From contig NZ_CP109078.1 in assembly GCF_035917455.1 (NCBI RefSeq), positions 3,658,001 through 3,722,000 on the forward strand: DNA of 64,000 nucleotides, given 5' to 3'. Of the stretch, positions 1 to 64,000 are shown one piece after another. A model generated the notes under the pieces. It had not been told where the DNA came from and did no database searches. It worked only from the letters and a program-made list of their open reading frames with translations. Source of the DNA: Micromonospora sp. NBC_01796. GTDB taxonomy: Bacteria > Actinomycetota > Actinomycetes > Mycobacteriales > Micromonosporaceae. The translations under genes were made by a program, and so were the position numbers. Position 1 is the stretch's first letter, and each line of letters opens with the position of its first letter.

Positions 1-1194
1 GCCGAGGACGTTCTCGCGCCGCACGCGTACCCGGCGTTCGACCAGGCGGCGATCGACGGGTACGCGGCCCGCTGGGAGGACCTCGCCGGTGCCGGTCGGG
101 GCGGTGGCTTCATCCCGCCCGGCACCAGCGCGCCCGGTCGTCCCCGCCCCGGCGACACCCGACCGGTCCGGCTCAACGTCGTCGGTGACCTGGGGGCGGC
201 GAGCTGGCGCCCGGTCCGGCTCACCCCCGGCTCCTGCTTCTCGGTGGCGGCCGGGTCCCCGCTGCCGATCGGCGCCGACGTCGTCGTACCCGTGGAGTGG
301 ACCGACCAGGGCATGGCCGCGGTGGAGATCTTCCGGGTGCCGAAACGCGGGTACGGGCTGCGCCGCGTCGGCGAGGAACTGCCGGCCGGCGCACTGCTCG
401 CCCGCTCCGGCACGTACGTCTCGCCCGCGCTCGTCGCCGTCTTCGCCGCGACCGGTATCGGGCACGTGGTGGTCCGCCCCAGCCCCCGGGTGGTGATCGT
501 GGCGACCGGTGACGAACTGGTCGAGGTGGGCCGACCCAGCCAGCCCGGCCAGGTCGTCGACACGAACTCGCACGCCCTGACCGCCGCCGCGGCCGAGGTC
601 GGCGCGCTCGCGTACCGGGTCGGGATCTGCGACGACGACCCGGAGGGGCTGCGCGGGCTACTCGAGGACCAGACCCTGCGGGCCGACCTGATCATCACCA
701 CCGGTGGCACCGGCACCGGCCCCGGCGACATGGTCCGGCGCATCCTGTCCCGCCGGGACGCCGGCCGGGCCGGGCCGGTGACCTTCACCGAGGTGGCCCT
801 GTACCCCGGTAGTGCGCTCGGATTCGGTACGGTCGGTGCCGAGGAGGTTCCGGTGGTCTGTCTGCCCGGTGAACCCGGTGCCGCGTTGATCGGCTTCGAG
901 ATGTTGGCCCGCCCGGCGATCCAGTTGCTCGCCGGGGCCGAGCCCGTGTTCCGGCCGAGCGTTCGCGCGCACCTGTTGGAGACCGTGTCGTCCCCCGGTG
1001 GGCTGCGGGAGTTCCGCCCCGCCCACGTCGCCGAGCGGCGCGGCGGCGGTTACACGGTCCAACCGCTGCGCGGCGGGCCGCACACCCTGGCCGGACTGGC
1101 CGAGGCGAACGGCCTGCTGGTGCTCGGGGAGCGCGTGACCACGGCGGCGGCCGGTTCCACGGTGGACGTCCTGCTGCTGGACCGGCGCCGATGA
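1..1194 (+). CDS. glp: MoeA/gephyrin-like protein (Glp type), 5'-partial
   Basis: The reading frame is open from the first base, so the N-terminus lies outside the window. The MoeA fold is visible: DQAAIDGYA near the start corresponds to the MoeA DNSAMDGYA loop, and TTGGTGTGPGD is the molybdopterin-binding motif. The loop that in MoeA reads MTGAPVPEGAD is changed to VAAGSPLPIGAD, so it is divergent from housekeeping MoeA. The stop overlaps the RimJ-like start (ATGA), and a SepX/GlpR-like gene follows. In corynebacteria this same order encodes Glp, a gephyrin-like protein that binds FtsZ and the membrane receptor GlpR. I infer a divisome role rather than molybdenum insertion; automated annotation would call it molybdopterin molybdenumtransferase. 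Confidence 0.85.
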   Translation, partial: AEDVLAPHAYPAFDQAAIDGYAARWEDLAGAGRGGGFIPPGTSAPGRPRPGDTRPVRLNVVGDLGAASWRPVRLTPGSCFSVAAGSPLPIGADVVVPVEWTDQGMAAVEIFRVPKRGYGLRRVGEELPAGALLARSGTYVSPALVAVFAATGIGHVVVRPSPRVVIVATGDELVEVGRPSQPGQVVDTNSHALTAAAAEVGALAYRVGICDDDPEGLRGLLEDQTLRADLIITTGGTGTGPGDMVRRILSRRDAGRAGPVTFTEVALYPGSALGFGTVGAEEVPVVCLPGEPGAALIGFEMLARPAIQLLAGAEPVFRPSVRAHLLETVSSPGGLREFRPAHVAERRGGGYTVQPLRGGPHTLAGLAEANGLLVLGERVTTAAAGSTVDVLLLDRRR

Positions 1195-1832
1195 GCCTGA
1201 TCGGGACACCGGGCTGGCCGGTCGCGCTCGCCGACGGTCCGGTGCTGCTGCGGCCGTACAAGCGCGGGGACGCGGCCTCCTGGTCCGAGGTGCGTCGGGC
1301 GAACCAGGCGTGGCTGGCCCCCTGGGAGACCGCTCCGCAGGGCGGCTGGGACGAACTCAACTCCCCGGTCGCGTTCCGGTACGTCTACCGGGACCAGCGC
1401 CGGTCCAGCCGTCGGGGCGAGAGCATGCCGTTCGCGGTCTGCCTGCGCGAGAACGGGCGGGAGCGCCTGGTCGGGCACATCAACCTGGGCAACATCGTCC
1501 GCCGGGCGTTCTGTTCGGCGTACGTCGGCTACTGGGTGGACGCGCGGGTGGCCGGGCGCGGGGTGATCCCGACCGCGTTGGCGCTCGTCACCGACCACGC
1601 CTTCGGCCCCGGTGGACTGCACCGGATCGAGGTCAACATCCGCCCGGAGAACGGCCCGTCCCGCCGGGTGGTGGAGAAGCTCGGCTTCCGCGAGGAGTCG
1701 TACCACCCCCGTTACATGCACATCGACGGCGCCTGGCGCGACCACATCGGATACGCGATGACCAGCGAGGAAGTCGCCGCCGAGGGTGGTCTGCTGGCCC
1801 GGTGGCACCGGATCCGTACCGTCACATCTTGA
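1191..1832 (+). CDS. rimJ: GNAT acetyltransferase, RimJ/RimL family
   Basis: 213 residues. The N-terminal part (PVLLRPYKRGDAASW) and the acetyl-CoA site region (YWVDARVAGRGVIPTALAL) followed by HRIEVNIRPENGPSRRVVEK are typical of RimJ/RimL-type N-acetyltransferases, which acetylate protein N-termini or small amines in the cytoplasm. It starts inside the stop codon of the Glp-like gene (ATGA), so the two are translationally coupled. The moeA-rimJ-sepX order is conserved in actinobacteria. The actual substrate cannot be read from the sequence, and RimJ is a family label rather than a proven ribosomal S5 modifier here. Confidence 0.85.
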   Translation: MSLIGTPGWPVALADGPVLLRPYKRGDAASWSEVRRANQAWLAPWETAPQGGWDELNSPVAFRYVYRDQRRSSRRGESMPFAVCLRENGRERLVGHINLGNIVRRAFCSAYVGYWVDARVAGRGVIPTALALVTDHAFGPGGLHRIEVNIRPENGPSRRVVEKLGFREESYHPRYMHIDGAWRDHIGYAMTSEEVAAEGGLLARWHRIRTVTS

Positions 1833-2004
1833 TCATTGTTGCTGCTGGTAGTCGGCGCGGCGCACGGTGATCCTGGTGCACCGCCCGTAACCTGAAGTAA
1901 CTGGATGTGTGGTAACCGTCCGGCGGTCGTAGCGACCCTGCCAGCTCGGCGGGTGTCCCGACGGCCGGCGGGGTTACCCGACGTGGGTGACGGGAGGGGT
2001 GAGG

Positions 2005-2817
2005 GTGCCGGCCTCGGTGCTCCTCGCCGTCCTCGCCGCCGCAGGTCTGCTCGCTTTCGCACCGGCGCTGGTTCGCCGGTACGACGCCACCGAGCGGCTG
2101 GTGGCGGAGCGGGCGCAGTCGACGGCGCGGGTGCTTCAGCGCCGCCGGCGACGCCGTACTGTTCCGGGTCGGCAGCCGGTCAATCCGTCGCGTGTCCTGA
2201 CGGTTACTCTGCGCGGTGATCTGTCGGGCGCCAACAACCCGGTGTACGGGATGGCCGACCCCGTCTCCGCGCCCCCGGCCACCGGCCGACGGGCCAGCCG
2301 CCTGCGTGCCGTACCCCGGTCGGGATCGCGCCCGCGCCGCCGTCCCCCGGTCCAGCGGCACACCCCGGCCGTCTACCGCCGCCGCCGGGTCTTCGCCGCG
2401 CTCCTCCTGCTCAACCTCGCCGAGCTGATCGGTGTCATCGCGGTCAGCCCCGGCTTCTGGATCAGCTTCGCGGTCACCGGCGCACTGCTCGCCGCGTACG
2501 TCGTACACCTGCGCAACCGGGCCATCGCCGGACGCCGACGCCGCCGGATCCAGGCCCGGGAGGCGGCCTGGCTCGCCGCCCGACAGGCCGAGGTACGCCG
2601 CGAGCAGGCCCGCCGCGCGGCGGCCCGCCGGGAGGCGCAGCGCAGACTGGCCGCCCAGCGGGAGGCGGTACGCCGCGCCGCGATGGGCCTGGACCGGCCG
2701 GACGACCTTCCGGCGGCGGCCAGCGGTGGCCGGGCGCGTGCGTCGGTCTCCTACCGGCGCTCCGGTGGCCTGCGCGGTCGCCCGTACGAGGCCGGGCGCG
2801 GCTCCCACTCCGCCTGA
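2005..2817 (+). CDS. sepX: SepX/GlpR-like divisome membrane protein
   Basis: About 270 residues. It starts with one membrane segment (PASVLLAVLAAAGLLAFA), then VRRYDATERLVAERAQSTAR and an arginine run, as in Streptomyces SepX and corynebacterial GlpR. Two further hydrophobic segments lie near the middle (around VFAALLLLNLAELIGVIAVS and FWISFAVTGALLAAYVVHL), followed by a highly basic Arg/Ala-rich helical tail likely to be coiled coil. I chose GTG 2005 because GGGAGGGG at 1992-1999 sits 5 nt before it; GTG 1987 is also in frame. Position directly after the Glp-like and RimJ-like genes supports the assignment. SepX is needed for hyphal compartmentalisation in Streptomyces and GlpR is the receptor for Glp in corynebacteria; the same function here is inferred. 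Confidence 0.75.
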   Translation: MPASVLLAVLAAAGLLAFAPALVRRYDATERLVAERAQSTARVLQRRRRRRTVPGRQPVNPSRVLTVTLRGDLSGANNPVYGMADPVSAPPATGRRASRLRAVPRSGSRPRRRPPVQRHTPAVYRRRRVFAALLLLNLAELIGVIAVSPGFWISFAVTGALLAAYVVHLRNRAIAGRRRRRIQAREAAWLAARQAEVRREQARRAAARREAQRRLAAQREAVRRAAMGLDRPDDLPAAASGGRARASVSYRRSGGLRGRPYEAGRGSHSA

Positions 2818-2840
2818 GCGTTTCCAGGGTGGGACGGCTC

Positions 2841-2876
2841 CGGCACGCCGGGGGCGGATTCGCCCGCCGGGTGCCG
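2841..2876 (+). terminator. hairpin terminator after sepX-like gene
   Basis: Outer arms CGGCAC (2841-2846) and GTGCCG (2871-2876) enclose a second stem GGGCG/CGCCC around GATT. It lies 24 nt after the stop codon and before the tRNA gene. There is no T-run, as is common in high-GC actinomycetes. Confidence 0.45.
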
Positions 2877-2950
2877 TACCTGTTAGCCTTGGCGCCGGTT
2901 CGCCGTTGAGATTCGGACGGCGGGTCGGTCGCCCGGCGCAAGTCGGGCGG

Positions 2951-3027
2951 GGGGCTGTGGCGCAGTCTGGTAGCGCACCTCGTTCGCATCGAGGGGGTCA
3001 GGGGTTCGAGTCCCCTCAGCTCCACCA
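2951..3027 (+). tRNA. tRNA-Ala (anticodon CGC)
   Basis: A full cloverleaf can be drawn: acceptor GGGGCTG/CAGCTCC, D stem GCGC/GCGC, anticodon stem CCTCG/CGAGG with loop TTCGCAT giving anticodon CGC (reads GCG, Ala), variable loop of 5, T stem AGGGG/CCCCT with loop TTCGAGT, and an encoded ACCA end. An extended -10-like TGTTAGCCT at about 2880-2888 could be its promoter. A toxin-antitoxin pair lies just downstream, which fits the use of tRNA 3' ends as insertion points, though no duplicated attachment site was found. Confidence 0.95.
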
Positions 3028-3043
3028 AGAAACAGCAGGTCAG

Positions 3044-3086
3044 GGACTGGTTTTCGGAAGATCGAGAACCAGTCCTTCATCATTTT
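3044..3086 (+). terminator. intrinsic terminator after tRNA-Ala
   Basis: GGACTGGTTTTC (3044-3055) pairs with GAGAACCAGTCC (3064-3075) around an 8-nt loop, with a single G-T wobble. It is followed by TTCATCATTTTT, a true T-rich tail that is unusual in this GC-rich DNA. It sits 16 nt after the tRNA 3' end. Confidence 0.8.
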
Positions 3087-3196
3087 TCCGGCTGGCATCC
3101 GTGGGGCGGAACCCGCTCCACTTCTTGATCTTCGGTGGAACCTGGTCGACCCACCCGCGTGAGGTACAGTTTTCTGTACTTACCCTGGAGGTGGTC

Positions 3197-3472
3197 GTGC
3201 GGACCGTGAACTTTACCCAGCTACGGCAGAACCTGGCCGCCGAACTCGACAGCGTGATCAATGACGCGGAGGAAGTGGTGGTGACCCGGTCGGGCCACGA
3301 TCCCGTGGTGATCGTGCCGCTTGCGGAGTACGAGTCGATGAAGGAGACCGAGTACCTCCTGCGAAGCCCGAGCAACGCCGCTGCTCTGCGCCGATCTATG
3401 GCGGAGCTTGAGAAGGGCGATGCGGCCGAGAGGGATCTCATCGACCCGGCGACCGTGCGGGACGTCGCGTGA
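3197..3472 (+). CDS. yefM: Type II antitoxin, Phd/YefM family
   Basis: 91 residues beginning MRTVNFTQLRQNLAAELDSV, which matches the Phd/YefM N-terminal DNA-binding fold. Next come the EEVVVTRSGHDPVVIVPLAEYES core and a C-terminal helical part (LLRSPSNAAALRRSMAEL) that would wrap the toxin. GTG 3197 was chosen because GGAGG (3187-3191) is 5 nt upstream and the product then starts exactly where the family does; a long in-frame extension upstream is noncoding and crosses the tRNA. It overlaps the toxin gene by 4 nt. As in other yefM-yoeB pairs, the antitoxin and the complex probably repress their own promoter. The codon use is less GC3-biased than that of neighbouring genes, suggesting acquisition. 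Confidence 0.92.
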   Translation: MRTVNFTQLRQNLAAELDSVINDAEEVVVTRSGHDPVVIVPLAEYESMKETEYLLRSPSNAAALRRSMAELEKGDAAERDLIDPATVRDVA

Positions 3473-3726
3473 GGCTGGTCTTCACCGCGACGGCGTGGAG
3501 CCAGTATCTCAGCCACACAGACCGTAAGTTGGTCAAGCGCATCAATGACCTCATCGCGGACGTGATGCGCAACGGATATGAGGGCATCGGCAAGCCGGAG
3601 CCCCTTCGGGGGGAGCTGTCCGGCTTCTGGTCGCGGCGGATCGATCGGGAACACCGGCTGGTGTATCGGATCAGCAAGGACGACGTCGAGATCGTCGCCT
3701 GCCGTTACCACTACGTTGACCGGTAG
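3469..3726 (+). CDS. yoeB: YoeB family ribosome-dependent mRNA interferase toxin
   Basis: 85 residues, the usual YoeB length. The catalytic set is present: Glu44 in GKPEPL, Arg63 in EHRLVY, and His81-Tyr82 in the C-terminal CRYHY. GFWSRRIDREHRLVY is nearly identical to the family signature. YoeB binds the ribosomal A site and cleaves mRNA during translation; YefM blocks it. The GTG start overlaps the antitoxin stop (GTGA), giving coupled translation. Codon use is less GC-extreme than in neighbours. The last 56 bases overlap the 3' end of an opposite-strand reading frame. Confidence 0.95.
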   Translation: MRLVFTATAWSQYLSHTDRKLVKRINDLIADVMRNGYEGIGKPEPLRGELSGFWSRRIDREHRLVYRISKDDVEIVACRYHYVDR

Positions 3727-4237
3727 CGGCCTGGGCTGGAACCAGGAGCATCGGTCGTCTGGCCACCGAACCTCGGGACGCGCGAAGTGAGGCTTCGCAG
3801 CGGCAGCGGGTCACCGGCGGCCAGCTTTGGCCCGGACCGATGTTCTGGGCGGTCGCACAGACGGAGGTCCCGCGGGCGACGGCCGGGATCACCCCGGCGA
3901 AGCCGACGTTGCCCAGGCCCGGCTCGGGTCGGTTGGCCACCAGGGTCCCGGCGATCGTGTTGTTGATCCGCAGCGTGACGGTGACGTTCGGGCCGTCGGG
4001 GTCGCTGGCCATCCCGCTGACGAAGACCCCACCGGGCACCCGCCGGGCGCCGAGGATGCTGCCGTCCGGGTCGTGGTTGACCGGGTCCGGGTCCTCGAAG
4101 CAGATCGGCGGCGGGTTCGGATCGTCGCAACTGGGTGGGATGGCGTGCGCGGCGGTTGGCGCCAGGAGCATCGCCGCCAGGCCGGTCGCCACGACCAGGG
4201 GCAGGCAGGCCACCCTGGCCAGGCTTAGGTGTCGCAT
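3671..4237 (-). CDS. small secreted protein with abnormal C-terminus
   Basis: It begins MRHLSLARVACLPLVVAT with a signal peptide cleaved near TAAHA-IPP. The mature part (SILGARRVPGGVFVSGMASD ... VTLRINNT ... VCATAQNIGPG) resembles short beta-sandwich modules seen in secreted actinobacterial proteins that normally end soon after a Cys-Arg. I chose ATG 4237, preceded by GAGAGGAAAG. After VTRCRC the frame continues for about 45 Arg- and Ala-rich residues, and the last part is antisense to yoeB, which does not look like real protein. The native stop may have been lost when the toxin-antitoxin module arrived or through a frameshift. The function is unknown. Confidence 0.55.
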   Translation of the reverse strand: MRHLSLARVACLPLVVATGLAAMLLAPTAAHAIPPSCDDPNPPPICFEDPDPVNHDPDGSILGARRVPGGVFVSGMASDPDGPNVTVTLRINNTIAGTLVANRPEPGLGNVGFAGVIPAVARGTSVCATAQNIGPGQSWPPVTRCRCEASLRASRGSVARRPMLLVPAQAATGQRSGNGRRRSRRRPC

Positions 4238-4532
4238 GTCGATCTTTCCTCTCGGTACGGCAGGCCGGAACGCCGATGGGCGGCCGGCTCGAAGATCCAC
4301 CGTCCTGGGTGGACAGCCGGTGGCGAGAGGGATACCAGCATGGCGCGAAAGTGGCTCGCAATCGCGTTCTGTGGCCGGTGCGGGCGCCCGTACCAGTCAT
4401 ATCCGGACCCGCGTTGCGATTCGGCCCGCACTTCTGACGGCTTCTCGACGCTGCCGGCACTGTTACCCACGCCACGTACGCCCGGTTCGAGTCCGCTTTC
4501 CGACGCCCGCCGCGCACCTCGGTACCCGATGG
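4238..4532. other. intergenic region without a recognisable gene
   Basis: Between the small secreted protein and the hairpin at 4533 no frame shows coding character. The stretch must hold the promoter of the small secreted protein (reading leftward). A T-arm-like GGTTCGAGTCC occurs near 4484-4494 but no cloverleaf can be built around it. Confidence 0.5.
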
Positions 4533-4570
4533 CTGAGGGCCCGGCCGCTGGTAGTCGGCCGAGCCCTCAG
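4533..4570 (-). terminator. hairpin terminator of the secreted 633-residue protein
   Basis: CTGAGGGCCCGGCCG (4533-4547) pairs with CGGCCGAGCCCTCAG (4556-4570), 15 bp with one mismatch and an 8-nt loop. It lies 20 nt past the leftward gene's stop codon. Confidence 0.75.
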
Positions 4571-4590
4571 CGATCACGAGAACGTACGGG

Positions 4591-6492
4591 TCAGGTGCCT
4601 TCGGCGACCAGGAACGAGTACCAGTTGGATTCGTAGCTGACGCTGCCGTCGGCGCGGACGGCGTACACCTCCAGTTCGTGCCAGCCGCTGGTGGTGGGCG
4701 CCCAGGTGATGGTCGCCCGGCCGTCCTGGCCGGCGGGGACCTCGGTCGGTTCGGCGCCGTCGAACGAGTACCGGTAGGCCGAGGTGTCGGTCCAGCCGGC
4801 CACCGGAGTGAAGGTGAAATCACCCGGAACCCCGACCCCACCGCCCGCCGTGCCCGGCGGGTAGACCGTCGACCGTACGCCGGGGCGCTGGCCGAAGTAG
4901 TACGTCCAGTTCGTCGAGTCCGACCGGAACCCGTTCGCGCCCCGGCTGCGTACCTCGACCCGGTGGCCGTAGGTGTTGGTGGCGGGGAAGAACAGATGTG
5001 CCACCCCGTCGGCGCCGGCTGGCAGCGTCTGCGGTTCGCCGCCATCGAGCTTGTACTCGTATCCGGTCACGGTCAGGCCGGTGGCGGGGGACAGTCTCAG
5101 GTGCACCTGGCTGCCCCACTCCGGTGGGCCGTCGACCACCGACACGTTCGGCGCCGAGAACGGTACGTACATCTCGTACGTCGCCCACGGCGAGCTGTTC
5201 CCGGCCAGGTCGAGCGCGTAGACGTACAGCCGTTGGAATCCGCTGCGCTCCGGGCTCAGGGACACGGTGACCGACCCGCCCGGCGTGTTGGCCCGGACGG
5301 TGTCAGGCCGGTCGAACGGCTTCGTGCAGACGAGTTGACCGAGCGGCTCGCTGTACGAGCAGCCGGAGACACCGGGCTCGCTCCAGGAGTACGCGAAACC
5401 GGCGACGTCCCGGTTGCCGTTGCCGGAGAAGGTGAACCGACCCGGCACGCCCACCGGTGCGAACTCGCCGGTGTCGGCGTGTGGGTAGTTCGACGAGCTG
5501 ACCATCGGGGTCGGCGGGCGGGTCACGTCGTACGTGAAGTAGCACTTCTTCGACCATGCGGAGAGGTCGGCACCGTCACCGGCCCTGGCCTGCCAGGCGT
5601 ACGTCACGCCGTCGACCAGTGCGTTGGCGGGCACCGCTGCCCCGTTGGCCCGGCCGGACGTGCCGAAGTCGCCGGTGAACTCGGTCCGCTGCCGTGGCTG
5701 GTCGACGGGCCAGATCGCCGCCGTGGTGAGGATGGCGCGCTCGTCCCACGCGTCGGCGTCGGTGCCGACCGCCTGAATGGAGTTGGCGAAGGAGCCGATC
5801 CGTGGGTACGGCTTCGACGTGGTGCACGGGAAGCCGCCGTTGTAGAGATGGTTGTTGTCGACCGTCGGTACCGAGTTGAATTGCACGCTCAGCCGTACCG
5901 GGGAGTACCAGTACAGCTTGCGGCCGTAGGTCGGGTCGTTCTCGTACCGCTGCGGCACCCGGATCTCGAAGGTGATCCGCTGTTGCCGCTGCCGGACGGC
6001 GTCCTGTACGGCGGCGCTGACGTCGAGGTTGAGGTACTGGCTCGGGCATCCGTCGGGGGTGAGGATCTCGTCGGTCCTGACCAGCGGTTCCGGTGCCCGC
6101 TTCCAGGTGGGGGTGGCGTCGACCGGCTTGGTGCGCCAGATCTCGATCGCCCGCTTCGAGCAGTCGGCGGCGCTGCTCTCCCGGAGGAAGATCGAACCGC
6201 TGTAGATCTTCTTCCCCTGGTACGCGCTCAGGTCGAAGGTGGCGTACACCCGCGAGGTGTGTCTCACCCCCGCCGCGTCCCGCCAACTGCCGAGCGGTAG
6301 GTCCTCGTTCCCCGCGTCGTAGGCCGTCTTCGGATGGGCGGAGTCGGTGTAGCCGAGTTGCACCGATGCTGGCGTTCCGTTGTGCGGCGCGGCGTTGGCG
6401 GCGCCCGACGTGGCGAAGACGGCCAGTCCGCCCAGCCCGACAGACAGGGCGAGCAGCGGGACCAGCCCTTGGCGTGGCACGCGTCCGATCAC
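4591..6492 (-). CDS. large secreted protein with N-terminal DNRLRE-like domain and Ig-like repeats
   Basis: 633 residues from GTG 6492, chosen because GGGGAGGAA lies 7 nt upstream; an upstream ATG at 6564 would put 24 residues before the signal peptide. The signal peptide (LVPLLALSVGLGGLAVFA) is cleaved near ANA-APH. Residues about 45-200 (SRVYATFDLSAYQGKKIYSG, IEIWRT, TPTWKR, LNLDVSAAVQDAV) look like the DNRLRE carbohydrate-binding-like domain often found before RHS/teneurin-like secreted proteins. The rest is a run of aromatic-rich beta-sandwich modules sharing a G-x-PG-x-FTF motif (VPGRFTFS, VPGDFTFTP) at least twice. No catalytic motif is visible. It stands alone, without an RHS or toxin gene beside it. 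The role is unknown, possibly cell-surface or carbohydrate binding. Confidence 0.8.
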   Translation of the reverse strand: MIGRVPRQGLVPLLALSVGLGGLAVFATSGAANAAPHNGTPASVQLGYTDSAHPKTAYDAGNEDLPLGSWRDAAGVRHTSRVYATFDLSAYQGKKIYSGSIFLRESSAADCSKRAIEIWRTKPVDATPTWKRAPEPLVRTDEILTPDGCPSQYLNLDVSAAVQDAVRQRQQRITFEIRVPQRYENDPTYGRKLYWYSPVRLSVQFNSVPTVDNNHLYNGGFPCTTSKPYPRIGSFANSIQAVGTDADAWDERAILTTAAIWPVDQPRQRTEFTGDFGTSGRANGAAVPANALVDGVTYAWQARAGDGADLSAWSKKCYFTYDVTRPPTPMVSSSNYPHADTGEFAPVGVPGRFTFSGNGNRDVAGFAYSWSEPGVSGCSYSEPLGQLVCTKPFDRPDTVRANTPGGSVTVSLSPERSGFQRLYVYALDLAGNSSPWATYEMYVPFSAPNVSVVDGPPEWGSQVHLRLSPATGLTVTGYEYKLDGGEPQTLPAGADGVAHLFFPATNTYGHRVEVRSRGANGFRSDSTNWTYYFGQRPGVRSTVYPPGTAGGGVGVPGDFTFTPVAGWTDTSAYRYSFDGAEPTEVPAGQDGRATITWAPTTSGWHELEVYAVRADGSVSYESNWYSFLVAEGT

Positions 6493-6665
6493 TGTGGACT
6501 TCCTCCCCGTGGCTCCCGCACCCCACGCGCGGGATCTCAGCCACATTGAAGGCCATCTCCGCAATCCGGCAGCTCAGCGGCTCGGTCGAGGGCCGCTGGT
6601 TAGCATCTGGTGACGACCGCCGGCCGCGGCTGGTCGGGTCCGGAGCGGAGAGAGGGCGGCCGAAC

Positions 6666-7601
6666 ATGATCACCCGAGCTGATGTCGACGCGGCGGCGGT
6701 ACGGATCGCCGGGCAGGTGCGGCGTACTCCGCTGATCGAGGTCGATCCGGGGACCTGGGCCGGGCCGGGTTGGTTCAAGTGCGAGTTCATGCAGCACACC
6801 GGCTCGTTCAAGGCCCGGGGTGCGTTCAACCGGGTGCTCGCCGCCCGCGAATCCGGCGAACTCGACCCGGAGGTCGGCATCGTGGTCGCCTCCGGTGGCA
6901 ACGCCGGCCTGGCGAACGCGTACGCGGCTCGGGCGCTCGGGGCGCCGGCCACGGTCTTCGTGCCGCTGACCGCGCCGGCCGTGAAGGTGGCCAAGCTCCG
7001 GGCGTACGGGGCGACCGTGGTCCAGCACGGCAACGAGTACGCCGAAGCGTACGAGGCGGCGCTGAAGGCGGTCGCCGAGACGGGGGCGGTCCACTGCCAC
7101 GCGTACGACCAGCCGGAGATCGTCGCCGGTGCGGGCACCGCCGGCAGTGAGTTCATAGACCAGCTCGACGGGGAGGTCGACACGATCCTCGTCGCGGTGG
7201 GCGGTGCCGGGCTGATGGCCGGTGTCGCCGCCGCCGCCGAGGGAGTGGCCCGGGTTGTCGCGGTGGAGCCGGTGACCATCCCGACACTGCGTGACGCGCT
7301 GGAGCGGGGCGGGCCGGTCGACGTACCGGTGTCGGGGATCGCCGCCGACTCGCTCGGCGCCCGGCGGGTCGGCGACATCGCGTACGCGGTTGCCGTCCGG
7401 ACCGGCGTACGCAGCGTGTTGATCTCCGACGACGACCTGGTCGACGCCCGGCGGCAGCTCTGGGACCGGTGGCGGATCGTGGTCGAACACGGCGCCGCCG
7501 CCGCGTACGCCGCGCTCGCCTCGGGCGCGTACCGCCCGGAGCCGGGTGAGCGGGTCGGGGTGCTGCTCTGCGGGGCGAACACCAACCCGTCCGATCTCTG
7601 A
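6666..7601 (+). CDS. PLP-dependent serine/threonine dehydratase family protein
   Basis: 311 residues, fold type II PLP enzyme. HTGSFKARGAFNR carries the Schiff-base lysine (Lys49), ASGGNAGLA is the substrate loop and VGGAGLMAG the phosphate-binding loop. It should deaminate L-serine, L-threonine or a hydroxy-amino acid to a keto acid in the cytoplasm. At about 310 residues it has no ACT domain, so it resembles catabolic dehydratases or the threo-3-hydroxyaspartate ammonia-lyase group rather than biosynthetic IlvA. GGAGAGAGGG precedes ATG 6666. A glycine-rich loop normally reading GGGG is here VGGAG. The start region diverges from the leftward secreted gene. Confidence 0.88.
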   Translation: MITRADVDAAAVRIAGQVRRTPLIEVDPGTWAGPGWFKCEFMQHTGSFKARGAFNRVLAARESGELDPEVGIVVASGGNAGLANAYAARALGAPATVFVPLTAPAVKVAKLRAYGATVVQHGNEYAEAYEAALKAVAETGAVHCHAYDQPEIVAGAGTAGSEFIDQLDGEVDTILVAVGGAGLMAGVAAAAEGVARVVAVEPVTIPTLRDALERGGPVDVPVSGIAADSLGARRVGDIAYAVAVRTGVRSVLISDDDLVDARRQLWDRWRIVVEHGAAAAYAALASGAYRPEPGERVGVLLCGANTNPSDL

Positions 7602-7636
7602 CCCGGCGGGGACAGCAGGCCAGGGAGGTACGGCGG

Positions 7637-8146
7637 ATGCCGACGAGGGTGGTCCGGCCGGTCGAGCCGGGGGATCTTGACGAGGTGGCGGGGATCTACG
7701 CCCACTACGTGACCGGGAGCGTGGCGACCTTCGACGAGACCCCGCCGACCCCCGCCGACTGGCGGCAGAAGGCGCAGACCCTGCGCGGCGCCGGGCTGCC
7801 GTTCCTGGTGGTCGAGGTCGGTGGGGAGTTGGCCGGATTCGGGTACGCCAGCCAGTGGCGCCCCAAGCCGGCGTACCGGCACAGCGCCGAGAACACGATC
7901 TACCTTGCGCCGGGGCGTACCGGTGCCGGGCTCGGGTCGCTGCTGCTCGGCGCGGTGCTGGACGGTTGCGCGGCGGCCGGCGTACGGCAGGTCATCGCGG
8001 TCATCGCGGACACCGGCAGCGACGCCTCCGCCGCCCTGCACCGAAGGCACGGCTTCGTCGAGGTCGGCCGGCTCCGGTCGGTCGGCTTCAAGCACGGCCG
8101 GTGGATCGACACGACGATCTTCCAGCGTGATCTCACCGCCGGGTGA
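7637..8146 (+). CDS. GNAT acetyltransferase, phosphinothricin/methionine-sulfoximine acetyltransferase-like
   Basis: 169 residues. VRPVEPGDLDEVAGIYAHYV, FDETPP and the region from FGYASQWRPKPAYRHSAE match the PAT/MddA/YncA branch of the GNAT superfamily, which acetylates the amino group of phosphinothricin, methionine sulfoximine or related amino acids. The acetyl-CoA loop is GRTGAGLGSLL. An SD GGAGGT lies at 7624-7629, 7 nt before ATG. It follows the dehydratase by 35 nt and may be in one transcript with it. Its last 14 nt overlap the convergent D,D-carboxypeptidase gene. Substrate specificity cannot be read from the sequence. Confidence 0.85.
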   Translation: MPTRVVRPVEPGDLDEVAGIYAHYVTGSVATFDETPPTPADWRQKAQTLRGAGLPFLVVEVGGELAGFGYASQWRPKPAYRHSAENTIYLAPGRTGAGLGSLLLGAVLDGCAAAGVRQVIAVIADTGSDASAALHRRHGFVEVGRLRSVGFKHGRWIDTTIFQRDLTAG

Positions 8147-9395
8147 GGCGGTCCCAGACTCCCGGTGGTTCGAGCTGGTCGCCGGTGTGGAGCGGCCCAC
8201 CGACCGGTGGCTGCTCACCGACGGTCGCGGTCACCCGACCGTGTTCGGCGCCGGCCGAGAGCTGCCTCGGTACGGGCGGGATCTCGGTGTCGAGCCGTAC
8301 CTCCAGGCCCGGCCAGCCGATCACCTCGACATCCCGGGCGGCCCGCAGCGTCGTCGTACCGGTGTCGAGCGGGCCGCGTACGTCGGCCACCTCCTGCCCG
8401 GCCGTGACCACCGTGTGTACGCCCAGCGCGGCGGCGGCCGAACGGACCAGCGGGGTGGTCGCCCGGAACACCGCCCGGAGTTGCTCCGGGGTGTGCGCAC
8501 CCGGCTGCCCCAGCACCGCGCCGACAACAAGGAGGCTGGTGGTGCCGACCTTCACCACGGCGGCGAAGGTGAAACAGCCCCCGGCCTCGTCGGTCGAGCC
8601 GGTCTTGACCCCCACCACGCCGTCCCGCCCGAGCAGGTCGTTGTAGTTGGTGATCGTCCCCTCGACCGGGACGGTCGCCTTCGACTGGGCGACGATCTCC
8701 GCGAATGCCGGGAGGGCCATCGCCTTCCGGGTCAGGATCACCTGGTCGACGGCGGTGCTCACGGTGTCCGGGGCGAGCCCGGCCGGGTCCGTGTACCGGG
8801 TGTTGACCATGCCGAGCCCGGTCGCCATCGCGTTCATCTTGTCGACGAACGCGGCCACGCTGCCCGCGTCCCAGGCGGCCAGGATCCGGGCCATGTTGTT
8901 CGCCGACGGCAGCATCACCGCCTGCAACGCCTGCCGCTGGGTGAACTGCGCCCCGGCGGCGACCCGGATCAGCGACTCGCCCCGCGCCTTCTCCGCCGGG
9001 TACGCCGCGGCCTGCGCCGCGCTGACGGTCAGGCTCGGCCCCGACTCGCCGACACCGAGCGGATGATCGGTCAGCACCACGTACGCGGTCATCACCTTCG
9101 CCACGCTGCCGATCGCCACCGGGGTCGGGCTGCCGAAGTTGCCCAGGTCACCGAGGCCCTCGATGGAGACCGCGGCCTGCCCGGTCGACGGCCACGGCAG
9201 CTCCGGCGCGGTGCCGGGGATCCTGGTCGAGGCGGGCAGGATCGGCTCGGCGGTCGGCCTCGGCGGGTCGTGCCAGAAGGGCTGGCTGACGAACAGCCCG
9301 ATCGCGACGAGCACCAGCGCCAGCGCGGCGGGCAGGAGCAGCTTCAGCCGTCGCGAACGGCGTTGCGCCGCCGCGTACGAGGCCGACTGGTACAT
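8133..9395 (-). CDS. D-alanyl-D-alanine carboxypeptidase-like membrane protein (peptidase S11)
   Basis: 420 residues. A basic cytoplasmic start (QRRSRRLK) is followed by one membrane anchor (LLLPAALALVLVAIGLFV), so the enzyme faces the wall. The three penicillin-binding motifs are SVAK (Ser97, Lys100), SAN (164-166) and KTG (264-266). Enzymes of this family trim the terminal D-Ala from peptidoglycan stem peptides and belong to the low-molecular-mass PBPs. GGGAGGAA precedes ATG 9395. The C-terminal part after residue 300 resembles the DacA beta-domain. It is convergent with the acetyltransferase, overlapping by 14 nt. Confidence 0.9.
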   Translation of the reverse strand: MYQSASYAAAQRRSRRLKLLLPAALALVLVAIGLFVSQPFWHDPPRPTAEPILPASTRIPGTAPELPWPSTGQAAVSIEGLGDLGNFGSPTPVAIGSVAKVMTAYVVLTDHPLGVGESGPSLTVSAAQAAAYPAEKARGESLIRVAAGAQFTQRQALQAVMLPSANNMARILAAWDAGSVAAFVDKMNAMATGLGMVNTRYTDPAGLAPDTVSTAVDQVILTRKAMALPAFAEIVAQSKATVPVEGTITNYNDLLGRDGVVGVKTGSTDEAGGCFTFAAVVKVGTTSLLVVGAVLGQPGAHTPEQLRAVFRATTPLVRSAAAALGVHTVVTAGQEVADVRGPLDTGTTTLRAARDVEVIGWPGLEVRLDTEIPPVPRQLSAGAEHGRVTATVGEQPPVGGPLHTGDQLEPPGVWDRLTRR

Positions 9396-9511
9396 GAGCG
9401 GTGTTCCTCCCGAGGCGAGACAGCCGTAGGCGCTGACGAATCTGATATTGCCGCTGGTCGTGGGCCCGGTGGGGCATCATCGACAGATTGACTCCGGCGG
9501 GACCGGCCGGT

Positions 9512-10690
9512 TCAGCCCAGCGGTTCGCCCTGCGCGGTGGGCAGCCCCAGGGCACGCCGTACGGCCAACTCGGTCTCGGGGTTGGCGTGCTGCTCGGCCC
9601 GAGTCAGCCGCTCGAACAGCGCGTCCGGGCTGGCCGCGTTGCCGAGGTCACGCCAGAGCGGTTCGGCGGCCTCCGCCTCCAGCACGAGCCGGTCCATCGC
9701 CGGCTGCACCGGAGCTGGCCAGGGGCCGAGCCTCAGTCGCTGCCTCCGCTCCGACTGCTCCATCACCACCCTCGTCGCCGCGTCACCCAGCTCCGTCATG
9801 GGGGCGGTACGGCCCAGGGCCCTGACCCGCTCGATCTCCTCCCTGGCCTCCCTGATCGCGAGCAGGAAGCGCAGCTGTTCGGCGTCCACGGTCGCCGCGT
9901 TCATCTTCAACGGCCGGTCGAACGTGCCGTTCCCACCGGCGAGAAAGCAGGCGATCGAGCCACGGGACTGGGTCCATTCGGATTCGCGGGGCAGGAACCA
10001 GCGCAGGTGGGTGCCGGCCGGCAACGAGAGCGGATCGAGTACGTAGTCGCGTCCGAGTGTCGGGCACCAGGTCTCGGCCCGCCGAGTGAGCGTGTCGGCG
10101 CCCGGGTAGGCGCCCAGGAACTCCGGCGGGTGCTTCTCCATCGGGTCGTCGTAGTGGCCCGGTGCCTGCCCGACGAACTCGGCGTTGTGCGGCTGCGTGC
10201 ACTCGATCACCGTGAACGAGTCGCTGATGAACGGCGTACCCGGTCCGGGTTCGTCGAGGTTCAGGCAGTCGCCGGACCGGAGGTCGTGGATGGCGTTGAC
10301 CCGGTCGGCCGTCTGTAGGAACACGACCAGGCCCACGGCGGCGACGATCATCCAGACGCCCAGCAGTGACAGGCCGGCGATGGCGAGCCCCTTGCCCCGA
10401 CGACCGGTCCGCCCGATGTCGCGCAGCGCGATGATCCCGAAAACGAGGCCGAGCAGCCCGCCGAGCAGGCCGAACACGAAAGCGAGGACCGCGAACCCAC
10501 TCAGCCTGGTGTTCTGCGGCGCAGGGCCGGTCAGACCCGGAAGCCGTCGATGGACCAGGTCCGGATCGTCGAACGGGTGCTCCCACGTATCCCAGTCGAT
10601 GGTCGATCGGTCGGATGGCCGCCCTGCGGGCACCGCCTGCTCCGGACCGGGTGCCTCGGGTGGTGCCGGATCGGTTCCGTCGGCGGTCAT
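9512..10690 (-). CDS. DUF4190 membrane protein with septum-formation-like domain
   Basis: 392 residues. An acidic and proline-rich cytoplasmic N-terminus of about 70 residues is followed by two membrane segments (FAVLAFVFGLLGGLLGLVFG and LSLLGVWMIVAAVGLVVFLQ), the DUF4190 pattern. The extracellular part (LRSGDCLNL ... VIECTQPHNAEFVG ... CPTLGRDY ... IACFLAGG) carries the paired cysteines of the actinobacterial Septum_form domain. The last 120 residues are charged and helical. ATG 10690 is preceded by GGGGGAGGAA. The domain is named after a corynebacterial septum-linked protein, but a direct role in septation here is not shown. It is not obviously in an operon. Confidence 0.78.
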   Translation of the reverse strand: MTADGTDPAPPEAPGPEQAVPAGRPSDRSTIDWDTWEHPFDDPDLVHRRLPGLTGPAPQNTRLSGFAVLAFVFGLLGGLLGLVFGIIALRDIGRTGRRGKGLAIAGLSLLGVWMIVAAVGLVVFLQTADRVNAIHDLRSGDCLNLDEPGPGTPFISDSFTVIECTQPHNAEFVGQAPGHYDDPMEKHPPEFLGAYPGADTLTRRAETWCPTLGRDYVLDPLSLPAGTHLRWFLPRESEWTQSRGSIACFLAGGNGTFDRPLKMNAATVDAEQLRFLLAIREAREEIERVRALGRTAPMTELGDAATRVVMEQSERRQRLRLGPWPAPVQPAMDRLVLEAEAAEPLWRDLGNAASPDALFERLTRAEQHANPETELAVRRALGLPTAQGEPLG

Positions 10691-10775
10691 CCCGCATTCC
10701 TCCCCCGTACGTGCTTTCGAGCGGAGGGAGCCTATGCGATCCTCGCCTCGTCCACGGGGCACATCCGGGACGGTT

Positions 10776-10814
10776 CCGGTGCGGGAAGCCGGGAACGGGC
10801 AACCCGCACCGGAC
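10776..10814 (-). terminator. hairpin terminator of the TAP-type hydrolase
   Basis: TCCGGTGCGGG (10776-10786) and CCCGCACCGGA (10804-10814) form a perfect 11-bp stem, 5 nt past the stop codon of the leftward hydrolase gene. Confidence 0.7.
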
Positions 10815-10819
10815 GATCG

Positions 10820-12415
10820 TCACCGGATGACGGCCGACCAACCGGGCCGGACCGGCCCCGGCAGCTCCGACACCCCGGCACCGCGTTGCGCGTACGTCGG
10901 GGTCGGTGTCGGGGCGGCGGCGCAGGTCGCGCCGGGCGGCGGGAGCTGACGGTCGACCAGGTACCGGTCGACGAAGGCGGTGGTGCACGGCGTACCGGGG
11001 TAGACCCCGTGACCCGCACCCTCGAAGCTGACCAGTCGACCGTGCCGCCCCAACTGGTCCGCCACGCCCACCGCCCACTCGTACGGGGTGACCGGGTCGT
11101 GGAACGAGTTGACGATCAGCAGGGGCAGCTCGGTGCGTACCCGGAGCCGGTGCTGCGGGTTGCCCACCTCACCCTTCCAGCCGAGACAAACTCCGAGGGC
11201 GGTGAGGGCCGGTGCCGAGGCCCGCATGTTCGGTGCGACCTCCCGGGCCAGTTCGACGTACCGGCGGAACTGGGACAGCCCGTCGACCGGCAACGCCCAG
11301 TCCTGGCAGAACACCGGCATCGGATACTCGACCAACTCGTCGGCGGCGGTTTTCCCTCGCTCCGATGCCGCCGGGGCGGGCGCGTTGTCGATCATGGCGG
11401 CGAGCAGGTTGGCGAGGTCCGCCCATGCCGGCAGGTAGAACGTGCCGAGGGTCCGGCGACTGAGGTCCAACCAGGTCAGACCGGCGCCGGTGTCCGGGTC
11501 GACCAGGGTGCCGGCCTCCGCTCGCCGCATCAACTCCGCGAAGATCCCGGGTACGTCCCGACCGTGCAAAGCACAGCTCGTGTCCCGGTCGCACCAGGCC
11601 ACGAACTGCTCGAAGGAGTGCTCCGCCCCGACCGACTCGGTACGGATGAACGCCCCGGTCCCGAGGCTGTGGTCCATGGTGCTGTCCATCACCAGCGCCC
11701 GTACCCGCTGCGGATGACGCTCGGCGTACATCTGGCCCATCAGGGTGCCGTAGGAGGCACCGTTGTAGCTGATCTGCCGTACGCCGAGGGCGGCCCGGAT
11801 CGCGTCGATGTCGTCCGCCACGTTGACCGCGTCGACATGGTCGAACAGTGGGCCGGTGTTCGCCCGGCAGTTGTCGTACAGCCGATGGTTGTACGCGACC
11901 AGCGCCCTGTACTCCGCCTGGTCCGCCGGTACGGGAAAGGGTTGCTCGCCGAGCAGCGCGAGGGAGCAGCGGATCGGGTTGCTGCGGGCGACACCCCGGG
12001 GGTCGAAGCCGATCATGTCGAACCGTTCCCGGATCTCCGGGCTGCCGTAGCGCTCGGGGCGCTCGATCACCGCGTTGACACCGGAGCCGCCCGGCCCACC
12101 GGGGTTGATCAGCAGCGGGCCGATCCGCCTGGCCGCCGGGCCGGTGGCGGCCCGCTTGGCGAGCGCCAGCGGGAAGGTCGCGCCGTGCGGACGGGACCAG
12201 TCGACGGGCAGGACGAGGGTGGCGCAGCGCAGGCCGTCGTCGTTCGGCAGGTCGGCACACGGTTGCCAGTCGAGTGCGGGCGGACGCCAACCGTTCGTGG
12301 TCGTGTCGGCCCCGGCCGTCCCGCTGGCCGCCGCCCCAGCGGGTGCGGCGGTGGCGCCGAGCAGGAGGACGAGGGCGGCCGAGAAACCGACCGTGGTACG
12401 GATTGCTCTTCGCAT
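10820..12415 (-). CDS. secreted alpha/beta hydrolase, TAP-type peptidase
   Basis: 531 residues. A signal peptide (VGFSAALVLLLGATAAPAGA) indicates export. The alpha/beta hydrolase core shows the oxyanion stretch LLINPGGPGGSG, the nucleophile elbow GASYG (Ser near residue 220), an acid in NSFHDPVTP and a histidine in GAGHGVY. The C-terminal TAP-like domain places it with the tripeptidyl aminopeptidase/SlpD/E family of Streptomyces, which cuts short peptides from exported proteins. I chose ATG 12415 at the beginning of the signal peptide; the frame is open upstream to 12757 but that part is antisense to the sigma factor. It diverges from the sigma factor gene across 211 nt. Confidence 0.88.
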   Translation of the reverse strand: MRRAIRTTVGFSAALVLLLGATAAPAGAAASGTAGADTTTNGWRPPALDWQPCADLPNDDGLRCATLVLPVDWSRPHGATFPLALAKRAATGPAARRIGPLLINPGGPGGSGVNAVIERPERYGSPEIRERFDMIGFDPRGVARSNPIRCSLALLGEQPFPVPADQAEYRALVAYNHRLYDNCRANTGPLFDHVDAVNVADDIDAIRAALGVRQISYNGASYGTLMGQMYAERHPQRVRALVMDSTMDHSLGTGAFIRTESVGAEHSFEQFVAWCDRDTSCALHGRDVPGIFAELMRRAEAGTLVDPDTGAGLTWLDLSRRTLGTFYLPAWADLANLLAAMIDNAPAPAASERGKTAADELVEYPMPVFCQDWALPVDGLSQFRRYVELAREVAPNMRASAPALTALGVCLGWKGEVGNPQHRLRVRTELPLLIVNSFHDPVTPYEWAVGVADQLGRHGRLVSFEGAGHGVYPGTPCTTAFVDRYLVDRQLPPPGATCAAAPTPTPTYAQRGAGVSELPGPVRPGWSAVIR

Positions 12416-12626
12416 GACGCGACAGCTCCAATCGATGGACGTGCCGCCCAGTCGAGCATGGACCGAAGCTGTGCTGAAGGCTCGGCGGAGCATGCCAGGG
12501 GGATCTCCGGGATGTCCCCGACCGACCGATCCGGCGATTGACCCGAGCCGGTACCGGCCGGAAGGGACATTCACGGGGTGAGCAAACTTCCCGGGGGCGG
12601 CAGCGTCGTAATGGCGGAGGTGGGCC

Positions 12627-13202
12627 GTGGACCAGGGTTCCGAGCACGAGTTCACCGCGTTCGTCAGCGAACGTGGTGCGGCTCTGCTGCGGGTCGCGTA
12701 CGCCCTCGCCGGTGACCAGTACGCCGCCGAGGATCTGTTACAGGACGCGCTGGCCAAGGCGTACGCGCGCTGGCCGAAGATCCGCGGCGACGCCGAGCCG
12801 TACGTGCGCCGGATCCTCTACAACGACCAGGTCTCCGGTTGGCGGCGGCGGAAACGGAGACCGGAGGTGCCGCTCGGCGTCACCCCGGAACCGGTGGCCG
12901 ACGGCGACACCGCCGACGACACCGTGTTGCAGATGATGCTGCGGGACGCGCTGCGGATGCTGCCACCCCGGCAGCGTGCGGTCCTGGTGCTGCGATACCT
13001 CGAAGACCTCAGTGTGGAACAGACCGCCGCGCTGCTCGGCTGCCGGGTCGGCACGGTGGCGAGCCAGTCGTCGCGGGCCCTGAGCAAGCTGCGTGACCTG
13101 GTTCCCGACTTCGCCAACCTGGCCGAGCGGAACAACCCGGAGCAACGGTACGAGCAGACCGAGCGGGATGAACCTCAGACCCGTTGGGAGACGGCGCGAT
13201 GA
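12627..13202 (+). CDS. SigE-family RNA polymerase sigma-70 factor (ECF)
   Basis: 191 residues. The N-terminal segment (FTAFVSERGAALLRVAYAL) and region 2 (YAAEDLLQDALAKAYARWPK) are typical of the large actinobacterial SigE family. Region 4 is LPPRQRAVLVLRYLEDLSVE, then QTAALLGCRVGTVASQSSRA, a helix-turn-helix for the -35 element. The GTG start is preceded by GGCGGAGG. The stop overlaps the start of a membrane-anchored propeller protein (ATGA), the usual position of an anti-sigma partner. The signal and the regulon are not readable from the sequence. Confidence 0.92.
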   Translation: MDQGSEHEFTAFVSERGAALLRVAYALAGDQYAAEDLLQDALAKAYARWPKIRGDAEPYVRRILYNDQVSGWRRRKRRPEVPLGVTPEPVADGDTADDTVLQMMLRDALRMLPPRQRAVLVLRYLEDLSVEQTAALLGCRVGTVASQSSRALSKLRDLVPDFANLAERNNPEQRYEQTERDEPQTRWETAR

Positions 13203-14347
13203 GCCACGCGACTGACGAGGCCCTGCGTCGGGCCGTACACGGACTGGCCGGTGAAGCCCGCGCCGCGACCGACCTGGCACCGCTCGCGATGGCCCGGGGC
13301 CGGCGGGTACGGCGCCAGCGTCGCATCGTCGGCGCTGCCGCGGCGGTGGTCGCGATCGCGGTGATCGCGTCACCCTTCGTCTGGCTGCGCCCCGGTCCGG
13401 AGGTACGTCCCATCGGACCGCACCTCATCGTCCCCACCTCCGGTGACCCGACCGGACCCTCGGCGTCGCCGACGCCCTCGACCGTGCAGGCGGCGGGCAG
13501 CGCCTGGTGGAGCAGGCCGCTGCAACTCAGCGGTAGCTGGATCGTCACCGGGGCGACCACCACCGGAACCCCGCGCCAGCCCGCCTACGTCCTCGACCGC
13601 ACCCGGAACTCCTACGTCGGCTACACCGCCTACGACGAGGTGTGGGCGGCGCCGAGCGGCAACCTCGCCGCTGTCTACGACTACAACCGGCCGGGTGAGA
13701 CCGGGTTGCTGAACGTGGCGACCGGTGCGGTCAGGTGGGTCCGGACCGGGAGCCACGTGATGACCGCGAAGTGGTCGCCGGACGGCAGCAAGGTGCTGCT
13801 GACGAACATCAACATGCAGGCGGGCGGCGGCTATACCGCGATCATCGTGACCGTCGCGGACAGAAAGGTCCGCGAGTTCTCGGCGAGCGCGGCAACGTAC
13901 CTCTGCACCGACTACTGCCAGTTCACCTGGATGCCGGACGGCAAGGAGGTGGTGCTTGCGCAGACGGATCCGGCCGCGCCGAACTCGGAGAAGACCCGTG
14001 CCGCGCGACGTGGGCTACAGCTTTTCTCGGCCGACACCGGCAAGCCGACGCGGTTCCTGCCGATCAGGGGGGATGTGGTCGGGGCGTACCCGTGGTCGCC
14101 GGACGGGCGGTTGGTTGTCGTCCAGGGACAGCAGGATCCGCAGCTCGTCGACGCCACCACCGGGGCGGTGCTCGGAGTACTGCCCAGCGCGGACGCGTTC
14201 TGGACCGCCGACGACCGGTTGATGTTCGTCGAGGATCGCGCGGGATACCCGAGCGCGATCGAGATGGACCTGCAGGGCAGGGAGTTCGCGCAGTTCTCGC
14301 TTCCGCCCGAACTGCTCGGCCGGCAGATCTCGGTGGCATCCGGCTGA
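13199..14347 (+). CDS. membrane-anchored WD40/TolB-like propeller protein coupled to sigma factor
   Basis: 382 residues. About 45 cytoplasmic residues (SHATDEALRRAVHGLAGEAR) precede one membrane segment (VGAAAAVVAIAVIASPFVWL), and an extracellular part of about 310 residues contains propeller blades (TAKWSPDGSKVLLTN, FTWMPDGKEVVLAQ, YPWSPDGRLVVVQG). The WSPDG motif is typical of WD40-like/TolB repeats. I chose ATG 13199, which overlaps the sigma factor stop; TTG 13184 is less likely. By position it is probably the regulator of the SigE-family factor, with its short cytoplasmic N-terminus in the anti-sigma role, but no zinc-binding anti-sigma HxxxCxxC motif is present, so this is inference. 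Confidence 0.75.
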   Translation: MSHATDEALRRAVHGLAGEARAATDLAPLAMARGRRVRRQRRIVGAAAAVVAIAVIASPFVWLRPGPEVRPIGPHLIVPTSGDPTGPSASPTPSTVQAAGSAWWSRPLQLSGSWIVTGATTTGTPRQPAYVLDRTRNSYVGYTAYDEVWAAPSGNLAAVYDYNRPGETGLLNVATGAVRWVRTGSHVMTAKWSPDGSKVLLTNINMQAGGGYTAIIVTVADRKVREFSASAATYLCTDYCQFTWMPDGKEVVLAQTDPAAPNSEKTRAARRGLQLFSADTGKPTRFLPIRGDVVGAYPWSPDGRLVVVQGQQDPQLVDATTGAVLGVLPSADAFWTADDRLMFVEDRAGYPSAIEMDLQGREFAQFSLPPELLGRQISVASG

Positions 14348-14556
14348 CCCTCGCCCTCCGGACGCGATACGTGTAGCAGAGCGGTACCGGCGGGCACCGG
14401 GAACATGAAACCATCGGCCGGCGTCCTCAATGCGCTGACCAGGGGTTATCGGCCACTAACATGCCCCTGACACCCGTTACCGAGCCTCCCGGGCCGCGCC
14501 CCCTCCGCGCCCGGGGTCCGCCGCCGGCACGGGACGGGCCTGGAGGGGTGCGCGCG

Positions 14557-16722
14557 ATGACACGACTGGACAGCCGACCGGAGCCGAAGACCGACATCCG
14601 GGCCGGTTACCGCGGTGACATCGAGGGACTGCGCGCGGTCGCGGTCGTACTCGTGTTGTTGTCGCACGCGGGCCGGGACGTCCTCCCCGGCGGCTTCGTC
14701 GGGGTGGACGTCTTTTTTGTCATCTCCGGCTTCCTGATCACCGGGCTGCTGGTCGAGGAGTTGGAGCGCACCGGCAGGATCTCGCTGACCGGCTTCTACG
14801 CCCGGCGGGCGAAGCGGCTGCTTCCCGCCGCAGGGCTGGTGCTCGGCACGAGCCTGTTGCTGACCCTGTTCTTCCTGCCGAGGACCCGGTGGGCGGACAC
14901 CGGCTGGGACGTGGTCGCCAGCGGGCTCTACGTGATGAACTGGCGGCTGGCCGAGCAGGCCGTCGACTACCTCGCGGTCGGGGACGCGCCGAGCATCCTC
15001 CAGCACTACTGGTCGCTCGCGGTCGAGGAGCAGTTCTACCTGGTCTGGCCGCTGCTGCTGATCCTGGTCGGCTGGTCGGGCCGGCGCCGACGCCGCGCCA
15101 CCAGGGTCGACACCCCCGGCCGTACGGGCGTCAGCCGGCGCAGGTGGTTCCTGCTCGCCCTCGCCCTGATCGGGGTGCCGTCGTTCGCCTGGTCGGCCTA
15201 CCTGACCTCGTCCGACCCGTCCCGCGCCTACTTCGTCACCACCACCCGGATGTGGGAACTCGCCCTCGGTGGTGGCCTGGCCCTGCTGAGTTTCCGGCTG
15301 TCCCGGCTGCCCCGGACGGTCGCCGCCGGGCTCGGCTGGGCCGGGTTGGCGGCGATCGTCGTCGCCGCACTCTGGATCACCCCGAGCATGGCCTTCCCCG
15401 GTTACCTGGCCGTGCTGCCCACCTTCGGTGCCGCCGCCGTGATCGCCGCCGGGACCGCCGGCCGTACCGGTCCCGAACTGGTGCTCGGCCTGCGCCCGGT
15501 ACGCGCGATCGGCGCCCTGTCCTACTCGCTCTACCTGTGGCACTGGCCGCTCCTGGTGGCGGCGCAGGCCCGGTTCGGTGAGTTGAGCGTGGCGGCGGGA
15601 CTCACGGTTGTGTTCCTCTCCGCGCTCCCGGCCTGGGCGACGTACCACTACCTGGAGAACCCGGTACGGCGGTCGAAGCGGCTGGCGTTCTATCCCGTAC
15701 GGGCGCTGCGGCTGGGGTTGTTCTTCACCGCCGTACCGGTGCTGGCCGGGCTGCTGTTCCAGTTCACCGTCTGGCCGCCACCGCGCCCGGCGCCGGTGAC
15801 CGACACGATCCCCTGGGCCGGGCCCTCGTCCGGCTCCTCGGTGCCGGTGAGGTCCGGACCGTCGGGTGCGGCGATTCTGGGTGACACGCCCCGGACCAGC
15901 AGGGACGGGGTGCCGGTGGACAAGGTGGACGCCATCGTCCCGGATCCGCTCGCCGCCAAGGACGACCTGCCCGATGTCTACCCCGACAGGTGTTTCTCCG
16001 AGGGGACCAGGACCGAGATCGTGACCTGCGTGTACGGCGACCGGGGGGCCGACTTCACGGTGGCGGTGGTGGGGGACTCGCACGCCGGCAACTGGATCCC
16101 GGCGTTGCAGGCGGTCGCCACCGAGCGGAAGTGGCGGCTGGTGACGTACCTGAAGCAGTCGTGTCCGTTCCTCGACCTGGAGATCTCGGTGCTGTCGCGT
16201 ACCCAGCCGGCGTGTGCCGAGTGGAACCGCAACGTACGCGCGGAGCTGACCGGGACGGCCCGGCCCGACCTGCTGTTGACCAGTGGCGCGTTCTACGTCC
16301 CGATCCGTGGCGACGCCCTGCTCAACGGCGCCGACGGGTACCACGCCACGGTCGAGGCGATGCGCCGGACCTGGACCGCGATGACCGACGCGGGAATCCG
16401 TACGGTGGTCCTGCGCGACACCCCGCACCTGAACGTACGCGTCGCCGAGTGTGTGTCGGCGAACCGGACCAGGCTGACGAGGTGCACCGCGCCCAGGGAG
16501 CTTGCCGTGACGGCCAGCGCCGGTCCGGCCCAGGCGGAGGCGGTCGGGGGACTGTCCGGGGTGCGGCTGGTCGACCTGACCGACGCGATCTGCCCGGCCG
16601 ACCGGTGTGCCCCGGTGATCGGCGGGGTGCTGGTCTACCGGGACAGCAGCCACCTGACCGCCACCTACGCCCGGAGTCTCACCCCACGGGTGGGCGCCGC
16701 ACTCGACACGCTGCTCAACTGA
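14557..16722 (+). CDS. OafA/YrhL-type membrane acyltransferase with SGNH domain
   Basis: 721 residues. Residues 15-400 are the acyltransferase-3 domain with about ten membrane helices: DIEGLRAVAVVLVLLSHAGR holds the conserved His, and GGFVGVDVFFVISGFLITGL and FYARRAKRLLPA are diagnostic. The outer C-terminal part is an SGNH hydrolase fold with VVGDSHAGNW near 506 (Ser nucleophile) and DSSHLTATYA near 695 (Asp/His). Such two-domain proteins O-acetylate surface polysaccharides or peptidoglycan outside the membrane. ATG 14557 was chosen for the GGAGGGG 8 nt upstream; ATG 14461 would add a non-conserved proline-rich stretch. The acceptor is unknown. Confidence 0.9.
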   Translation: MTRLDSRPEPKTDIRAGYRGDIEGLRAVAVVLVLLSHAGRDVLPGGFVGVDVFFVISGFLITGLLVEELERTGRISLTGFYARRAKRLLPAAGLVLGTSLLLTLFFLPRTRWADTGWDVVASGLYVMNWRLAEQAVDYLAVGDAPSILQHYWSLAVEEQFYLVWPLLLILVGWSGRRRRRATRVDTPGRTGVSRRRWFLLALALIGVPSFAWSAYLTSSDPSRAYFVTTTRMWELALGGGLALLSFRLSRLPRTVAAGLGWAGLAAIVVAALWITPSMAFPGYLAVLPTFGAAAVIAAGTAGRTGPELVLGLRPVRAIGALSYSLYLWHWPLLVAAQARFGELSVAAGLTVVFLSALPAWATYHYLENPVRRSKRLAFYPVRALRLGLFFTAVPVLAGLLFQFTVWPPPRPAPVTDTIPWAGPSSGSSVPVRSGPSGAAILGDTPRTSRDGVPVDKVDAIVPDPLAAKDDLPDVYPDRCFSEGTRTEIVTCVYGDRGADFTVAVVGDSHAGNWIPALQAVATERKWRLVTYLKQSCPFLDLEISVLSRTQPACAEWNRNVRAELTGTARPDLLLTSGAFYVPIRGDALLNGADGYHATVEAMRRTWTAMTDAGIRTVVLRDTPHLNVRVAECVSANRTRLTRCTAPRELAVTASAGPAQAEAVGGLSGVRLVDLTDAICPADRCAPVIGGVLVYRDSSHLTATYARSLTPRVGAALDTLLN

Positions 16723-16738
16723 GATCGCCGGGGGATCG

Positions 16739-18292
16739 TCAGGCGACCGGCGGGAAGATCGCTTCGATCAGGTGCGGTCCGGGTTCGCGCAGTGCGCGGG
16801 AGAACTGCTCGGCGAGTTCCTCGGCGGTGGTCGCCCGGCTGGCCGGCACCCCGAAGCCCTCGGCAAGTTTGACGTAGTCGATCGTCGGCCCGGTGAGGTC
16901 GAAGAGGCTGTTGGACTCCGGGTCGACGTCCGCGCCGACCAGGTGCTGCCACTCCTCGCGGAGGATGGCGTAGGAGCGGTTGTTCAGGATCACGTTGGTG
17001 ATGTCGAGGTTCTCCCGCGCCTGGGTCCAGAGGGCGGAGAGGGTGTAGATCGCGCACCCGTCGCTCTCCAGGGTCACCACCGGGCGGTCCGGGGCGGCGA
17101 TCGCGGCGCCGATCGCCAACGGCATCCCCTCGCCCATCGCGCCGCCGCACTGGGTCAGCACGTCGTGCCGTGGCGCGCCGACGGTGGCGGCGGCCAGCGC
17201 GCTCCGGGAGCTGATCGTCTCGTCGATCACGATCGCCCGCTCGGGCAGCAGCGCGCCGACCACGTCGGCCCAGTTGGCGGCGGTGAGCGCTCCGGTCGGC
17301 AGCGGCGGTCGGGCCGGAGCCGGCAACTCGGGTTGACTGGCCGGGTCGAGCAGGTCGGCGAGGGCGGTCAGCGCGGCGACCGCGTCCTGACCCACCTCGG
17401 CCAGGACCTGGGTGTTCGCCCCCGGTGGGACCAGACAACTCGGTTGGCCTGGGTAGGCGAAGAACGACACCGGCACCTTCGTGCCCGCGACGATCACCTG
17501 CTCGACCCCGTCGAGTTGCGCCGCCACCTGCTCCGGGTAGGACGCCAACCGGTCGAACGACGGGACCCCGGCACCGTGCTCCAACCGTGGCGTGTACGTC
17601 TCCAACAGCACCTTCACCCCGGTACTGGCGGCGATCCGGCCGGCGGCACGCAGCCCCGCCTCCCGCCCCGCCGGTCCGCCGACGACCAGGACGGAGCGGT
17701 CGCCGCCGCGCAGCACCGTGCAGATCCGGGCGATCACCGCCGGGTCGACGGTCGGCACCGGTCGCGCCGGGATCGGCTCGCCGACCAGACCGCCGTCGCT
17801 CCAGGAGACGTCCGCCGGCATGATCAGCGTGGCGATCTGTCCCGGCGATTCGAGCGCCTCGGCGTACGCGGACGCGGCGTCGGGACCGGCGCCGGCCGGG
17901 TTCTCGGGGCGCCGGACCGGGCCACGGAGCGTACCGGCGACGGCGGCGATGTCGGACTCCAACGGCGGGTCCTGCACCTTGTGCCGGCTGGGGTGGTCGC
18001 CGACGATGTTCACCACGGGCGAGTTGGCCCGGCGGGTGTTGTGCAGGTTCGCCATCCCGTGCCCTAGACCGGGTCCGAGGTGCAGCAGGGTCGCGGCGGG
18101 TTTGCCGGCCATCCGGGCGTACCCGTCGGCGGCGCCGGTGACGACGCCCTCGAACAGGCCGAGTACGGGCCGTACCTCGGGGACCGTGTCCAGTGCCCGG
18201 ACCAGGTGCAGTTCGGTCGTGCCGGGGTTGGTGAAGCAGACCTCGATCCCCGACCCGGCGAGCGTACGCAGCACCGCTTCCGCACCGTTCAC
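16739..18292 (-). CDS. thiamine-diphosphate enzyme, acetolactate synthase large-subunit-like
   Basis: 517 residues in three TPP-enzyme domains: an N-terminal PYR domain (MNGAEAVLRTLAGSGIEVCF, NPGTTELHLVRAL, catalytic Glu in GLFEGVVTGAADGYAR), a central domain, and a C-terminal PP domain with TLESDGCAIYTLSALWTQ and NVILNNRSYAIL binding ThDP and magnesium (DG ... NN retained). It belongs to the IlvB-like group near benzoylformate decarboxylase, not to the main valine/isoleucine enzyme, and no small subunit is adjacent. GTG 18292 was chosen because GGGAGG lies 8 nt upstream and the product then begins MNGAE as in relatives; ATG 18298 is also possible. The stop lies 16 nt from the acyltransferase stop. 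The substrate is unknown. Confidence 0.85.
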   Translation of the reverse strand: MNGAEAVLRTLAGSGIEVCFTNPGTTELHLVRALDTVPEVRPVLGLFEGVVTGAADGYARMAGKPAATLLHLGPGLGHGMANLHNTRRANSPVVNIVGDHPSRHKVQDPPLESDIAAVAGTLRGPVRRPENPAGAGPDAASAYAEALESPGQIATLIMPADVSWSDGGLVGEPIPARPVPTVDPAVIARICTVLRGGDRSVLVVGGPAGREAGLRAAGRIAASTGVKVLLETYTPRLEHGAGVPSFDRLASYPEQVAAQLDGVEQVIVAGTKVPVSFFAYPGQPSCLVPPGANTQVLAEVGQDAVAALTALADLLDPASQPELPAPARPPLPTGALTAANWADVVGALLPERAIVIDETISSRSALAAATVGAPRHDVLTQCGGAMGEGMPLAIGAAIAAPDRPVVTLESDGCAIYTLSALWTQARENLDITNVILNNRSYAILREEWQHLVGADVDPESNSLFDLTGPTIDYVKLAEGFGVPASRATTAEELAEQFSRALREPGPHLIEAIFPPVA

Positions 18293-18460
18293 GAGCATCA
18301 CCTCCCGGTTACCTCCCGTCACCGGACACTAGCCGTCGCGAACGCGCCGCGGGCAGACATCGAAACCTGTTGCCGACCAGGGGTGATGCGACCGGGTACG
18401 GAACCGGGCGGCCGGGTGGTGGGGACGACACGCGGCGTTCCGGTGGCGGCCACCCCGAAT

Positions 18461-18504
18461 TGATCATGACGTCGGGTGGCCTTCGTAGCGTCCGTGATCA
18501 TGAC
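18461..18504 (+). repeat. direct repeat TGATCATGAC flanking the gdpD start
   Basis: TGATCATGAC occurs at 18461-18470 and again at 18495-18504, 34 nt apart. The second copy covers the proposed ATG. The related TTGATCATGA core also appears in the large inverted repeat at 47853-47928. Whether it is an operator or chance is not known. Confidence 0.5.
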
Positions 18505-20413
18505 TGTCCTTTCCGCATCATCACCGCTGCGCCGGGCCGCGACGGGGCTGCACGCCACGCGTACCCGCGCTGCCGCCGCGCTCGCCGCGCTCGCGGTCAC
18601 CGGTGGCGCCGCCGTGGCCGTCACCGCCTCGTCGCCCGCCGCCGCCGAACCGGGCAACGTTGTCGTCTCGGAGAACTTCTCCTCCGGATCCCTGCCCGCG
18701 GGCTGGAACGCGGTCGACGGTGCCTGGAAGGTCGAGAACGGTCGGCTGTACGGCACCTCCGCCAGTTCGGCCGACAACAACAAGATCACTTTTGGGCGGC
18801 ACCTGAACGACTTCCGGTTCGAGGCGACCATGCGCTTCGAGACGGTGTCGGCCGCCACCCGCTGGGCCTCGCTCGGCCTGGACGTCCCCGCCGACGGCGC
18901 CACCCCGTGGTGGATCGCCACCATGCGCAGCGGCACCACCGCCGCCAACGGGCTCGAGTTCGCCCAGCGGACCACCGCCAACACCTGGGTCGTGCCGAAC
19001 ACCGCCTCCGCCCCGTACGCCGCCGGCACCGGCCGGGACATCCGGGTCGCCGTCGAGGTGCACGGCAACCAGGCCCGCTGGATCTTCGACGGGCGTGAGG
19101 CGATGCGTACCAACAGTCTTCAGCGTTCCGCCGACGGCATCCAGGCGCTGTTCGTCAACGGCGCCACCGTCTCGTACGACGACGTCACCGTCACCGAGCT
19201 GCCGCCGAACGGCTACATCCGCCCCGAGGGCAGCCCGTTCACGGTCATCGCCCACCGTGGCGCGTCGGCCGCCGCACCGGAGAACACCCTGGTCGCGCAG
19301 GAGATCGCCCGCAAGGGCGGCGCCGACTGGATCGAGAACGACGTGCAGCCGAGCAAGGACGGCGTCCCGTTCATCCTGCACGACGACACCGTCGACCGGA
19401 CCACCGACGGCACCGGCAAGATCCGGGACCTGACCGCCGAGCAGATCAAGGCCCTCGACGCCGGCTCCTGGTTCGGCCCCCAGTACGTCGGCGAGCGGGT
19501 GCCGACCCTCGCCGAGCAACTCGCCGACCTGCGTACGCGTGGCGGGAGCCTGCTCCTGGAGATCAAGGGCAAGCACACGAAGGACGAGGTCGCCACGATC
19601 ATCCAGGTGATCCGGGACGAGCAGATGATGAGCCGGGTCTTCGTCCAGAGCTTCGAGGTCGACGCCCTCCAGTACACCTACGAACTCGCCCCCGAGTTGC
19701 CGCTCGGCCTGCTCCGCAGCAGCCTCGACGCCGACCCGGTGGCGATCTCGAAGCAGCTCCACCTGACCGCGTACAACCCGGACGGCAACGCGCTGCTCGC
19801 CAAGCCGGAGTTCATCGCCCCGCTGCACGCCGCCGGGGTCGCCGTGATGGCGTGGACGATGGACTCCGCCGGCCTCTGGCAGCGGCTGGAGCGGGCCGGC
19901 ACCGACGCGATCATCACCAACCGGGCGTCCGAACTGGTCGGTTGGAACTCCGCGTTCATGCAGCGCGCCTCCGGTGACCCGACCGTGGCGATCACCTCGC
20001 CGGCCGACGGGGCGCGCCTCGACCGGGCGCAGTCCCCGGTGATCGCGGTCGCCGCGACCAACTCCGACACCGTCACCGTCACCCTCGACGGCAAGAAGTC
20101 GGCCGCCGGGCGCAAGCTCGACCTGGCCAAGCTCACCGCCGGCAAGCACACCATCAACACCGTGGTCACCGGGCCGGAGGGCACCGCGACCGCGACCGGC
20201 ACCTTCACCGTGACGGTGAGCCAGGCCGGGCTCGGTTACCTCATCCTCACCTCGGCCGCCGACCCGGCCGCGATCGGCACGATGACCGCCAAGCTGGTCG
20301 ACGGAAAGTACGCCGAACTCGCCAGCTACGTCGACCGCCAGGCAGGCAAGCTCGTACCGGCCGAGGTGGCCGGCGTGATCGCCGCCGACGCCCGCACCCT
20401 CGCCCTGAAGTAG
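18500..20413 (+). CDS. secreted glycerophosphodiester phosphodiesterase with N-terminal LamG-like domain
   Basis: 637 residues. A long signal peptide with an Arg-rich start ends near PAAAEPG. Residues about 45-235 form a concanavalin/LamG-like sandwich (SENFSSGSLPAGWNAVDGAW ... SYDDVTVTEL). The GDPD catalytic domain begins near 250 with AHRGASAAAPENT (catalytic His/Arg), then WIENDVQPSKDGVPFILHDD and DRTTDG, and ends with AVMAWTMDS and ITNRASEL. A short Ig-like C-terminal module follows. The family hydrolyses deacylated phospholipids to glycerol-3-phosphate and an alcohol, releasing usable carbon and phosphate outside the cell. No clear SD precedes ATG 18500, so GTG 18494 is an alternative. 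It precedes another secreted phosphoesterase. Confidence 0.9.
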   Translation: MTVLSASSPLRRAATGLHATRTRAAAALAALAVTGGAAVAVTASSPAAAEPGNVVVSENFSSGSLPAGWNAVDGAWKVENGRLYGTSASSADNNKITFGRHLNDFRFEATMRFETVSAATRWASLGLDVPADGATPWWIATMRSGTTAANGLEFAQRTTANTWVVPNTASAPYAAGTGRDIRVAVEVHGNQARWIFDGREAMRTNSLQRSADGIQALFVNGATVSYDDVTVTELPPNGYIRPEGSPFTVIAHRGASAAAPENTLVAQEIARKGGADWIENDVQPSKDGVPFILHDDTVDRTTDGTGKIRDLTAEQIKALDAGSWFGPQYVGERVPTLAEQLADLRTRGGSLLLEIKGKHTKDEVATIIQVIRDEQMMSRVFVQSFEVDALQYTYELAPELPLGLLRSSLDADPVAISKQLHLTAYNPDGNALLAKPEFIAPLHAAGVAVMAWTMDSAGLWQRLERAGTDAIITNRASELVGWNSAFMQRASGDPTVAITSPADGARLDRAQSPVIAVAATNSDTVTVTLDGKKSAAGRKLDLAKLTAGKHTINTVVTGPEGTATATGTFTVTVSQAGLGYLILTSAADPAAIGTMTAKLVDGKYAELASYVDRQAGKLVPAEVAGVIAADARTLALK

Positions 20414-20426
20414 CGAGCCCCGTCCA

Positions 20427-20479
20427 GCGAACGGTTGTTCCCGTCGTCCGTCCTCCCGGCGGCGGGAACAACCGTTCGC
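20427..20479 (+). terminator. 17-bp perfect hairpin terminator after gdpD
   Basis: Left arm GCGAACGGTTGTTCCCG (20427-20443) and its exact reverse complement at 20463-20479, separated by 19 nt. It lies 14 nt past the stop codon and separates the two phosphoesterase genes. Confidence 0.88.
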
Positions 20480-20596
20480 CCGTACCGTGCGCATTTGCGG
20501 TGGGGGCGTTATGCGAGCGACGTTCGGACAACACCGGATAGCCCGTTTGCGCAGGCGACGAGGCCGAAAATTTACACCGTCCCGTACACCCGGCAG

Positions 20597-20625
20597 TTCT
20601 TGTAACGACACTGTTTCCGCATATG
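20597..20625 (+). promoter_or_regulatory. candidate sigma-70-type promoter of the nuclease/nucleotidase gene
   Basis: TTCTTG (20597-20602), a 17-nt spacer and CATATG (20620-20625) form a plausible -35/-10 pair in an unusually AT-rich patch. Transcription would start near 20632, about 30 nt before the ATG at 20665. Confidence 0.45.
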
Positions 20626-20664
20626 CTCCAGCGCGTCTACCCCCCTTTACGGAGGCTTAGTTTG

Positions 20665-23600
20665 ATGCGCCGGAACAGACGCACGCGCTCACTGAACGCG
20701 CTGGGCGTACTCCTCACCACTGGTGCGCTCGGCCTGGCCAGTGGCACCGCCGCGGTGGCCGCCGAACCGACGGCCACCCCGTTCGTCAGCGAAATCCACT
20801 ACGACAACGCCGGCACCGACTCCGGTGAGGCGATCGAGATCGAGGCACCGGCCGGGTTCGACCTGTCCGGCTGGCAGATCGTGCTCTACAACGGCAACAA
20901 CGGTGCCGCGTACAACACCCGTACGCTCAGCGGCGTCGTCCCGGCGGCCGGCGTGGTCGTCGCGTCCTACCCGGTCGACGGCATCCAGAACGGTGCCCCG
21001 GACGGGATCGCGCTGGTCGCACCCGGTGGCACGGTTGCCGAATACCTCACCTACGAGGGCACCTTCGCCGCCGTCGGCGGGCCGGCCAACGGGCTGACCG
21101 GCACCGACATCGGCGTTTCCGAGGGCTCGTCCAGCCCGGTCGGCTTCTCGTTGCAGAAGATCGGCGGGACCTGGCGGGACGCGGCCCAGAACACCTTCGG
21201 CGTACGCAACGCCGGTGGCGACCCGGATCCCGACCCCGATCCCGACCCGGTCGGTTGTGACGTCACCGTCGACCGGACCATCGCCCAGGTCCAGGGCACC
21301 GGGGACGCGACCCCGCTGGCCGGCACCCGGGTCACCGTCGAGGGCGTGGTGACCGGTGACTACCGCACCGGCGGCTACAACGGCATCTCGGTGCAGAGCG
21401 TCGGCAGTGGCGGACGCGCGCCGGCCGCCGGTACCGCCTCCGACGGCATCTTCGTCTACCTGACCACGAACGCCGCGAACCACCCGTCGGTCGCGATCGG
21501 CGACCGGATCCGGGTCAGCGGTACGGCCAGCGAATTCAACGGCCTCACCCAGCTCAGCATCGGCGCCGAGGCCGACGTGCAGGTCTGCGAGCAGGGTGTG
21601 GCGCTGCCGACCCCGGTCGCGTTCGGCCTGCCCCTCGACCCGGCCGGGCGGGAGTCGGTGGAGTCGATGCTGGTCGCCCCGGTCGGCCCGTACACGGTCT
21701 CCGAGGTCTACAACACCAACCGGTACGGCGAGGTCGTGCTCGCCGCCGGTGAGCACGCCGCGGTCATCCCGACCGACCTGGCCCGCCCCGGCACCCCCGA
21801 GGCCCAGCAGGTCGCCGCCGCGAACAAGCTCGCCCGGCTGCTGCTCGACGACGGTCGCACCACCAACCTGTCGACGGACAACACCCTGCCGCCGTACTTC
21901 TCGCCGACCAGCCCGCTGCGCGTGGGTGACCGGGTCGGTGCGTTCGGCCCGACGGTGCTGTCGTACGGCTTCAACGAGTGGCGGCTCCAGCCGACCACCC
22001 CGGTCGACGCGGCCACCCCGCCGGCCGGTCGCACCACCTTCACCTCGACCAACCCGCGTACGGCGGCACCGGAGAACGTCGGCGGGGACCTCCGCCTGGC
22101 GAGCTTCAACGTGCTGAACTACTTCGTCCACTTCGGTGGCGAGGCGCGCGGCGCGGACGACGAGGCCGGTCTGCTGAAGCAGGAGGCGAAGATCGTTTCG
22201 GCGATCAACGCGCTCGGTGCCGACGTGGTCGCGCTGGAGGAGATCGAGAACTCGGTACGGTTCAACACCGCCGACCCGCAGCAGGCGCTCAAGCGGCTGG
22301 TCGCCGCCCTGAACACCGCCGCCGGTGCGGGCACCTGGGACTACGTCCGTACGCCCGCGCAGTTGCCGCCCGCGACCGCGCAGGACTTCATCACCACGGC
22401 GATCATCTTCAAGCCGGCGAAGGCCACGCCCAAGGGCGAGTCCCGCTCGGTCAACGACGAGAGCGTCTGGTTCAACGCGCGCGAGCCGATCGCGCAGAGC
22501 TTCACCTCCGGTGCGGCCACCTTCACCGTGGTCGCCAACCACCTGAAGTCCAAGAGCACCTCGGACGCGGCGACCGGCGACAACGCCGACGCCGGTGACG
22601 GCCAGGGCGCGTTCAACGGTGACCGGGTCCGCCAGGCGCGGGCGCTGGCCACCTTCGTGGACGAGTTGAAGACCAGCAGCGGCAGCGACGACGTGCTCCT
22701 GCTCGGCGACTTCAACGCCTACACCCACGAGGACCCGCTCCAGGTCCTCTACGACAAGCAGTACGTCGACCTGAACACCACCGGTGAGGCGAGCTACGTC
22801 TTCGGTGGCGAGTCCGGTTCGCTGGACCACGCCATCGCGTCGCCGTCGCTGGCGGCCCGGGTCACCGGGGTCGACGTGTGGCAGATCAACTCGCACGAGT
22901 CGTTCGCGTTCGAGTACGACGGACACCCGGCGTTCTACGCGCCGAACCCGTACCGGGCCAGTGACCACAACCCGATCGTGGTCGGCCTCGACACCGCCCC
23001 GGCCGGTCCGGTGCAGGTGCAGCTCCTGGGCATCAACGACTTCCACGGTCGGCTCGAGTCGCCGGGCAACGCCCCGGACGGTCGGCCGATCGGCGGAGCC
23101 GCCCAGCTCGCCGGCCTGGTCGGTCAGCTCCGTACGGCCAACCCGAACACCGTGTTCGTGTCGGCCGGCGACAACATCGGCGCGTCGACGTTCATCTCGG
23201 CCATCGACGGGGACAACCCGACCCTGGACGCGTTGAACATGATGGGCCTGGACGCCGCCTCGGTCGGCAACCACGAGTTCGACAAGGGCTTCGCCGACCT
23301 CGCCGGCCGGGTCACCGACCGGGCCGACTTCCCGTACCTCGGTGCGAACGTCTACCGGGGCAACGAGCGGGCCCTGCCCGCGTACGCGGTGAAGACGGTC
23401 GGCGGCGTACGCGTCGGCATCGTCGGTGTGGTCACCGAGCAGACCGCGTCGCTGGTCAGCCCGGACGGCATCGCCGGCCTCACGTTCAAGTCGCCGGTTC
23501 CGGAGGCCGAGGCGGTCGCCGCCGAGCTGAAGGACGGCAACCCGGCCAACGGCGAAGCCGACGTCGTGGTCCTCGTCGCGCACGAGGGTGCGGCACTGGA

Positions 23601-25047
23601 GAACATCGCCACCCCGGAGGCGCTCGCCGCCGACCCGGTGTTCGGTGCCTTCGTGCGGGCCAGCGCCGACATCGACGTCATCGTCAGCGGGCACACCCAC
23701 CAGCCGTACGCCTTCGAGATGCCGATCCCCGGCACGGACCGGCTCCGGCCGGTCGTCGAGGCACAGGAGTACGGCCGCAAGCTCGCCCAGGTGACGCTGA
23801 GCGTCGACCCGACGACGAAGGCGGTCACCGCCGCCGACGCCGGCCTGCTCGACGTGGTCGGTGCACCGTCCGACCCGGCGATCGCCCAGCTCGTCGCGAC
23901 CGCCAAGGCCAACGCCGACGTCCTCGGCCAGCGGCCGCTCGGTGCGATCACCGCCGACATCCGGCGGGCGACCACCAACGGCCAGGAGGACCGGGGCAAA
24001 GAGTCGGCTCTCGGCAACTTCATCGCCGACGTGCAGCTCGCCGGCACGAAGGACGCTGGTCGGGGCGGGGCGCAGATCGCCCTGATGAACCCGGGCGGTC
24101 TCCGGGCCGACCTGGTGTACGCCCCGGACGGGGTGGTCACCTACTCCGAGGCGTTCTCGGTCCAGCCGTTCTCGAACGACGTGGTGACCAAGAGCTACAC
24201 CGGGGCCGAGATCAAGCAGGCCCTGGAGCAGCAGTGGCAGCCGGCGGGGGCCTCCCGTCCGCTGCTCTGGCTCGGTGTCTCGAAGGGCTTCACCTACACC
24301 TACCTCCCGGACGCCCCGCAGGGCTCGCGGATCACGTCGATGAAGCTCAACGGCGTCGCGATCAACCCGACGGCCAGCTACCGGGTCACGGTGAACTCCT
24401 TCCTGGCGGCGGGCGGGGACAACTTCCTCGTCCTGGCAGGCGGCACCAACCGGGTCACCACCGGTGACAACGACCTGACCATGCTGACCGACTACCTCGC
24501 CGCGAACTCGCCGGTGACGGCGGACGCGGCGCCGCGTTCCGCGATCGGTCAGCCCGGCCCGCAGTGCACCACGACGATCACCGGCCGCTACAGCAAGCCG
24601 CTGACCGTCTCGTCGGGCCTGACCTGCCTGGAGAACGCGAGCGTCTCCGGACCGGTCACGGTCGCCGCCGGGGCGTCGCTGATCAGCACCGGAAGCACCA
24701 TCTCCGGACCGGTCACGGCCAACCGGCCGGCGCTGTTCACCCTCACCGGGACCACGGTCTCGGGTCCGGTGACGGTGACCGGTGCGACCGGTGCGGTGCT
24801 GGTCGAGAAGGGCCGGATCTCCGGCCCGGTCTCGGTGACCAACAACACCGGCGGGGTACGCCTCGACACGCTCACCATCGCCGGCCCGGTCACCGTGACC
24901 GGCAGCTCGGGCAGCCAGCCCGTGCTGGTCGCCGGGAACACGGTCAACGGTCCGCTCTCCTGCTCGGGCAACACGCCCGCGCCGGGCAACGACGGCCGGC
25001 CGAACACCGTACGCGGTCCGGCGAGCGGGCAGTGCGCCCGGCTCTGA
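20665..25047 (+). CDS. secreted ExeM/NucH-type nuclease fused to 5'-nucleotidase (UshA-like)
   Basis: 1460 residues. The signal peptide ends at AAVAA-EPT. In order: a lamin-tail-like domain (about 35-185), a DPDPDPDPDP linker, an OB-fold NucH region (200-470), an endonuclease/exonuclease/phosphatase domain from LRLASFNVLNYF (near 475) through LLGDFNAY to SDHNPIVVG (near 767), a metallophosphatase from LLGINDFHGRLE (near 785) with GNHEFD and SGHTHQPY, and a 5'-nucleotidase C-terminal domain (KESALGNFIADVQ ... NPGGLRADL). The tail (1325-1450) has six imperfect repeats centred on SGPVTV. It should degrade extracellular DNA to nucleotides and then nucleosides plus phosphate in one polypeptide. 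ATG 20665 has GGAGG 9 nt upstream. There is no sorting signal, so it is probably released or held by the repeats. Confidence 0.93.
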   Translation: MRRNRRTRSLNALGVLLTTGALGLASGTAAVAAEPTATPFVSEIHYDNAGTDSGEAIEIEAPAGFDLSGWQIVLYNGNNGAAYNTRTLSGVVPAAGVVVASYPVDGIQNGAPDGIALVAPGGTVAEYLTYEGTFAAVGGPANGLTGTDIGVSEGSSSPVGFSLQKIGGTWRDAAQNTFGVRNAGGDPDPDPDPDPVGCDVTVDRTIAQVQGTGDATPLAGTRVTVEGVVTGDYRTGGYNGISVQSVGSGGRAPAAGTASDGIFVYLTTNAANHPSVAIGDRIRVSGTASEFNGLTQLSIGAEADVQVCEQGVALPTPVAFGLPLDPAGRESVESMLVAPVGPYTVSEVYNTNRYGEVVLAAGEHAAVIPTDLARPGTPEAQQVAAANKLARLLLDDGRTTNLSTDNTLPPYFSPTSPLRVGDRVGAFGPTVLSYGFNEWRLQPTTPVDAATPPAGRTTFTSTNPRTAAPENVGGDLRLASFNVLNYFVHFGGEARGADDEAGLLKQEAKIVSAINALGADVVALEEIENSVRFNTADPQQALKRLVAALNTAAGAGTWDYVRTPAQLPPATAQDFITTAIIFKPAKATPKGESRSVNDESVWFNAREPIAQSFTSGAATFTVVANHLKSKSTSDAATGDNADAGDGQGAFNGDRVRQARALATFVDELKTSSGSDDVLLLGDFNAYTHEDPLQVLYDKQYVDLNTTGEASYVFGGESGSLDHAIASPSLAARVTGVDVWQINSHESFAFEYDGHPAFYAPNPYRASDHNPIVVGLDTAPAGPVQVQLLGINDFHGRLESPGNAPDGRPIGGAAQLAGLVGQLRTANPNTVFVSAGDNIGASTFISAIDGDNPTLDALNMMGLDAASVGNHEFDKGFADLAGRVTDRADFPYLGANVYRGNERALPAYAVKTVGGVRVGIVGVVTEQTASLVSPDGIAGLTFKSPVPEAEAVAAELKDGNPANGEADVVVLVAHEGAALENIATPEALAADPVFGAFVRASADIDVIVSGHTHQPYAFEMPIPGTDRLRPVVEAQEYGRKLAQVTLSVDPTTKAVTAADAGLLDVVGAPSDPAIAQLVATAKANADVLGQRPLGAITADIRRATTNGQEDRGKESALGNFIADVQLAGTKDAGRGGAQIALMNPGGLRADLVYAPDGVVTYSEAFSVQPFSNDVVTKSYTGAEIKQALEQQWQPAGASRPLLWLGVSKGFTYTYLPDAPQGSRITSMKLNGVAINPTASYRVTVNSFLAAGGDNFLVLAGGTNRVTTGDNDLTMLTDYLAANSPVTADAAPRSAIGQPGPQCTTTITGRYSKPLTVSSGLTCLENASVSGPVTVAAGASLISTGSTISGPVTANRPALFTLTGTTVSGPVTVTGATGAVLVEKGRISGPVSVTNNTGGVRLDTLTIAGPVTVTGSSGSQPVLVAGNTVNGPLSCSGNTPAPGNDGRPNTVRGPASGQCARL

Positions 25048-25078
25048 CCTGACGACGTACCGAAGCGGTAGCGCACAT

Positions 25079-25128
25079 CCCCGGTCCGGGGTCGCCTTCG
25101 ACGGCGGCCCCGGACCGGGTCCTTTTCC
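25079..25128 (+). terminator. hairpin terminator after the nuclease/nucleotidase gene
   Basis: CCCGGTCCGGGG (25080-25091) pairs with CCCCGGACCGGG (25108-25119), extended inside by CGCC/GGCG. TCCTTTTCC follows, a short T-rich tail. Confidence 0.85.
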
Positions 25129-25295
25129 GGTGTGGCCCGGCCCTCAGGGGTGCCGTGTCCCGGCTCTTTCCGGTGTGTGCCGGCTCTCGAATCCGGCGAT
25201 CCGGCAAGATTCGGTAAGCGTCCGGTGTTGTTCCCACCTGCGTGCCGCGGCCGGCGGCACCCGTGATCGGGCGGTATCTGACAAGGGAGTCCGAC

Positions 25296-26210
25296 GTGAA
25301 GGCCGTTCAGTTCAGCGAGTACGGAGAGCCCGACGTGCTGCGGGTGGCCGAGGTGCCCGAGCCGCATGCCGGGGCGGGTCAGCTCCGGGTGGCGGTACGG
25401 GCGGTCGGCGTCAACCCGTGGGAATGGAAGGTACGCAGCGGCGCCATGCAGGGATTCCTACCGCTGACCCTGCCCATCATTCCGGGCAGTGAGGTCGCGG
25501 GTGTGGTCGACGAGATCGGCGACGGCATCACCGGTGTCTCGGTCGGGGACGAGGTGTTCGGGTTTGTCGTCGGTGCCGCGTACGCCGAGTACGCCGTGCT
25601 GGCGCAGGACCACTTCGCGCACAAGCCGGCCGCCCTGCCCTGGCCGGAGGCGGCGGCGCTGCCGGTCGCGGCCGAGACCGCCGTACGCGCCCTGGACGCG
25701 CTCGACCTCGCCGAGGGGCAGACCCTGCTGGTCAACGGTGCCGCCGGTGGGGTCGGACTGGCCGCTGTGCAGTTCGCCATGCAGCGCGGGGCGACCGTGA
25801 TCGGCACCGCGAGCGAACCGAACCACGACTTCCTCCGCTCGATCGGCGTCACCCCGGTCACCTACGGGGAAGGTCTGGTGCGGCGGGTGCTCGACATCTC
25901 CCCGACCGGGGTGGACCGGGCCCTGGACGTGGCCGGCCGGGGCGGTCTGCCCGACCTGATCGAGCTGGCCCACGGCACCGACAACGTGCTCACCGTCGCC
26001 GACCCCGAGGCCCAGAAGTACGGCGTACGCTTCGCCGCCAACCGCGCCAAGAACCCGTTCCCGGCCCTGGACCAGGTCGCCCGCCTGATCGAACAGGACA
26101 GCTTCACCCTCCCGGTCGCGGAGACCTTCCCGCTGGAGCGGGCCGCCGACGCCCACCGCATCAGCCAGGCCGGTCACATCCGCGGCAAGCTGGTCCTCCT
26201 CCCCGCCTGA
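25296..26210 (+). CDS. NADP-dependent quinone-oxidoreductase-like enzyme (MDR family)
   Basis: 304 residues of the zinc-independent medium-chain dehydrogenase/reductase family. It begins VKAVQFSEYGEPDVLRVAEV. The catalytic-domain motifs are VGVNPWEWKVRSG and PGSEVAGVVDEIG. The Rossmann nucleotide site is LLVNGAAGGVGLAAVQFA. The substrate-zinc cysteines are absent, so it fits quinone or enone reductases using NADPH in the cytoplasm. GTG 25296 has AAGGGAG 7 nt upstream. It is monocistronic, between hairpins at 25079 and 26223. The physiological substrate is unknown. A paralogue lies at 43275-44294. Confidence 0.88.
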   Translation: MKAVQFSEYGEPDVLRVAEVPEPHAGAGQLRVAVRAVGVNPWEWKVRSGAMQGFLPLTLPIIPGSEVAGVVDEIGDGITGVSVGDEVFGFVVGAAYAEYAVLAQDHFAHKPAALPWPEAAALPVAAETAVRALDALDLAEGQTLLVNGAAGGVGLAAVQFAMQRGATVIGTASEPNHDFLRSIGVTPVTYGEGLVRRVLDISPTGVDRALDVAGRGGLPDLIELAHGTDNVLTVADPEAQKYGVRFAANRAKNPFPALDQVARLIEQDSFTLPVAETFPLERAADAHRISQAGHIRGKLVLLPA

Positions 26211-26222
26211 ACCGTCCCGTGA

Positions 26223-26256
26223 CCCCGTAGGAAGGGCAGGGGGCCTTCCTACGGGG
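26223..26256. terminator. bidirectional terminator hairpin
   Basis: CCCCGTAGGAAGG (26223-26235) and CCTTCCTACGGGG (26244-26256) form a perfect 13-bp stem with an 8-nt loop between two convergent genes. The right arm overlaps the stop codon of the leftward lipoprotein gene. Confidence 0.85.
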
Positions 26257-27772
26257 TGAGGGCGTGGAAGGCGCCGGCGCGGGTGGCGACGTAGATGCGG
26301 CCACGCCAGACGGCCGGGGTCGACTCGATGCAGCCGCCGAGCCTGACCTGCCACAGGGGTTTCGGCATGACCGTGGTGTCGGCGACGTCGTAGGCGTGCA
26401 GAACCCCGGCGCAGTCGCCGATCAGCAGGACGTCGTCGACCACCACCGGGGACTGCCAGGTCGGTCCGGGCAGGTCGAACCGCCAGCGGACCGTACCGGT
26501 GGCCCGGTCGATGCCGAGCACCTCACCCCCGTTGGTGTCGAAGATGGCCACGTCCCGGTGCAGGGCCGGGGTGCCCCAGGCCCCAGCGGGCCGCCCGTCG
26601 GTGTCGTGCACCCGCCAGACCAGCGGGTTGTCGGCCCGGCGGGGATCGAGTTTGACCAGTTGGCCTACCTCGCGGGAGCGGGCGGTGCCTCGCTCGTACT
26701 CGGCGCCGACGTAGAGCGCGCCCTCGGCGTCGACCACCACCGTGGCGTCGGTGTCGTCGCCCATCCAGAACCGGAAGACCCGTTTCGGCGTACGGCCCTC
26801 CTTCAGCCCGCCGATGTCCCAGCCCTGCACCAGGCCACCGGAGTTGGCGAAGTAGACGGTGTCGCCGTACACGGCGACCGAACTCTCGATCGACACCATC
26901 CGGTCGCCGATGTCGCGCAGGAGTTGCGCGTCCCAGCCGGGGGCGTGGAAGACCAGCTTCGGCGCGACCGTCACCTTCCCGTCCGGGCCGTAGCCCCGGT
27001 TGAGCTTGACGATGTGGAACTGGCTGTTCTCGCCGCCCTCGAACAGGTAGTCGTCGATGACGATGGCGGAACCGTCCCAGTCGTCGTTCCAGAGCGTCGG
27101 TGAGACCGCCCGGGCGGAGAGTTTCCACAGCTCGGTCGGCTTGCCCCGGTCGATCGCGATGATCCGGTAGTAGTTGTCCCGGGACCCGGTGTAGACCAGC
27201 GGGAAGGCGTCCGGATCCACCGTGACCGAGCCCTTGATGATGTCGCCGGTGGGGAAGTCGGGCAGGATCCGCTCGCCGGTCACCGCGTCGAGGAAGTGCA
27301 CCTTGCGGTCGTACGCGCCGAAGACCACCCAGGTCCGCCCGGCCCGTTCGAACACGGCCGGTTGACCGGTCCAGCCGGATCCGCACCACTGCCGGGTGCC
27401 CTTGTCGTCGGTGGACTCGGCGCAGAGCCCCCCGCTGCGGGGGAACTTCCACGCCGACTTCGGAGCGGTGCGCGGCAGCGGGCCGGTGCCGTACCAGGTG
27501 CGGGTCGGGTTGCCGCGGAAGGTGAGCAGACCGGGGACCTTGTCGCCGTACGGCTGGCCCACCCCGGCCGGGTCCGACCACCGGGTGTCGGGCGCGGCGG
27601 TCGCGGTGGGCGCGCTCGCGCCGGCCGTCGCGGACCTTTCCCCGGTCACCCAGGACGACCCGGTACGGTCCGGCGCCGCACCCCGGTCGCAGGAGGCCCC
27701 GCCCAGGAGCAGCCCGAGTACGACGATCGCCGCGACGAGGCGGCTCGGGCGCCGATCAGTGGGTGGCCTCAT
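26249..27772 (-). CDS. PQQ-binding-like beta-propeller lipoprotein or secreted protein
   Basis: 507 residues. The N-terminus (RLVAAIVVLGLLLGGASC) is a lipoprotein-like signal peptide, but the lipobox GGASC is not canonical. The mature part carries propeller blades: FRGNPTRTWYGTG, GKVHFLDAVTGER-type strands, VYFANSGGLVQGWDIGG, WGTPALHRDVAIFDT and GRIYVATRAGAFHAL. These resemble PQQ-dependent dehydrogenase/BamB propellers without the catalytic PQQ ligands being evident. ATG 27772 was chosen; ATG 27811 is in frame, and neither has a strong SD. It diverges from the GlnX-GlnH-PknG operon across 210 nt, so the two may share control. Function is unknown, probably a scaffold or ligand binder at the outer membrane face. 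Confidence 0.78.
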   Translation of the reverse strand: MRPPTDRRPSRLVAAIVVLGLLLGGASCDRGAAPDRTGSSWVTGERSATAGASAPTATAAPDTRWSDPAGVGQPYGDKVPGLLTFRGNPTRTWYGTGPLPRTAPKSAWKFPRSGGLCAESTDDKGTRQWCGSGWTGQPAVFERAGRTWVVFGAYDRKVHFLDAVTGERILPDFPTGDIIKGSVTVDPDAFPLVYTGSRDNYYRIIAIDRGKPTELWKLSARAVSPTLWNDDWDGSAIVIDDYLFEGGENSQFHIVKLNRGYGPDGKVTVAPKLVFHAPGWDAQLLRDIGDRMVSIESSVAVYGDTVYFANSGGLVQGWDIGGLKEGRTPKRVFRFWMGDDTDATVVVDAEGALYVGAEYERGTARSREVGQLVKLDPRRADNPLVWRVHDTDGRPAGAWGTPALHRDVAIFDTNGGEVLGIDRATGTVRWRFDLPGPTWQSPVVVDDVLLIGDCAGVLHAYDVADTTVMPKPLWQVRLGGCIESTPAVWRGRIYVATRAGAFHALTP

Positions 27773-27982
27773 CGGGTCAGTCTGCCCACCGTCCCGCCGG
27801 TCGACGCTCATCCCATCCGACTGTTTCGATATCTGCGCTGTCAGTGCATGTCGGACGAACGGACGAGCCCGCGCCGCCGTGGCGCGGGACCTCACCTGTC
27901 GCATGCCCTCAGTAGCATTGCGTGCGGATGTGGGTTGGGTCACCACCGACCCGCCGCACCCGGTCGACGAGGGGTGGTGACG

Positions 27983-29335
27983 ATGACACTGACCGAACTG
28001 GACACCGATCCGCGGCCGGACCTCGCCGCCGGGCCCGCCCGGCCGGGTGGTCGCCGGCTGCGGGGTGTACGGCGCCGCCGGTTGCGCCGGCTGCTGGTGC
28101 CGACTCCCAACCGGTTCGTGCTGGTCGGAATCATGCTGGTGCTGCTGTTCGCGCTGACCGCCGGCATCGCCGGGCTGGCCGCACGGGCCGCCGTCGACGC
28201 CGGGGAGGTAATGGTCACCAGCGCCGCCCAGATGAGCGGCAACGCCCAGGCGATGCACCGGTGGCTGGCCGAGGCCGATGCCGCCGCCACCGGTCGGTTT
28301 CTCGCCCCACCCGACTCCGGCCAGCGGGTGCAGCTCAACCGCAACTACGAGGACGCGCTCGGCGAGGTACGCCGGCTGCTGGCCGAGTCGGCCGGGCTGA
28401 CCGGCGGCGACCCGGACCGGGCCACCGGGTTGGCTCGGGTGGCGAACCAGTTGCCGGTCTACACCGACCTCGTCCGGCGGGCCCAGGAGCTGGGCGCGGA
28501 GCCGGCCGACAGGCGGCTGGACGCGCTGCTCGGCTCGGCGTACCTGCGGGAGGCGTCCGGCTACCTGCGCGGTGTCCTGCTCCCCGCCGCGCAGCAGCTC
28601 TGGGAGGACGAGACGACCAGGCTGAGCGAGGCCCGGCGGGACGGCCAACTCGCCCTGTTCGGGTCGATCGGCATCACCCTGCTCACCCTGGTCCCGCTCT
28701 GGTGGAGCCAGCGCTACCTGCGGCGTCGCACCAAGCGCCGGGTCAACCCCGGGCTGGCCTTGGCCACCGCCGCCATGCTCGCCACCACCGGCTGGCTGGT
28801 GGTCTCCTGGCGGCACTGGCCGCAGGCCGAGGAGCGGCTGACGGTCGCCGGCCGCAAGCTCGACCAGCACCGGGACCTGATCGAGATCCAGCGCGACGCA
28901 CTCCGCGCCCGCGCCGACGTCCACCTGCGACTCGGCGGTAACAGCAACCAGTACGGCATGGTGGCCCTCAACGAGCGGTTCCGGCGGGACGCGCACTGCG
29001 ATTCGACCGTGGCCGGCTTCACCGACCAGATGCGGGTCCTGGTCGGCGTCTGGTGCACGGGCCACGATCGGTACATCGTGGAGAACGAGCGGCTCGGCGC
29101 CCACCCGGCGGCGGTTGCCGCAGCACTGCCCGGCGGTGAGGTCGCCACCGCGTTCACCCACTACGACACCGAGCTGACCAAGGAAATCAACCGGGTCGAC
29201 CGGGAGATCTACCAGGAGCTGACCAACACGCCACCGGCACCGACCTCGCTGGGTGTGGTCACGCTGCTGCTCTGCCTGATCGGCGCCGCCGGGGTGGCGG
29301 TCGGCATCGGGGTACGGGTGAGGGAGTACCGATGA
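27983..29335 (+). CDS. glnX: GlnX-like four-helix membrane sensor protein
   Basis: 450 residues with four membrane segments: FVLVGIMLVLLFALTAGIAG (about 46-65), LALFGSIGITLLTLVPLWW (about 223-241), LALATAAMLATTGWLVVSW (about 256-274) and SLGVVTLLLCLIGAAGVAVG (about 424-443). Two extracytoplasmic loops of about 150 residues lie between helices 1-2 and 3-4, and both are helical and Arg/Glu-rich, like sensor domains. This layout and the next genes match mycobacterial GlnX, the membrane link between the amino-acid-binding lipoprotein GlnH and kinase PknG. The stop overlaps the GlnH start (ATGA). ATG 27983 was taken; GTG 27977 is in frame. Confidence 0.8.
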   Translation: MTLTELDTDPRPDLAAGPARPGGRRLRGVRRRRLRRLLVPTPNRFVLVGIMLVLLFALTAGIAGLAARAAVDAGEVMVTSAAQMSGNAQAMHRWLAEADAAATGRFLAPPDSGQRVQLNRNYEDALGEVRRLLAESAGLTGGDPDRATGLARVANQLPVYTDLVRRAQELGAEPADRRLDALLGSAYLREASGYLRGVLLPAAQQLWEDETTRLSEARRDGQLALFGSIGITLLTLVPLWWSQRYLRRRTKRRVNPGLALATAAMLATTGWLVVSWRHWPQAEERLTVAGRKLDQHRDLIEIQRDALRARADVHLRLGGNSNQYGMVALNERFRRDAHCDSTVAGFTDQMRVLVGVWCTGHDRYIVENERLGAHPAAVAAALPGGEVATAFTHYDTELTKEINRVDREIYQELTNTPPAPTSLGVVTLLLCLIGAAGVAVGIGVRVREYR

Positions 29336-30372
29336 CGAGTTACCCGACCGGACCGCGCCGCGCCACCGCCGTACTCGCCGTGGTGCTGGTGCTCGCCGGG
29401 AGCGGCTGTGCGAGCAGCTACCAGCCGCCGCCGGTGGCTTCGCCGTACCCGGTCGGGGCGCAGCGGCCGGCGCCGACCCCCAGTCCGATCAGCGCGCCCG
29501 ACTGCGACGCGCGGCTGAGTCTGCGGCCGGATCCGACCCCGCCGGGCAAGTACGTCGAGCAGGGTTACATCCGGGCCGGGGTGGACCAGACGATGACCCG
29601 GATGACCTCCCGTAATCCGGCCACCGGGGAGTTCGAGGGCTTCGACATCGAGTTGCTGCACGAGGTCGCCAAGGCGATGTTCCCCGGCAGGGACCCGAAG
29701 GAGACGCTACGGTTCGTCGTGGTCACCTCGGGCGAGCGGCAGCAGCGGCTCAACGACGGGACGGTGGACATCGTCGCCGACTCGATGACCGCGACCTGCG
29801 CGCGTGCCACGGAGGTCGCCTTCTCCACCGACTATCTCGACTCGGGGCAGACCGTGCTGGTGCGCGGCGACTCCCCGTACCAGGGGATCGGGGACCTGGG
29901 CGGCAAGGCGGTCTGTGCGGCGACCGGCACCACCTCGCTGGAGCACACCCGGGCCCGGCCGGAGAAGCCGCTGCCGGTGTCGGTGCCGAACTGGACCGAC
30001 TGCCTGGTCATGCTGCAACAGAAGCAGGTCGAGGCGATATCCACCGACCACAACGTGCTGCTCGGTCTCCGGGACCTCGACCCGACCACCCGGTTGGTCA
30101 CCCAACCGCCGTCGCGCCCGACCGGCGACACCTCCTGCGACTGGCACGACGAGCCGAAATCGTCCTGCACCTGGTTCAGCGACGAACCGCACGCGGTCGC
30201 CACCCGGCAGGACGACGTCGCCCTGCTCCGGTTCGTCAACCACGTGCTGGAGCAGATCCGGCAGAACGGCAGGTGGGTGCAGATGCACGAGAAGTGGCTG
30301 CCGGAGCACCCGGACAACGGGCCGCCCCCGGCCCGCTACGGCCCCAACCTGTCCTGGCCCCCGGGCATGTGA
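29332..30372 (+). CDS. glnH: GlnH-like amino-acid-binding lipoprotein (SBP family 3)
   Basis: 346 residues. A signal peptide ends at VLVLAGSGC, a likely lipobox cysteine, followed by a Pro-rich linker. The binding domain has YIRAGVDQTMTRMTSRNPAT, EFEGFDIELLHEVA, GERQQRLNDGTVDIVADSMT and VCAATGTTSLEH, the bilobed fold of polar-amino-acid receptors. No amino-acid ABC permease or ATPase is adjacent, so it is probably a sensor rather than a transporter part. In mycobacteria GlnH binds aspartate or glutamate and signals through GlnX to PknG. The start overlaps the glnX stop by 4 nt. Confidence 0.87.
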   Translation: MTSYPTGPRRATAVLAVVLVLAGSGCASSYQPPPVASPYPVGAQRPAPTPSPISAPDCDARLSLRPDPTPPGKYVEQGYIRAGVDQTMTRMTSRNPATGEFEGFDIELLHEVAKAMFPGRDPKETLRFVVVTSGERQQRLNDGTVDIVADSMTATCARATEVAFSTDYLDSGQTVLVRGDSPYQGIGDLGGKAVCAATGTTSLEHTRARPEKPLPVSVPNWTDCLVMLQQKQVEAISTDHNVLLGLRDLDPTTRLVTQPPSRPTGDTSCDWHDEPKSSCTWFSDEPHAVATRQDDVALLRFVNHVLEQIRQNGRWVQMHEKWLPEHPDNGPPPARYGPNLSWPPGM

Positions 30373-30379
30373 GGACGGA

Positions 30380-31693
30380 ATGGCCGAACCACGCGCACGG
30401 GAACATCCGGGAGGACAGCACCAGCCGGAGGTGCAGCATCAGCAGGGCGGGTCGGCTCAGCCGGAGGCGGAACTGCACCGGCTGCGGGCCGAGTGCGCCC
30501 GGCTGGCCGGCGCCCTGGTGGTCCGCGACGAAGCGGACGGCTACCGGCAGCTGGAGCGGCCGGACGCCGCCGGGGCGACCGCCCGCGCCTGGCAGGACGT
30601 CCAGTGGCGGATCGGAGAGCTCGCCGCCCAGCTCGCCGCCGCCCAGCAGTTGCTCGACCGGGCGGACCTGTTGCGTCAGCGCCGCTTCGCCGGCCCGGTC
30701 GAACGGTCGGGCCCGGTCGCCGAGGTGGATCCGGGCGCACCGGCCGGTGACACCGAGCTGTGGGCACTGCTGCGCGGTCCGTGCGAGGTGGTCCTGACCG
30801 CGGCCACCGGCGCACCCGTCGAGGTGATCGCTTTGCCCCTGCCGGAGGTGATCGTCCGGGCCGGCGAGCACCACGCCGCGATCCTGGCCGTGGCCGAGGC
30901 GGTCGCCGCCGCCCGCGCCACCATGCTCACCCGGCTCGAAACGGTGGTCGGGCGGCTCGCCGAGGTGCGGGGCCGGGCGGCCGGGGTGTCCGTACCGGAC
31001 GCGCTGATCGAGGGCCTGCAGACCGAGATCGACACACTCCGGCGGTCCGGGGAGCGGGATCCGCTGGGGGCGGCCGACGGGGTGGCCTGGGCCGCCGCCC
31101 GGGACCGGCTCGCCGCCAGGATCACCGAACTCGGCGTACGGGTGGGACGGGCCGAGGAGCTGCGCGGCCGGTTGCCGGGCCTGGTGGACGAGTTGCGGCT
31201 GCTGATCGGTCGACTCGACGCGGACGAGACCGAGGCGAGACACGCGTGGCGGGGCCTCACCCCGATCCCCGGCGATCCCGAGCCCGGCCCCGATTCCGGC
31301 CCACCGGTGCCGCAGGCCGCGACCCTGCGGGTACGGCTGCGCGCGGTCGAACGCCGTTGCCGCCGGGGTGAGTGGTGGGACGCGGTCGACGAGGAGTCCG
31401 AGCCGGCCGAGATCGGTGCCGAGGTGACCTCGGCGGCGGAGCAGGCCGCGCGTGCCCGGGACGCGGCCGGGATACGGCGGCGACGCCTCTACGACTACCG
31501 GATCGAGCTTCGGGGCCGGCTGGACGCCTTCCAGCGCAAGGCGTTCGGTGCCGGGCGTTCCGAGGACCTGGCCCTGACCGACCTCTACAACGAGGCCCGG
31601 CGTCGACTCCGGGCGGATCCGCTCGACGCCCCGGCCGCCGACCGGGCGGTCAACCGGTACCTGCACGCGGTGAACGAGGAGGGTCCGGCATGA
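30380..31693 (+). CDS. coiled-coil protein of unknown function in the pknG operon
   Basis: 437 residues, no signal peptide or membrane segment. The first 25 residues are Gln- and Pro-rich. Residues about 30-110 (ELHRLRAECARLAGALVV, QWRIGELAAQLAAAQQLLDR) and 200-300 (LTRLETVVGRLAEVRGRAAG, LAARITELGVRVGRAEELRG) show heptad-like Leu/Ala spacing. A proline-rich break near 310 is followed by another basic helical part (RLYDYRIELRGRLDAFQRKA). It lies 7 nt after glnH and its stop overlaps pknG (ATGA), so it is almost certainly made together with the kinase. I recognise no family. A scaffold for kinase assembly is a guess from position only. Confidence 0.75.
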   Translation: MAEPRAREHPGGQHQPEVQHQQGGSAQPEAELHRLRAECARLAGALVVRDEADGYRQLERPDAAGATARAWQDVQWRIGELAAQLAAAQQLLDRADLLRQRRFAGPVERSGPVAEVDPGAPAGDTELWALLRGPCEVVLTAATGAPVEVIALPLPEVIVRAGEHHAAILAVAEAVAAARATMLTRLETVVGRLAEVRGRAAGVSVPDALIEGLQTEIDTLRRSGERDPLGAADGVAWAAARDRLAARITELGVRVGRAEELRGRLPGLVDELRLLIGRLDADETEARHAWRGLTPIPGDPEPGPDSGPPVPQAATLRVRLRAVERRCRRGEWWDAVDEESEPAEIGAEVTSAAEQAARARDAAGIRRRRLYDYRIELRGRLDAFQRKAFGAGRSEDLALTDLYNEARRRLRADPLDAPAADRAVNRYLHAVNEEGPA

Positions 31694-34134
31694 ACGGCTG
31701 TCTCGCCCGCGACTGTCCGGGCGCCGTCGACCTCGACGGCTTCTGCCTCAAGTGGGGCCACCGCTGCGCCGGCCAGTCCGGCGAGGACTCCGCCGGCTCC
31801 AACGGGTCGAACGGCGCCGAGGGTGGCTCGGTCGCGGGATCCGGGCCGGTGCGCGGCGGCGCTCCGAGCGCGTTCGCCCGGCCGTCGGTGGCCGCCCGTC
31901 CGAGCCGGCCCGCCACCGCACCGCCGGCCTCGGCCGGAGCGGATCGGCGGGCGGGACCGAGTGGTCCGGACCCGGTCGGGGTCAGCTCGGGTGGTGCCGG
32001 CTGGCGTACGGGGTCGGGCAGCGGGTCGACCGGTGGCGGCTCCGGTGGGGGCGCGGGCGCCCGACCGGGCGGAGGACCACCACCCGGCTTCGGCGGCGGG
32101 ACCCGGCGCTGGTTCGGGCTGGTCGAGATGCCGGTGGTCCCGCCACGGGATCCGCTCACCGCGATCCGGGCCGAGCACGCCGTACCCGAACACGCCCGGA
32201 TCTGTGCCCGGTCCTCCTGCCGGCGACCGGTCGGCCGGACCGACGGCACCGACTCCGGCATCACCACCGGCTACTGCCCGCACTGCGGCACCCCGTTCTC
32301 GTTCGTTCCGCCGCTGCACGACGGTGACGTGATCAAGCAGCGGTACCGGATCCGGGGCTGCATCGGTTACGGCGGGATGGGCTGGATCTTCGCCGCCCGG
32401 GACGAGGACATGGACGCGAGCTGGCGGGTGCTCAAGCGCCAGCGGGCCGCCGAGGACGCCACCGCCGCCGAGGCGTTCGTCGGGGAACGGCGGGCACTGA
32501 TCGCCCTGGACCACCCGAACATCGTCAAGATCTACGACTTCGTGCCGCCGGAGGCGGGCGACGGTACGCCGTACATCGTGATGGAGTTCGTGGGCGGGCA
32601 GTCGCTGGACGAGATGCGACCGCGCCCGTCCGGCTGGGGCGTACCGGGGCCGCTGCCGTTGCCGCAGGTGCTGGCGTACGGGCTGGCCATCCTGGACGCC
32701 TTCGAGCACCTGCACGAGCAGGACTGGCTCTACTGTGACCTGAAGCCGGACAACGTCATGCACGTCGGCAACCGGCTCAAGCTGCTCGACCTCGGTGCCG
32801 CCCGCCGCGCCGACGACCTGGACAGCCCGCTGCTGGGCACCCGTGGTTTCGAGGCGCCCGAGGTGCACAGGCACGGGGCGCGGGCCGCCTCGGTCCGCTC
32901 CGACCTCTACACCGTCGGGCGCACCCTCGGGGCGCTCAGCCTGGCCGCCAACACCAGCCAGTACGTGAGCCGGTTCCCGGACGGGCGGCTGCCGGACGCG
33001 GTGCCGCAGTTGCTCGACGAGCACGAGTCGTACCGCCGACTGCTGGCCCGGTCGACCCACCCGGAGCCGGGCCGCCGGTTCGGTTCGGCCGACGAGATGT
33101 ACGCGCAGGTGCACGGCGTACTCCGGCAGGTGCTCGCGGAGCAGGGGCAGGAGGTGCCGCCCACGGCGTCCACCCTGTTCGGGCTCGCGCCCCGCCCGTT
33201 CGGCGCGTACGACGATCTGACCACGCCGGTGCCGGCGGCGATGGTGGCCACCGCGCTCCCGGCGCCGCTGATGGATCTCGCCGATCCCGGTGCCGGTTTT
33301 CTCGGCTCGGTCGGCGCGGTCCAGCCGGCGGAGCTGATCGGCCTGCTCGGTCGGGCACCGGAACGCAGCCGGGACGTGCTGCTCCGGCTGACCCGGGCCT
33401 ACCTCGACGCCGGGCAGCCCGAGTTGGCCGCCGGCACCCTGACCGAGCTGGCCGCCCGGCCGGACGCCCCGGTCGACGACTGGCGGCTGGACTGGCACCA
33501 CGGGCTGGTCGCCCTGGCCTCGGGCGACATCGGCGCCGCCCGCCAGCACTTCGACACCGTGTACGGGCTGCTGCCCGGCGAACTGCCGGCCCGACTCGGG
33601 TACGCGGTGACCAGCGAACTCGACGGCGACCTGCCCACGGCCGAGCGGCACTACGCGGCGGTCTGGGCCACCGAGCGCTCGTCGTTGAGCGCGCTGTTCG
33701 GGCTGGCCCGTACCCGGTTGGGGCAGGGTGACCGGCGGGGGGCCGCAGCGGCCCTGGACGAGGTTCCGGAGACGGCCAGTTACCGGGTGCCGGCGCAGGT
33801 CGCGAAGGTCAGGGCGCTGCTGTCCGGTGCCCGGGTGGCGGATCCGGCCGAGGTCGACCTGGTGGACGCCGCCGTCGCGGCGGAGGCGATCGACCTGACC
33901 GGGGCCGCCCGGGACAGCCTCACCGCCGAGGTGCTGGAGGTGGCGCTCGCCTGGGCGGTGCCGCGCCAGCCGGCCGGCACGGAACAGGTGTTCGGGGTGC
34001 CGCTGGCCGAGGAGCGGCTGCGGGAGCGGCTGGCCGAGGTCTACCGCTCGCTGGCCCGGCAGAGTGTGTCGCGCCAGGAGCGGGTCGCCCTGGTGGACCG
34101 GGCCAACCAGGTACGTCCCTGGACCTGGCTGTGA
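31690..34134 (+). CDS. pknG: PknG-type serine/threonine protein kinase (zinc/rubredoxin-kinase-TPR)
   Basis: 814 residues, no membrane segment. The start has a cysteine cluster (C4, C9, C19, C26), then about 110 residues of Ser/Gly/Pro-rich linker. A rubredoxin-like knuckle pair follows: C172-x4-C177 and C196-x2-C199 (YCPHCGTPFSF). Kinase domain about 215-475: GCIGYGGMG loop, Lys249, YCDLKPDNVM (Asp350) replacing HRD, and DLG (Asp367) replacing DFG, both as in mycobacterial PknG. A TPR-rich C-terminal half runs from about 540 to 814. PknG phosphorylates GarA/OdhI-type FHA proteins to set 2-oxoglutarate and glutamate flux. The ATG overlaps the previous stop. The first knuckle is C-x4-C instead of the usual C-x2-C. 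Confidence 0.93.
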   Translation: MNGCLARDCPGAVDLDGFCLKWGHRCAGQSGEDSAGSNGSNGAEGGSVAGSGPVRGGAPSAFARPSVAARPSRPATAPPASAGADRRAGPSGPDPVGVSSGGAGWRTGSGSGSTGGGSGGGAGARPGGGPPPGFGGGTRRWFGLVEMPVVPPRDPLTAIRAEHAVPEHARICARSSCRRPVGRTDGTDSGITTGYCPHCGTPFSFVPPLHDGDVIKQRYRIRGCIGYGGMGWIFAARDEDMDASWRVLKRQRAAEDATAAEAFVGERRALIALDHPNIVKIYDFVPPEAGDGTPYIVMEFVGGQSLDEMRPRPSGWGVPGPLPLPQVLAYGLAILDAFEHLHEQDWLYCDLKPDNVMHVGNRLKLLDLGAARRADDLDSPLLGTRGFEAPEVHRHGARAASVRSDLYTVGRTLGALSLAANTSQYVSRFPDGRLPDAVPQLLDEHESYRRLLARSTHPEPGRRFGSADEMYAQVHGVLRQVLAEQGQEVPPTASTLFGLAPRPFGAYDDLTTPVPAAMVATALPAPLMDLADPGAGFLGSVGAVQPAELIGLLGRAPERSRDVLLRLTRAYLDAGQPELAAGTLTELAARPDAPVDDWRLDWHHGLVALASGDIGAARQHFDTVYGLLPGELPARLGYAVTSELDGDLPTAERHYAAVWATERSSLSALFGLARTRLGQGDRRGAAAALDEVPETASYRVPAQVAKVRALLSGARVADPAEVDLVDAAVAAEAIDLTGAARDSLTAEVLEVALAWAVPRQPAGTEQVFGVPLAEERLRERLAEVYRSLARQSVSRQERVALVDRANQVRPWTWL

Positions 34135-34195
34135 ACCTCCGTACCCGCGCAGTGCCGCGCCGTCTCTGCCCGCTTCGATCCGGGGAGGTGCGCCG

Positions 34196-35767
34196 GTGAG
34201 CGCTGGCCCGAGCTTCGACATCAGCACCCACTACGAGATGTACCTGCCGACCGAGGGGACCCTGGTGGACGTGGTCGCCACCGTCCGCTCGACCGGCGCG
34301 GCGGCCGGGGACGGTGGGTCCGGACTGGTGGCGCCGCACCTCGCCGAGGTGATCCTGCTGGACTGTTCGGGTTCGATGGGGTCACCGACGAGCAAGCTGA
34401 TCCAGGCTCGTCGGGCGGCGATCGCGGCCATCGACGCGCTGCCGGACGGGGTCCGGTTCGCCGTGGTGGCGGGGACCCACACCGCGGAGATGATCTATCC
34501 GGGGACGGCCCGGTTGATGGTTGCCGGGGACACCACCCGGACCGCCGCCAAGGAGGCGCTGCGCCGTACCGGTGCCGGTGGCGGTACGGCGATGAGCAGG
34601 TGGCTCCGGTTGGCGGCCCGAATCTTCGACGAGGCGCCGGGCAGCGTACGGCACGCGATCATGCTCACCGACGGGCGTAACGAGAGCGAACCCGTCACCG
34701 AGTTGGACGCGATCCTGGGCGAGTGCGCCGGTCACTACACGGTGGACTGCCGGGCGATCGCCGAGCGGCCGGGGGTGCACGCCTGGCGGGGCACCGAGCT
34801 GATTCGGATCGCCGACGCGCTCGGCGCGAACCCGGTGGTGCCGGTGGAGGACCTGGACCGTCTCTCCGCCGAGTTCACCCAGCTCATCGCGGGCGCCCTG
34901 GGTCAGCGGACGGCGGACGTCCGGTTGCGCGTACGGACGTCGGCGCTGGCCGGGGTCCGGTTCGTCAAGCAGGTGTACCCGACCATCGCCGACCTCGCCG
35001 AGCTGGCCCAACCGGTCGACGGCCAGACCACCGACTATCCGATCGGGTCGTGGGGCGAGGGGCACCGGGATTACCACATCGGGCTGGCGGTGCAGCCGAT
35101 GGCGGCCAACGAGACCCGCCGGGTGGCCTGGCTGAGCCTGCTGGTGCCGGGCGTGGCCGAGCCGGCCGACGTGCTGCCCGACCAGGACCGGCCGGCCGGG
35201 GTCGGGATCGCGGAGGTCGGGCAGACGGCGGTGGCGGTGGAGTGGACGGAGGACATCGCCCGCTACACGGGGATCAACCCGACGGTGGCCCACTACACCC
35301 GGCAGCAGGAGCTGGCGGCGGCGATCCGGGCCGCCTGGGAGGCGTTCGACGAGCGCCGGCTCGCCGACGCCGAGGCGTTGATGGGGCGGGCGGTGGCGTT
35401 GGCGCACGCCGCCGGTGCGCACGACAAGCTGGCCGTCTTCGACCGGGTGGTGAAGATCGAGGACGCCGCGTCGGGACGGGTGCGGCTCCGGCCGGACGTC
35501 GACCCCGGCCACTGGCAGGTGCCGACCGTCACCGGCCACCACACCCGTTCCTGGGACACCGCCGGTCCGACCGGTCTCAGCGGCCCGAACGACGGGCGCG
35601 ACAACGGCGCGTCCGGTCCCGTACCGCTCGGTGGGGTGCCGGGTCCACGCTCGCCGGAGGTGGAGGTCGCCCCGCTGCCGGACGAGTGCCCGGAGTGCCG
35701 GACCCGCCGCCGGGGGCGGTTCTGCGAGCGGTGCCGGTACGACTTCCACGCGAGCCGGACCGGCTGA
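34196..35767 (+). CDS. VWA-domain protein with C-terminal zinc ribbon, pknG-linked
   Basis: 523 residues, cytoplasmic. VWA domain about 45-230 with a complete MIDAS: D56-x-S58-x-S60 (DCSGSMGS), T131 in GGGTAMS and D159 in LTDGRNE. A second beta-rich region (about 235-340) resembles that after VWA domains of inter-alpha-trypsin-inhibitor-like proteins, then a helical stretch (QQELAAAIRAAWEAFDERRL). A disordered linker leads to a zinc ribbon C498-x2-C501 and C510-x2-C513. GTG 34196 has GGGGAGG 7 nt upstream. The stop overlaps the NTPase start (TGATG). Position suggests a metal-dependent protein-binding adaptor of the PknG module; the partner is unknown. Confidence 0.85.
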   Translation: MSAGPSFDISTHYEMYLPTEGTLVDVVATVRSTGAAAGDGGSGLVAPHLAEVILLDCSGSMGSPTSKLIQARRAAIAAIDALPDGVRFAVVAGTHTAEMIYPGTARLMVAGDTTRTAAKEALRRTGAGGGTAMSRWLRLAARIFDEAPGSVRHAIMLTDGRNESEPVTELDAILGECAGHYTVDCRAIAERPGVHAWRGTELIRIADALGANPVVPVEDLDRLSAEFTQLIAGALGQRTADVRLRVRTSALAGVRFVKQVYPTIADLAELAQPVDGQTTDYPIGSWGEGHRDYHIGLAVQPMAANETRRVAWLSLLVPGVAEPADVLPDQDRPAGVGIAEVGQTAVAVEWTEDIARYTGINPTVAHYTRQQELAAAIRAAWEAFDERRLADAEALMGRAVALAHAAGAHDKLAVFDRVVKIEDAASGRVRLRPDVDPGHWQVPTVTGHHTRSWDTAGPTGLSGPNDGRDNGASGPVPLGGVPGPRSPEVEVAPLPDECPECRTRRRGRFCERCRYDFHASRTG

Positions 35768-37509
35768 TGGCCTTCGACCTCTTCGAGTGGCTGGAGCGGT
35801 TCGACAACATCTCGTCGATCGTGGTCAGCACGATCGCCGTACTGGCGATGATCGGGGGCAGTGCCGCCTGGCAGCGCCGCCGGCCGGGCCGGACCGCGGT
35901 GACCACGGAATCGGTACGCGCACTGGTGGCCGCCCAGCGCGACGCGGTACCGGCGCACGCGTACCAGTTCCTCGACGGTTCGGTCTCCTCGCTCTCCGCG
36001 ATCTACGTACGGCAACGGGTCGCGCCGGGTGCCGGTCCGATCGGGCCGGTCCCGGCGTTCGAGGCCGACCGGCTGCTCCGTACCGACCCGCACCTGTTGC
36101 TGGTCGGACCGGCGGGCAGCGGCAAGACCACCTTCGTCGGGCACGCGGTGCGGGAACTGGCGCGCGGTTTCACCGGCACCGGGACCGGTCGAGGTCGGGC
36201 CGGGGCGCCGGAGCAGGTCGGGTTGGCGCTGTCGGCGACCGCCCTGGTCGACCGGTCGTTGCCGGAGGCGCTGGCCGAGGCGTACCGGTTCGGGCTGCCG
36301 ACCGTGTTGACGGGGCAACCACCGGGGCGGTCCGGGCGGTGGCTGGTGCTGGTCGACGGGGTGGACCGGATCACCGATCCGAACGTCCGGTCACGGGTCC
36401 TGGGGCAGTTGCGGGAGTGGGCGGCCCGGGTGGACCACCCGTACCGGCTGCTGCTCACCACCCGCCCGCTGGCGGCGGAGGAGACAACCGCGCTGCGGAC
36501 GTACTTCGCCGAGCATCGCCTGCTGCCGTTCGACCCGGCCGACCTGTCGGTGTTCGCCGAGCGCTGGTTCCGGGACCGGGTGGCCGACCCGGAGCGGGCC
36601 GATCGCGACCGGGACCGGTTCCGGGTGGAGCTGGACCGGGTCGACCTGGCCGAGCTGACCGGCAACCCGTTGCTGGTCACGCTCGCGGCGTTGAGCTGGG
36701 AGGGCCGGTCGGGGGTGTTGCCGCCGGGGCCGGCGGAGCTGCTGGACCGGTTCGTCCCGCACCTGGTCGAGAGCGGTGCCGCCGCGGTCGAGGAGACCGG
36801 CGCCGCGCTGGGCCGCCGGGGCGGTTCGGGTACGGCGGTCGCCGCCTGGCTGGACGAGCAGGTCGAGGGCCTGTGCGAGGCTGCCGCGGCGGGCTGGCTG
36901 CGCGACCGTGCCGCGGTTTCGGCGGCGGTCGGCTGGACCAACGAGTACGCCCCGGTCCCGCCCGGTGGGCTGCTGCGGGACTGGCCCGGTCGGGTCCGTG
37001 CCCTGCTCGTCGCCACCGGGTTGTACGTCCCGCGTGGCGCCGACGCCGACCCGCTGACCCGGGCGGTGGCGGAGTACCTGGCGGCGGGGCCGGTGGCCCG
37101 GTCCTGGCAGGAGCCGGAGTGGTTGGCGCTGATGGCCGACCCGTCGACCCGTGGGACGGCGGTGTACGCGCTGGCGCGGGCGGGTCGGGCGACCGAGTCG
37201 ACGCTGACCCGGTTGGCCGCCGGAACCGGTGCGCAGGTGCTCGCCTCCGGGCATCTGCTCGGCGCCGGGATCCCGATGTCGGACGGGGTACGGGACAAGG
37301 TCCTGGCCGAGTTGTTGCGGCACTGGCAGGCCGGTGAGCGCCCGTTGGCCGCCGACTGCCTGGCGGTGCTGGCCGAACTCGCCGTGGCGCCGGTGATCCG
37401 GCGGGCGGTGTTCGGGATCTCCGCCGATCCGCGTTGGCCACGTCAGGTGCGCTCGGCAGCCACCACCTTCGCTGCCGTGCCGGCCCTGCACCGCCCCGCG
37501 CCGGATTGA
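35767..37509 (+). CDS. membrane-anchored NACHT-like P-loop NTPase
   Basis: 580 residues. One membrane segment lies near the start (ISSIVVSTIAVLAMIGGSAAW, residues about 15-35), so the bulk is cytoplasmic. Walker A is GPAGSGKT (114-121, Lys120), Walker B LVLVDGVDRI (Asp197), then LLLTTRPLA as the sensor/arginine region and ELTGNPLLVTLAAL, the pattern of NACHT/STAND signalling NTPases. A helical C-terminal part follows, with repeats too weak to name. It overlaps the VWA gene by one base. STAND NTPases work as ligand-triggered assembly switches; that role here, next to a kinase and a VWA protein, is inference. It is the last gene before an intrinsic terminator. Confidence 0.82.
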   Translation: MAFDLFEWLERFDNISSIVVSTIAVLAMIGGSAAWQRRRPGRTAVTTESVRALVAAQRDAVPAHAYQFLDGSVSSLSAIYVRQRVAPGAGPIGPVPAFEADRLLRTDPHLLLVGPAGSGKTTFVGHAVRELARGFTGTGTGRGRAGAPEQVGLALSATALVDRSLPEALAEAYRFGLPTVLTGQPPGRSGRWLVLVDGVDRITDPNVRSRVLGQLREWAARVDHPYRLLLTTRPLAAEETTALRTYFAEHRLLPFDPADLSVFAERWFRDRVADPERADRDRDRFRVELDRVDLAELTGNPLLVTLAALSWEGRSGVLPPGPAELLDRFVPHLVESGAAAVEETGAALGRRGGSGTAVAAWLDEQVEGLCEAAAAGWLRDRAAVSAAVGWTNEYAPVPPGGLLRDWPGRVRALLVATGLYVPRGADADPLTRAVAEYLAAGPVARSWQEPEWLALMADPSTRGTAVYALARAGRATESTLTRLAAGTGAQVLASGHLLGAGIPMSDGVRDKVLAELLRHWQAGERPLAADCLAVLAELAVAPVIRRAVFGISADPRWPRQVRSAATTFAAVPALHRPAPD

Positions 37510-37510
37510 G

Positions 37511-37532
37511 GCGTCCTCGGGACGGCGTTTTT
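37511..37532 (+). terminator. intrinsic terminator of the glnX-pknG operon
   Basis: CGTCC (37512-37516), loop TCG, GGACG (37520-37524), then GCG and TTTTT (37528-37532). It begins 2 nt after the NTPase stop. Confidence 0.65.
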
Positions 37533-37569
37533 GCCACCGGACAGAGAGGACAAAAGCGACAATGGACCG

Positions 37570-38751
37570 ATGGCCAGTGCCGGACCTGTGCGCAAGCCGG
37601 AGGATCCGAAGCAGCCGGCGTTCCTGGAGCTGTTCTTCGACCTGGTCTACGTCTTCGCGCTCATCCAAGTCACCCACCTACTGATCGACAACCTCACCTG
37701 GTGGAGCGCCTTCGAGGCGCTCGTGCTGTTCCTCGCCCTCTGGTGGATCTGGGTGGGTACGGCGTGGCTGACCGACCAGTTCGATCCGCAGCACCCGTCC
37801 GTCCAGCTCTACGTCATCCTGGTGATGCTGGGCATCCTGCTGATGGCGATCGTGGTGCCCGACGGGCTTGCCGGGCACGGAATCTTCTTCTCCCTGGTGT
37901 ACCTCGCGATCAGTTTCGGCCGGGGAATCTTCATCGTGATCACCGCGCGGGGCACCAAACTTCCGGAGAGGGCCCTACGGGCGGCCTTCTGGGCCGCGCT
38001 GTCCGCCATCTTCTGGATCACGGGCGGGTTCACCCACGGTTGGACCCGGGGGGTGCTGTGGTTGGTCGCGTTGGGTGTGGACTACGTGTCGGCGGCGTTC
38101 CGGTGGCCGACCCCGGGGCTCGGCCGTGCGCCCGGCTGGGAACTGGCGATCGCGGAAACCCACCTTGCCGAGCGGTACCGGCAGGTGTTCATCGTCGCGC
38201 TCGGCGAGATCGTCCTGACCATGGGACTGACCTTCTCCGATGGCGACTTCGCGGGATTCACGTTCGACCGGACCACCGTCCTGGTGCTGTCGTTCGCGAG
38301 CACGGCGCTGATCTGGCGGCTCTACATCTACCGCGCCGGCGCCCAGTTGGGACCGGCCATCGCCGCCTCCCCCCATCCGCACCGCCTCAGTCAACAGGCG
38401 TCGTACCTGCACATGGTCATGGTGGCCGGGGTCATCCTGACCGCCGTCGGCTTCACGCTCATCATCGAACACCCGACCAGCCAGGCACCGCCGGCCTGGA
38501 TAGCGGGCATCACCGGGGGGCCCGCTCTGTTCCTGGCCGGACGCTCGGGTTTCGAACACCTCGTCTTCGGTCGGGTGACCCGACCGCGAGTGATCGGCAT
38601 CGTCGTCCTCGCCGGCATCTCGCCCGTCGTGGTCTTCATGCCGCCGGAGATCGCCTCCGCGGCCGCGACGCTCGTCCTTGCCGTGGTTGCCGGGCTCGAC
38701 ACCCTTCATCACCGACGTCATCCGCCCAGGGTGCCGGCGCGGGCGAACTGA
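37570..38751 (+). CDS. low temperature requirement protein A (LtrA) family membrane protein
   Basis: 393 residues with about ten membrane helices. The diagnostic LtrA start is FLELFFDLVYVFALIQVTHL near residue 17, then WWSAFEALVLFLALWWIWVG and ERYRQVFIVALGEIVLTMG. The family is named from a Listeria gene needed for growth in the cold; the biochemical activity is unknown. ATG 37570 is preceded by GGACCG; an earlier in-frame TTG at 37531 has no conserved sequence. It is separated from the pknG operon by a terminator and is probably monocistronic, ending at a convergent hairpin. Confidence 0.88.
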   Translation: MASAGPVRKPEDPKQPAFLELFFDLVYVFALIQVTHLLIDNLTWWSAFEALVLFLALWWIWVGTAWLTDQFDPQHPSVQLYVILVMLGILLMAIVVPDGLAGHGIFFSLVYLAISFGRGIFIVITARGTKLPERALRAAFWAALSAIFWITGGFTHGWTRGVLWLVALGVDYVSAAFRWPTPGLGRAPGWELAIAETHLAERYRQVFIVALGEIVLTMGLTFSDGDFAGFTFDRTTVLVLSFASTALIWRLYIYRAGAQLGPAIAASPHPHRLSQQASYLHMVMVAGVILTAVGFTLIIEHPTSQAPPAWIAGITGGPALFLAGRSGFEHLVFGRVTRPRVIGIVVLAGISPVVVFMPPEIASAAATLVLAVVAGLDTLHHRRHPPRVPARAN

Positions 38752-38757
38752 CCCTTG

Positions 38758-38794
38758 CGTACGGGGGCCGGCGCGATCCACCGGCTCCCGTACG
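38758..38794. terminator. convergent hairpin terminator
   Basis: CGTACGGG (38758-38765) pairs with CCCGTACG (38787-38794), with an inner CCGG/CCGG stem. It lies between the ltrA stop and the HNH gene stop, so it can serve both directions. Confidence 0.75.
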
Positions 38795-38800
38795 GGACGG

Positions 38801-39457
38801 TCAGAAGGCGTGGGTGACGGTGAGGGTGATGTTGGAGCAGGAGGCGGCCCGGCTGGTGAGGGCGTTCTTCTCGGCGGTGTCGACGGTGAGCCGCCAGCGG
38901 GTCTTCACCGCCACCCACTCGCCGATGTAGCGGCAGAGCTCGCGGGTCGGCACCCAACTCGCCGGGTCCTGGTCACCCTTGGACTGGTTCACGTTGTCCG
39001 TCACCGCGACCAGCGCCCGTACGTCGCCCATGTCGTTGGCGTACGACTGGCGCCGGGAGGTGGTCCAGGAGCGGGCGCCGGAGTCCCACGCCTCGGCCAG
39101 CGCCACCATGTGGTCGATGTCCAGGTCGGACGGGTTGGTCCAGTAGGCCCCGTCGTAGTACGAGAACCACCGGCCGCCGGTGAGGGAGCAGCCCGAGCCG
39201 ACCGACGGGTTGGTGGTGGCCTCGGCGATCAGGACCTCGTAACGGGTGTTGCAGCCGTCGCCGTCGGCGTCGACCCAGTGCGGGAAGAGGTCGCGGTTGT
39301 AGCCGGTCCGGATCTCGGAGGCGACCGGCAGGTTCGCGACCATCGTGCGCAGCGGCTGGGAGACGGTCGCGGCCTGGGCCGGGTTGGCGAGACCGAGGAC
39401 GGCGAGGGTGGCGGTGGCCAGCAGGGTGGTGGCCCAGCGCAGGGGGGTACGGGTCAT
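38801..39457 (-). CDS. secreted HNH endonuclease family protein (DUF1524/GmrSD-like fold)
   Basis: 218 residues. A signal peptide ends ANPAQA-ATV. The His-metal motif is DLDIDHMVALAEAW (Asp113, Asp115, His116), followed by NVNQSKGDQDPASW, the conserved Asn/Lys/Asp block of small secreted actinobacterial HNH nucleases. Cysteines at about 69, 90 and two near the C-terminus suggest a disulfide-stabilised extracellular enzyme. It probably degrades extracellular DNA non-specifically. ATG 39457 was chosen (GGAGCC upstream) over an adjacent GTG at 39460. The upstream DNA has a TATATA patch near 39500, rare here, which may belong to its promoter. Confidence 0.87.
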   Translation of the reverse strand: MTRTPLRWATTLLATATLAVLGLANPAQAATVSQPLRTMVANLPVASEIRTGYNRDLFPHWVDADGDGCNTRYEVLIAEATTNPSVGSGCSLTGGRWFSYYDGAYWTNPSDLDIDHMVALAEAWDSGARSWTTSRRQSYANDMGDVRALVAVTDNVNQSKGDQDPASWVPTRELCRYIGEWVAVKTRWRLTVDTAEKNALTSRAASCSNITLTVTHAF

Positions 39458-39590
39458 CACGGCTCCATCTGTGGGGGCAGTTGATCTGCCTGACCCCTAT
39501 ATAGACGTAGCTGGATTTCGTTTGGACCCACCCACCATGAACGATGGTTAAATTTCCACCCTGTTTCCGTCCTCGGTCCCGCCGACCCGG

Positions 39591-41426
<1,836 letters not shown>

Positions 41427-41817
41427 GGTTCTCCTCCGGGGTTCCAAGATGGAGGGCCCGCAGGTTCGACAGTCGGCGCACCCGCGGGTCACGCGGGAAG
41501 GAATCGCCGGCATCGGTGACGGCGGGTTCACCGCCCGTTCATCCGCTTCAACCGGGGCTGACGATCAGCGGTAACGCCGATGTTTCAGTAGCGAATCCGA
41601 CGATCGAGGCGGGCCCGGGCGGTGATCGCCCCACACCCCCTCCCACCAGCGCGTACGCGCGCTGAACGGGCGCTGCGACGCGTCCCGGAGGTGAGCCGTG
41701 TCGTGCCATTGTATGGGCGTTAGACCTATTTGTACCTTCTGTGCGCACGGGCGGCGGTCGGAAATCTGACTGAACATCACCCGTTGTGTTCGGTGAACAG
41801 GCATGGTTAAGCTCATC
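41427..41817. other. noncoding region upstream of treS
   Basis: Together with the hairpin at 41818-41869 this makes about 510 nt without a gene. It must hold the leftward treS promoter. The part from 41700 to 41820 is less GC-rich than average and contains a small palindrome CCATTGTATGG near 41706. No frame shows coding periodicity and no known RNA motif was recognised. Confidence 0.5.
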
Positions 41818-41869
41818 GTGCGCGCCCCAATCGCCCGCTTCCCCCGTGGCAGGCGATCGGGGCGCGCAC
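41818..41869 (-). terminator. 18-bp hairpin between the CGNR gene and treS
   Basis: GTGCGCGCCCCAATCGCC (41818-41835) pairs with GGCGATCGGGGCGCGCAC (41852-41869) with one mismatch and a 16-nt loop. It lies 67 nt past the stop codon of the leftward CGNR zinc-finger gene, where a terminator is expected. CTATTT follows on the right side. Confidence 0.7.
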
Positions 41870-41936
41870 CTATTTCCCGGCCCCCACCCCGGATCCGGGG
41901 CTCACGCGAGTGAAGCCCAACCAAGCACTTTCCGCC

Positions 41937-42482
41937 CTAGACCGACGCGTCGTCGGGGCGGCGGGGCGGGTGGTTGGCCCGGTGGCGGCGGACGGCGTCG
42001 CGGTTCGCGCAGGCGGGGGAGCAGTAGCGCTGACGGCCGTTGCGAGAGGTGTCGGCGTAGATGGTGGTGCAACCGGTGCGGGCACAGCGACCGAGCCTGC
42101 CCATGCCCCGGCCGGCGAGGTGCAGCGCGGTGCCGACCCCGACCAGGGCCCGCAGCACGGTTGCCAACGGCACCCCGTCGTCGCGGTAGTGCAGATGCCA
42201 ACCGGTGCCCTCGTGGTCGGAGAGCCGGGGGTACGCCGACGCCGCCGCCAGCAGTGCGTTGACGAGCCCGGCCCGGCGCACCTCGTCCGGCGCGTCCACG
42301 ATCGCGCACCACCGGTCGAGCAACTCCGACGCCGCCGCGAGGTCCCGGTCGTCGACCGCCATGTCGATCACCAGGCCGGCGGCGCGGCAGCGCCGTACCA
42401 GGTCGACGGTTGACGTCGGGCGGTTGTTGGCCAGGTCGACGGCGAGGCGTACCGCGTCCTGCCCGTAAGGGTTGAGATGCAC
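41937..42482 (-). CDS. CGNR-type zinc-finger / ABATE domain protein
   Basis: 181 residues. The N-terminal ABATE-like region (AVRLAVDLANNRPTS) is followed by a C-terminal zinc finger CARTGCTTIYADTSRNGRQR then YCSPACANRDAVRRHRA. This is the CGNR finger, with CANR in place of CGNR. Proteins of this family are thought to be stress-linked transcription regulators. The start is GTG 42482; no clear SD is visible, so translation may be leaderless. The gene is followed by a hairpin at 41818. No target is apparent. Confidence 0.85.
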   Translation of the reverse strand: MHLNPYGQDAVRLAVDLANNRPTSTVDLVRRCRAAGLVIDMAVDDRDLAAASELLDRWCAIVDAPDEVRRAGLVNALLAAASAYPRLSDHEGTGWHLHYRDDGVPLATVLRALVGVGTALHLAGRGMGRLGRCARTGCTTIYADTSRNGRQRYCSPACANRDAVRRHRANHPPRRPDDASV

Positions 42483-42819
42483 AATGGCATTACATCAGGC
42501 TCGGGTACGTGAACACCGAAGACGATCACCGCTGGCGTACCCGTTCCCGTCACCGTACGAGCGAGGGTGTGGTCACGTACCAGTCCTGCCATTGCGGGCT
42601 ATGGCGACTACTCAACGTAATCGTGTCGGAGTGGCCCTATCCGGCCGGATCGGACCCGGCGGTGTTCGAGTTATCCGTTCCCGGTCCGGCGTGTCGATCG
42701 GCGGTGGTCGGGTAGACCGGCCTCGTGTGGCTAACCGAACGGTCGAACTGTCCCGCGCCCTCCGGACCACGGGCGGCGCCCACTCCCGCCGAGCCCGGTA
42801 CGGCCAGGGTCGGCTCCCG

Positions 42820-43209
42820 ATGACCGGGCCGGCGCCGCGACGGTTCGGCTTCGCGTTCGCGCAGTCCTTCCGGGTGCCGCTGTCGCTCGTCGGTATCCGC
42901 CCGGACACCGCCTGGGTCACCGTCGACGACACACTGGTCGTCCGGTACGGCCCATGGCGGCTGCGTACTCCCCGGTCGAACATCGTCGGGGCCGAGCGTG
43001 CCGGTCCGTACAAGTGGTGGCGGATCCTGGGTCCGCACGTGTCGATGGTCGACCGGGGTCTGAGCTTCGGCACCACGACCGCCGCGGGTGTCTGCATCCG
43101 GTTCCGCGAACCGGTCCCCGGCATGGCCCCCGGCCGCTGGCTGCGGCACCCCGGCCTCACCGTCACGGTCGACGACCCGGACGGCCTCGTCGCGGCCCTG
43201 AACACCTGA
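42820..43209 (+). CDS. conserved protein of unknown function
   Basis: 129 residues, probably cytoplasmic, with no membrane segment or cysteine motif. It has a beta-rich core (VTVDDTLVVRYGPWRLRTPR, SNIVGAERAGPYKWWRILGP, GLSFGTTTAAGVCIRFREPV) resembling small PH-like actinobacterial proteins of unknown role. ATG 42820 was chosen because the family core begins soon after; GTG 42727 in the same frame would add about 30 Arg-rich residues. It precedes an oxidoreductase by 65 nt. Confidence 0.65.
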   Translation: MTGPAPRRFGFAFAQSFRVPLSLVGIRPDTAWVTVDDTLVVRYGPWRLRTPRSNIVGAERAGPYKWWRILGPHVSMVDRGLSFGTTTAAGVCIRFREPVPGMAPGRWLRHPGLTVTVDDPDGLVAALNT

Positions 43210-43274
43210 CGCTGTGAGGGCAGTCACCGGTCGGCGGTGGGGAAACGGCTGATCGCTCTCCATAGTCTCGACCT

Positions 43275-44294
43275 ATGAAGGCGATCATCTACACGCAAAC
43301 CGGTGCGCCGGACGTGCTGCACCCGACCGAGCGGTCCGTCCCCGACCCCGCTCCCGGTGAGGTACGGGTCCGGGTCAAGGTGTCGGGGGTCAACCCGACC
43401 GACTGGAAGGCCCGGCGCGGCGGCCCGGGACGCCCGCTGGAGTACCCGGAGATCGTCCCCAACCAGGACGGGGCCGGCATCATCGACGCGGTCGGCGAGG
43501 GAGTCTCGCCCGACCGGGTGGGTGAGCGGGTGTGGGTGTGGGAGGCGTCCTGGCGGCGGGCCGACGGCACCGCCCAGGAGTACGTCACGCTGCCCGAGCG
43601 CCAGGCGGTCGCCCTGCCCGACGACGCCTCCTTCGACCTCGGGGCCAGCCTCGGCATCCCGGCGTTGACCGCGCACCGCTGCCTCACCGTCGGCGACAAC
43701 GGCCCGCAGCGGCTGGCTCCCGGTACGCTCGCCGGCCGGGTCGTGCTCGTCGCCGGTGGTGCCGGGGCGGTCGGCAACGCGGCGATCCAACTCGCCAAGT
43801 GGGCGGGCGCGACCGTGATCACCACGGTCAGCGGACCGGAGAAGGCCAAGCTGGCCGGGGCGGCCGGCGCCGACCTTGTGATCAACTACCGTACGGGCGC
43901 TCCCGCCGAGGAGATCCGCGAGTTCGCACCCGACGGGGTCGACATCGTGGTGGAGGTCGCCCCGAGCGCCAACGCCGCCCTCAACCACGACGTCACCGTC
44001 TTCGCCGGCACGATCGCGGTCTACGCCACCGACGAACCGGCGGACGTACGGCTACCGGCACTCCGGCTGATGCTCAAGAACATCGGCTACCGGTTCGTGC
44101 TGGTCTACACGGTGCCCGAGGCGGCGAAGCGAAACGCCGTCGAGGACGTCGCCGCCGCCGTCGCGGCCGGGGCGTTGCAGGTCGGCGAGGCGGCGGGTCT
44201 ACCGCTGCACCGCTTTTCGCTCGACCGTACGGCGGACGCCCACGCCGCGGTCGAGTCCGGCGCGGTCGGCAAGGTCCTCATCGACGTCGCCTGA
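43275..44294 (+). CDS. NADPH:quinone reductase-like MDR enzyme
   Basis: 339 residues, zinc-free medium-chain dehydrogenase/reductase. It starts MKAIIYTQTGAPDVLHPTER; KVSGVNPTDWKARRGG is the catalytic-domain motif, and VVLVAGGAGAVGNAAIQLAK followed by VITTVSGPEK is the NADPH Rossmann site. AGADLVINYRTG and DIVVEVAPSANAALN are typical of zeta-crystallin/QorA enzymes that reduce quinones or enones. It is similar in architecture to the gene at 25296 but longer. It is monocistronic and converges on the TetR gene across a repeat-containing terminator region. Confidence 0.88.
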   Translation: MKAIIYTQTGAPDVLHPTERSVPDPAPGEVRVRVKVSGVNPTDWKARRGGPGRPLEYPEIVPNQDGAGIIDAVGEGVSPDRVGERVWVWEASWRRADGTAQEYVTLPERQAVALPDDASFDLGASLGIPALTAHRCLTVGDNGPQRLAPGTLAGRVVLVAGGAGAVGNAAIQLAKWAGATVITTVSGPEKAKLAGAAGADLVINYRTGAPAEEIREFAPDGVDIVVEVAPSANAALNHDVTVFAGTIAVYATDEPADVRLPALRLMLKNIGYRFVLVYTVPEAAKRNAVEDVAAAVAAGALQVGEAAGLPLHRFSLDRTADAHAAVESGAVGKVLIDVA

Positions 44295-44302
44295 GTCCGG
44301 CA

Positions 44303-44403
44303 AGGCCCTGATCGGCCCCTGCCTGCGGTGGCGGGCGAGTCGACCCTGCCTACCGGCGGCGGGCGAGTCGACGCTGCCTAGCGGCGGCGGGCGATCAGGG
44401 CCT
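44303..44403. repeat. 28-bp tandem repeats within a convergent terminator-like inverted repeat
   Basis: Outer arms AGGCCCTGATCG (44303-44314) and CGATCAGGGCCT (44392-44403) are exact reverse complements. Between them lie three head-to-tail units: 44321-44347, 44348-44375 and partial 44376-44394, each centred on GGCGGGCGAGTCGAC. The third unit holds the stop codon and last Arg codons of the TetR gene, so the others are copies of that gene's 3' end. Slippage or unequal crossing-over would produce this. Confidence 0.7.
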
Positions 44404-45121
44404 CGATGCCGTCGAGGAGCAGGTCGAGCCCGAAGGTGAAGTCGGCGTCGTCGACCCACTCCTCGTTGACGCCGAAGGCGTTCGCCCGTACGGCGGCGGT
44501 CAGGTCCGGGTACTCCGCCGGATCGAGGACCTGGCCGAGGATGTCGCCGTAGTCGGCCAACCCACCGATGGATCCGTCCCCGGCAGCGGCCTCGGCCGCG
44601 CTGATCATGCCGTAGGTGAGGTTCGCCTGGCTGGAGGCGTACCCGGTGAGGGCCGTCGCGATGTTGATCCGCTCGGCGAAGCTGAGTCCGGTGCCGTCGA
44701 GCGCGGCGAGTGCGCGGTCGAGCCAGCGCAGCATCCGGGGCCCGGCGGGCGGGGTGCGGTTGGTGACCCCCAGCAGCCAGGGCCGTTCGAGCAGCATGTC
44801 GCGGTTGGCCCGGGTCCAGGCGGTGAGGTACCCGCGCCACGGCCGCCCGTCCACCGGGGGCGGCTCGGGAATGGCCGCGTCGACCATCACGGTCAGCAGC
44901 TCGTCCTTGCTGCCGACGTACCGGTAGAGGGACATCGTCGCCATTCCGACTCGGTTGGCGACGCTGCTCATCCGTACCCCCTCCAGCCCTTCGCTGTCGG
45001 CGATCCCGATCGCGGCTTCGACGATCCGGCCCAGGTCAAGGCTCGGTCGGGGCCCGTGCCGGGATGTGGTCTCGCGACCCCACATCCGCGCCACCACCGG
45101 TGGAAGCGCCCGTTGCGCCAC
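44378..45121 (-). CDS. TetR/AcrR family transcriptional regulator (TetR_C-type)
   Basis: 247 residues. The N-terminal helix-turn-helix is LGRIVEAAIGIADSEGLEGV, RMSSVANRVGMATMSLYRYV, then GSKDELLTVMVDAAI. The C-terminal domain (WRGYLTAWTRANRDMLLERP, ... FTFGLDLLLDGIEALIARRR) matches the TetR_C group that includes tetracycline repressors. The start is GTG 45121 with GGAGAGGG upstream. It diverges from a DUF418 membrane protein gene with two palindromes between them, so it probably represses itself and that gene until a small ligand binds. The last codons and stop are part of a tandem repeat. Confidence 0.9.
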   Translation of the reverse strand: MAQRALPPVVARMWGRETTSRHGPRPSLDLGRIVEAAIGIADSEGLEGVRMSSVANRVGMATMSLYRYVGSKDELLTVMVDAAIPEPPPVDGRPWRGYLTAWTRANRDMLLERPWLLGVTNRTPPAGPRMLRWLDRALAALDGTGLSFAERINIATALTGYASSQANLTYGMISAAEAAAGDGSIGGLADYGDILGQVLDPAEYPDLTAAVRANAFGVNEEWVDDADFTFGLDLLLDGIEALIARRR

Positions 45122-45181
45122 TGTCGCGCCCTCTCCTCGTCCCTGCGTGGGTCTTGCCCATACCCTAGATCCCCGTACTCT

Positions 45182-45206
45182 GTACGACGTACGGTGTATC
45201 GCATAC
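45182..45206. promoter_or_regulatory. candidate TetR operator palindromes
   Basis: GTACGACGTAC (45182-45192) and GTATCGCATAC (45196-45206) are two adjacent odd-length palindromes in the 107-nt divergent region of the tetR and DUF418 genes. They lie about 25 nt before the DUF418 start, where a bound repressor would block RNA polymerase. Confidence 0.5.
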
Positions 45207-45228
45207 GCAGATTACGGGGAGGGTCAGC

Positions 45229-46458
45229 TTGAGTACGCACAGTCCTGTGAAAAGAGTTCTCGACGTCGATGCGGTCCGGGGCTTCGCGCTCCTGGGGATC
45301 TTCGCCGTCAACGTCACCTTCATGGCCTCCGGCTATCCGGGGAACCTGGTGACCGACCCCGACTTCGACTCCGGGCTGGACAACGTCGTCCGCGCACTGT
45401 CGTCCGTCTTCATCGACATGAAGTTCTACGTGCTCTTCTCGTTCCTCTTCGGATACAGCTTCACCCTCCAGATGGAGTCGGCGAGCAGAGCCGGTGCCGC
45501 CTTCTCCGGGCGGATGCTCCGCCGGATCCTCGGGCTCTTCGTCCTCGGCGCCCTTCACACCGTCTTCCTCAACGGCGGCGACGTGCTCACCACGTACGCG
45601 GTGGCGTGTCTGTTCCTCCTGCTGCTGCGCAACGTACGGGACCGGACCGCGATCCGAATCGCGGTCGGCCTCTACGCCCTGGTGCTGTTCAGCCTGGTCG
45701 CGAGCGCCCTGTTCGTGGACCGGTCCGCGTTCCTGCCGGGGGAGGCCGAGGCGCTGGCCAACGCCGAGCACGCGACCCAGGCCCTGCTCGGCGGGTGGGG
45801 TTCGAACATCGGGGAACACCTCGACGGCCTGCCCCTGCTCGTCATCCAGGCGGTGAGCCTGCAGGGCCCGACCGCGCTCGGCCTGTTCCTGCTCGGCATG
45901 GTCGCCGGCCGCCGCCAGTGGCTGGCACGGGTCACCGGCAGTGAGCCGGTCCTGCGCCGGATCCAGTGGATCGGCTTCCCGGTCGGGCTGATCGGGTCGA
46001 TCATCTACACCGCCAGCGGCGGTAACGGCAACAGCCTCGGGGTCGCCGCAAGCGTGGCGACGGCACCGGTGCTGACCGCCGCGTACGTGGCCACCCTCCT
46101 GCGGATCATGCACAACCCGCGCACCACGGCGGTACGGGCAGCGCTCGCTCCGGCCGGTCGGATGGCCCTCACCAACTACCTGTCCCAGTCCGCGGCCTGC
46201 CTGCTCGTCTTCAGCGGCATCGGGCTCGGCTACGCGGGTGCGTTCTCGCCCCTGGCCCTGTTCGCCTTCGTGGCGGCCGTGTTCACGGCCCAGCTCGTAC
46301 TGAGCGCGCTGTGGCTGGGCCGGTTCCGTTACGGGCCAGTCGAGTGGGCGCTGCGCTGGTTCACCAACGCCCGCCGCCCGGCATTCGTCGCGCCATCCCG
46401 GCGCCACGAGGACGCTCCCGAGACGGCACCGGTCCGCGAGCCGGAGTTGCGCCCGTAG
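45229..46458 (+). CDS. DUF418 family multi-pass membrane protein
   Basis: 409 residues with about eight to ten helices. It starts VKRVLDVDAVRGFALLGIFA, the DUF418/YeiB N-terminus, then MKFYVLFSFLFGYSFTLQME; the C-terminal signature is LAPAGRMALTNYLSQSAACL. The family's function is not established; some members are suspected transporters. The TTG start is supported by GGGGAGGG 5 nt upstream and by the fact that the conserved sequence begins a few residues later. It is divergent from and probably controlled by the TetR gene. A strong hairpin follows. Confidence 0.87.
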   Translation: MSTHSPVKRVLDVDAVRGFALLGIFAVNVTFMASGYPGNLVTDPDFDSGLDNVVRALSSVFIDMKFYVLFSFLFGYSFTLQMESASRAGAAFSGRMLRRILGLFVLGALHTVFLNGGDVLTTYAVACLFLLLLRNVRDRTAIRIAVGLYALVLFSLVASALFVDRSAFLPGEAEALANAEHATQALLGGWGSNIGEHLDGLPLLVIQAVSLQGPTALGLFLLGMVAGRRQWLARVTGSEPVLRRIQWIGFPVGLIGSIIYTASGGNGNSLGVAASVATAPVLTAAYVATLLRIMHNPRTTAVRAALAPAGRMALTNYLSQSAACLLVFSGIGLGYAGAFSPLALFAFVAAVFTAQLVLSALWLGRFRYGPVEWALRWFTNARRPAFVAPSRRHEDAPETAPVREPELRP

Positions 46459-46465
46459 GCCGTAC

Positions 46466-46507
46466 CGACCGACCCGCTGGGCGTACTCCGGCCCGGCGGG
46501 TCGGTCG
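46466..46507 (+). terminator. hairpin terminator after the DUF418 gene
   Basis: CGACCGACCCGC (46466-46477) pairs with GCGGGTCGGTCG (46496-46507), a perfect 12-bp stem with an 18-nt loop, 8 nt after the stop codon. Confidence 0.8.
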
Positions 46508-46649
46508 CGCGGCACGGCCGATCGCAACCACCACCGGGTAGCTGGCTGTACCACGCAACCGGCAGTGCGCTGGATCGAAACCACGGTCGATGTCCGACAG
46601 GCTCGAAGGGCCCGCAAGACCAAGACGATCCAGCAGGGAAGTGGTTCAG

Positions 46650-47843
46650 GTGTCCAACCCAGAAAACGATTCACCGCGTACGGATGCGTTGCCCCGCCCA
46701 CGACGCTGGGTGATGGCCGTGGCGGGAGTGACCCTCTGCGGCCTGCTCGCCGGTGGACCGGCGGTCGCACCGATCGCGAACGCCGGAACCGCCGCCGGTG
46801 GCGATCGTGCCCTGCAGCAGAGCCTGGACGGCCTGGTCCGGGACGACCTGTTCCCCGCCGCCCTCGCCTCGGTACGCGACCGCGACGGGCGCGTGCGCAA
46901 CTACACCGCCGGGGTGGCCGACCTGAGGACAAAGGCGAAGGTCCCGGTCGACGGTCAGGTCCGGATCGCCAGCAACACCAAGATGTTCACGGCCACCGTT
47001 GTCCTCCAGCTCGTCGGCGAGGGCACGGTCGACCTCGACGCGCCGATCGAGACGTACCTGCCGAACCTGCTGCGCGGCGACGGCATCGACGGCCGGAACA
47101 TCAGCGTCCGCCAACTCCTCCAGCACACCAGCGGGCTGCCGGACTACGACGAGGACCTGGTGCCGGACTACTTCTCCGTCCAGCACACCTACTTCGAGCC
47201 GTACGAGGTGCTCGACGTGGCGCTGCGCCACCCTGCCCTGTTCGCCCCCGGGAGCGGCTGGGCGTACAGCAACACGAACTACATCGTCGCCGGCCTGCTG
47301 GTGCAGAAGGTCACCGGGCGGCCGATCGGTGAGGAGATCACCAAGCGGATCATCGACCGGATCGGGCTGCGGCACACGTACTGGCCGGCGCTCGGCGAGC
47401 AGACCATCCGCGAGCGGCACCCGAACGGGTACCTGGCCCTCACCCCCGACGCGCCGTTGCGCGACGTTACCGAGTCGGAGCCGTCGATGGGCTGGGCGGC
47501 CGGGGCGATGGTCGGCACCCCGAGCGACCTCAACCGGTTCCTCGCCGCGCTCGTCGGCGGCAAGCTGCTCAAGCCCGAACAGCTCCGGCAGATGCAGACC
47601 ACCGTGGAGGCACCGAACGCCGACACGGTCGGCGACACGAGGTACGGGCTCGGGCTCGCCACGTTCAAGCTGAGCTGCGGCGGCTTCGCCTGGGCGCACG
47701 GCGGCGACGCACCCGGCTACGAGACCCGCAACGCGATCACCAGCGACGGCCGCTCCGCCACCATCGCCGTAACCGCCCTCCCCAGAACCCCGGAAGCCGC
47801 CACCCACGTAGAAGCAGCCCTAACCACCGCCCTCTGCCCCTAA
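46650..47843 (+). CDS. secreted serine hydrolase, beta-lactamase/D,D-peptidase fold
   Basis: 397 residues from GTG 46650, preceded by AGGGAAGTGG; ATG 46590 is possible but would push the signal peptide inward. The signal peptide (VMAVAGVTLCGLLAGGPAVA) ends near IANA-GTA. The class C-like motifs are SNTK (Ser108, Lys111) and YSN (Tyr206); HGG near the C-terminus (AWAHGGDAPGYET) replaces the KTG box. Relatives include Streptomyces R61 D,D-carboxypeptidase, D-aminopeptidases and esterases. It acts outside the cell; substrate specificity cannot be assigned. It ends 10 nt before a 29-bp inverted repeat. Confidence 0.9.
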   Translation: MSNPENDSPRTDALPRPRRWVMAVAGVTLCGLLAGGPAVAPIANAGTAAGGDRALQQSLDGLVRDDLFPAALASVRDRDGRVRNYTAGVADLRTKAKVPVDGQVRIASNTKMFTATVVLQLVGEGTVDLDAPIETYLPNLLRGDGIDGRNISVRQLLQHTSGLPDYDEDLVPDYFSVQHTYFEPYEVLDVALRHPALFAPGSGWAYSNTNYIVAGLLVQKVTGRPIGEEITKRIIDRIGLRHTYWPALGEQTIRERHPNGYLALTPDAPLRDVTESEPSMGWAAGAMVGTPSDLNRFLAALVGGKLLKPEQLRQMQTTVEAPNADTVGDTRYGLGLATFKLSCGGFAWAHGGDAPGYETRNAITSDGRSATIAVTALPRTPEAATHVEAALTTALCP

Positions 47844-47852
47844 CGCCCGGAC

Positions 47853-47928
47853 ATCACCTCGTTGATCATGAAGTTAGCGCAGAATTTTCGCGATTTCGGT
47901 GCGCTAACTTCATGATCAACGAGGTGAT
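47853..47928. repeat. 29-bp perfect inverted repeat (large hairpin) between convergent genes
   Basis: The arms 47853-47881 and 47900-47928 are exact reverse complements, centred on an 18-nt loop (47882-47899) that is AT-richer than its surroundings. The arm includes CGTTGATCATGAAGTTAGCG. It sits between convergent stop codons and can act as a bidirectional terminator. Its length and perfect symmetry exceed a normal terminator and suggest a dispersed intergenic repeat. Confidence 0.9.
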
Positions 47929-47937
47929 CGGGTGGGG

Positions 47938-49752
47938 TTAGATCCAGCGGCTGCCTAGCCACATGCGGGCGGACCATTCGGCGTAGGGGAGGAGCTGGCC
48001 GACGAAGACGGGGTAGAAGTAGGCGAAGCAGATCGCCACGAGCAGGACGTAGGCGCCGGCGATGATGACGCCGACCGTACGCCGGTCCAGGCCACCGGAA
48101 TCGGACCCGGCGGGGTGGTTGGACAGCTCGGCGGGCAGGGTTTCCTCGGACAGTTCGATGGTCGCTCGTTCGGGGCCGCCCACCGGCACCGGTGCGCGGA
48201 CCGCCGCCGCTGCTGCCGGCGCCGGAGACTTCGCCGGGCCGATGAGCGCGCCGAGTACGTAGGTGACCGCGAGGATCAGGAACGGCAGCGCCGGAGCGGT
48301 GTAGAAGGAGAACATGGTGCGGCCGTCGAAGGCGTACCAGAACCAGGGCAGCAGACCGGCGGCCACGCAGAGCAGGATCGCCCCGGCCCGCCAGTCCCGG
48401 CGGGCGATGCCGAGCCAGGCGGTCGCGGCCAGCGCGGGCAGGAACGACCACCAGAGGATCGGGGTGCCGAGCAGCAGGATCTCGGCGGCACAGCTCGACG
48501 CGCCGCAGCCGCCGTCGGAGGACCAGTAGAACGCGACCGGGCGGCCGAGCAGCAGCCACTGCCACGGCCACGACTGGTAGACGTGCGGGGTGACCAGTGT
48601 GGTGTGGAACTTGTACGCCTCGGTGTGGTAGTGCCACAGGTTCTGCAGGGCCCCGATGACCGGCAGTTCGGTCCTGCCGGAGTCGGCCAGCCAGTGCCGG
48701 AAGTAGCCGTGGTCGGTGGCGAACCAGCCCGACCAGGTGGCGATGTACGTCGCCACGATCAGCACACCGGCCAGGGCCAGCCAGCCGATCTCGCCGAGCA
48801 GGGCGTCCCGCCACGGGCGTCGTACGCCGGCCGAGCGGCGGGCGCCGACCTCCCAGAAGATGACCAGCAGGGCGAACGCCGGTACGAAGTACAGCGCGCT
48901 CCACTTGACGCCGAGGGCGCACCCGAGCAGGACGGCGGCGAGCAGTCGCCACCACGGGACACTGTCCGGGAACCGGAGCGGCAGCCTGCCGGCGCGACCG
49001 GGGACGCTCGGGTCGAGACCCGCTTCCATCGCGGTCAGCCAGCGGCGGCGCCGGTGGTCCCGGTCGACGACCAGGGCGGCGAACGCGGCGAAGATGAAAA
49101 AGAGCAGGAAGACGTCGAGCAGTGCGGTACGGGACAGCACCACGTGGAAGCCGTCCAGGGCGAGCAGCAGGCCGGCGGCGCAGCCGAGCACGGTCGACCC
49201 GAACAGGCGACGGGCGGTCCGGACCAGGATCAGGACCGTCAGGGTGCCGATGATCGCCGCCGAGAAGCGCCAGCCGAACTCGGGGGAGGTGGTCATGATG
49301 TGACCGGCGGAGACGACGTTGCCGTCGGCGTCGGAGTAGCCGAAGGCCCACTCACCGATGCCGATCAGCCACTTGCCGAGCGGGGGATGGACGACGTACG
49401 ACGGGACGTTGTCCTTGTAGTTCCACTCGACGCCCTTGCTGACCAGGCCCCAGGCGTCCTTGGCATAGTAGAGCTCGTCGAAGATCTTGCCCTTGGGGTG
49501 GCTCAGCCCGACGAGCCGCACCACGGCGGCGATGGCCACCACCACCAGGGTGGCGAGCCAGGAGTACGGCTCCAGCCGGGTGTCGAGCGGGACCAGTCGG
49601 CGCCGCAGGATCGTGGGCAGGCCACGACCACCGGATGCCTCCGGTTCGGCCGCTGTTGAGCTGGCCGGAGGGCCTTCCGGTGGTTCGCTCGCCGTACCGC
49701 CCGAGTGATCGCGGTCGCTGTCGCGGCTTTGGGTCTGCGCTGTCGACGCCAT
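47938..49752 (-). CDS. pmt: dolichyl-phosphate-mannose-protein mannosyltransferase (PMT)
   Basis: 604 residues. A disordered Ser/Glu/Pro-rich cytoplasmic N-terminus of about 70 residues is followed by about 10-11 membrane helices. GKIFDELYYAKDAWGLVSKG carries the catalytic Asp-Glu of the first outer loop, and VHPPLGKWLIGIGEW and EFGWRFSAAIIG are PMT signatures. It transfers mannose from polyprenyl phosphate to Ser/Thr of exported proteins. ATG 49752 was chosen; GTG 49758 lies two codons upstream. The divergent neighbour is rsmI, the same pairing as in Mycobacterium tuberculosis, which supports orthology. Confidence 0.93.
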   Translation of the reverse strand: MASTAQTQSRDSDRDHSGGTASEPPEGPPASSTAAEPEASGGRGLPTILRRRLVPLDTRLEPYSWLATLVVVAIAAVVRLVGLSHPKGKIFDELYYAKDAWGLVSKGVEWNYKDNVPSYVVHPPLGKWLIGIGEWAFGYSDADGNVVSAGHIMTTSPEFGWRFSAAIIGTLTVLILVRTARRLFGSTVLGCAAGLLLALDGFHVVLSRTALLDVFLLFFIFAAFAALVVDRDHRRRRWLTAMEAGLDPSVPGRAGRLPLRFPDSVPWWRLLAAVLLGCALGVKWSALYFVPAFALLVIFWEVGARRSAGVRRPWRDALLGEIGWLALAGVLIVATYIATWSGWFATDHGYFRHWLADSGRTELPVIGALQNLWHYHTEAYKFHTTLVTPHVYQSWPWQWLLLGRPVAFYWSSDGGCGASSCAAEILLLGTPILWWSFLPALAATAWLGIARRDWRAGAILLCVAAGLLPWFWYAFDGRTMFSFYTAPALPFLILAVTYVLGALIGPAKSPAPAAAAAVRAPVPVGGPERATIELSEETLPAELSNHPAGSDSGGLDRRTVGVIIAGAYVLLVAICFAYFYPVFVGQLLPYAEWSARMWLGSRWI

Positions 49753-49843
49753 GGTCACCCCGCGATCGTAGGCTGCGGGAGCGGGAGACGGAGTCCTACG
49801 CCGCCCCGACATTTTCACGTGTATCGATGAGGGGAAGTTTCTG

Positions 49844-50698
49844 GTGGGAGATATGTCGGGTAGCGGGCGACTTGTCGTACTCGGTGCGCCGCTCGGGAAC
49901 CCCGCCGACGCCTCCACCCGACTCCGGGAGATGCTCGGCGCGGCGGACGTGGTCGCCGCCGAGGACACCCGTCGACTCGCCCGGCTCGCCCGGGACCTCG
50001 ACGTCACCATCAAGGGTCGGATCATCTCCTACTTCGAGGGCAACGAGGAACGCCGTACGCCCGCCCTGGTCGAGGCCGTACTCGCCGGCGAACTGGTCGC
50101 CCTGGTCACCGACGGCGGCATGCCGAGCGTCTCCGATCCCGGATACCGCCTGGTCAGAGCCGTGGTCGACGCCGGTGCGCCGGTGACCGCCGCCCCCGGC
50201 CCGAGCGCCGTCACCACCGCGCTCGCCCTGTCCGGGCTCCCCGTCGACCGGTTCTGCTTCGAGGGTTTCCTGCCCCGCACCGGCGGCGCCCGCCGTACCC
50301 GGCTGCGGGCACTGGCCGCGGAGGAACGGACCCTGGTCTTCTTCGAGGCACCGCACCGGGTCGCCGGCACCCTGACCGATCTCGCCGCCACCTTCGGCGC
50401 CGACCGTCCGGCCGCCGTCTGCCGCGAGCTGACGAAGACGTACGAGGAGGTGTTGCGCCGGACCCTCGGCGAACTGGCCACCTGGGCCACCGAGGGCGAC
50501 CCGCGCGGCGAGATCACCCTCGTGGTCGCGGGGGCCAGCGCGACGCCCGCGATCCGCCCCAGCGACGCCGACCTCCGCGCGGCGGTCGCCGACCGCGAGG
50601 CCGCCGGCGTCTCCCGTCGCGACGCCATCACCGAGGTGGCCACCGGGTACGGCCTGCGCCGCCGCGAGGTGTACGCGGTCGTCCACACCACAGACTGA
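49844..50698 (+). CDS. rsmI: 16S rRNA (cytidine(1402)-2'-O)-methyltransferase RsmI
   Basis: 284 residues of the tetrapyrrole-methylase fold. Motifs: GAPLGNPADASTRLREML, VVAAEDTRRLARLARDL, YFEGNEERRTPALVEAV, VTDGGMPSVSDPGYRLV (SAM site), AAPGPSAVTTALALSGLPVD, and VFFEAPHRVAGTL. It uses SAM to methylate the 2'-OH of C1402 in the ribosomal P site. GTG 49844 has AGGGGAAG 7 nt upstream, better than ATG 49853. It is divergent from pmt; in many actinobacteria metG and tatD follow closely, but here a hypothetical gene and others intervene. Confidence 0.95.
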   Translation: MGDMSGSGRLVVLGAPLGNPADASTRLREMLGAADVVAAEDTRRLARLARDLDVTIKGRIISYFEGNEERRTPALVEAVLAGELVALVTDGGMPSVSDPGYRLVRAVVDAGAPVTAAPGPSAVTTALALSGLPVDRFCFEGFLPRTGGARRTRLRALAAEERTLVFFEAPHRVAGTLTDLAATFGADRPAAVCRELTKTYEEVLRRTLGELATWATEGDPRGEITLVVAGASATPAIRPSDADLRAAVADREAAGVSRRDAITEVATGYGLRRREVYAVVHTTD

Positions 50699-50717
50699 CG
50701 ACAGACGACTCCGCGCC

Positions 50718-50788
50718 CGGCTCGGCACGTCCACGGCTCGGCACCTGCACGGTTCGGCACGTCCATGGCTCGGGACGTGCACGGCTCA
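50718..50788. repeat. 16-bp tandem repeat, about 4.4 copies
   Basis: Units begin at 50718, 50734, 50750 and 50766, with a partial fifth at 50782. The consensus is CGGCTCGGCACGTCCA, with one to three changes per copy. The array lies between rsmI and the stop codon of the leftward proline-rich gene, covering that stop. Confidence 0.8.
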
Positions 50789-52057
50789 GAAGGAGGCGGC
50801 CAGGAAGCCGGCGGTGATCGCCAGCGGGCCGGCGAACCCGACCAGTACGGCGCCCCGCCGCGCCGCCCGGTTCGGCAGCCGGTCCGCGCCGGTGGCCCAG
50901 ACGATGCCGCCGCCGCAGAGCAGCACCAGCGTCAGCCCGAGCCCCCAGCGCAGGTGCAACGACCCGGTGCCGGTGCCGACGTACGCGGTGCCGCTGTCGC
51001 CGCTGATCATGCGCGCGGTGAGCTGCCAGCCTTCGAGCTTGTCCTCGGCGGGTACCCCGGCCAGCCGGATGTCCTCGGCGCTGAACCCGCCGTCCGCGGA
51101 GATGAACTCACCCCGGCAGCGCTGACCGATGCCCTGCCCGGTGCAGTCGATCACCGTGGCCGTACCCAGGTCGCCGTGGCCGAACGCGAGCCAGAGCGGC
51201 TCCACGCTCACCCAGGCGAAGAAGCTGGAGAGCAACGCCAGCAGGACCAGCCCGGCCAGTCCGGAAGCCGGCCGGCGCGGTGGTTTCGGCGGTTGGGCCG
51301 CCCGCTCCGCCGACGTACGCCGGGTCGGGAACGACCAGAGCCGGCGCGGCCGTTCGTCCGGGTCGGGACGGGCCGGGGTGCCGTCCCAGTTGACCTGTTC
51401 GATCGGGAGCCAGAAGTCGTCCTCGTCCTCGGCGGGGGGTGCGGGCGTGGGCACCGCGCCGACCCTCGTGGAGGTCTGCGTACCGTCCACCGAAGGCACC
51501 GTACGTGGCCCCGTGTCGGCGATCCGGGGCACTCGCTGCGGCACGGTGTTGCGGGGCGCGCCGGTGGTCGGCTCGATTCCGGCGGACACCGGTGCGGCGA
51601 GCCACGGCGAACCACCCCCACCGGGTACGCCACCCGCCTCCGCCGCCGACCCTCGGTCCGGTGTCGACTGTTCCGGCGCTGACTGGGTGGGCGCCGACTG
51701 GGTGGGCGCCGACTGGGTGGGCGCCGACTGGGTGGGCGCCGACTGGGTGGGCGCCGACTGGGTGGGTGGGGCTTGGACGGGTGGGGTGGCCTGCGGCGGG
51801 CCGGGGTGGGGTCGCCCCGGCGGGGGCGGGAGTGCCGGCGGAGCCGGGGGCGGGGCTACGGGCCGGGTCGGCGGTGGGGGTGTGGCTGACGCCGCCGGTA
51901 GCGGGGCCCACGGATCCGGCCGGTCGGCCGGGGGCGGCACGTTGTCGGCCGGCGCGGGGCCGTGGGTGGAGGACTGTCCGGCGGCCGGCGATTCGCCGCC
52001 ATCGGCCCGGCCCGGGTCGGTCTCCCCTGGCTGCTGCCCGTCTGGTCTACCGGTCAC
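50786..52057 (-). CDS. proline-rich membrane protein with TQSAP repeats
   Basis: About 423 residues. The N-terminal 230 residues are Pro/Ala/Gly-rich and disordered, with six tandem TQSAP units. A short acidic block (EDEDDFWLPIEQVNWDG) is followed by three membrane segments (LAGLVLLALLSSFFAWVSVE; LGLTLVLLCGGGIVWATGA; GAVLVGFAGPLAITAGFLAA). The loop after the first holds VIDCTGQGIGQRCRGEFIS with two cysteines, probably outside. The start is uncertain: GTG 52057 is where protein-like composition begins and has an AATACT -10-like box just before it, suggesting leaderless translation; the frame is open to 52216. I recognise no function. Confidence 0.6.
   Translation of the reverse strand: MTGRPDGQQPGETDPGRADGGESPAAGQSSTHGPAPADNVPPPADRPDPWAPLPAASATPPPPTRPVAPPPAPPALPPPPGRPHPGPPQATPPVQAPPTQSAPTQSAPTQSAPTQSAPTQSAPTQSAPEQSTPDRGSAAEAGGVPGGGGSPWLAAPVSAGIEPTTGAPRNTVPQRVPRIADTGPRTVPSVDGTQTSTRVGAVPTPAPPAEDEDDFWLPIEQVNWDGTPARPDPDERPRRLWSFPTRRTSAERAAQPPKPPRRPASGLAGLVLLALLSSFFAWVSVEPLWLAFGHGDLGTATVIDCTGQGIGQRCRGEFISADGGFSAEDIRLAGVPAEDKLEGWQLTARMISGDSGTAYVGTGTGSLHLRWGLGLTLVLLCGGGIVWATGADRLPNRAARRGAVLVGFAGPLAITAGFLAASF
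51681..51770. repeat. 15-bp in-frame minisatellite, six copies
   Basis: The unit GACTGGGTGGGCGCC is repeated at 51681, 51696, 51711, 51726 and 51741, with a degenerate sixth at 51756. On the minus strand each unit encodes five residues (permutation of TQSAP). Five units are identical, implying recent expansion. Copy changes keep the frame. Confidence 0.95.
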
Positions 52058-52312
52058 AGAGAGTATTGGACTATGCACACTCGCCCCGGAGGGGCAGCTT
52101 GGGGCGCGTGTCGCCGACAAATCGGGCGCAGAAATCCGACTGGCTTCCGGATGGGATGGCCTTGCGGACCCCGCGGCGGCCTCCCGGACCGGTGGGCTCG
52201 GTCGATGGATCTCCACCGGGGTGGGCCCGGCGCCGAACGCTCACCGGGGTGCCGGCGGGCCGCTCGGCGCCGGATAGGGCCTATTGGTTCGCGGTCGGTC
52301 GGTGACGGTCAT

Positions 52313-52318
52313 TAGGCT
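52313..52318 (+). promoter_or_regulatory. -10 element for leaderless metG transcript
   Basis: TAGGCT ends 8 nt before the metG ATG and there is no Shine-Dalgarno sequence. This spacing is what is expected when transcription starts at or next to the start codon. A convincing -35 box was not found. Confidence 0.4.
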
Positions 52319-52326
52319 TGCTGTTC

Positions 52327-54129
52327 ATGAGTCACGTTCTTGCGGCGGTCGCCTGGCCGTACGCCAACGGCCCGCGCCACATCGGCCACGTCTCCGGGTT
52401 CGGAGTGCCCTCCGACGTATTCAGCCGGTACATGCGGATGGCGGGTCATGACGTGCTCATGGTCTCCGGCACCGACGAACACGGCACCCCGATCCAGGTG
52501 CAGGCCGACAAGGAGGGGGTCAGCCCGCGTGAGCTGGCCGACCGGTACAACCGGGTGATCGTCGAGGACCTGCACGGGCTCGGCCTCTCCTACGACCTGT
52601 TCACGCGCACCACGACCGGGAACCACTACGCCGTGGTGCAGGAGCTGTTCGAGGGGCTGCACCGCAACGGCTACATCGTGCCCAAGGTGACCATGGGGGC
52701 CATCTCCCCGTCCACCGGCCGTACCCTGCCCGACCGTTACATCGAGGGCACCTGCCCGATCTGCGGGTACGACAGCGCGCGGGGCGACCAGTGCGACAAC
52801 TGCGGCAACCAGCTCGACCCGATCGACCTGATCAACCCCCGCTCCAAGATCAACGGCGAGACGCCGGAGTTCATCGAGACCGAGCACTTCTTCCTCGACC
52901 TGCCCGCCTTCGCCGAGTCGCTCGCCCGGTGGCTCGACACCCGCGAGGGCTGGCGGACGAACGTACTGCGGTTCTCCAAGAACCTGCTGGGCGACCTCCA
53001 GCCCCGGGCGATCACCCGGGACCTGGAGTGGGGCGTACCGATTCCGCTCGACGGCTGGCGCGACCGCAACGACAAGCGGATCTACGTCTGGTTCGACGCG
53101 GTCATCGGTTACCTCTCCGCCTCGATCGAGTGGGCCCGCCGCTCCGGCGACCCGCAGGCGTGGCGGCGCTGGTGGGCGGCGGACGGCGAGGGCAAGGACG
53201 CCACCGGTTACTACTTCATGGGCAAGGACAACATCGTCTTCCACTCGGTGATCTGGCCGGCGCTGCTGCTCGGCTACTCCGGCGAGGGCGACCGCGACGG
53301 CACCCCGGGCGAGCTGGGCCGGCTCAACCTGCCGACCGAGGTGGTCTCCAGCGAGTTCCTGACCATGGAGGGACGCAAGTTCTCCTCGTCCCGCCAGGTG
53401 GTCATCTACGTCCGCGACTTCCTCGAACGGTACGACGCCGACGCGCTGCGCTACTTCATCGCCGTCGCCGGGCCGGAGAGCAACGACACCGACTTCACCT
53501 GGGCCGAGTTCCTCCGGCGCAACAACGACGAGCTGGTCGCCGGCTGGGGCAACCTGGTCAACCGGTCGATCTCGATGGCGGCGAAGAACTTCGGCGCGAT
53601 CCCGCCGGTCGACCCGGCCGGGCTCACCGAGGCGGACGAGGCGATGCTCGCGGTCGCGCGTACGGGCTTCACCACGGTCGGGAACCTGATCGAGCGGCAC
53701 CGGCAGAAGGCGGCGATCGGCGAGGCGATGCGGGTGGTCGGCGAGGCGAACAAGTACCTCTCCGAGCAGGCGCCGTGGAAGCTCAAGGGCGAGGACCAGA
53801 AAGCCCGGATGGGCACCATCCTGCACGTCGCCCTCCAGGTGGTGAGCGACGCCAACACCCTGCTCACCCCGTTCCTGCCGCACTCCGCGCAGCAGGTGCA
53901 CGAGCTGCTCGGCGGCACCGGCGTACACGCGCCGATGCCCTCGATCGTGCAGGTGGACGACCTTGACGGCGGGCCGTCGTACCCGGTGCTGACCGGTGAC
54001 TACACGGTCGGCGCCCGGTGGGAGTCGACCCCGATCGAGGCCGGGCGCCCGCTCGCCACGCCGAAGCCGGTGTTCCGCAAGCTCGATCCGTCGATCGTGG
54101 ACGAGGAACTCGCCCGCTTCGGCGACTGA
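52327..54129 (+). CDS. metG: methionine--tRNA ligase
   Basis: 600 residues. Class I aminoacyl-tRNA synthetase: HIGH at 18-21 in [16 protein letters not shown] starting at Lys351, and the zinc knuckles [18 protein letters not shown] that mark the four-cysteine MetRS form. [16 protein letters not shown] and the anticodon-binding helical domain ([15 protein letters not shown]) follow. It charges initiator and elongator tRNA-Met. There is no C-terminal EMAP/tRNA-binding domain, as in other actinobacteria. ATG 52327 begins the conserved sequence, and no SD is present, so leaderless translation is likely. tatD, usually next, lies 9 kb away. Confidence 0.97.
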
Positions 54130-54343
54130 CCGCCCCGGCCGCCGGCCGTTGCCCGTACGACAGCACGTGTACCGCCGGGTCCACGTCGTCCAGCCCCGTG
54201 CCGGGACGATGCGGACCCGGCGGCGTGTGCCGACCCCGCGCTTCGGGAACCCCCTCCCGAGGAGGCGTACGGGTCGGTCTGTCGACGGCTTGCCGGCCGA
54301 CTGCTCACAGCCTGCCCGACCGACCTGGCACAACCCTCGCGGA

Positions 54344-54363
54344 ATTCTTGAATCCGCTGGTCA
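54344..54363 (+). repeat. left copy of 20-bp inverted repeat flanking the SARP gene
   Basis: ATTCTTGAATCCGCTGGTCA at 54344-54363 is the reverse complement of 57176-57195 except for one base. The copy includes the stop codon of the leftward regulator gene (54361-54363). Confidence 0.9.
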
Positions 54364-57150
54364 GAGCGGCTCGGACGAGTCCAGTTTGGCGGCGACGTCC
54401 TCGGCCTCCGGGTGCCCGATGTCGAGGAGGATCGTCCGGGCCTGCCGCCAGGCGGCTCGGGCCGCGACCGGGTCACCACCGGCGAGCCGGGTGTCGCCGA
54501 GATGGTGCAGTGCCTCGGCCTCGCCGTACCGGGTGCCCAGCGTCCGGGCCAGGTCGATGGCGTGCTGGAAACACGCGGCGGCCCGGGTGTAGTCGCCGGT
54601 GTGGTGGTGGACGAAGCCGAGGCTGTCCCAGGTGTTCGCCTCGCCCACCCGGTTGCCGATCTCCTCGTGCAGGACCAGGGCCTTCTCGCAGTAGTCCAGT
54701 GCCTGCGGGTAGTCCCCGACCTGTGCGTAGTGCCACCCGGTGTTGTTCAGCGCGTTGGCCTCGCCGCTCTGGTGCCCGGTGGCCCGGTACAGGTCCAGCG
54801 AGAGCAGGTCGTGCCGGATCGCCTCGTGGAGTTCACCCTGCTGCTGGTAGACCATGCTCAGGTTGAGGTGCGTGTGCGCCTGTCCCACGTGGTCACCGAG
54901 CAGGCCCAGCAGGTCGAACGCCTCCCGCAGGTGCCGATGGGCGTCCGGGTAGCGGCCGAGCAGGGTGTACGCCCGCGCCAGGTCCCGGTGCGAGATCGCC
55001 TGCATCGGCAGGTCCCCGAGGCGCGCCGCCGACGCCAGCGCGGCGTGCTGGATGGCGAGCCGGTCGTGCCAGTGCCCGCGCCGGTCGAAGTACGTGACCA
55101 TGGACCAGGCCAGTTGCCAGGCCCGGGTGTCGAACCCGTGCTCGGCGGCCTGCCCGATGACCGCCACCAGCACCGGGTGCTCGGCGGTCAGCCAACCCAT
55201 CGCCGCCTCGTAGTCGTCCGGGCGCTCGACCGCGACGTCCCGGCCCGGCGGATCCGGGTCGATCGGGTCCCGGTGCGGGTCGAGCAACTGCGCCGCCCGG
55301 TACGCGGTGTGCAGGTAGTGCTCGATCAGCCGTCGCAGGGCCCGGTGCCGCTCCGGCTCCGGATCGTCGGCCTGCCCGAGTTCGGTCGCGTACGCGCGCA
55401 GCAGGTCGTGGCAGGCGTACCGGCCGGGTGACTGCTCGGCGATCAGGTGCGCCCGGGAGAGTTCGGCCAGCAGCGGGCGTACCCGGTTGATCGGCAGTCC
55501 GGCCAGGCTGGCCACCGCGGGCACCGAGATGTCCGGGCCCGGATGCAGCCCCAGCAGCCGGAACACCCGTGCCGCGGGCGGGCTGATCGCCCGGTACGAC
55601 CAGGACAGGGCGGCCCGTACGTCGAGCAGTGGGTCGCCGCTGTCGAAGGCGTCCAGGGCGCCGTCCGGGTTGTGCAACTCGGCGGCGAGGTCGGCCAGCG
55701 GGAAGCCGGGATGGGACGCGGCCCGCGCGGCGACCACGGCGAGCGCCAGGGACAGCCGGGCGCAGCCGGCGACGATCCGGTCGACCGCCTCCGGTTCGGC
55801 GCTCACCCGTTCGATGCCGAGCCGGCCGGCCAGCAGCGCGCGGGACTCGTCGGCGGTGAGCAGGTCCAGGGTCAGGGATCGGGCGGCCTCGGTGGCGACC
55901 AGCCCGGACATCTGGTTGCGGCTGGTGACCAGGACCAGGCAGCCGGCTCCGCCGGGCAACAGTGGACGGACCTGTTCGGCGTCGCGGGCGTTGTCCAGGA
56001 CGATCAGCATCCGTTTTTCCGCGACCAGGCTCCGGTACAGCCCGATCTGCGCGTCCAGATCGGTCGGCACCGAACCCGCCGGTACGCCGAGCGCGTCCAG
56101 GATGCCGCGGACCGCCGTCGAGGGTGGCACCGCCGTTGCCGCCGGTTCGAAACCGCGCAGGTTGACCCAGAGCTGACCGTCCGGGAAGCGCCAGAGGTTG
56201 TCGTGCGCCCAGCGCGACACCAACCAGGTCTTGCCCACCCCGCCGGTGCCGCAGATGACCCAGAGCCGGGTGTCGTCCGGGGTGGTGAGCGCGACCAGTT
56301 CGGCGGACCGCCCGATGAACAGCGGTGGGCGGGCGGGTAGTTGCCGGGGTACCGGTGCCCTGGTGGCCGCCGGCTCGATGGTGGTGGGCGGTGGGTCGAG
56401 CGACGGCTCCGCCTCCAGGATCTGCCGCTGCCGCGCCTGCAACGCGGGTCCCGGGTCGGTGCCCAGTTCGTCTACGAGGAGTTGCCGGGTGCGCTGGTAG
56501 TGGGCGAGGGCGTCGGCCTGCCGGCCGGACCGGTACAGCGCGAGCATGAGCTGGCCGGCGAGCCGCTCGTCCAGCGGGTGGCTGCGGGCGAGGGTCGACA
56601 GTTCGGGCAGCATGCGGGCGTGCTGTCCGAGCCGCAGCGCCGCTTCGGCACGCTCCAGTTCGGCGCCGAACCGCTCCTGGGCCAGGGTCTCGCGAAGCGA
56701 GTTCAGCCAGGGGGTGTCCAGTTCGGCGAACGCCTCGCCGCGCCACAGGCCGAGGGCCTCGTCCAGCAGCGCCAGCGCCTGCTCGTCGCCGGCCGACCGG
56801 GCCTGCCCGATGAGGTGCCGGAAGTGGTGCAGGTCCACAGCGGACGGGCTGACCGTGAGCAGGTATCCGCCGGACTGGCGGGAGATGGTGACCCCGTCGG
56901 CCTCGACCAGGCACCGGCGCAGCCGGGACAGGTAACTGTAGAGCGCCGACCTGGCCCGCTGCGGGGACTGCTCGTCCCACACCCGGTAGAGCAACTGGTC
57001 GACCGGGACGGTCCGGTTCGCCTCGATCAGCAGGGCGGCCAGCACTGTCCGCTGTCGGGCGTGGCCGAGGTCGACCGGGAGGCCACCGACACGGGCCTCA
57101 ACGTCGCCGAGCAGCCGGAACTCAACTGCCAACTGGCTGCCCCCCGGCAT
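54361..57150 (-). CDS. AfsR/SARP family transcriptional regulator (BTAD-NB-ARC-TPR)
   Basis: 929 residues. The N-terminal OmpR-like winged helix (VEFRLLGDVEARVGGLPVDL ... LLYRVWDEQSPQRARSALYS) is followed by a bacterial transcriptional activation domain to about 250 (HFRHLIGQARSAG ... YQRTRQLLVDELGTDPGPAL). The NB-ARC region has Walker A GTGGVGKT near 296 and LIVLDNARD near 378. A TPR array occupies about 700-915 (HRDLARAYTLLGRYPDAHRH, AYQQQGELHEA-type units). AfsR-like proteins activate secondary-metabolite or developmental genes. The ATG at 57150 has no SD; TTG at codon 7 is an alternative. It is flanked by a 20-bp inverted repeat. No biosynthetic cluster is adjacent in the window; the siderophore uptake genes are the closest candidate target. 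Confidence 0.9.
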   Translation of the reverse strand: MPGGSQLAVEFRLLGDVEARVGGLPVDLGHARQRTVLAALLIEANRTVPVDQLLYRVWDEQSPQRARSALYSYLSRLRRCLVEADGVTISRQSGGYLLTVSPSAVDLHHFRHLIGQARSAGDEQALALLDEALGLWRGEAFAELDTPWLNSLRETLAQERFGAELERAEAALRLGQHARMLPELSTLARSHPLDERLAGQLMLALYRSGRQADALAHYQRTRQLLVDELGTDPGPALQARQRQILEAEPSLDPPPTTIEPAATRAPVPRQLPARPPLFIGRSAELVALTTPDDTRLWVICGTGGVGKTWLVSRWAHDNLWRFPDGQLWVNLRGFEPAATAVPPSTAVRGILDALGVPAGSVPTDLDAQIGLYRSLVAEKRMLIVLDNARDAEQVRPLLPGGAGCLVLVTSRNQMSGLVATEAARSLTLDLLTADESRALLAGRLGIERVSAEPEAVDRIVAGCARLSLALAVVAARAASHPGFPLADLAAELHNPDGALDAFDSGDPLLDVRAALSWSYRAISPPAARVFRLLGLHPGPDISVPAVASLAGLPINRVRPLLAELSRAHLIAEQSPGRYACHDLLRAYATELGQADDPEPERHRALRRLIEHYLHTAYRAAQLLDPHRDPIDPDPPGRDVAVERPDDYEAAMGWLTAEHPVLVAVIGQAAEHGFDTRAWQLAWSMVTYFDRRGHWHDRLAIQHAALASAARLGDLPMQAISHRDLARAYTLLGRYPDAHRHLREAFDLLGLLGDHVGQAHTHLNLSMVYQQQGELHEAIRHDLLSLDLYRATGHQSGEANALNNTGWHYAQVGDYPQALDYCEKALVLHEEIGNRVGEANTWDSLGFVHHHTGDYTRAAACFQHAIDLARTLGTRYGEAEALHHLGDTRLAGGDPVAARAAWRQARTILLDIGHPEAEDVAAKLDSSEPL

Positions 57151-57175
57151 GTGTCGATATTCGTGTCAGCCGGCA

Positions 57176-57195
57176 TGACCAGCCGATTCAAGAAT
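57176..57195 (-). repeat. right copy of 20-bp inverted repeat flanking the SARP gene
   Basis: TGACCAGCCGATTCAAGAAT lies 25 nt upstream of the regulator start codon. It matches the reverse complement of the left copy at 19 of 20 positions. Confidence 0.9.
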
Positions 57196-57254
57196 CCTAC
57201 AAGCTTCCCTGCAGACCGATCGTCCACTGTCGACGCCCGGCGTACGCGGGGGCT

Positions 57255-57515
57255 CTAGAAGCCGGCCACGTAGCTGTTGGTGGCCTCGACCGCGCCCTGG
57301 GCGAGCGTCGCCGCCTCGTGCAGGCGCTGCTTGGCCTGTTCGAGCCGGACCAGTGCCTCGGCGACCTGGGCGTGGTTCGCGCCGCTGGTGATGCCGCGCA
57401 GCAGCGCGGAGGTCCGGTCCATCGAATCGGCGATGGACCGGATGGTCGCCGCCTGCTGGGTCGTCTCGTTGGTGAACCGGCCGATGCCGGCCTTGACCTC
57501 TTCCACCGATGCCAT
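57255..57515 (-). CDS. small helical protein of unknown function
   Basis: 86 residues, MASVEEVKAGIGRFTNETTQ then QAATIRSIADSMDRTSALLR, with no signal peptide, membrane segment or cysteine. The whole chain should be two helices with regular hydrophobic spacing, like small secreted WXG100-type or phasin-like helical hairpins, but no WXG motif is present. ATG 57515 was chosen because GGGAGGG lies upstream; ATG 57533 is in frame. It is upstream of and co-directional with the SARP gene and divergent from the siderophore importer. I do not recognise the family. Confidence 0.65.
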   Translation of the reverse strand: MASVEEVKAGIGRFTNETTQQAATIRSIADSMDRTSALLRGITSGANHAQVAEALVRLEQAKQRLHEAATLAQGAVEATNSYVAGF

Positions 57516-57667
57516 CTCCGCATCCCTCCCCATCGCCGGGCGCCACTGGACGTGACGGGGCCGACCGTACCGGAGCGTGACGGTCGGTTCGGGCCGACGC
57601 AGCCGGGGACGGCCACGGAGACGCAGGCCACAGGATCGGCGCCGGAAGGGGGCTTGCGCATCGAAGA

Positions 57668-57686
57668 TTAGGTCAGGCTAACCTAA
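57668..57686 (+). promoter_or_regulatory. IdeR/DmdR-type iron box
   Basis: TTAGGTCAGGCTAACCTAA matches the 19-bp actinobacterial iron box consensus TTAGGTTAGGCTAACCTAA at 18 of 19 positions. It ends 4 nt before the GTG of the first permease gene, and TAACCT inside it is well placed as a -10 for a leaderless transcript. An iron-loaded IdeR/DmdR repressor bound here would shut off the importer operon. Confidence 0.92.
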
Positions 57687-57690
57687 CCCG

Positions 57691-58764
57691 GTGTCAACCG
57701 AGGTTGCTCTCCCCATCGCCGTACCGCCCCAGCCGCCACCGCAGCAGTCGCCGTCACTGCGCCGGGCGGCGGTCGGCTGGCGCCTGACCGGGCTGGTGGT
57801 CGCGCTCGCGGTTGTTGTCCTGGTGGCACTGACGAGCCTCGCCGTCGGGGCCAAACCGATCGCCTTCGACACCGTCGTCCACCAGCTCCTGCACTACGAC
57901 GGATCCGACGACGGGGTGATCGTCCGCAGCCTACGCATCCCCCGTACGCTGCTCGGACTCGCCGTCGGGGCGGCACTCGGGCTGGCCGGGGCACTGATGC
58001 AGGCGCTCACCCGCAACCCGCTCGCCGACCCCGGACTGCTCGGCGTCAACGCGGGCGCGGCCGCCGCCGTGGTCACCGCGATCGGCGTCCTCGGCGTCAC
58101 CAGCCCCCTGGGGTACGTCTGGTTCGCCCTGCTCGGCGCCGCCCTCGCCGCCACCGTCGTCTACCTGCTCGGCTCCCGTGGGCGCAGCGCCGCCACCGCC
58201 GTCCGGCTGACCCTCGCCGGTACGGCGATCACCGCCGCCCTCACCGGGTACATCTCCGGACTGGTCCTGCTCGACCCGCAGACCTTCAACGGATACCGGT
58301 TCTGGTCCGTCGGCAGCCTCGCCGGCCGGGACGCGTCCGTACTCACCGCGGTCGGCCCGTTCCTCCTGGTCGGCGCGGCGTGCGCACTCGCCCTGGCCCG
58401 GCCACTGAACGCACTCGCCCTCGGCGAGGAGAGCGGCCGGGCACTCGGCGCACACCTCGGCCGTACCCGGGCAGTCGGGGTGGTCGCGGTGACCCTGCTC
58501 TGCGGTGCGGCGACCGCCGCCCTCGGACCCGTCGCGTTCGTCGGCCTGACCATCCCGCACATCGCGCGGGCCCTGGTCGGCCCGGACCAGCGCTGGATCC
58601 TGCCCTACTCGATGGTCCTCGCCCCGATCCTGCTGCTCGGCGCCGACATCATCGGCCGGGTCATCGCCCGGCCCGGCGAGGTCGAGGTCGGCATCGTCAC
58701 CGCCTTCCTCGGCGCACCCGTGCTGGTCGCGCTCGTCCGCCGGACCCGGGTGGCCCAGCCATGA
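57691..58764 (+). CDS. iron-siderophore ABC transporter permease (FecCD family)
   Basis: 357 residues with about nine to ten helices. FecCD signatures: SLRIPRTLLGLAVGAALGLA, GALMQALTRNPLADPGLLGV, NAGAAAAVV, and the coupling region FVGLTIPHIARALVGPDQRW. It forms half of the membrane channel for a ferric siderophore complex. The GTG start lies 4 nt after the iron box and lacks an SD, so translation is probably leaderless. The stop overlaps the second permease (ATGA). It is regulated by iron through the box at 57668. Confidence 0.95.
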   Translation: MSTEVALPIAVPPQPPPQQSPSLRRAAVGWRLTGLVVALAVVVLVALTSLAVGAKPIAFDTVVHQLLHYDGSDDGVIVRSLRIPRTLLGLAVGAALGLAGALMQALTRNPLADPGLLGVNAGAAAAVVTAIGVLGVTSPLGYVWFALLGAALAATVVYLLGSRGRSAATAVRLTLAGTAITAALTGYISGLVLLDPQTFNGYRFWSVGSLAGRDASVLTAVGPFLLVGAACALALARPLNALALGEESGRALGAHLGRTRAVGVVAVTLLCGAATAALGPVAFVGLTIPHIARALVGPDQRWILPYSMVLAPILLLGADIIGRVIARPGEVEVGIVTAFLGAPVLVALVRRTRVAQP

Positions 58765-59855
58765 CCGCCGCACCACCCGAACCCGCCACCGTGCCCGTCC
58801 CGCCGCGCACCCCACTGCCGCCGACCCGGCGGGTACGGGCCCTCGGCGGGCGGATCACCCTCCGGGTCGACCGCCGTTCGGTGCTCGTCTGCGCCACGCT
58901 GGCCCTGGTGGTCGTCGTGGTCGCGGTGTTCACCCTCGGCACCGGCGACTACCCGATCCCGGCCGTCGACGTGGTCCGCACCCTGCTCGGCCACGGCACC
59001 CCCGCGCAGGACTTCATCGTGCAGACCCTCCGGCTGCCGCGACTGCTCACCGCCGTACTCGTCGGGGTGGCGCTCGGTATCGGCGGGGCGCTGTTCCAGA
59101 GCATGTCGCGCAACCCCCTCGGCAGCCCCGACATCGTCGGCTTCGACACCGGGGCCGCGACCGGCGCACTGGTGGTGATCCTGCTCATCGGTGGCGACGG
59201 CGCACAGGTCGCCCTCGGCGCGGTGATCGGCGGAATCGCCACCGCGATGCTCGTCTACCTGCTCGCGGCCAAGCGCGGCACCCCCGGGTTCCGGCTCATC
59301 CTGATCGGCATCGCGATCGGCGCGCTGCTGCTCGCCGTCAACTCGTACCTGATCACCCGCGCCGAGCTGACCGACGCCCGCCAGGCCCATCTCTGGCTCA
59401 CCGGCAGTCTCGACGGTCGGGGCTGGGAACAGGTACGACCACTCGCCGTCGTCGTACTCGTCCTGCTGCCGTTGGCCGTGATGCTCGGCCGGGGCCTGCG
59501 GATGCTCGAACTCGGCGACGAGGCGGCGCGGGCGCTCGGCGTACCGGTCGAACTGACCCGGATCGGGGTCCTGCTGGTCGGCGTCGGCCTGACCGCCACC
59601 GCGACCGCCTCGGCCGGACCGATCGCGTTCATCGCCCTCACCGCCCCGCAGTTGGCCCGCCGGCTGACCCGCGACGGCGGGCCGAACGTGCTCCCGGCCG
59701 CGTTCATGGGCGCCGCCCTCCTGGTCGCCAGCGACCTGGCCGCGCAGCGCCTGTTCCACCCCGTCACCCTGCCGGTCGGGGTGCTGACCGCCGGCATCGG
59801 CGGGCTCTATCTGGCCTGGCTGCTCGCCGGGCAATGGCGGAAGGGACTCGGATGA
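58761..59855 (+). CDS. iron-siderophore ABC transporter permease, second subunit (FecCD family)
   Basis: 364 residues. A Pro-rich start (PPEPATVPVPPRTPLPPTRR) leads into about ten helices. QTLRLPRLLTAVLVGVALGI, GGALFQSMSRNPLGSPDIVG, FDTGAATGAL and FIALTAPQLARRLTRDGGPN are FecCD motifs. It pairs with the preceding permease to form the heterodimeric pore, as FepD/FepG do. ATG 58761 overlaps the upstream stop, and the stop in turn overlaps the ATPase start. The long frame upstream of 58761 is antisense noise from the first permease gene. Confidence 0.95.
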   Translation: MTAAPPEPATVPVPPRTPLPPTRRVRALGGRITLRVDRRSVLVCATLALVVVVVAVFTLGTGDYPIPAVDVVRTLLGHGTPAQDFIVQTLRLPRLLTAVLVGVALGIGGALFQSMSRNPLGSPDIVGFDTGAATGALVVILLIGGDGAQVALGAVIGGIATAMLVYLLAAKRGTPGFRLILIGIAIGALLLAVNSYLITRAELTDARQAHLWLTGSLDGRGWEQVRPLAVVVLVLLPLAVMLGRGLRMLELGDEAARALGVPVELTRIGVLLVGVGLTATATASAGPIAFIALTAPQLARRLTRDGGPNVLPAAFMGAALLVASDLAAQRLFHPVTLPVGVLTAGIGGLYLAWLLAGQWRKGLG

Positions 59856-60697
59856 CCGGCTCGACCAACACCCTGAACCCGGCGGCCGGCGCCGCCCCCG
59901 GCACGACCCGGCTGAGCTGCGCCGACGCCACCCTCGCGTACGACCAGCGGGTGGTCGCCGAGGCGTTGAGCGTGGCCATCCCCGACCACTCGTTCACCGT
60001 CCTGGTCGGACCGAACGGCTGCGGCAAGTCCACCCTGCTGCGGGCGCTCGCCCGGCTGCTGACCCCCCGCCGGGGCACCGTCCACCTCGACGGCCGGTCG
60101 ATCCACGAACTGCGGGCCAAGGAGGTCGCCCGCCGGCTCGGGCTGCTGCCGCAGACGACCGTCGCACCGGACGGCATCACCGTGCTCGACCTGGTCGCCC
60201 GGGGCCGGTACCCGCACCAGGGGCTGCTGCGCCAGTGGTCACCGGCGGACGAGAGCGCGGTCGCGGACGCGATGGCCGCGACCAACGTCACCGACCTCGC
60301 CGGCCGGTACGTCGACGAGCTCTCCGGCGGCCAGCGGCAACGGGTGTGGCTGGCCATGGCCCTGGCCCAGCAGACCCCGATCCTGCTGCTGGACGAGCCG
60401 ACCACGTTCCTCGACATCGCCCACCAGATCGAGGTCCTCGACCTGGTCGCCCGGCTCCGCGAGGAGCAGGGCCACACCCTGGTCGCGGTCCTGCACGACC
60501 TCAACCACGCCTGCCGGTACGCCACCCACCTGATCGCCATGCGCGACGGGCGGGTGGTGGCCCAGGGCCCACCGGCCGACATCATCACCGCCGACCTGGT
60601 CGAAGAGGTCTTCGGCCTGCCGTGCCGGGTGATCACCGACCCCGAGTCCGGCACCCCGCTGATCATCCCCAGAGCGCGCCGAGCCGCACGGCCGTAG
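59852..60697 (+). CDS. iron-siderophore ABC transporter ATP-binding protein
   Basis: 281 residues. Walker A GPNGCGKST, Q-loop LLPQTTVAPDGITV, signature LSGGQRQR, Walker B ILLLDEPTTFLDIAHQ and H-loop VLHDLNHACRY are all intact; the sequence between is typical of FepC/FhuC-type importers (VARGRYPHQGLLRQWSPADE). It powers uptake through the two permeases. ATG 59852 overlaps the permease stop by 4 nt; an upstream in-frame TTG would add six residues. Confidence 0.96.
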   Translation: MTGSTNTLNPAAGAAPGTTRLSCADATLAYDQRVVAEALSVAIPDHSFTVLVGPNGCGKSTLLRALARLLTPRRGTVHLDGRSIHELRAKEVARRLGLLPQTTVAPDGITVLDLVARGRYPHQGLLRQWSPADESAVADAMAATNVTDLAGRYVDELSGGQRQRVWLAMALAQQTPILLLDEPTTFLDIAHQIEVLDLVARLREEQGHTLVAVLHDLNHACRYATHLIAMRDGRVVAQGPPADIITADLVEEVFGLPCRVITDPESGTPLIIPRARRAARP

Positions 60698-60746
60698 TCG
60701 CTCGAACCCCCTCACCAACCGCACGTCCACTACGACTGGGAGAACC

Positions 60747-61769
60747 ATGTCCAAGCACCTTCTGACCCGGCGCGGATTCCTGCGCGGTGCCGGCGCCACC
60801 GGCGTACTGCTCGGCCTGGCCGCCTGCGGGAACTCCGGCGACAAGCCCGGCGCCGGCGGTCCATCCGGGGCGGCGCAGCCGTTCCGGTACACCGACGGCC
60901 GTGGGATCACCGTGGACCTGGCCAGCCGGCCGCAGCGGGTGGTCGCGCAGAGCAGCGCCGCCGCCGCCCTCTGGGACGCCGGTTACCAGGTGACCGGGGT
61001 GTACGGCGAACTGGGCCTCACCGACGGCAAGCTCAACTACCAGGCCGGCAACATCGACCTGAGCAAGGTCGAGGTCGTCGGCAAGACGTGGGGTGAGTTC
61101 AACCTGGAGCGGTACGCCGCCCTGCGCCCCGAACTGCTGGTCGACCTGTCGTTCGACGACAAGACCCTCTGGTACGTCCCGGAGGCCAGTGCCGACAAGG
61201 TGTTCGGGCTCGCGCCGTCGATCGGGATGAAGATGCCCGGCCTCGACCTGCCGGCCATCATCGACAACTTCATGGCGCTCGCCGTCCAACTCGGTGCCGA
61301 CCCCGACGCCGCACCCGTCAAGGCCGCCCGGTCGGAGTTCGACGCGGCGGTCGCCGACGTCAGGACCGCCGTTGCGGCAAAGCCCGGTCTGCGGGTGCTG
61401 GCCGTCTCCCGCGATGCCACCAAGCTCTACATCGCCGACCCGAAGATGCACCCCGACCTGAAGCACCTGGCGTCGCTCGGCGTCCAGTTCGTACCCACGG
61501 CGAAGCCGCTCGGCCCCGGCCAGTACTTCGAGGAGGTGAGCTGGGAGCAGGCTGCCTCGTACCCCGCCGACGCGATCATCTACGACGGCCGCGAGGTCCC
61601 CGCCATGGCCGACACCGTCAGCAAGATCGCCACCTGGACCAACCTGCCCGCGGTCAAGGCCGGTCAGGTCTACCCGTGGCAGACGGCCGCGCCGTACAGC
61701 TTCGCGGCCAACGCCCCGATCTACCGGGACGTCGTGGGCTGGCTGAACAAGGCAAAGCCGCTGGGCTGA
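60747..61769 (+). CDS. iron-siderophore ABC transporter substrate-binding lipoprotein (Tat type)
   Basis: 340 residues. The signal has a twin-arginine motif (LTRRGFLRG, Arg8-Arg9) and a lipobox LAAC (Cys27), so it is exported by Tat and lipid-anchored. The binding domain (FRYTDGRGITVDLASRPQRV, VVAQSSAAAALWDAGYQVTG, ALRPELLVDLSFDDKTLWYV) is the PeriBP_2 type that captures ferric siderophores. GGGAGAA precedes ATG 60747, 49 nt after the ATPase stop. No siderophore biosynthesis gene is nearby, so the importer may use its own product encoded elsewhere or foreign siderophores. Confidence 0.92.
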   Translation: MSKHLLTRRGFLRGAGATGVLLGLAACGNSGDKPGAGGPSGAAQPFRYTDGRGITVDLASRPQRVVAQSSAAAALWDAGYQVTGVYGELGLTDGKLNYQAGNIDLSKVEVVGKTWGEFNLERYAALRPELLVDLSFDDKTLWYVPEASADKVFGLAPSIGMKMPGLDLPAIIDNFMALAVQLGADPDAAPVKAARSEFDAAVADVRTAVAAKPGLRVLAVSRDATKLYIADPKMHPDLKHLASLGVQFVPTAKPLGPGQYFEEVSWEQAASYPADAIIYDGREVPAMADTVSKIATWTNLPAVKAGQVYPWQTAAPYSFAANAPIYRDVVGWLNKAKPLG

Positions 61770-61779
61770 GCGCCGTACT

Positions 61780-61814
61780 CCGCCGGCGGCCGGGGTCAGC
61801 GGCCCGCCGGCGGG
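61780..61814. terminator. hairpin terminator of the siderophore operon
   Basis: CCGCCGGCGGCCG (61780-61792) pairs with CGGCCCGCCGGCGGG (61800-61814) with one bulge, 11 nt past the binding-protein stop. The opposite gene ends at 61865, so it may serve both. Confidence 0.6.
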
Positions 61815-61864
61815 CCGATGCCGTACGGCCGGCTGGCCGATCGCCGTACGCGACCCGCGCGGGG

Positions 61865-63118
61865 TCAGTGGCCGTACGGCAGGTCGATCAGCCGGTCGTC
61901 GGTGACCTCCGGTGCCGGGGCCCAGGACTCGTAGATGCCACGCTCGTAACACTGCGCGCCGCAGGCCGCCACGCTGTCCGGGTTCGGTCGGCACAGCCGC
62001 AACCGCAGCCAACCGGTCTCCTCGCCGAGGACCAGGCAGAGCACACCCCGCCAGGTGGCGTACCGGGCCCGGCGACGGACCCCCTCGACCGGGTAACGCG
62101 CCGCCCGGGTCATCGCCAGCACCCGGAACCCGCCGGGCAGGTCGGCGATCGCCTCGTACTCCTGGCCGTGGTAGTCGCCGACGAGCTGGGTGGTCCGCGC
62201 GGTCTCGCCGATCGGGAGGTACTCCTGGTCCGGCGAGATGCCCGGCACCGAGGCCAGCAGGTGCCGCCACCGCGGACCGGCCATCCGCAGCCACGCCCGC
62301 TGCTCCGGCTGGTACGTGTAGAGCACCACCTCGTCACCGGCCGGCGAGTACGCCACCAGGGCCGCGTTCGCCGGCAACGGCAGGTCGGCCATGTCCCGGG
62401 TGACGAACTCCGGGATCAGGTGCCGCCCGCTCGGGGTGAACCCGGTCCCCAGCACCGGCGGCCCGACCCGGTCGTGCGGCGGGATCGCCACCAGGCCGGC
62501 GTGCCGTTCACCACCGGGTACGTCGTAGTCGAGCGGGTCGATCGCCCGCCAGCGCAGCGCGTACGCGGCGACCTCCTGCCCCTCCCGGCCCCCCTCCGGG
62601 TCGGTACGCAGCAGCGACAGGTCCTCCGGCGTACGGAGGTGGGCGATGTCGTACTCGCGGTAGCAGAACCCGTACGGCAGCCACCCGCGCAGGTGCCCGG
62701 CGAGTTGCCGGGCGGAGAGCACCTTGACCATCGGGGTGCCCCGGCGGACCAGGGCCGAGGCGCGCACGCTCGCCAGGACCGGGTCGGCGGCGCCGGCCGT
62801 GGTCTGACTGAGCTGGTGGATGTCCGCCCAGTTCCGGGCCCGGTTCAGCGGCGCCATCAGCGGCGGCTCCAGCTCCGGGTCACCGCCCGACCTTGGTCCG
62901 TACACGGCGCTGACCTCGCTGGCGTGCACGAACCGGTGCCACGGCCGGCGGGCGTCCGGGCGCGGGTCGCGGCTGAATCCGGGCAGCTCGTCGGCGCTGA
63001 ACAGCTCGTACGCCGCACCTCGGGCAAGTTCCTCGGCCGGGTGGTTGACGCCGGCGTGTGTCACCACCAGCCCGGCTGGTGCCTCGGGCACGTCCCGTGT
63101 CTGCGGGGTGACACTCAT
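61865..63118 (-). CDS. conserved protein of unknown function
   Basis: 417 residues, cytoplasmic, no membrane segment. No catalytic motif is recognised. The N-terminal part reads VVTHAGVNHPAEELARGAAY; the middle contains RHLIPEFVTRDMADLPLPAN and ALVAYSPAGDEVVLYTYQPE; the end has four closely placed cysteines counting LCLVLG (CLVLGEETGWLRLRLCRPNP, then AACGAQC). There is no clear SD; TAGCGT lies 5 nt upstream of ATG 63118, consistent with a leaderless transcript. It sits between the siderophore operon and tatD, in the region that breaks the usual metG-tatD order. I do not assign a function. Confidence 0.7.
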   Translation of the reverse strand: MSVTPQTRDVPEAPAGLVVTHAGVNHPAEELARGAAYELFSADELPGFSRDPRPDARRPWHRFVHASEVSAVYGPRSGGDPELEPPLMAPLNRARNWADIHQLSQTTAGAADPVLASVRASALVRRGTPMVKVLSARQLAGHLRGWLPYGFCYREYDIAHLRTPEDLSLLRTDPEGGREGQEVAAYALRWRAIDPLDYDVPGGERHAGLVAIPPHDRVGPPVLGTGFTPSGRHLIPEFVTRDMADLPLPANAALVAYSPAGDEVVLYTYQPEQRAWLRMAGPRWRHLLASVPGISPDQEYLPIGETARTTQLVGDYHGQEYEAIADLPGGFRVLAMTRAARYPVEGVRRRARYATWRGVLCLVLGEETGWLRLRLCRPNPDSVAACGAQCYERGIYESWAPAPEVTDDRLIDLPYGH

Positions 63119-63300
63119 GCGCGCGACGCTAGGAGGGCTCGGTGCCGTTCAGGTAAACGCCGGGTAACCGGCAGGGAGTACGACCGAAGGATGGTCGATG
63201 CCGGCTCAACGGCCAGCCGGCGCCGACCGGGCGGCCAAGTCATGATCGGCTCTCCGGGTACGCCCGAGGTGGTCGGGGCCGGTATGTGATGCTGACGGCG

Positions 63301-64000
63301 ATGACTGAGCCGACCGAATCCCGCCGCCAGCGGGCCGCCCGCCGGGCCGGGGAGTTCCCGCCCGCGCCCGAGCCGCTGCCCCTGCCGGTGCTGGACAGCC
63401 ACACCCACCTCGACATCACCGTCACCGAATCCGGCACCCCCGGAGGACCCCCAAACGACCCCACCGCCAACCCCGCCCCCAACCCCACCGCCAACCCCAC
63501 CGCCAACCCCACCGCCAACCCCGCCCCCCACCCGGACCCCCACCCGGACCCCCTTCCGGGGATCCGGTTAATCGCCTCATCGAGGTTGCCGCCGCCGCCG
63601 GGGTGGACCGGCTGGTCCAGGTCGGTACCGATGTGGAGTCGTCCCGCTGGGGCGCCGAGGCAGCCGTCAGGTACCCGGCCGTCCTCGCCACCGTCGCCCT
63701 GCACCCCAACGACGCCCCGCGCCTGCCCGACCTCGACGCGGCACTGCGCGAGATCGAGGCGCTCGCCGGCCAGGACCGGGTACGCGGCATCGGCGAGACC
63801 GGGCTGGACTTCTTCCGTACCGGCGACGAGGGGCGGGCGGCGCAGGAGGAGAGCTTCCGGGCGCACATCGACATCGCCAAGCGGTACAACAAGGCGCTGG
63901 TCATCCACGACCGCGACGCGCACGCCGAGGTCCTGCGGGTGCTCGATGAGGAGGGCGCACCGGCGACCGTTGTGCTGCACTGCTTCTCCGGCGACGAGGA
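63301..64000 (+). CDS. tatD: TatD family deoxyribonuclease, 3'-partial, with apparent frameshift
   Basis: Two pieces in different frames together make a TatD protein. Frame 1 from ATG 63301 gives TESRRQRAARRAGEFPPAPE and VLDSHTHLDITVTESG, with the metal-binding HTH. After a C-rich repeat the conserved sequence resumes one frame away at about 63567 (VNRLIEVAAAAGVDRLVQVG, GIGETGLDFFRTG, SFRAHIDIAKRYNKALVIHD, VVLHCFSGDE) and runs to the window edge. One extra C near 63524-63529, where one repeat unit has 13 instead of 12 bases, restores a single frame. TatD enzymes are metal-dependent 3'-5' DNases used in DNA repair. The break may be a sequencing error in a homopolymer, real inactivation or slippage. 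Confidence 0.85.
   Translation, partial: MTEPTESRRQRAARRAGEFPPAPEPLPLPVLDSHTHLDITVTESGTPGGPPNDPTANPAPNPTANPTANPTANPAPHPDPHPDPLPGIRLIASSRLPPPPGWTGWSRSVPMWSRPAGAPRQPSGTRPSSPPSPCTPTTPRACPTSTRHCARSRRSPARTGYAASARPGWTSSVPATRGGRRRRRASGRTSTSPSGTTRRWSSTTATRTPRSCGCSMRRAHRRPLCCTASPATR
63469..63553 (+). repeat. 12-bp C-rich tandem repeats inside tatD
   Basis: Units AACCCCGCCCCC (63469), AACCCCACCGCC (63481, 63493, 63505) and a 13-base AACCCCGCCCCCC (63517-63529) are followed by two ACCCGGACCCCC units (63530, 63542). They encode NPTA/NPAP repeats inserted after the first beta-strand of TatD, and contain the point where the reading frame breaks. Confidence 0.93.

Follow-up and report, generated by a model that had tools for sequence, protein, structure and literature searches.

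We confirmed six tightly spaced genes, all on the plus strand, at positions 27983-37509 of the window (the whole 64,000-nucleotide stretch of Micromonospora DNA under analysis):

27983-29335, plus strand: glnX, a membrane signal transducer with transmembrane segments predicted from hydropathy at residues 45-63, 223-241 and 424-442
29332-30372, plus strand: glnH, a lipoprotein solute-binding protein of the Asp/Glu type (SBP_bac_3, 90 bits)
30380-31693, plus strand: cc, a helix-rich protein of 437 aa, the most conserved stretch of which lies near the C-terminus in the alignment
31690-34134, plus strand: pknG, with a Cys cluster and rubredoxin, kinase and TPR domains
34196-35767, plus strand: vwa (GTG start), with a VWA domain, a conserved C-terminal region and a zinc ribbon
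35767-37509, plus strand: ntp, a 580-aa NACHT-type NTPase with a predicted membrane anchor
37512-37524, plus strand: a weak terminator-like hairpin directly past the ntp stop

From glnX to ntp, the junction gaps are -4, +7, -4, +61 (from the pknG stop to the vwa start) and -1 nt. The original prediction spoke of 1-4 nt overlaps at most junctions, and this wording is right because three of the five junctions overlap by 1-4 nt. No sigma-70-like promoter was found in a scan of 11.4 kb, and three terminator-like hairpins were found in 11.4 kb versus 1.5 expected, so that the hairpin at 37512-37524 is suggestive by position only. The six genes are probably carried on one transcript. All of them are under purifying selection (dN/dS of 0.19-0.42 versus two congeners), and the operon has been inherited as a block: L120 matches the window at the DNA level over the operon (28092-37484), with no match in the flanks. 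Synteny around the locus is shared within the genus.

Domains and motifs of the six proteins

The glnX, glnH and pknG genes form an operon-like run in which cc separates glnH from pknG, and the glnX-glnH-pknG order is the same in L086, L087, L120 and L144. The first protein scores 219 bits with the NCBIfam GlnX subfamily model, under the cut-off of 250, and 82 versus 780 with the equivalog model; because the curated cut-off is missed, we refer to it as a GlnX relative. A Pfam scan of this protein gave no match. The best PDB match of the window GlnH is GlnH 6h2t (177 bits). The M. tuberculosis GlnH pocket residues R147, R169, W232 and D250 are kept as R136, R158, W221 and D239, whereas T162 and S164 are swapped between Ser and Thr (T162 to S151) and K161 is replaced by Asp. 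The residues that specify an Asp/Glu side-chain pocket (Arg147, Thr162 and Trp232) would thus be represented by R136, S151 and W221, and a role of the window GlnH as an aspartate/glutamate sensor is plausible from these residues.

Among bacterial Ser/Thr kinases, PknG has been studied extensively. The window protein, the sole PF16919 or PF16918 match in its genome, exceeds the Pfam cut-offs for PknG_TPR (236 bits), PknG_rubred (69 bits) and Pkinase (81 bits), and aligns with PDB 2pzi over residues 142-811 (407 bits). Its N-terminal Cys cluster comprises C4, C9, C19 and C26, and the catalytic motif CDLKPDN is kept.

The window VWA protein matches VWA_2 (46 bits) and also VWA_3 in Pfam. Its MIDAS residues (D56, S58, S60, T131 and D159) do not vary among the 16 VWAs aligned, and the C-terminal ribbon cysteines (Cys498, Cys501, Cys510 and Cys513) are present, which bears out the predicted combination of a complete MIDAS with a zinc ribbon. 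The family profile has a 508-bit match to PDB 4fx5 that spans almost its whole length. No TerY-named model was among the Pfam and NCBIfam hits, a comparison made by models only.

The last gene was originally described as encoding a membrane-anchored P-loop NTPase, and its product indeed exceeds the NACHT cut-off (35.1 versus 26.7 bits), with a Walker A motif (GPAGSGKT), a Walker B region (VDGVD) and a hydrophobic stretch at residues 12-30, a predicted transmembrane segment that supports the anchor. It is about half as long as its relative at L350, whose frame of 1178 aa includes HEAT_2 at 906-985; no repeat model was detected in the window protein by Pfam, and undetected repeats are possible.

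The cc protein has no Pfam match, and its profile finds only weak, mutually unrelated PDB matches (best E 0.004). Its earlier description as a coiled coil is only partly supported: helix-forming residues are abundant, but the periodicity falls within the range of 60 shuffles. The profile, which grew from 41 to 143 matches over rounds, has 551 positions versus the 437 aa of the window protein and was partly built from raw frames around the gene, so that relatives were counted only at 150 bits or more.

Partners of PknG across surveyed loci

We surveyed 121 PknG loci, namely the window and 120 fetched loci hand-picked from lists; families f87, f7, f80 and others were covered as coordinates only. 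Thresholds were 40 bits for glnX (lowest counted 42, at L180), 150 for glnH and cc, 100 for VWA and NTPase, and 300 for PP2C, the PP2C counts coming from a rebuilt profile whose scores split cleanly (at most 49 versus at least 380). A GlnX relative (at least 40 bits) was found in 119/121 loci, GlnH in 102, VWA in 97, a PP2C phosphatase in 80, a cc relative (at least 150 bits) in 71 and the NTPase in 5. Thus, VWA and cc are widespread partners of PknG and the NTPase is not. The notion that the three extra genes are peculiar to the window genome was rejected accordingly, and the association with PknG that the original prediction proposed for all three holds for VWA and cc and fails for the NTPase.

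The VWA gene always lies just downstream of pknG on the same strand. Conversely, pknG lies upstream in 74 of 80 named VWA loci (the best 80 of 560, mostly Streptomyces), and the other six have less than 1.3 kb of contig upstream. In the class survey, PknG and VWA occur together in 93 genomes, PknG only in 48, VWA only in 1 and neither in 252 (Fisher p 7e-53, by a test that ignores relatedness, with four VWA candidates scored per genome); these counts drop G583 and G671, in which the PknG match is below the cut-off, and enter G717 as PknG only, though L199 has a weak VWA match (141 bits).

In all 69 loci that have both, PP2C lies between pknG and the VWA gene on the same strand. The usual operon in most sampled families is a GlnH/GlnX sensor with a kinase/phosphatase/VWA triad, in the order GlnX-GlnH-cc-PknG-PP2C-VWA, the mycobacteria-like family excepted; the 14 fetched loci of f2 and f71 comprise 10 plain glnX-glnH-pknG loci, two with pknG lacking glnX and glnH, and two (L176 and L177) in which the complete usual operon is present as an extra copy. 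Five of the six genes of the usual operon are found in the same order in the window, which differs in having no PP2C, in the added NACHT NTPase and in the zinc ribbon on the VWA. The operon-type PP2C of the congener G304 has no match in the window genome at E 1e-5 and none in G342, and is found in G304 and, beside another PknG match, in G327. G304 has both versions, the usual operon (L085) and the NACHT version (L086). Because the window genome encodes five other PP2C genes above the cut-off, a phosphatase could act in trans.

With L289, found later, the NTPase adjoins PknG in 6 of the 200 genomes of the window's family, and a relative is encoded somewhere in 64 of the 200, these six included. 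Among 394 class genomes, just one more relative reaches E<=1e-25, and it does not adjoin PknG (three candidates scored per genome), and the NTPase as a general PknG partner was rejected. Such a sporadic distribution would suit a passenger, that is, a NACHT gene captured beside pknG and co-transcribed with no shared function. We consider this highly improbable, however, given that all six loci of one PknG clade have the NTPase, that ntp and vwa overlap by 1 nt, that the gene moves with the block (L120) and that its dN/dS is as low as that of pknG (0.19 each versus L087).

Two phosphatase-less PknG clades

In the PknG tree, the six NACHT-type PknGs group in one clade and the 14 trypsin-type PknGs in another (SH-aLRT 100 for each); the architecture labels of this tree derive from an older PP2C profile with a 130-bit threshold and doubtful matches up to 215 bits. 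None of the six NACHT-type loci carries PP2C, and the trypsin-type clade is also without it; the tree is unrooted, so that the NACHT-type clade may have lacked PP2C from the start and not lost it. Within this clade, L144 and L289 are long branches with weak cc matches (81 and 68 bits) and a VWA ribbon that looks degenerate. In a NACHT model scan of three further clade members, L120 scored 33.6 bits, and L289 (25.8) and L144 (22.5) fell under the 26.7 cut-off; the L144 NTPase has no DGxD Walker B pattern. Furthermore, Asp/Glu sensing would not be universal in the clade, because neither GlnX nor GlnH is encoded in the 12.5 kb fetched for L289, and the pocket Arg and Trp are lost in the L144 GlnH. 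Three of the six NACHT-type genomes belong to one genus.

The VWA zinc ribbon occurs in 4/6 NACHT-type and 7/13 trypsin-type VWAs (11/19 in the two clades), and in none of 69 PP2C-bearing loci and none of 80 named VWA loci (the best 80 of 560), that is, 0/149. L162, another phosphatase-less PknG locus, encodes a VWA-zinc ribbon-FHA protein, which ties the VWA to phosphothreonine reading. The original prediction had missed the PP2C of the usual operon, its absence here and the separate NACHT-type clade.

The trypsin-type loci have PknG, VWA, a GlnX relative and the lack of PP2C in common with the window, but differ in an attached trypsin-like protease (13/14 loci), in Trypco1 (5/5 tested) and in SBP_bac_1 as the binding protein (3/4 tested). 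Twelve of the 13 trypsin proteins in this clade end in a region that matches the C-terminal half of cc (48-142 bits).

The protease and Trypco1 of the trypsin-type loci would fit a conflict system, defensive or altruistic, in which the NACHT NTPase would be an immune-type effector or switch, the PknG module its trigger or safety catch, and the sensor a reporter of host damage or starvation. According to the available text of PMC7159879, conflict systems of multicellular bacteria include Trypco1 and, sporadically, NACHT NTPases, and an actinobacterial kinase-PP2C-vWA set occurs beside GAP1-N2 GTPases. PknG also matches 32 PADLOC kinase models (best PD-T4-6, 116 bits). However, these matches cover the kinase domain and are expected of many kinases of the same fold, the similarity of the NTPase to mad8 and MkoA is confined to short P-loop stretches, and no PADLOC model is matched by the remaining four proteins. 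The locus also lies in shared synteny within the genus, and the Pfam and NCBIfam hits of the six proteins include no MoxR component, the AAA+ partner in MoxR-vWA ternary conflict systems. We regard a conflict role as unlikely.

A putative relay from amino-acid sensing to the NTPase

We tentatively interpret the locus as a modular PknG signalling operon in its NACHT-type form, in which the NTPase would be licensed via a relay of PknG, VWA and cc, and we give this interpretation slightly less than an even chance. PknG and its sensor would form a module with exchangeable outputs. Outside the cell, GlnH would bind an acidic amino acid; GlnX would relay the signal across the membrane and PknG would be switched through its TPR domain, as in the model put forward by others for mycobacteria and corynebacteria. 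Inside the cell, cc and VWA may form a docking assembly that links PknG to its output. In the usual operon, PP2C could reverse the kinase; in the window clade, with PP2C absent and the VWA often bearing its own ribbon, the partner would be the membrane NACHT NTPase. The window NTPase appears to be without the repeat-bearing half of its longer relative, and kinase signalling via VWA and cc might substitute for the missing repeats, such that assembly of the NTPase at the membrane would be licensed by a change in amino-acid status, either alongside GarA control or in its place. All protein contacts in this scheme are putative, as are the signalling direction and the role of the NTPase as output.

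The original prediction had the signal running the other way, with VWA and the NTPase upstream, setting PknG activity, and GarA/OdhI phosphorylation as the only output. In its favor, PknG retains its catalytic motif and GarA is encoded in the window genome (L285, 173.6 bits to GarA structures) and highly conserved in the 41 window-family genomes with sequence read. However, GarA is equally conserved in 13 family genomes with no PknG match, so that its conservation is uninformative on PknG, and 40 of the 41 have Val where the mycobacterial TTS motif has its first Thr. Furthermore, according to the available text of PMC6069109 and PMC9769921, GlnX, GlnH and PknG act together in mycobacteria and corynebacteria with an operon of three genes only; thus, the NTPase is not generally required to drive the kinase. 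We consider this direction improbable, and the NTPase as output would fit the comparative pattern at least as well. The GarA sequence as a marker of NACHT-type versus usual PknG hosts was rejected, being near-identical in both and in genomes without a PknG match.

A broader proposal, which we regard as possible but doubtful, is that PknG, beyond being a three-gene GarA kinase, is the core of a general actinobacterial sensor-kinase-VWA module, the output being a trypsin-like protease, a reversible arm with PP2C or a NACHT NTPase in the membrane, and mycobacteria and corynebacteria having a stripped version. Here, an outside amino acid would control immune-type STAND ATPase assembly through a kinase and a VWA adaptor, kinase signalling replacing sensory repeats. 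PknG has mostly been studied where the operon is smallest; if the usual operon holds a phosphatase, a VWA and a docking protein, the PknG off-switch and other targets become directly testable in harmless actinomycetes. Judging from the NACHT and trypsin versions, immune-type effectors may have been coupled to a nutrient sensor on more than one occasion.

Several known systems resemble the locus in part. For the TerY-P triad, PMC4978471 cites a paper reportedly from 2012. In the available parts of PMC7159879 and PMC4978471, the GAP1-N2 kinase-PP2C-vWA sets and the TerY-P triad have a Ser/Thr kinase, usually a PP2C, and an adjoining stand-alone vWA; the GAP1-N2-associated sets carry a zinc ribbon on the kinase, and PknG is not mentioned in that part of PMC7159879. 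Compared with the TerY-P type of triad, the kinase gene likewise adjoins the VWA gene in the window, but PP2C is absent, and none of the six proteins matches a Ter or GTPase-system family in Pfam or NCBIfam. Like NACHT (STAND) NTPases, the window protein has an above-cut-off NACHT domain with a P-loop, but no C-terminal sensory repeats were detected. The closest likeness at the core is to the GlnX-GlnH-PknG operon of Mycobacterium and Corynebacterium, which, in the available text of PMC6069109, PMC9769921 and PMC8546545, has the same core genes, order and domains; the GlnH pocket is largely kept and GarA is present in the window genome, whereas the window has three more genes, encoding cc, VWA and the NACHT NTPase.

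The six-gene operon and its partners across Actinobacteria

As first read from the sequence, the operon comprises six genes with mostly tight junctions, and this observation was right:

27983-37509, + strand: glnX-glnH-cc-pknG-vwa-ntp (gene gaps of -4, +7, -4, +61 and -1 nt)

Here, cc is a helix-rich protein of 437 aa, and ntp encodes a membrane-anchored NACHT-type NTPase. GlnH, PknG, VWA and the NACHT NTPase score above their Pfam cut-offs, GlnX reaches 219 bits against the NCBIfam GlnX subfamily (cut-off 250), and cc has no match in Pfam or NCBIfam. PknG residues 142-811 align with the PknG structure 2pzi. The profile of the VWA family scores 508 bits against the VWA structure 4fx5, across almost the full length. 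Compared with two congeners, all six genes show dN/dS values of 0.19-0.42. A weak terminator-like hairpin lies directly 3' of ntp. The operon flanks are common to members of the window's genus, and L120, a locus from another genus, matches the window in the operon only.

The three-gene GlnX-GlnH-PknG operon and its model are established in PMC6069109, PMC9769921 and PMC8546545, the main text of which contains no occurrence of 'von Willebrand'. PMC7159879, where PknG does not occur, describes an actinobacterial kinase-PP2C-vWA set and, as another item, Trypco1; the TerY-P triad is summarised in PMC4978471. Searches for PknG joined with VWA/PP2C or NACHT, and for Trypco1 with a binding protein, were mostly empty, one match being a 2005 survey that mentions PknG once, within a reference; they covered open-licence papers, so absence from print does not follow. 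The source paper on the TerY-P triad reportedly dates from 2012.

Of the 296 genomes sampled across the phylum, 20 contain PknG (PF16918 above cut-off), as do 106 of 200 from the window's family (f1) and 141 of 394 from the class. We scored 121 loci, namely the window and 120 hand-picked around PknG matches for family and genus spread, with six profiles grown from the window proteins and one for PP2C. These loci contain a GlnX relative (119), GlnH (102), VWA (97), PP2C (80), cc at a threshold of at least 150 bits (71) and the NTPase (5); VWA lies on the same strand, at most 2.5 kb downstream of pknG, in 97/97. The original prediction, that three extra genes join GlnX, GlnH and PknG in one larger system, is thus half right: VWA and cc recur as true, widespread PknG partners, but the NTPase is clade-specific.

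In the reverse survey from VWA, covering the best 80 of 560 loci (mostly Streptomyces, with Actinomadura and Actinoallomurus), the surrounding sequence contains pknG at 74 loci, the remaining 6 having less than 1.3 kb of contig upstream, and a PP2C gene at all 80. Across the class, 93 genomes carry PknG and VWA, 48 PknG alone, 1 VWA alone and 252 neither of the two (Fisher p 7e-53, uncorrected for relatedness, two weak-PknG genomes left out). The 48 include at least one genome, G717, with a weak VWA missed by the class search. Thirty-three of the 48 belong to f2, which we read as a mycobacteria-like family (and f4 as Streptomyces-like); VWA is found in 2 of the 35 sampled f2 genomes with PknG. 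Two f2 genomes (L176, L177) have an additional complete GlnX-GlnH-cc-PknG-PP2C-VWA operon, the source of the f2 VWAs.

A phosphatase in the usual operon, absent from the window

The key comparative fact, invisible from one genome, is a PP2C phosphatase that is present in 69 of the 97 VWA loci and absent from the window. In these 69, pknG and the VWA gene are 0.9-2.2 kb apart and a PP2C gene on the same strand fills that space in every case, so the usual operon is GlnX-GlnH-cc-PknG-PP2C-VWA; much of family f86 has the alternative order cc-PknG-PP2C-VWA-GlnX-GlnH. In the two loci scanned, L088 and L179, PP2C_2 scores 57.5 and 50.3 bits and N-terminal zinc-ribbon matches are present, one of the two ribbon sets being above its own cut-off.

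A whole-genome search with a congener's PP2C as query found the operon-type PP2C in neither the window genome (G000) nor G342; the same search detected it in the congener G304 and in G327, beside their other, usual-type PknG. The window genome encodes five other PP2C_2 genes above cut-off. Besides the NACHT-type and trypsin-type clades described below, PP2C is missing from 10 more VWA-bearing loci and from the 12 loci of three-gene type in f2 and f71. A further reduced form comprises 11 loci with glnX, glnH, pknG and PP2C downstream of pknG, in which VWA has no match and cc none of at least 150 bits:

L102, L112, L124, L125, L127, L128, L129, L131, L140, L158, L161: PP2C loci without a VWA match

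NACHT-type and trypsin-type loci

Of the 200 f1 genomes, 64 encode an NTPase relative (E 1e-10 or better), but only 6 have it next to PknG (G000, G342, G304, G330, G490 and G327, coordinates compared by eye); one further genome of the 394 in the class has a relative at E 1e-25, located away from that genome's PknG or VWA match. Three other relatives adjoin different genes: APH and EamA genes at L350, where the 1178-aa frame combines NACHT with HEAT repeats, an APH gene at L351, and an esterase and a glycosyl hydrolase at L352. The window NTPase is about half the L350 length, retains the N-terminal hydrophobic segment, P-loop and VDGVD motif, and has no repeat match. Against a cut-off of 26.7, NACHT scores 35.1 bits in the window, 33.6 in L120, 25.8 in L289 and 22.5 in L144. 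One locus of G327 has a distinct neighbour, with no GlnX/GlnH found within 12.5 kb:

L289:8487-10400, - strand: glutamate synthase-domain frame, just upstream of a cc-like/PknG/VWA/NTPase run

In an unrooted tree of 127 PknGs (IQ-TREE quick, LG+G4, SH-aLRT; the tool flagged long branches, including the pairs L144/L289 and L180/L184), the NACHT-type PknGs form one clade of 6 and a second clade has 14 members, each with support 100. PknG loci come in three kinds: the NACHT-type clade, the 14-member clade and the remainder. The gene before pknG encodes a Trypsin_2 protease in 13 of the 14:

L098, L101, L114, L123, L136, L143, L145, L146, L149, L156, L163, L180, L187: trypsin-type loci

At the 14th, L184, the gene tested encodes a metallophosphatase-like protein instead. 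In 12 of 13, the trypsin protein has at its C-terminus a weak to moderate match (48-142 bits) to the C-terminal half of cc, the one without a match being L187. Downstream lie an SBP_bac_1 binding protein (3/4 loci tested) and Trypco1 (5/5 tested). Because this clade retains VWA (13/14) and a GlnX relative (14/14, lowest 42 bits), kinase, VWA and GlnX are kept while the attached enzyme changes. The trypsin-type loci have the form of a protease-coupled PknG module.

A C-terminal zinc ribbon on VWA, present on the window protein, marks phosphatase-less loci. It was found in 0/69 usual loci, 0/80 of the best 80 of 560 VWA loci, 4/6 NACHT-type loci (the remaining two look degenerate), 7/13 trypsin-type and 1/10 other PP2C-less loci; for NACHT and trypsin types versus all 149 PP2C-bearing loci, Fisher p is 1e-12, uncorrected for relatedness. 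We infer a docking role for the ribbon, which PP2C would contribute in the usual operon and VWA in the window. The one other PP2C-less locus with the ribbon has a fusion of FHA to VWA, which ties VWA to phosphothreonine recognition:

L162:6059-7960, - strand: VWA-zinc ribbon-FHA protein (45.9 bits for FHA; the ribbons score under cut-off)

This gene adjoins an additional PknG copy without phosphatase.

GlnH pocket and GarA

Relative to the M. tuberculosis GlnH pocket (PMC6069109), the window equivalents are R136, D150, S151, T153, R158, W221 and D239, the two numberings having been aligned by hand. Four residues (Arg147, Arg169, Trp232, Asp250) are unchanged, Thr162 is Ser and Ser164 is Thr, and Asp replaces Lys161, a position that varies in the family. 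In L144, GlnH has lost the pocket Arg and Trp.

GarA is encoded in the window genome. In 40 of 41 family genomes compared, the GarA tail has Val at the first Thr of the mycobacterial TTS motif (Thr in G340), whether or not the genome has PknG. We take this first Thr to be the PknG site, for which the sole support is OdhI Thr14, named in an abstract. GarA in Saccharopolyspora is treated in PMC12321487. In several families outside f1 (L333-L335, L344, L346-L348), GarA seems to carry a zinc ribbon at its N-terminus, ahead of the phospho-motif; the f1 GarAs compared do not have it.
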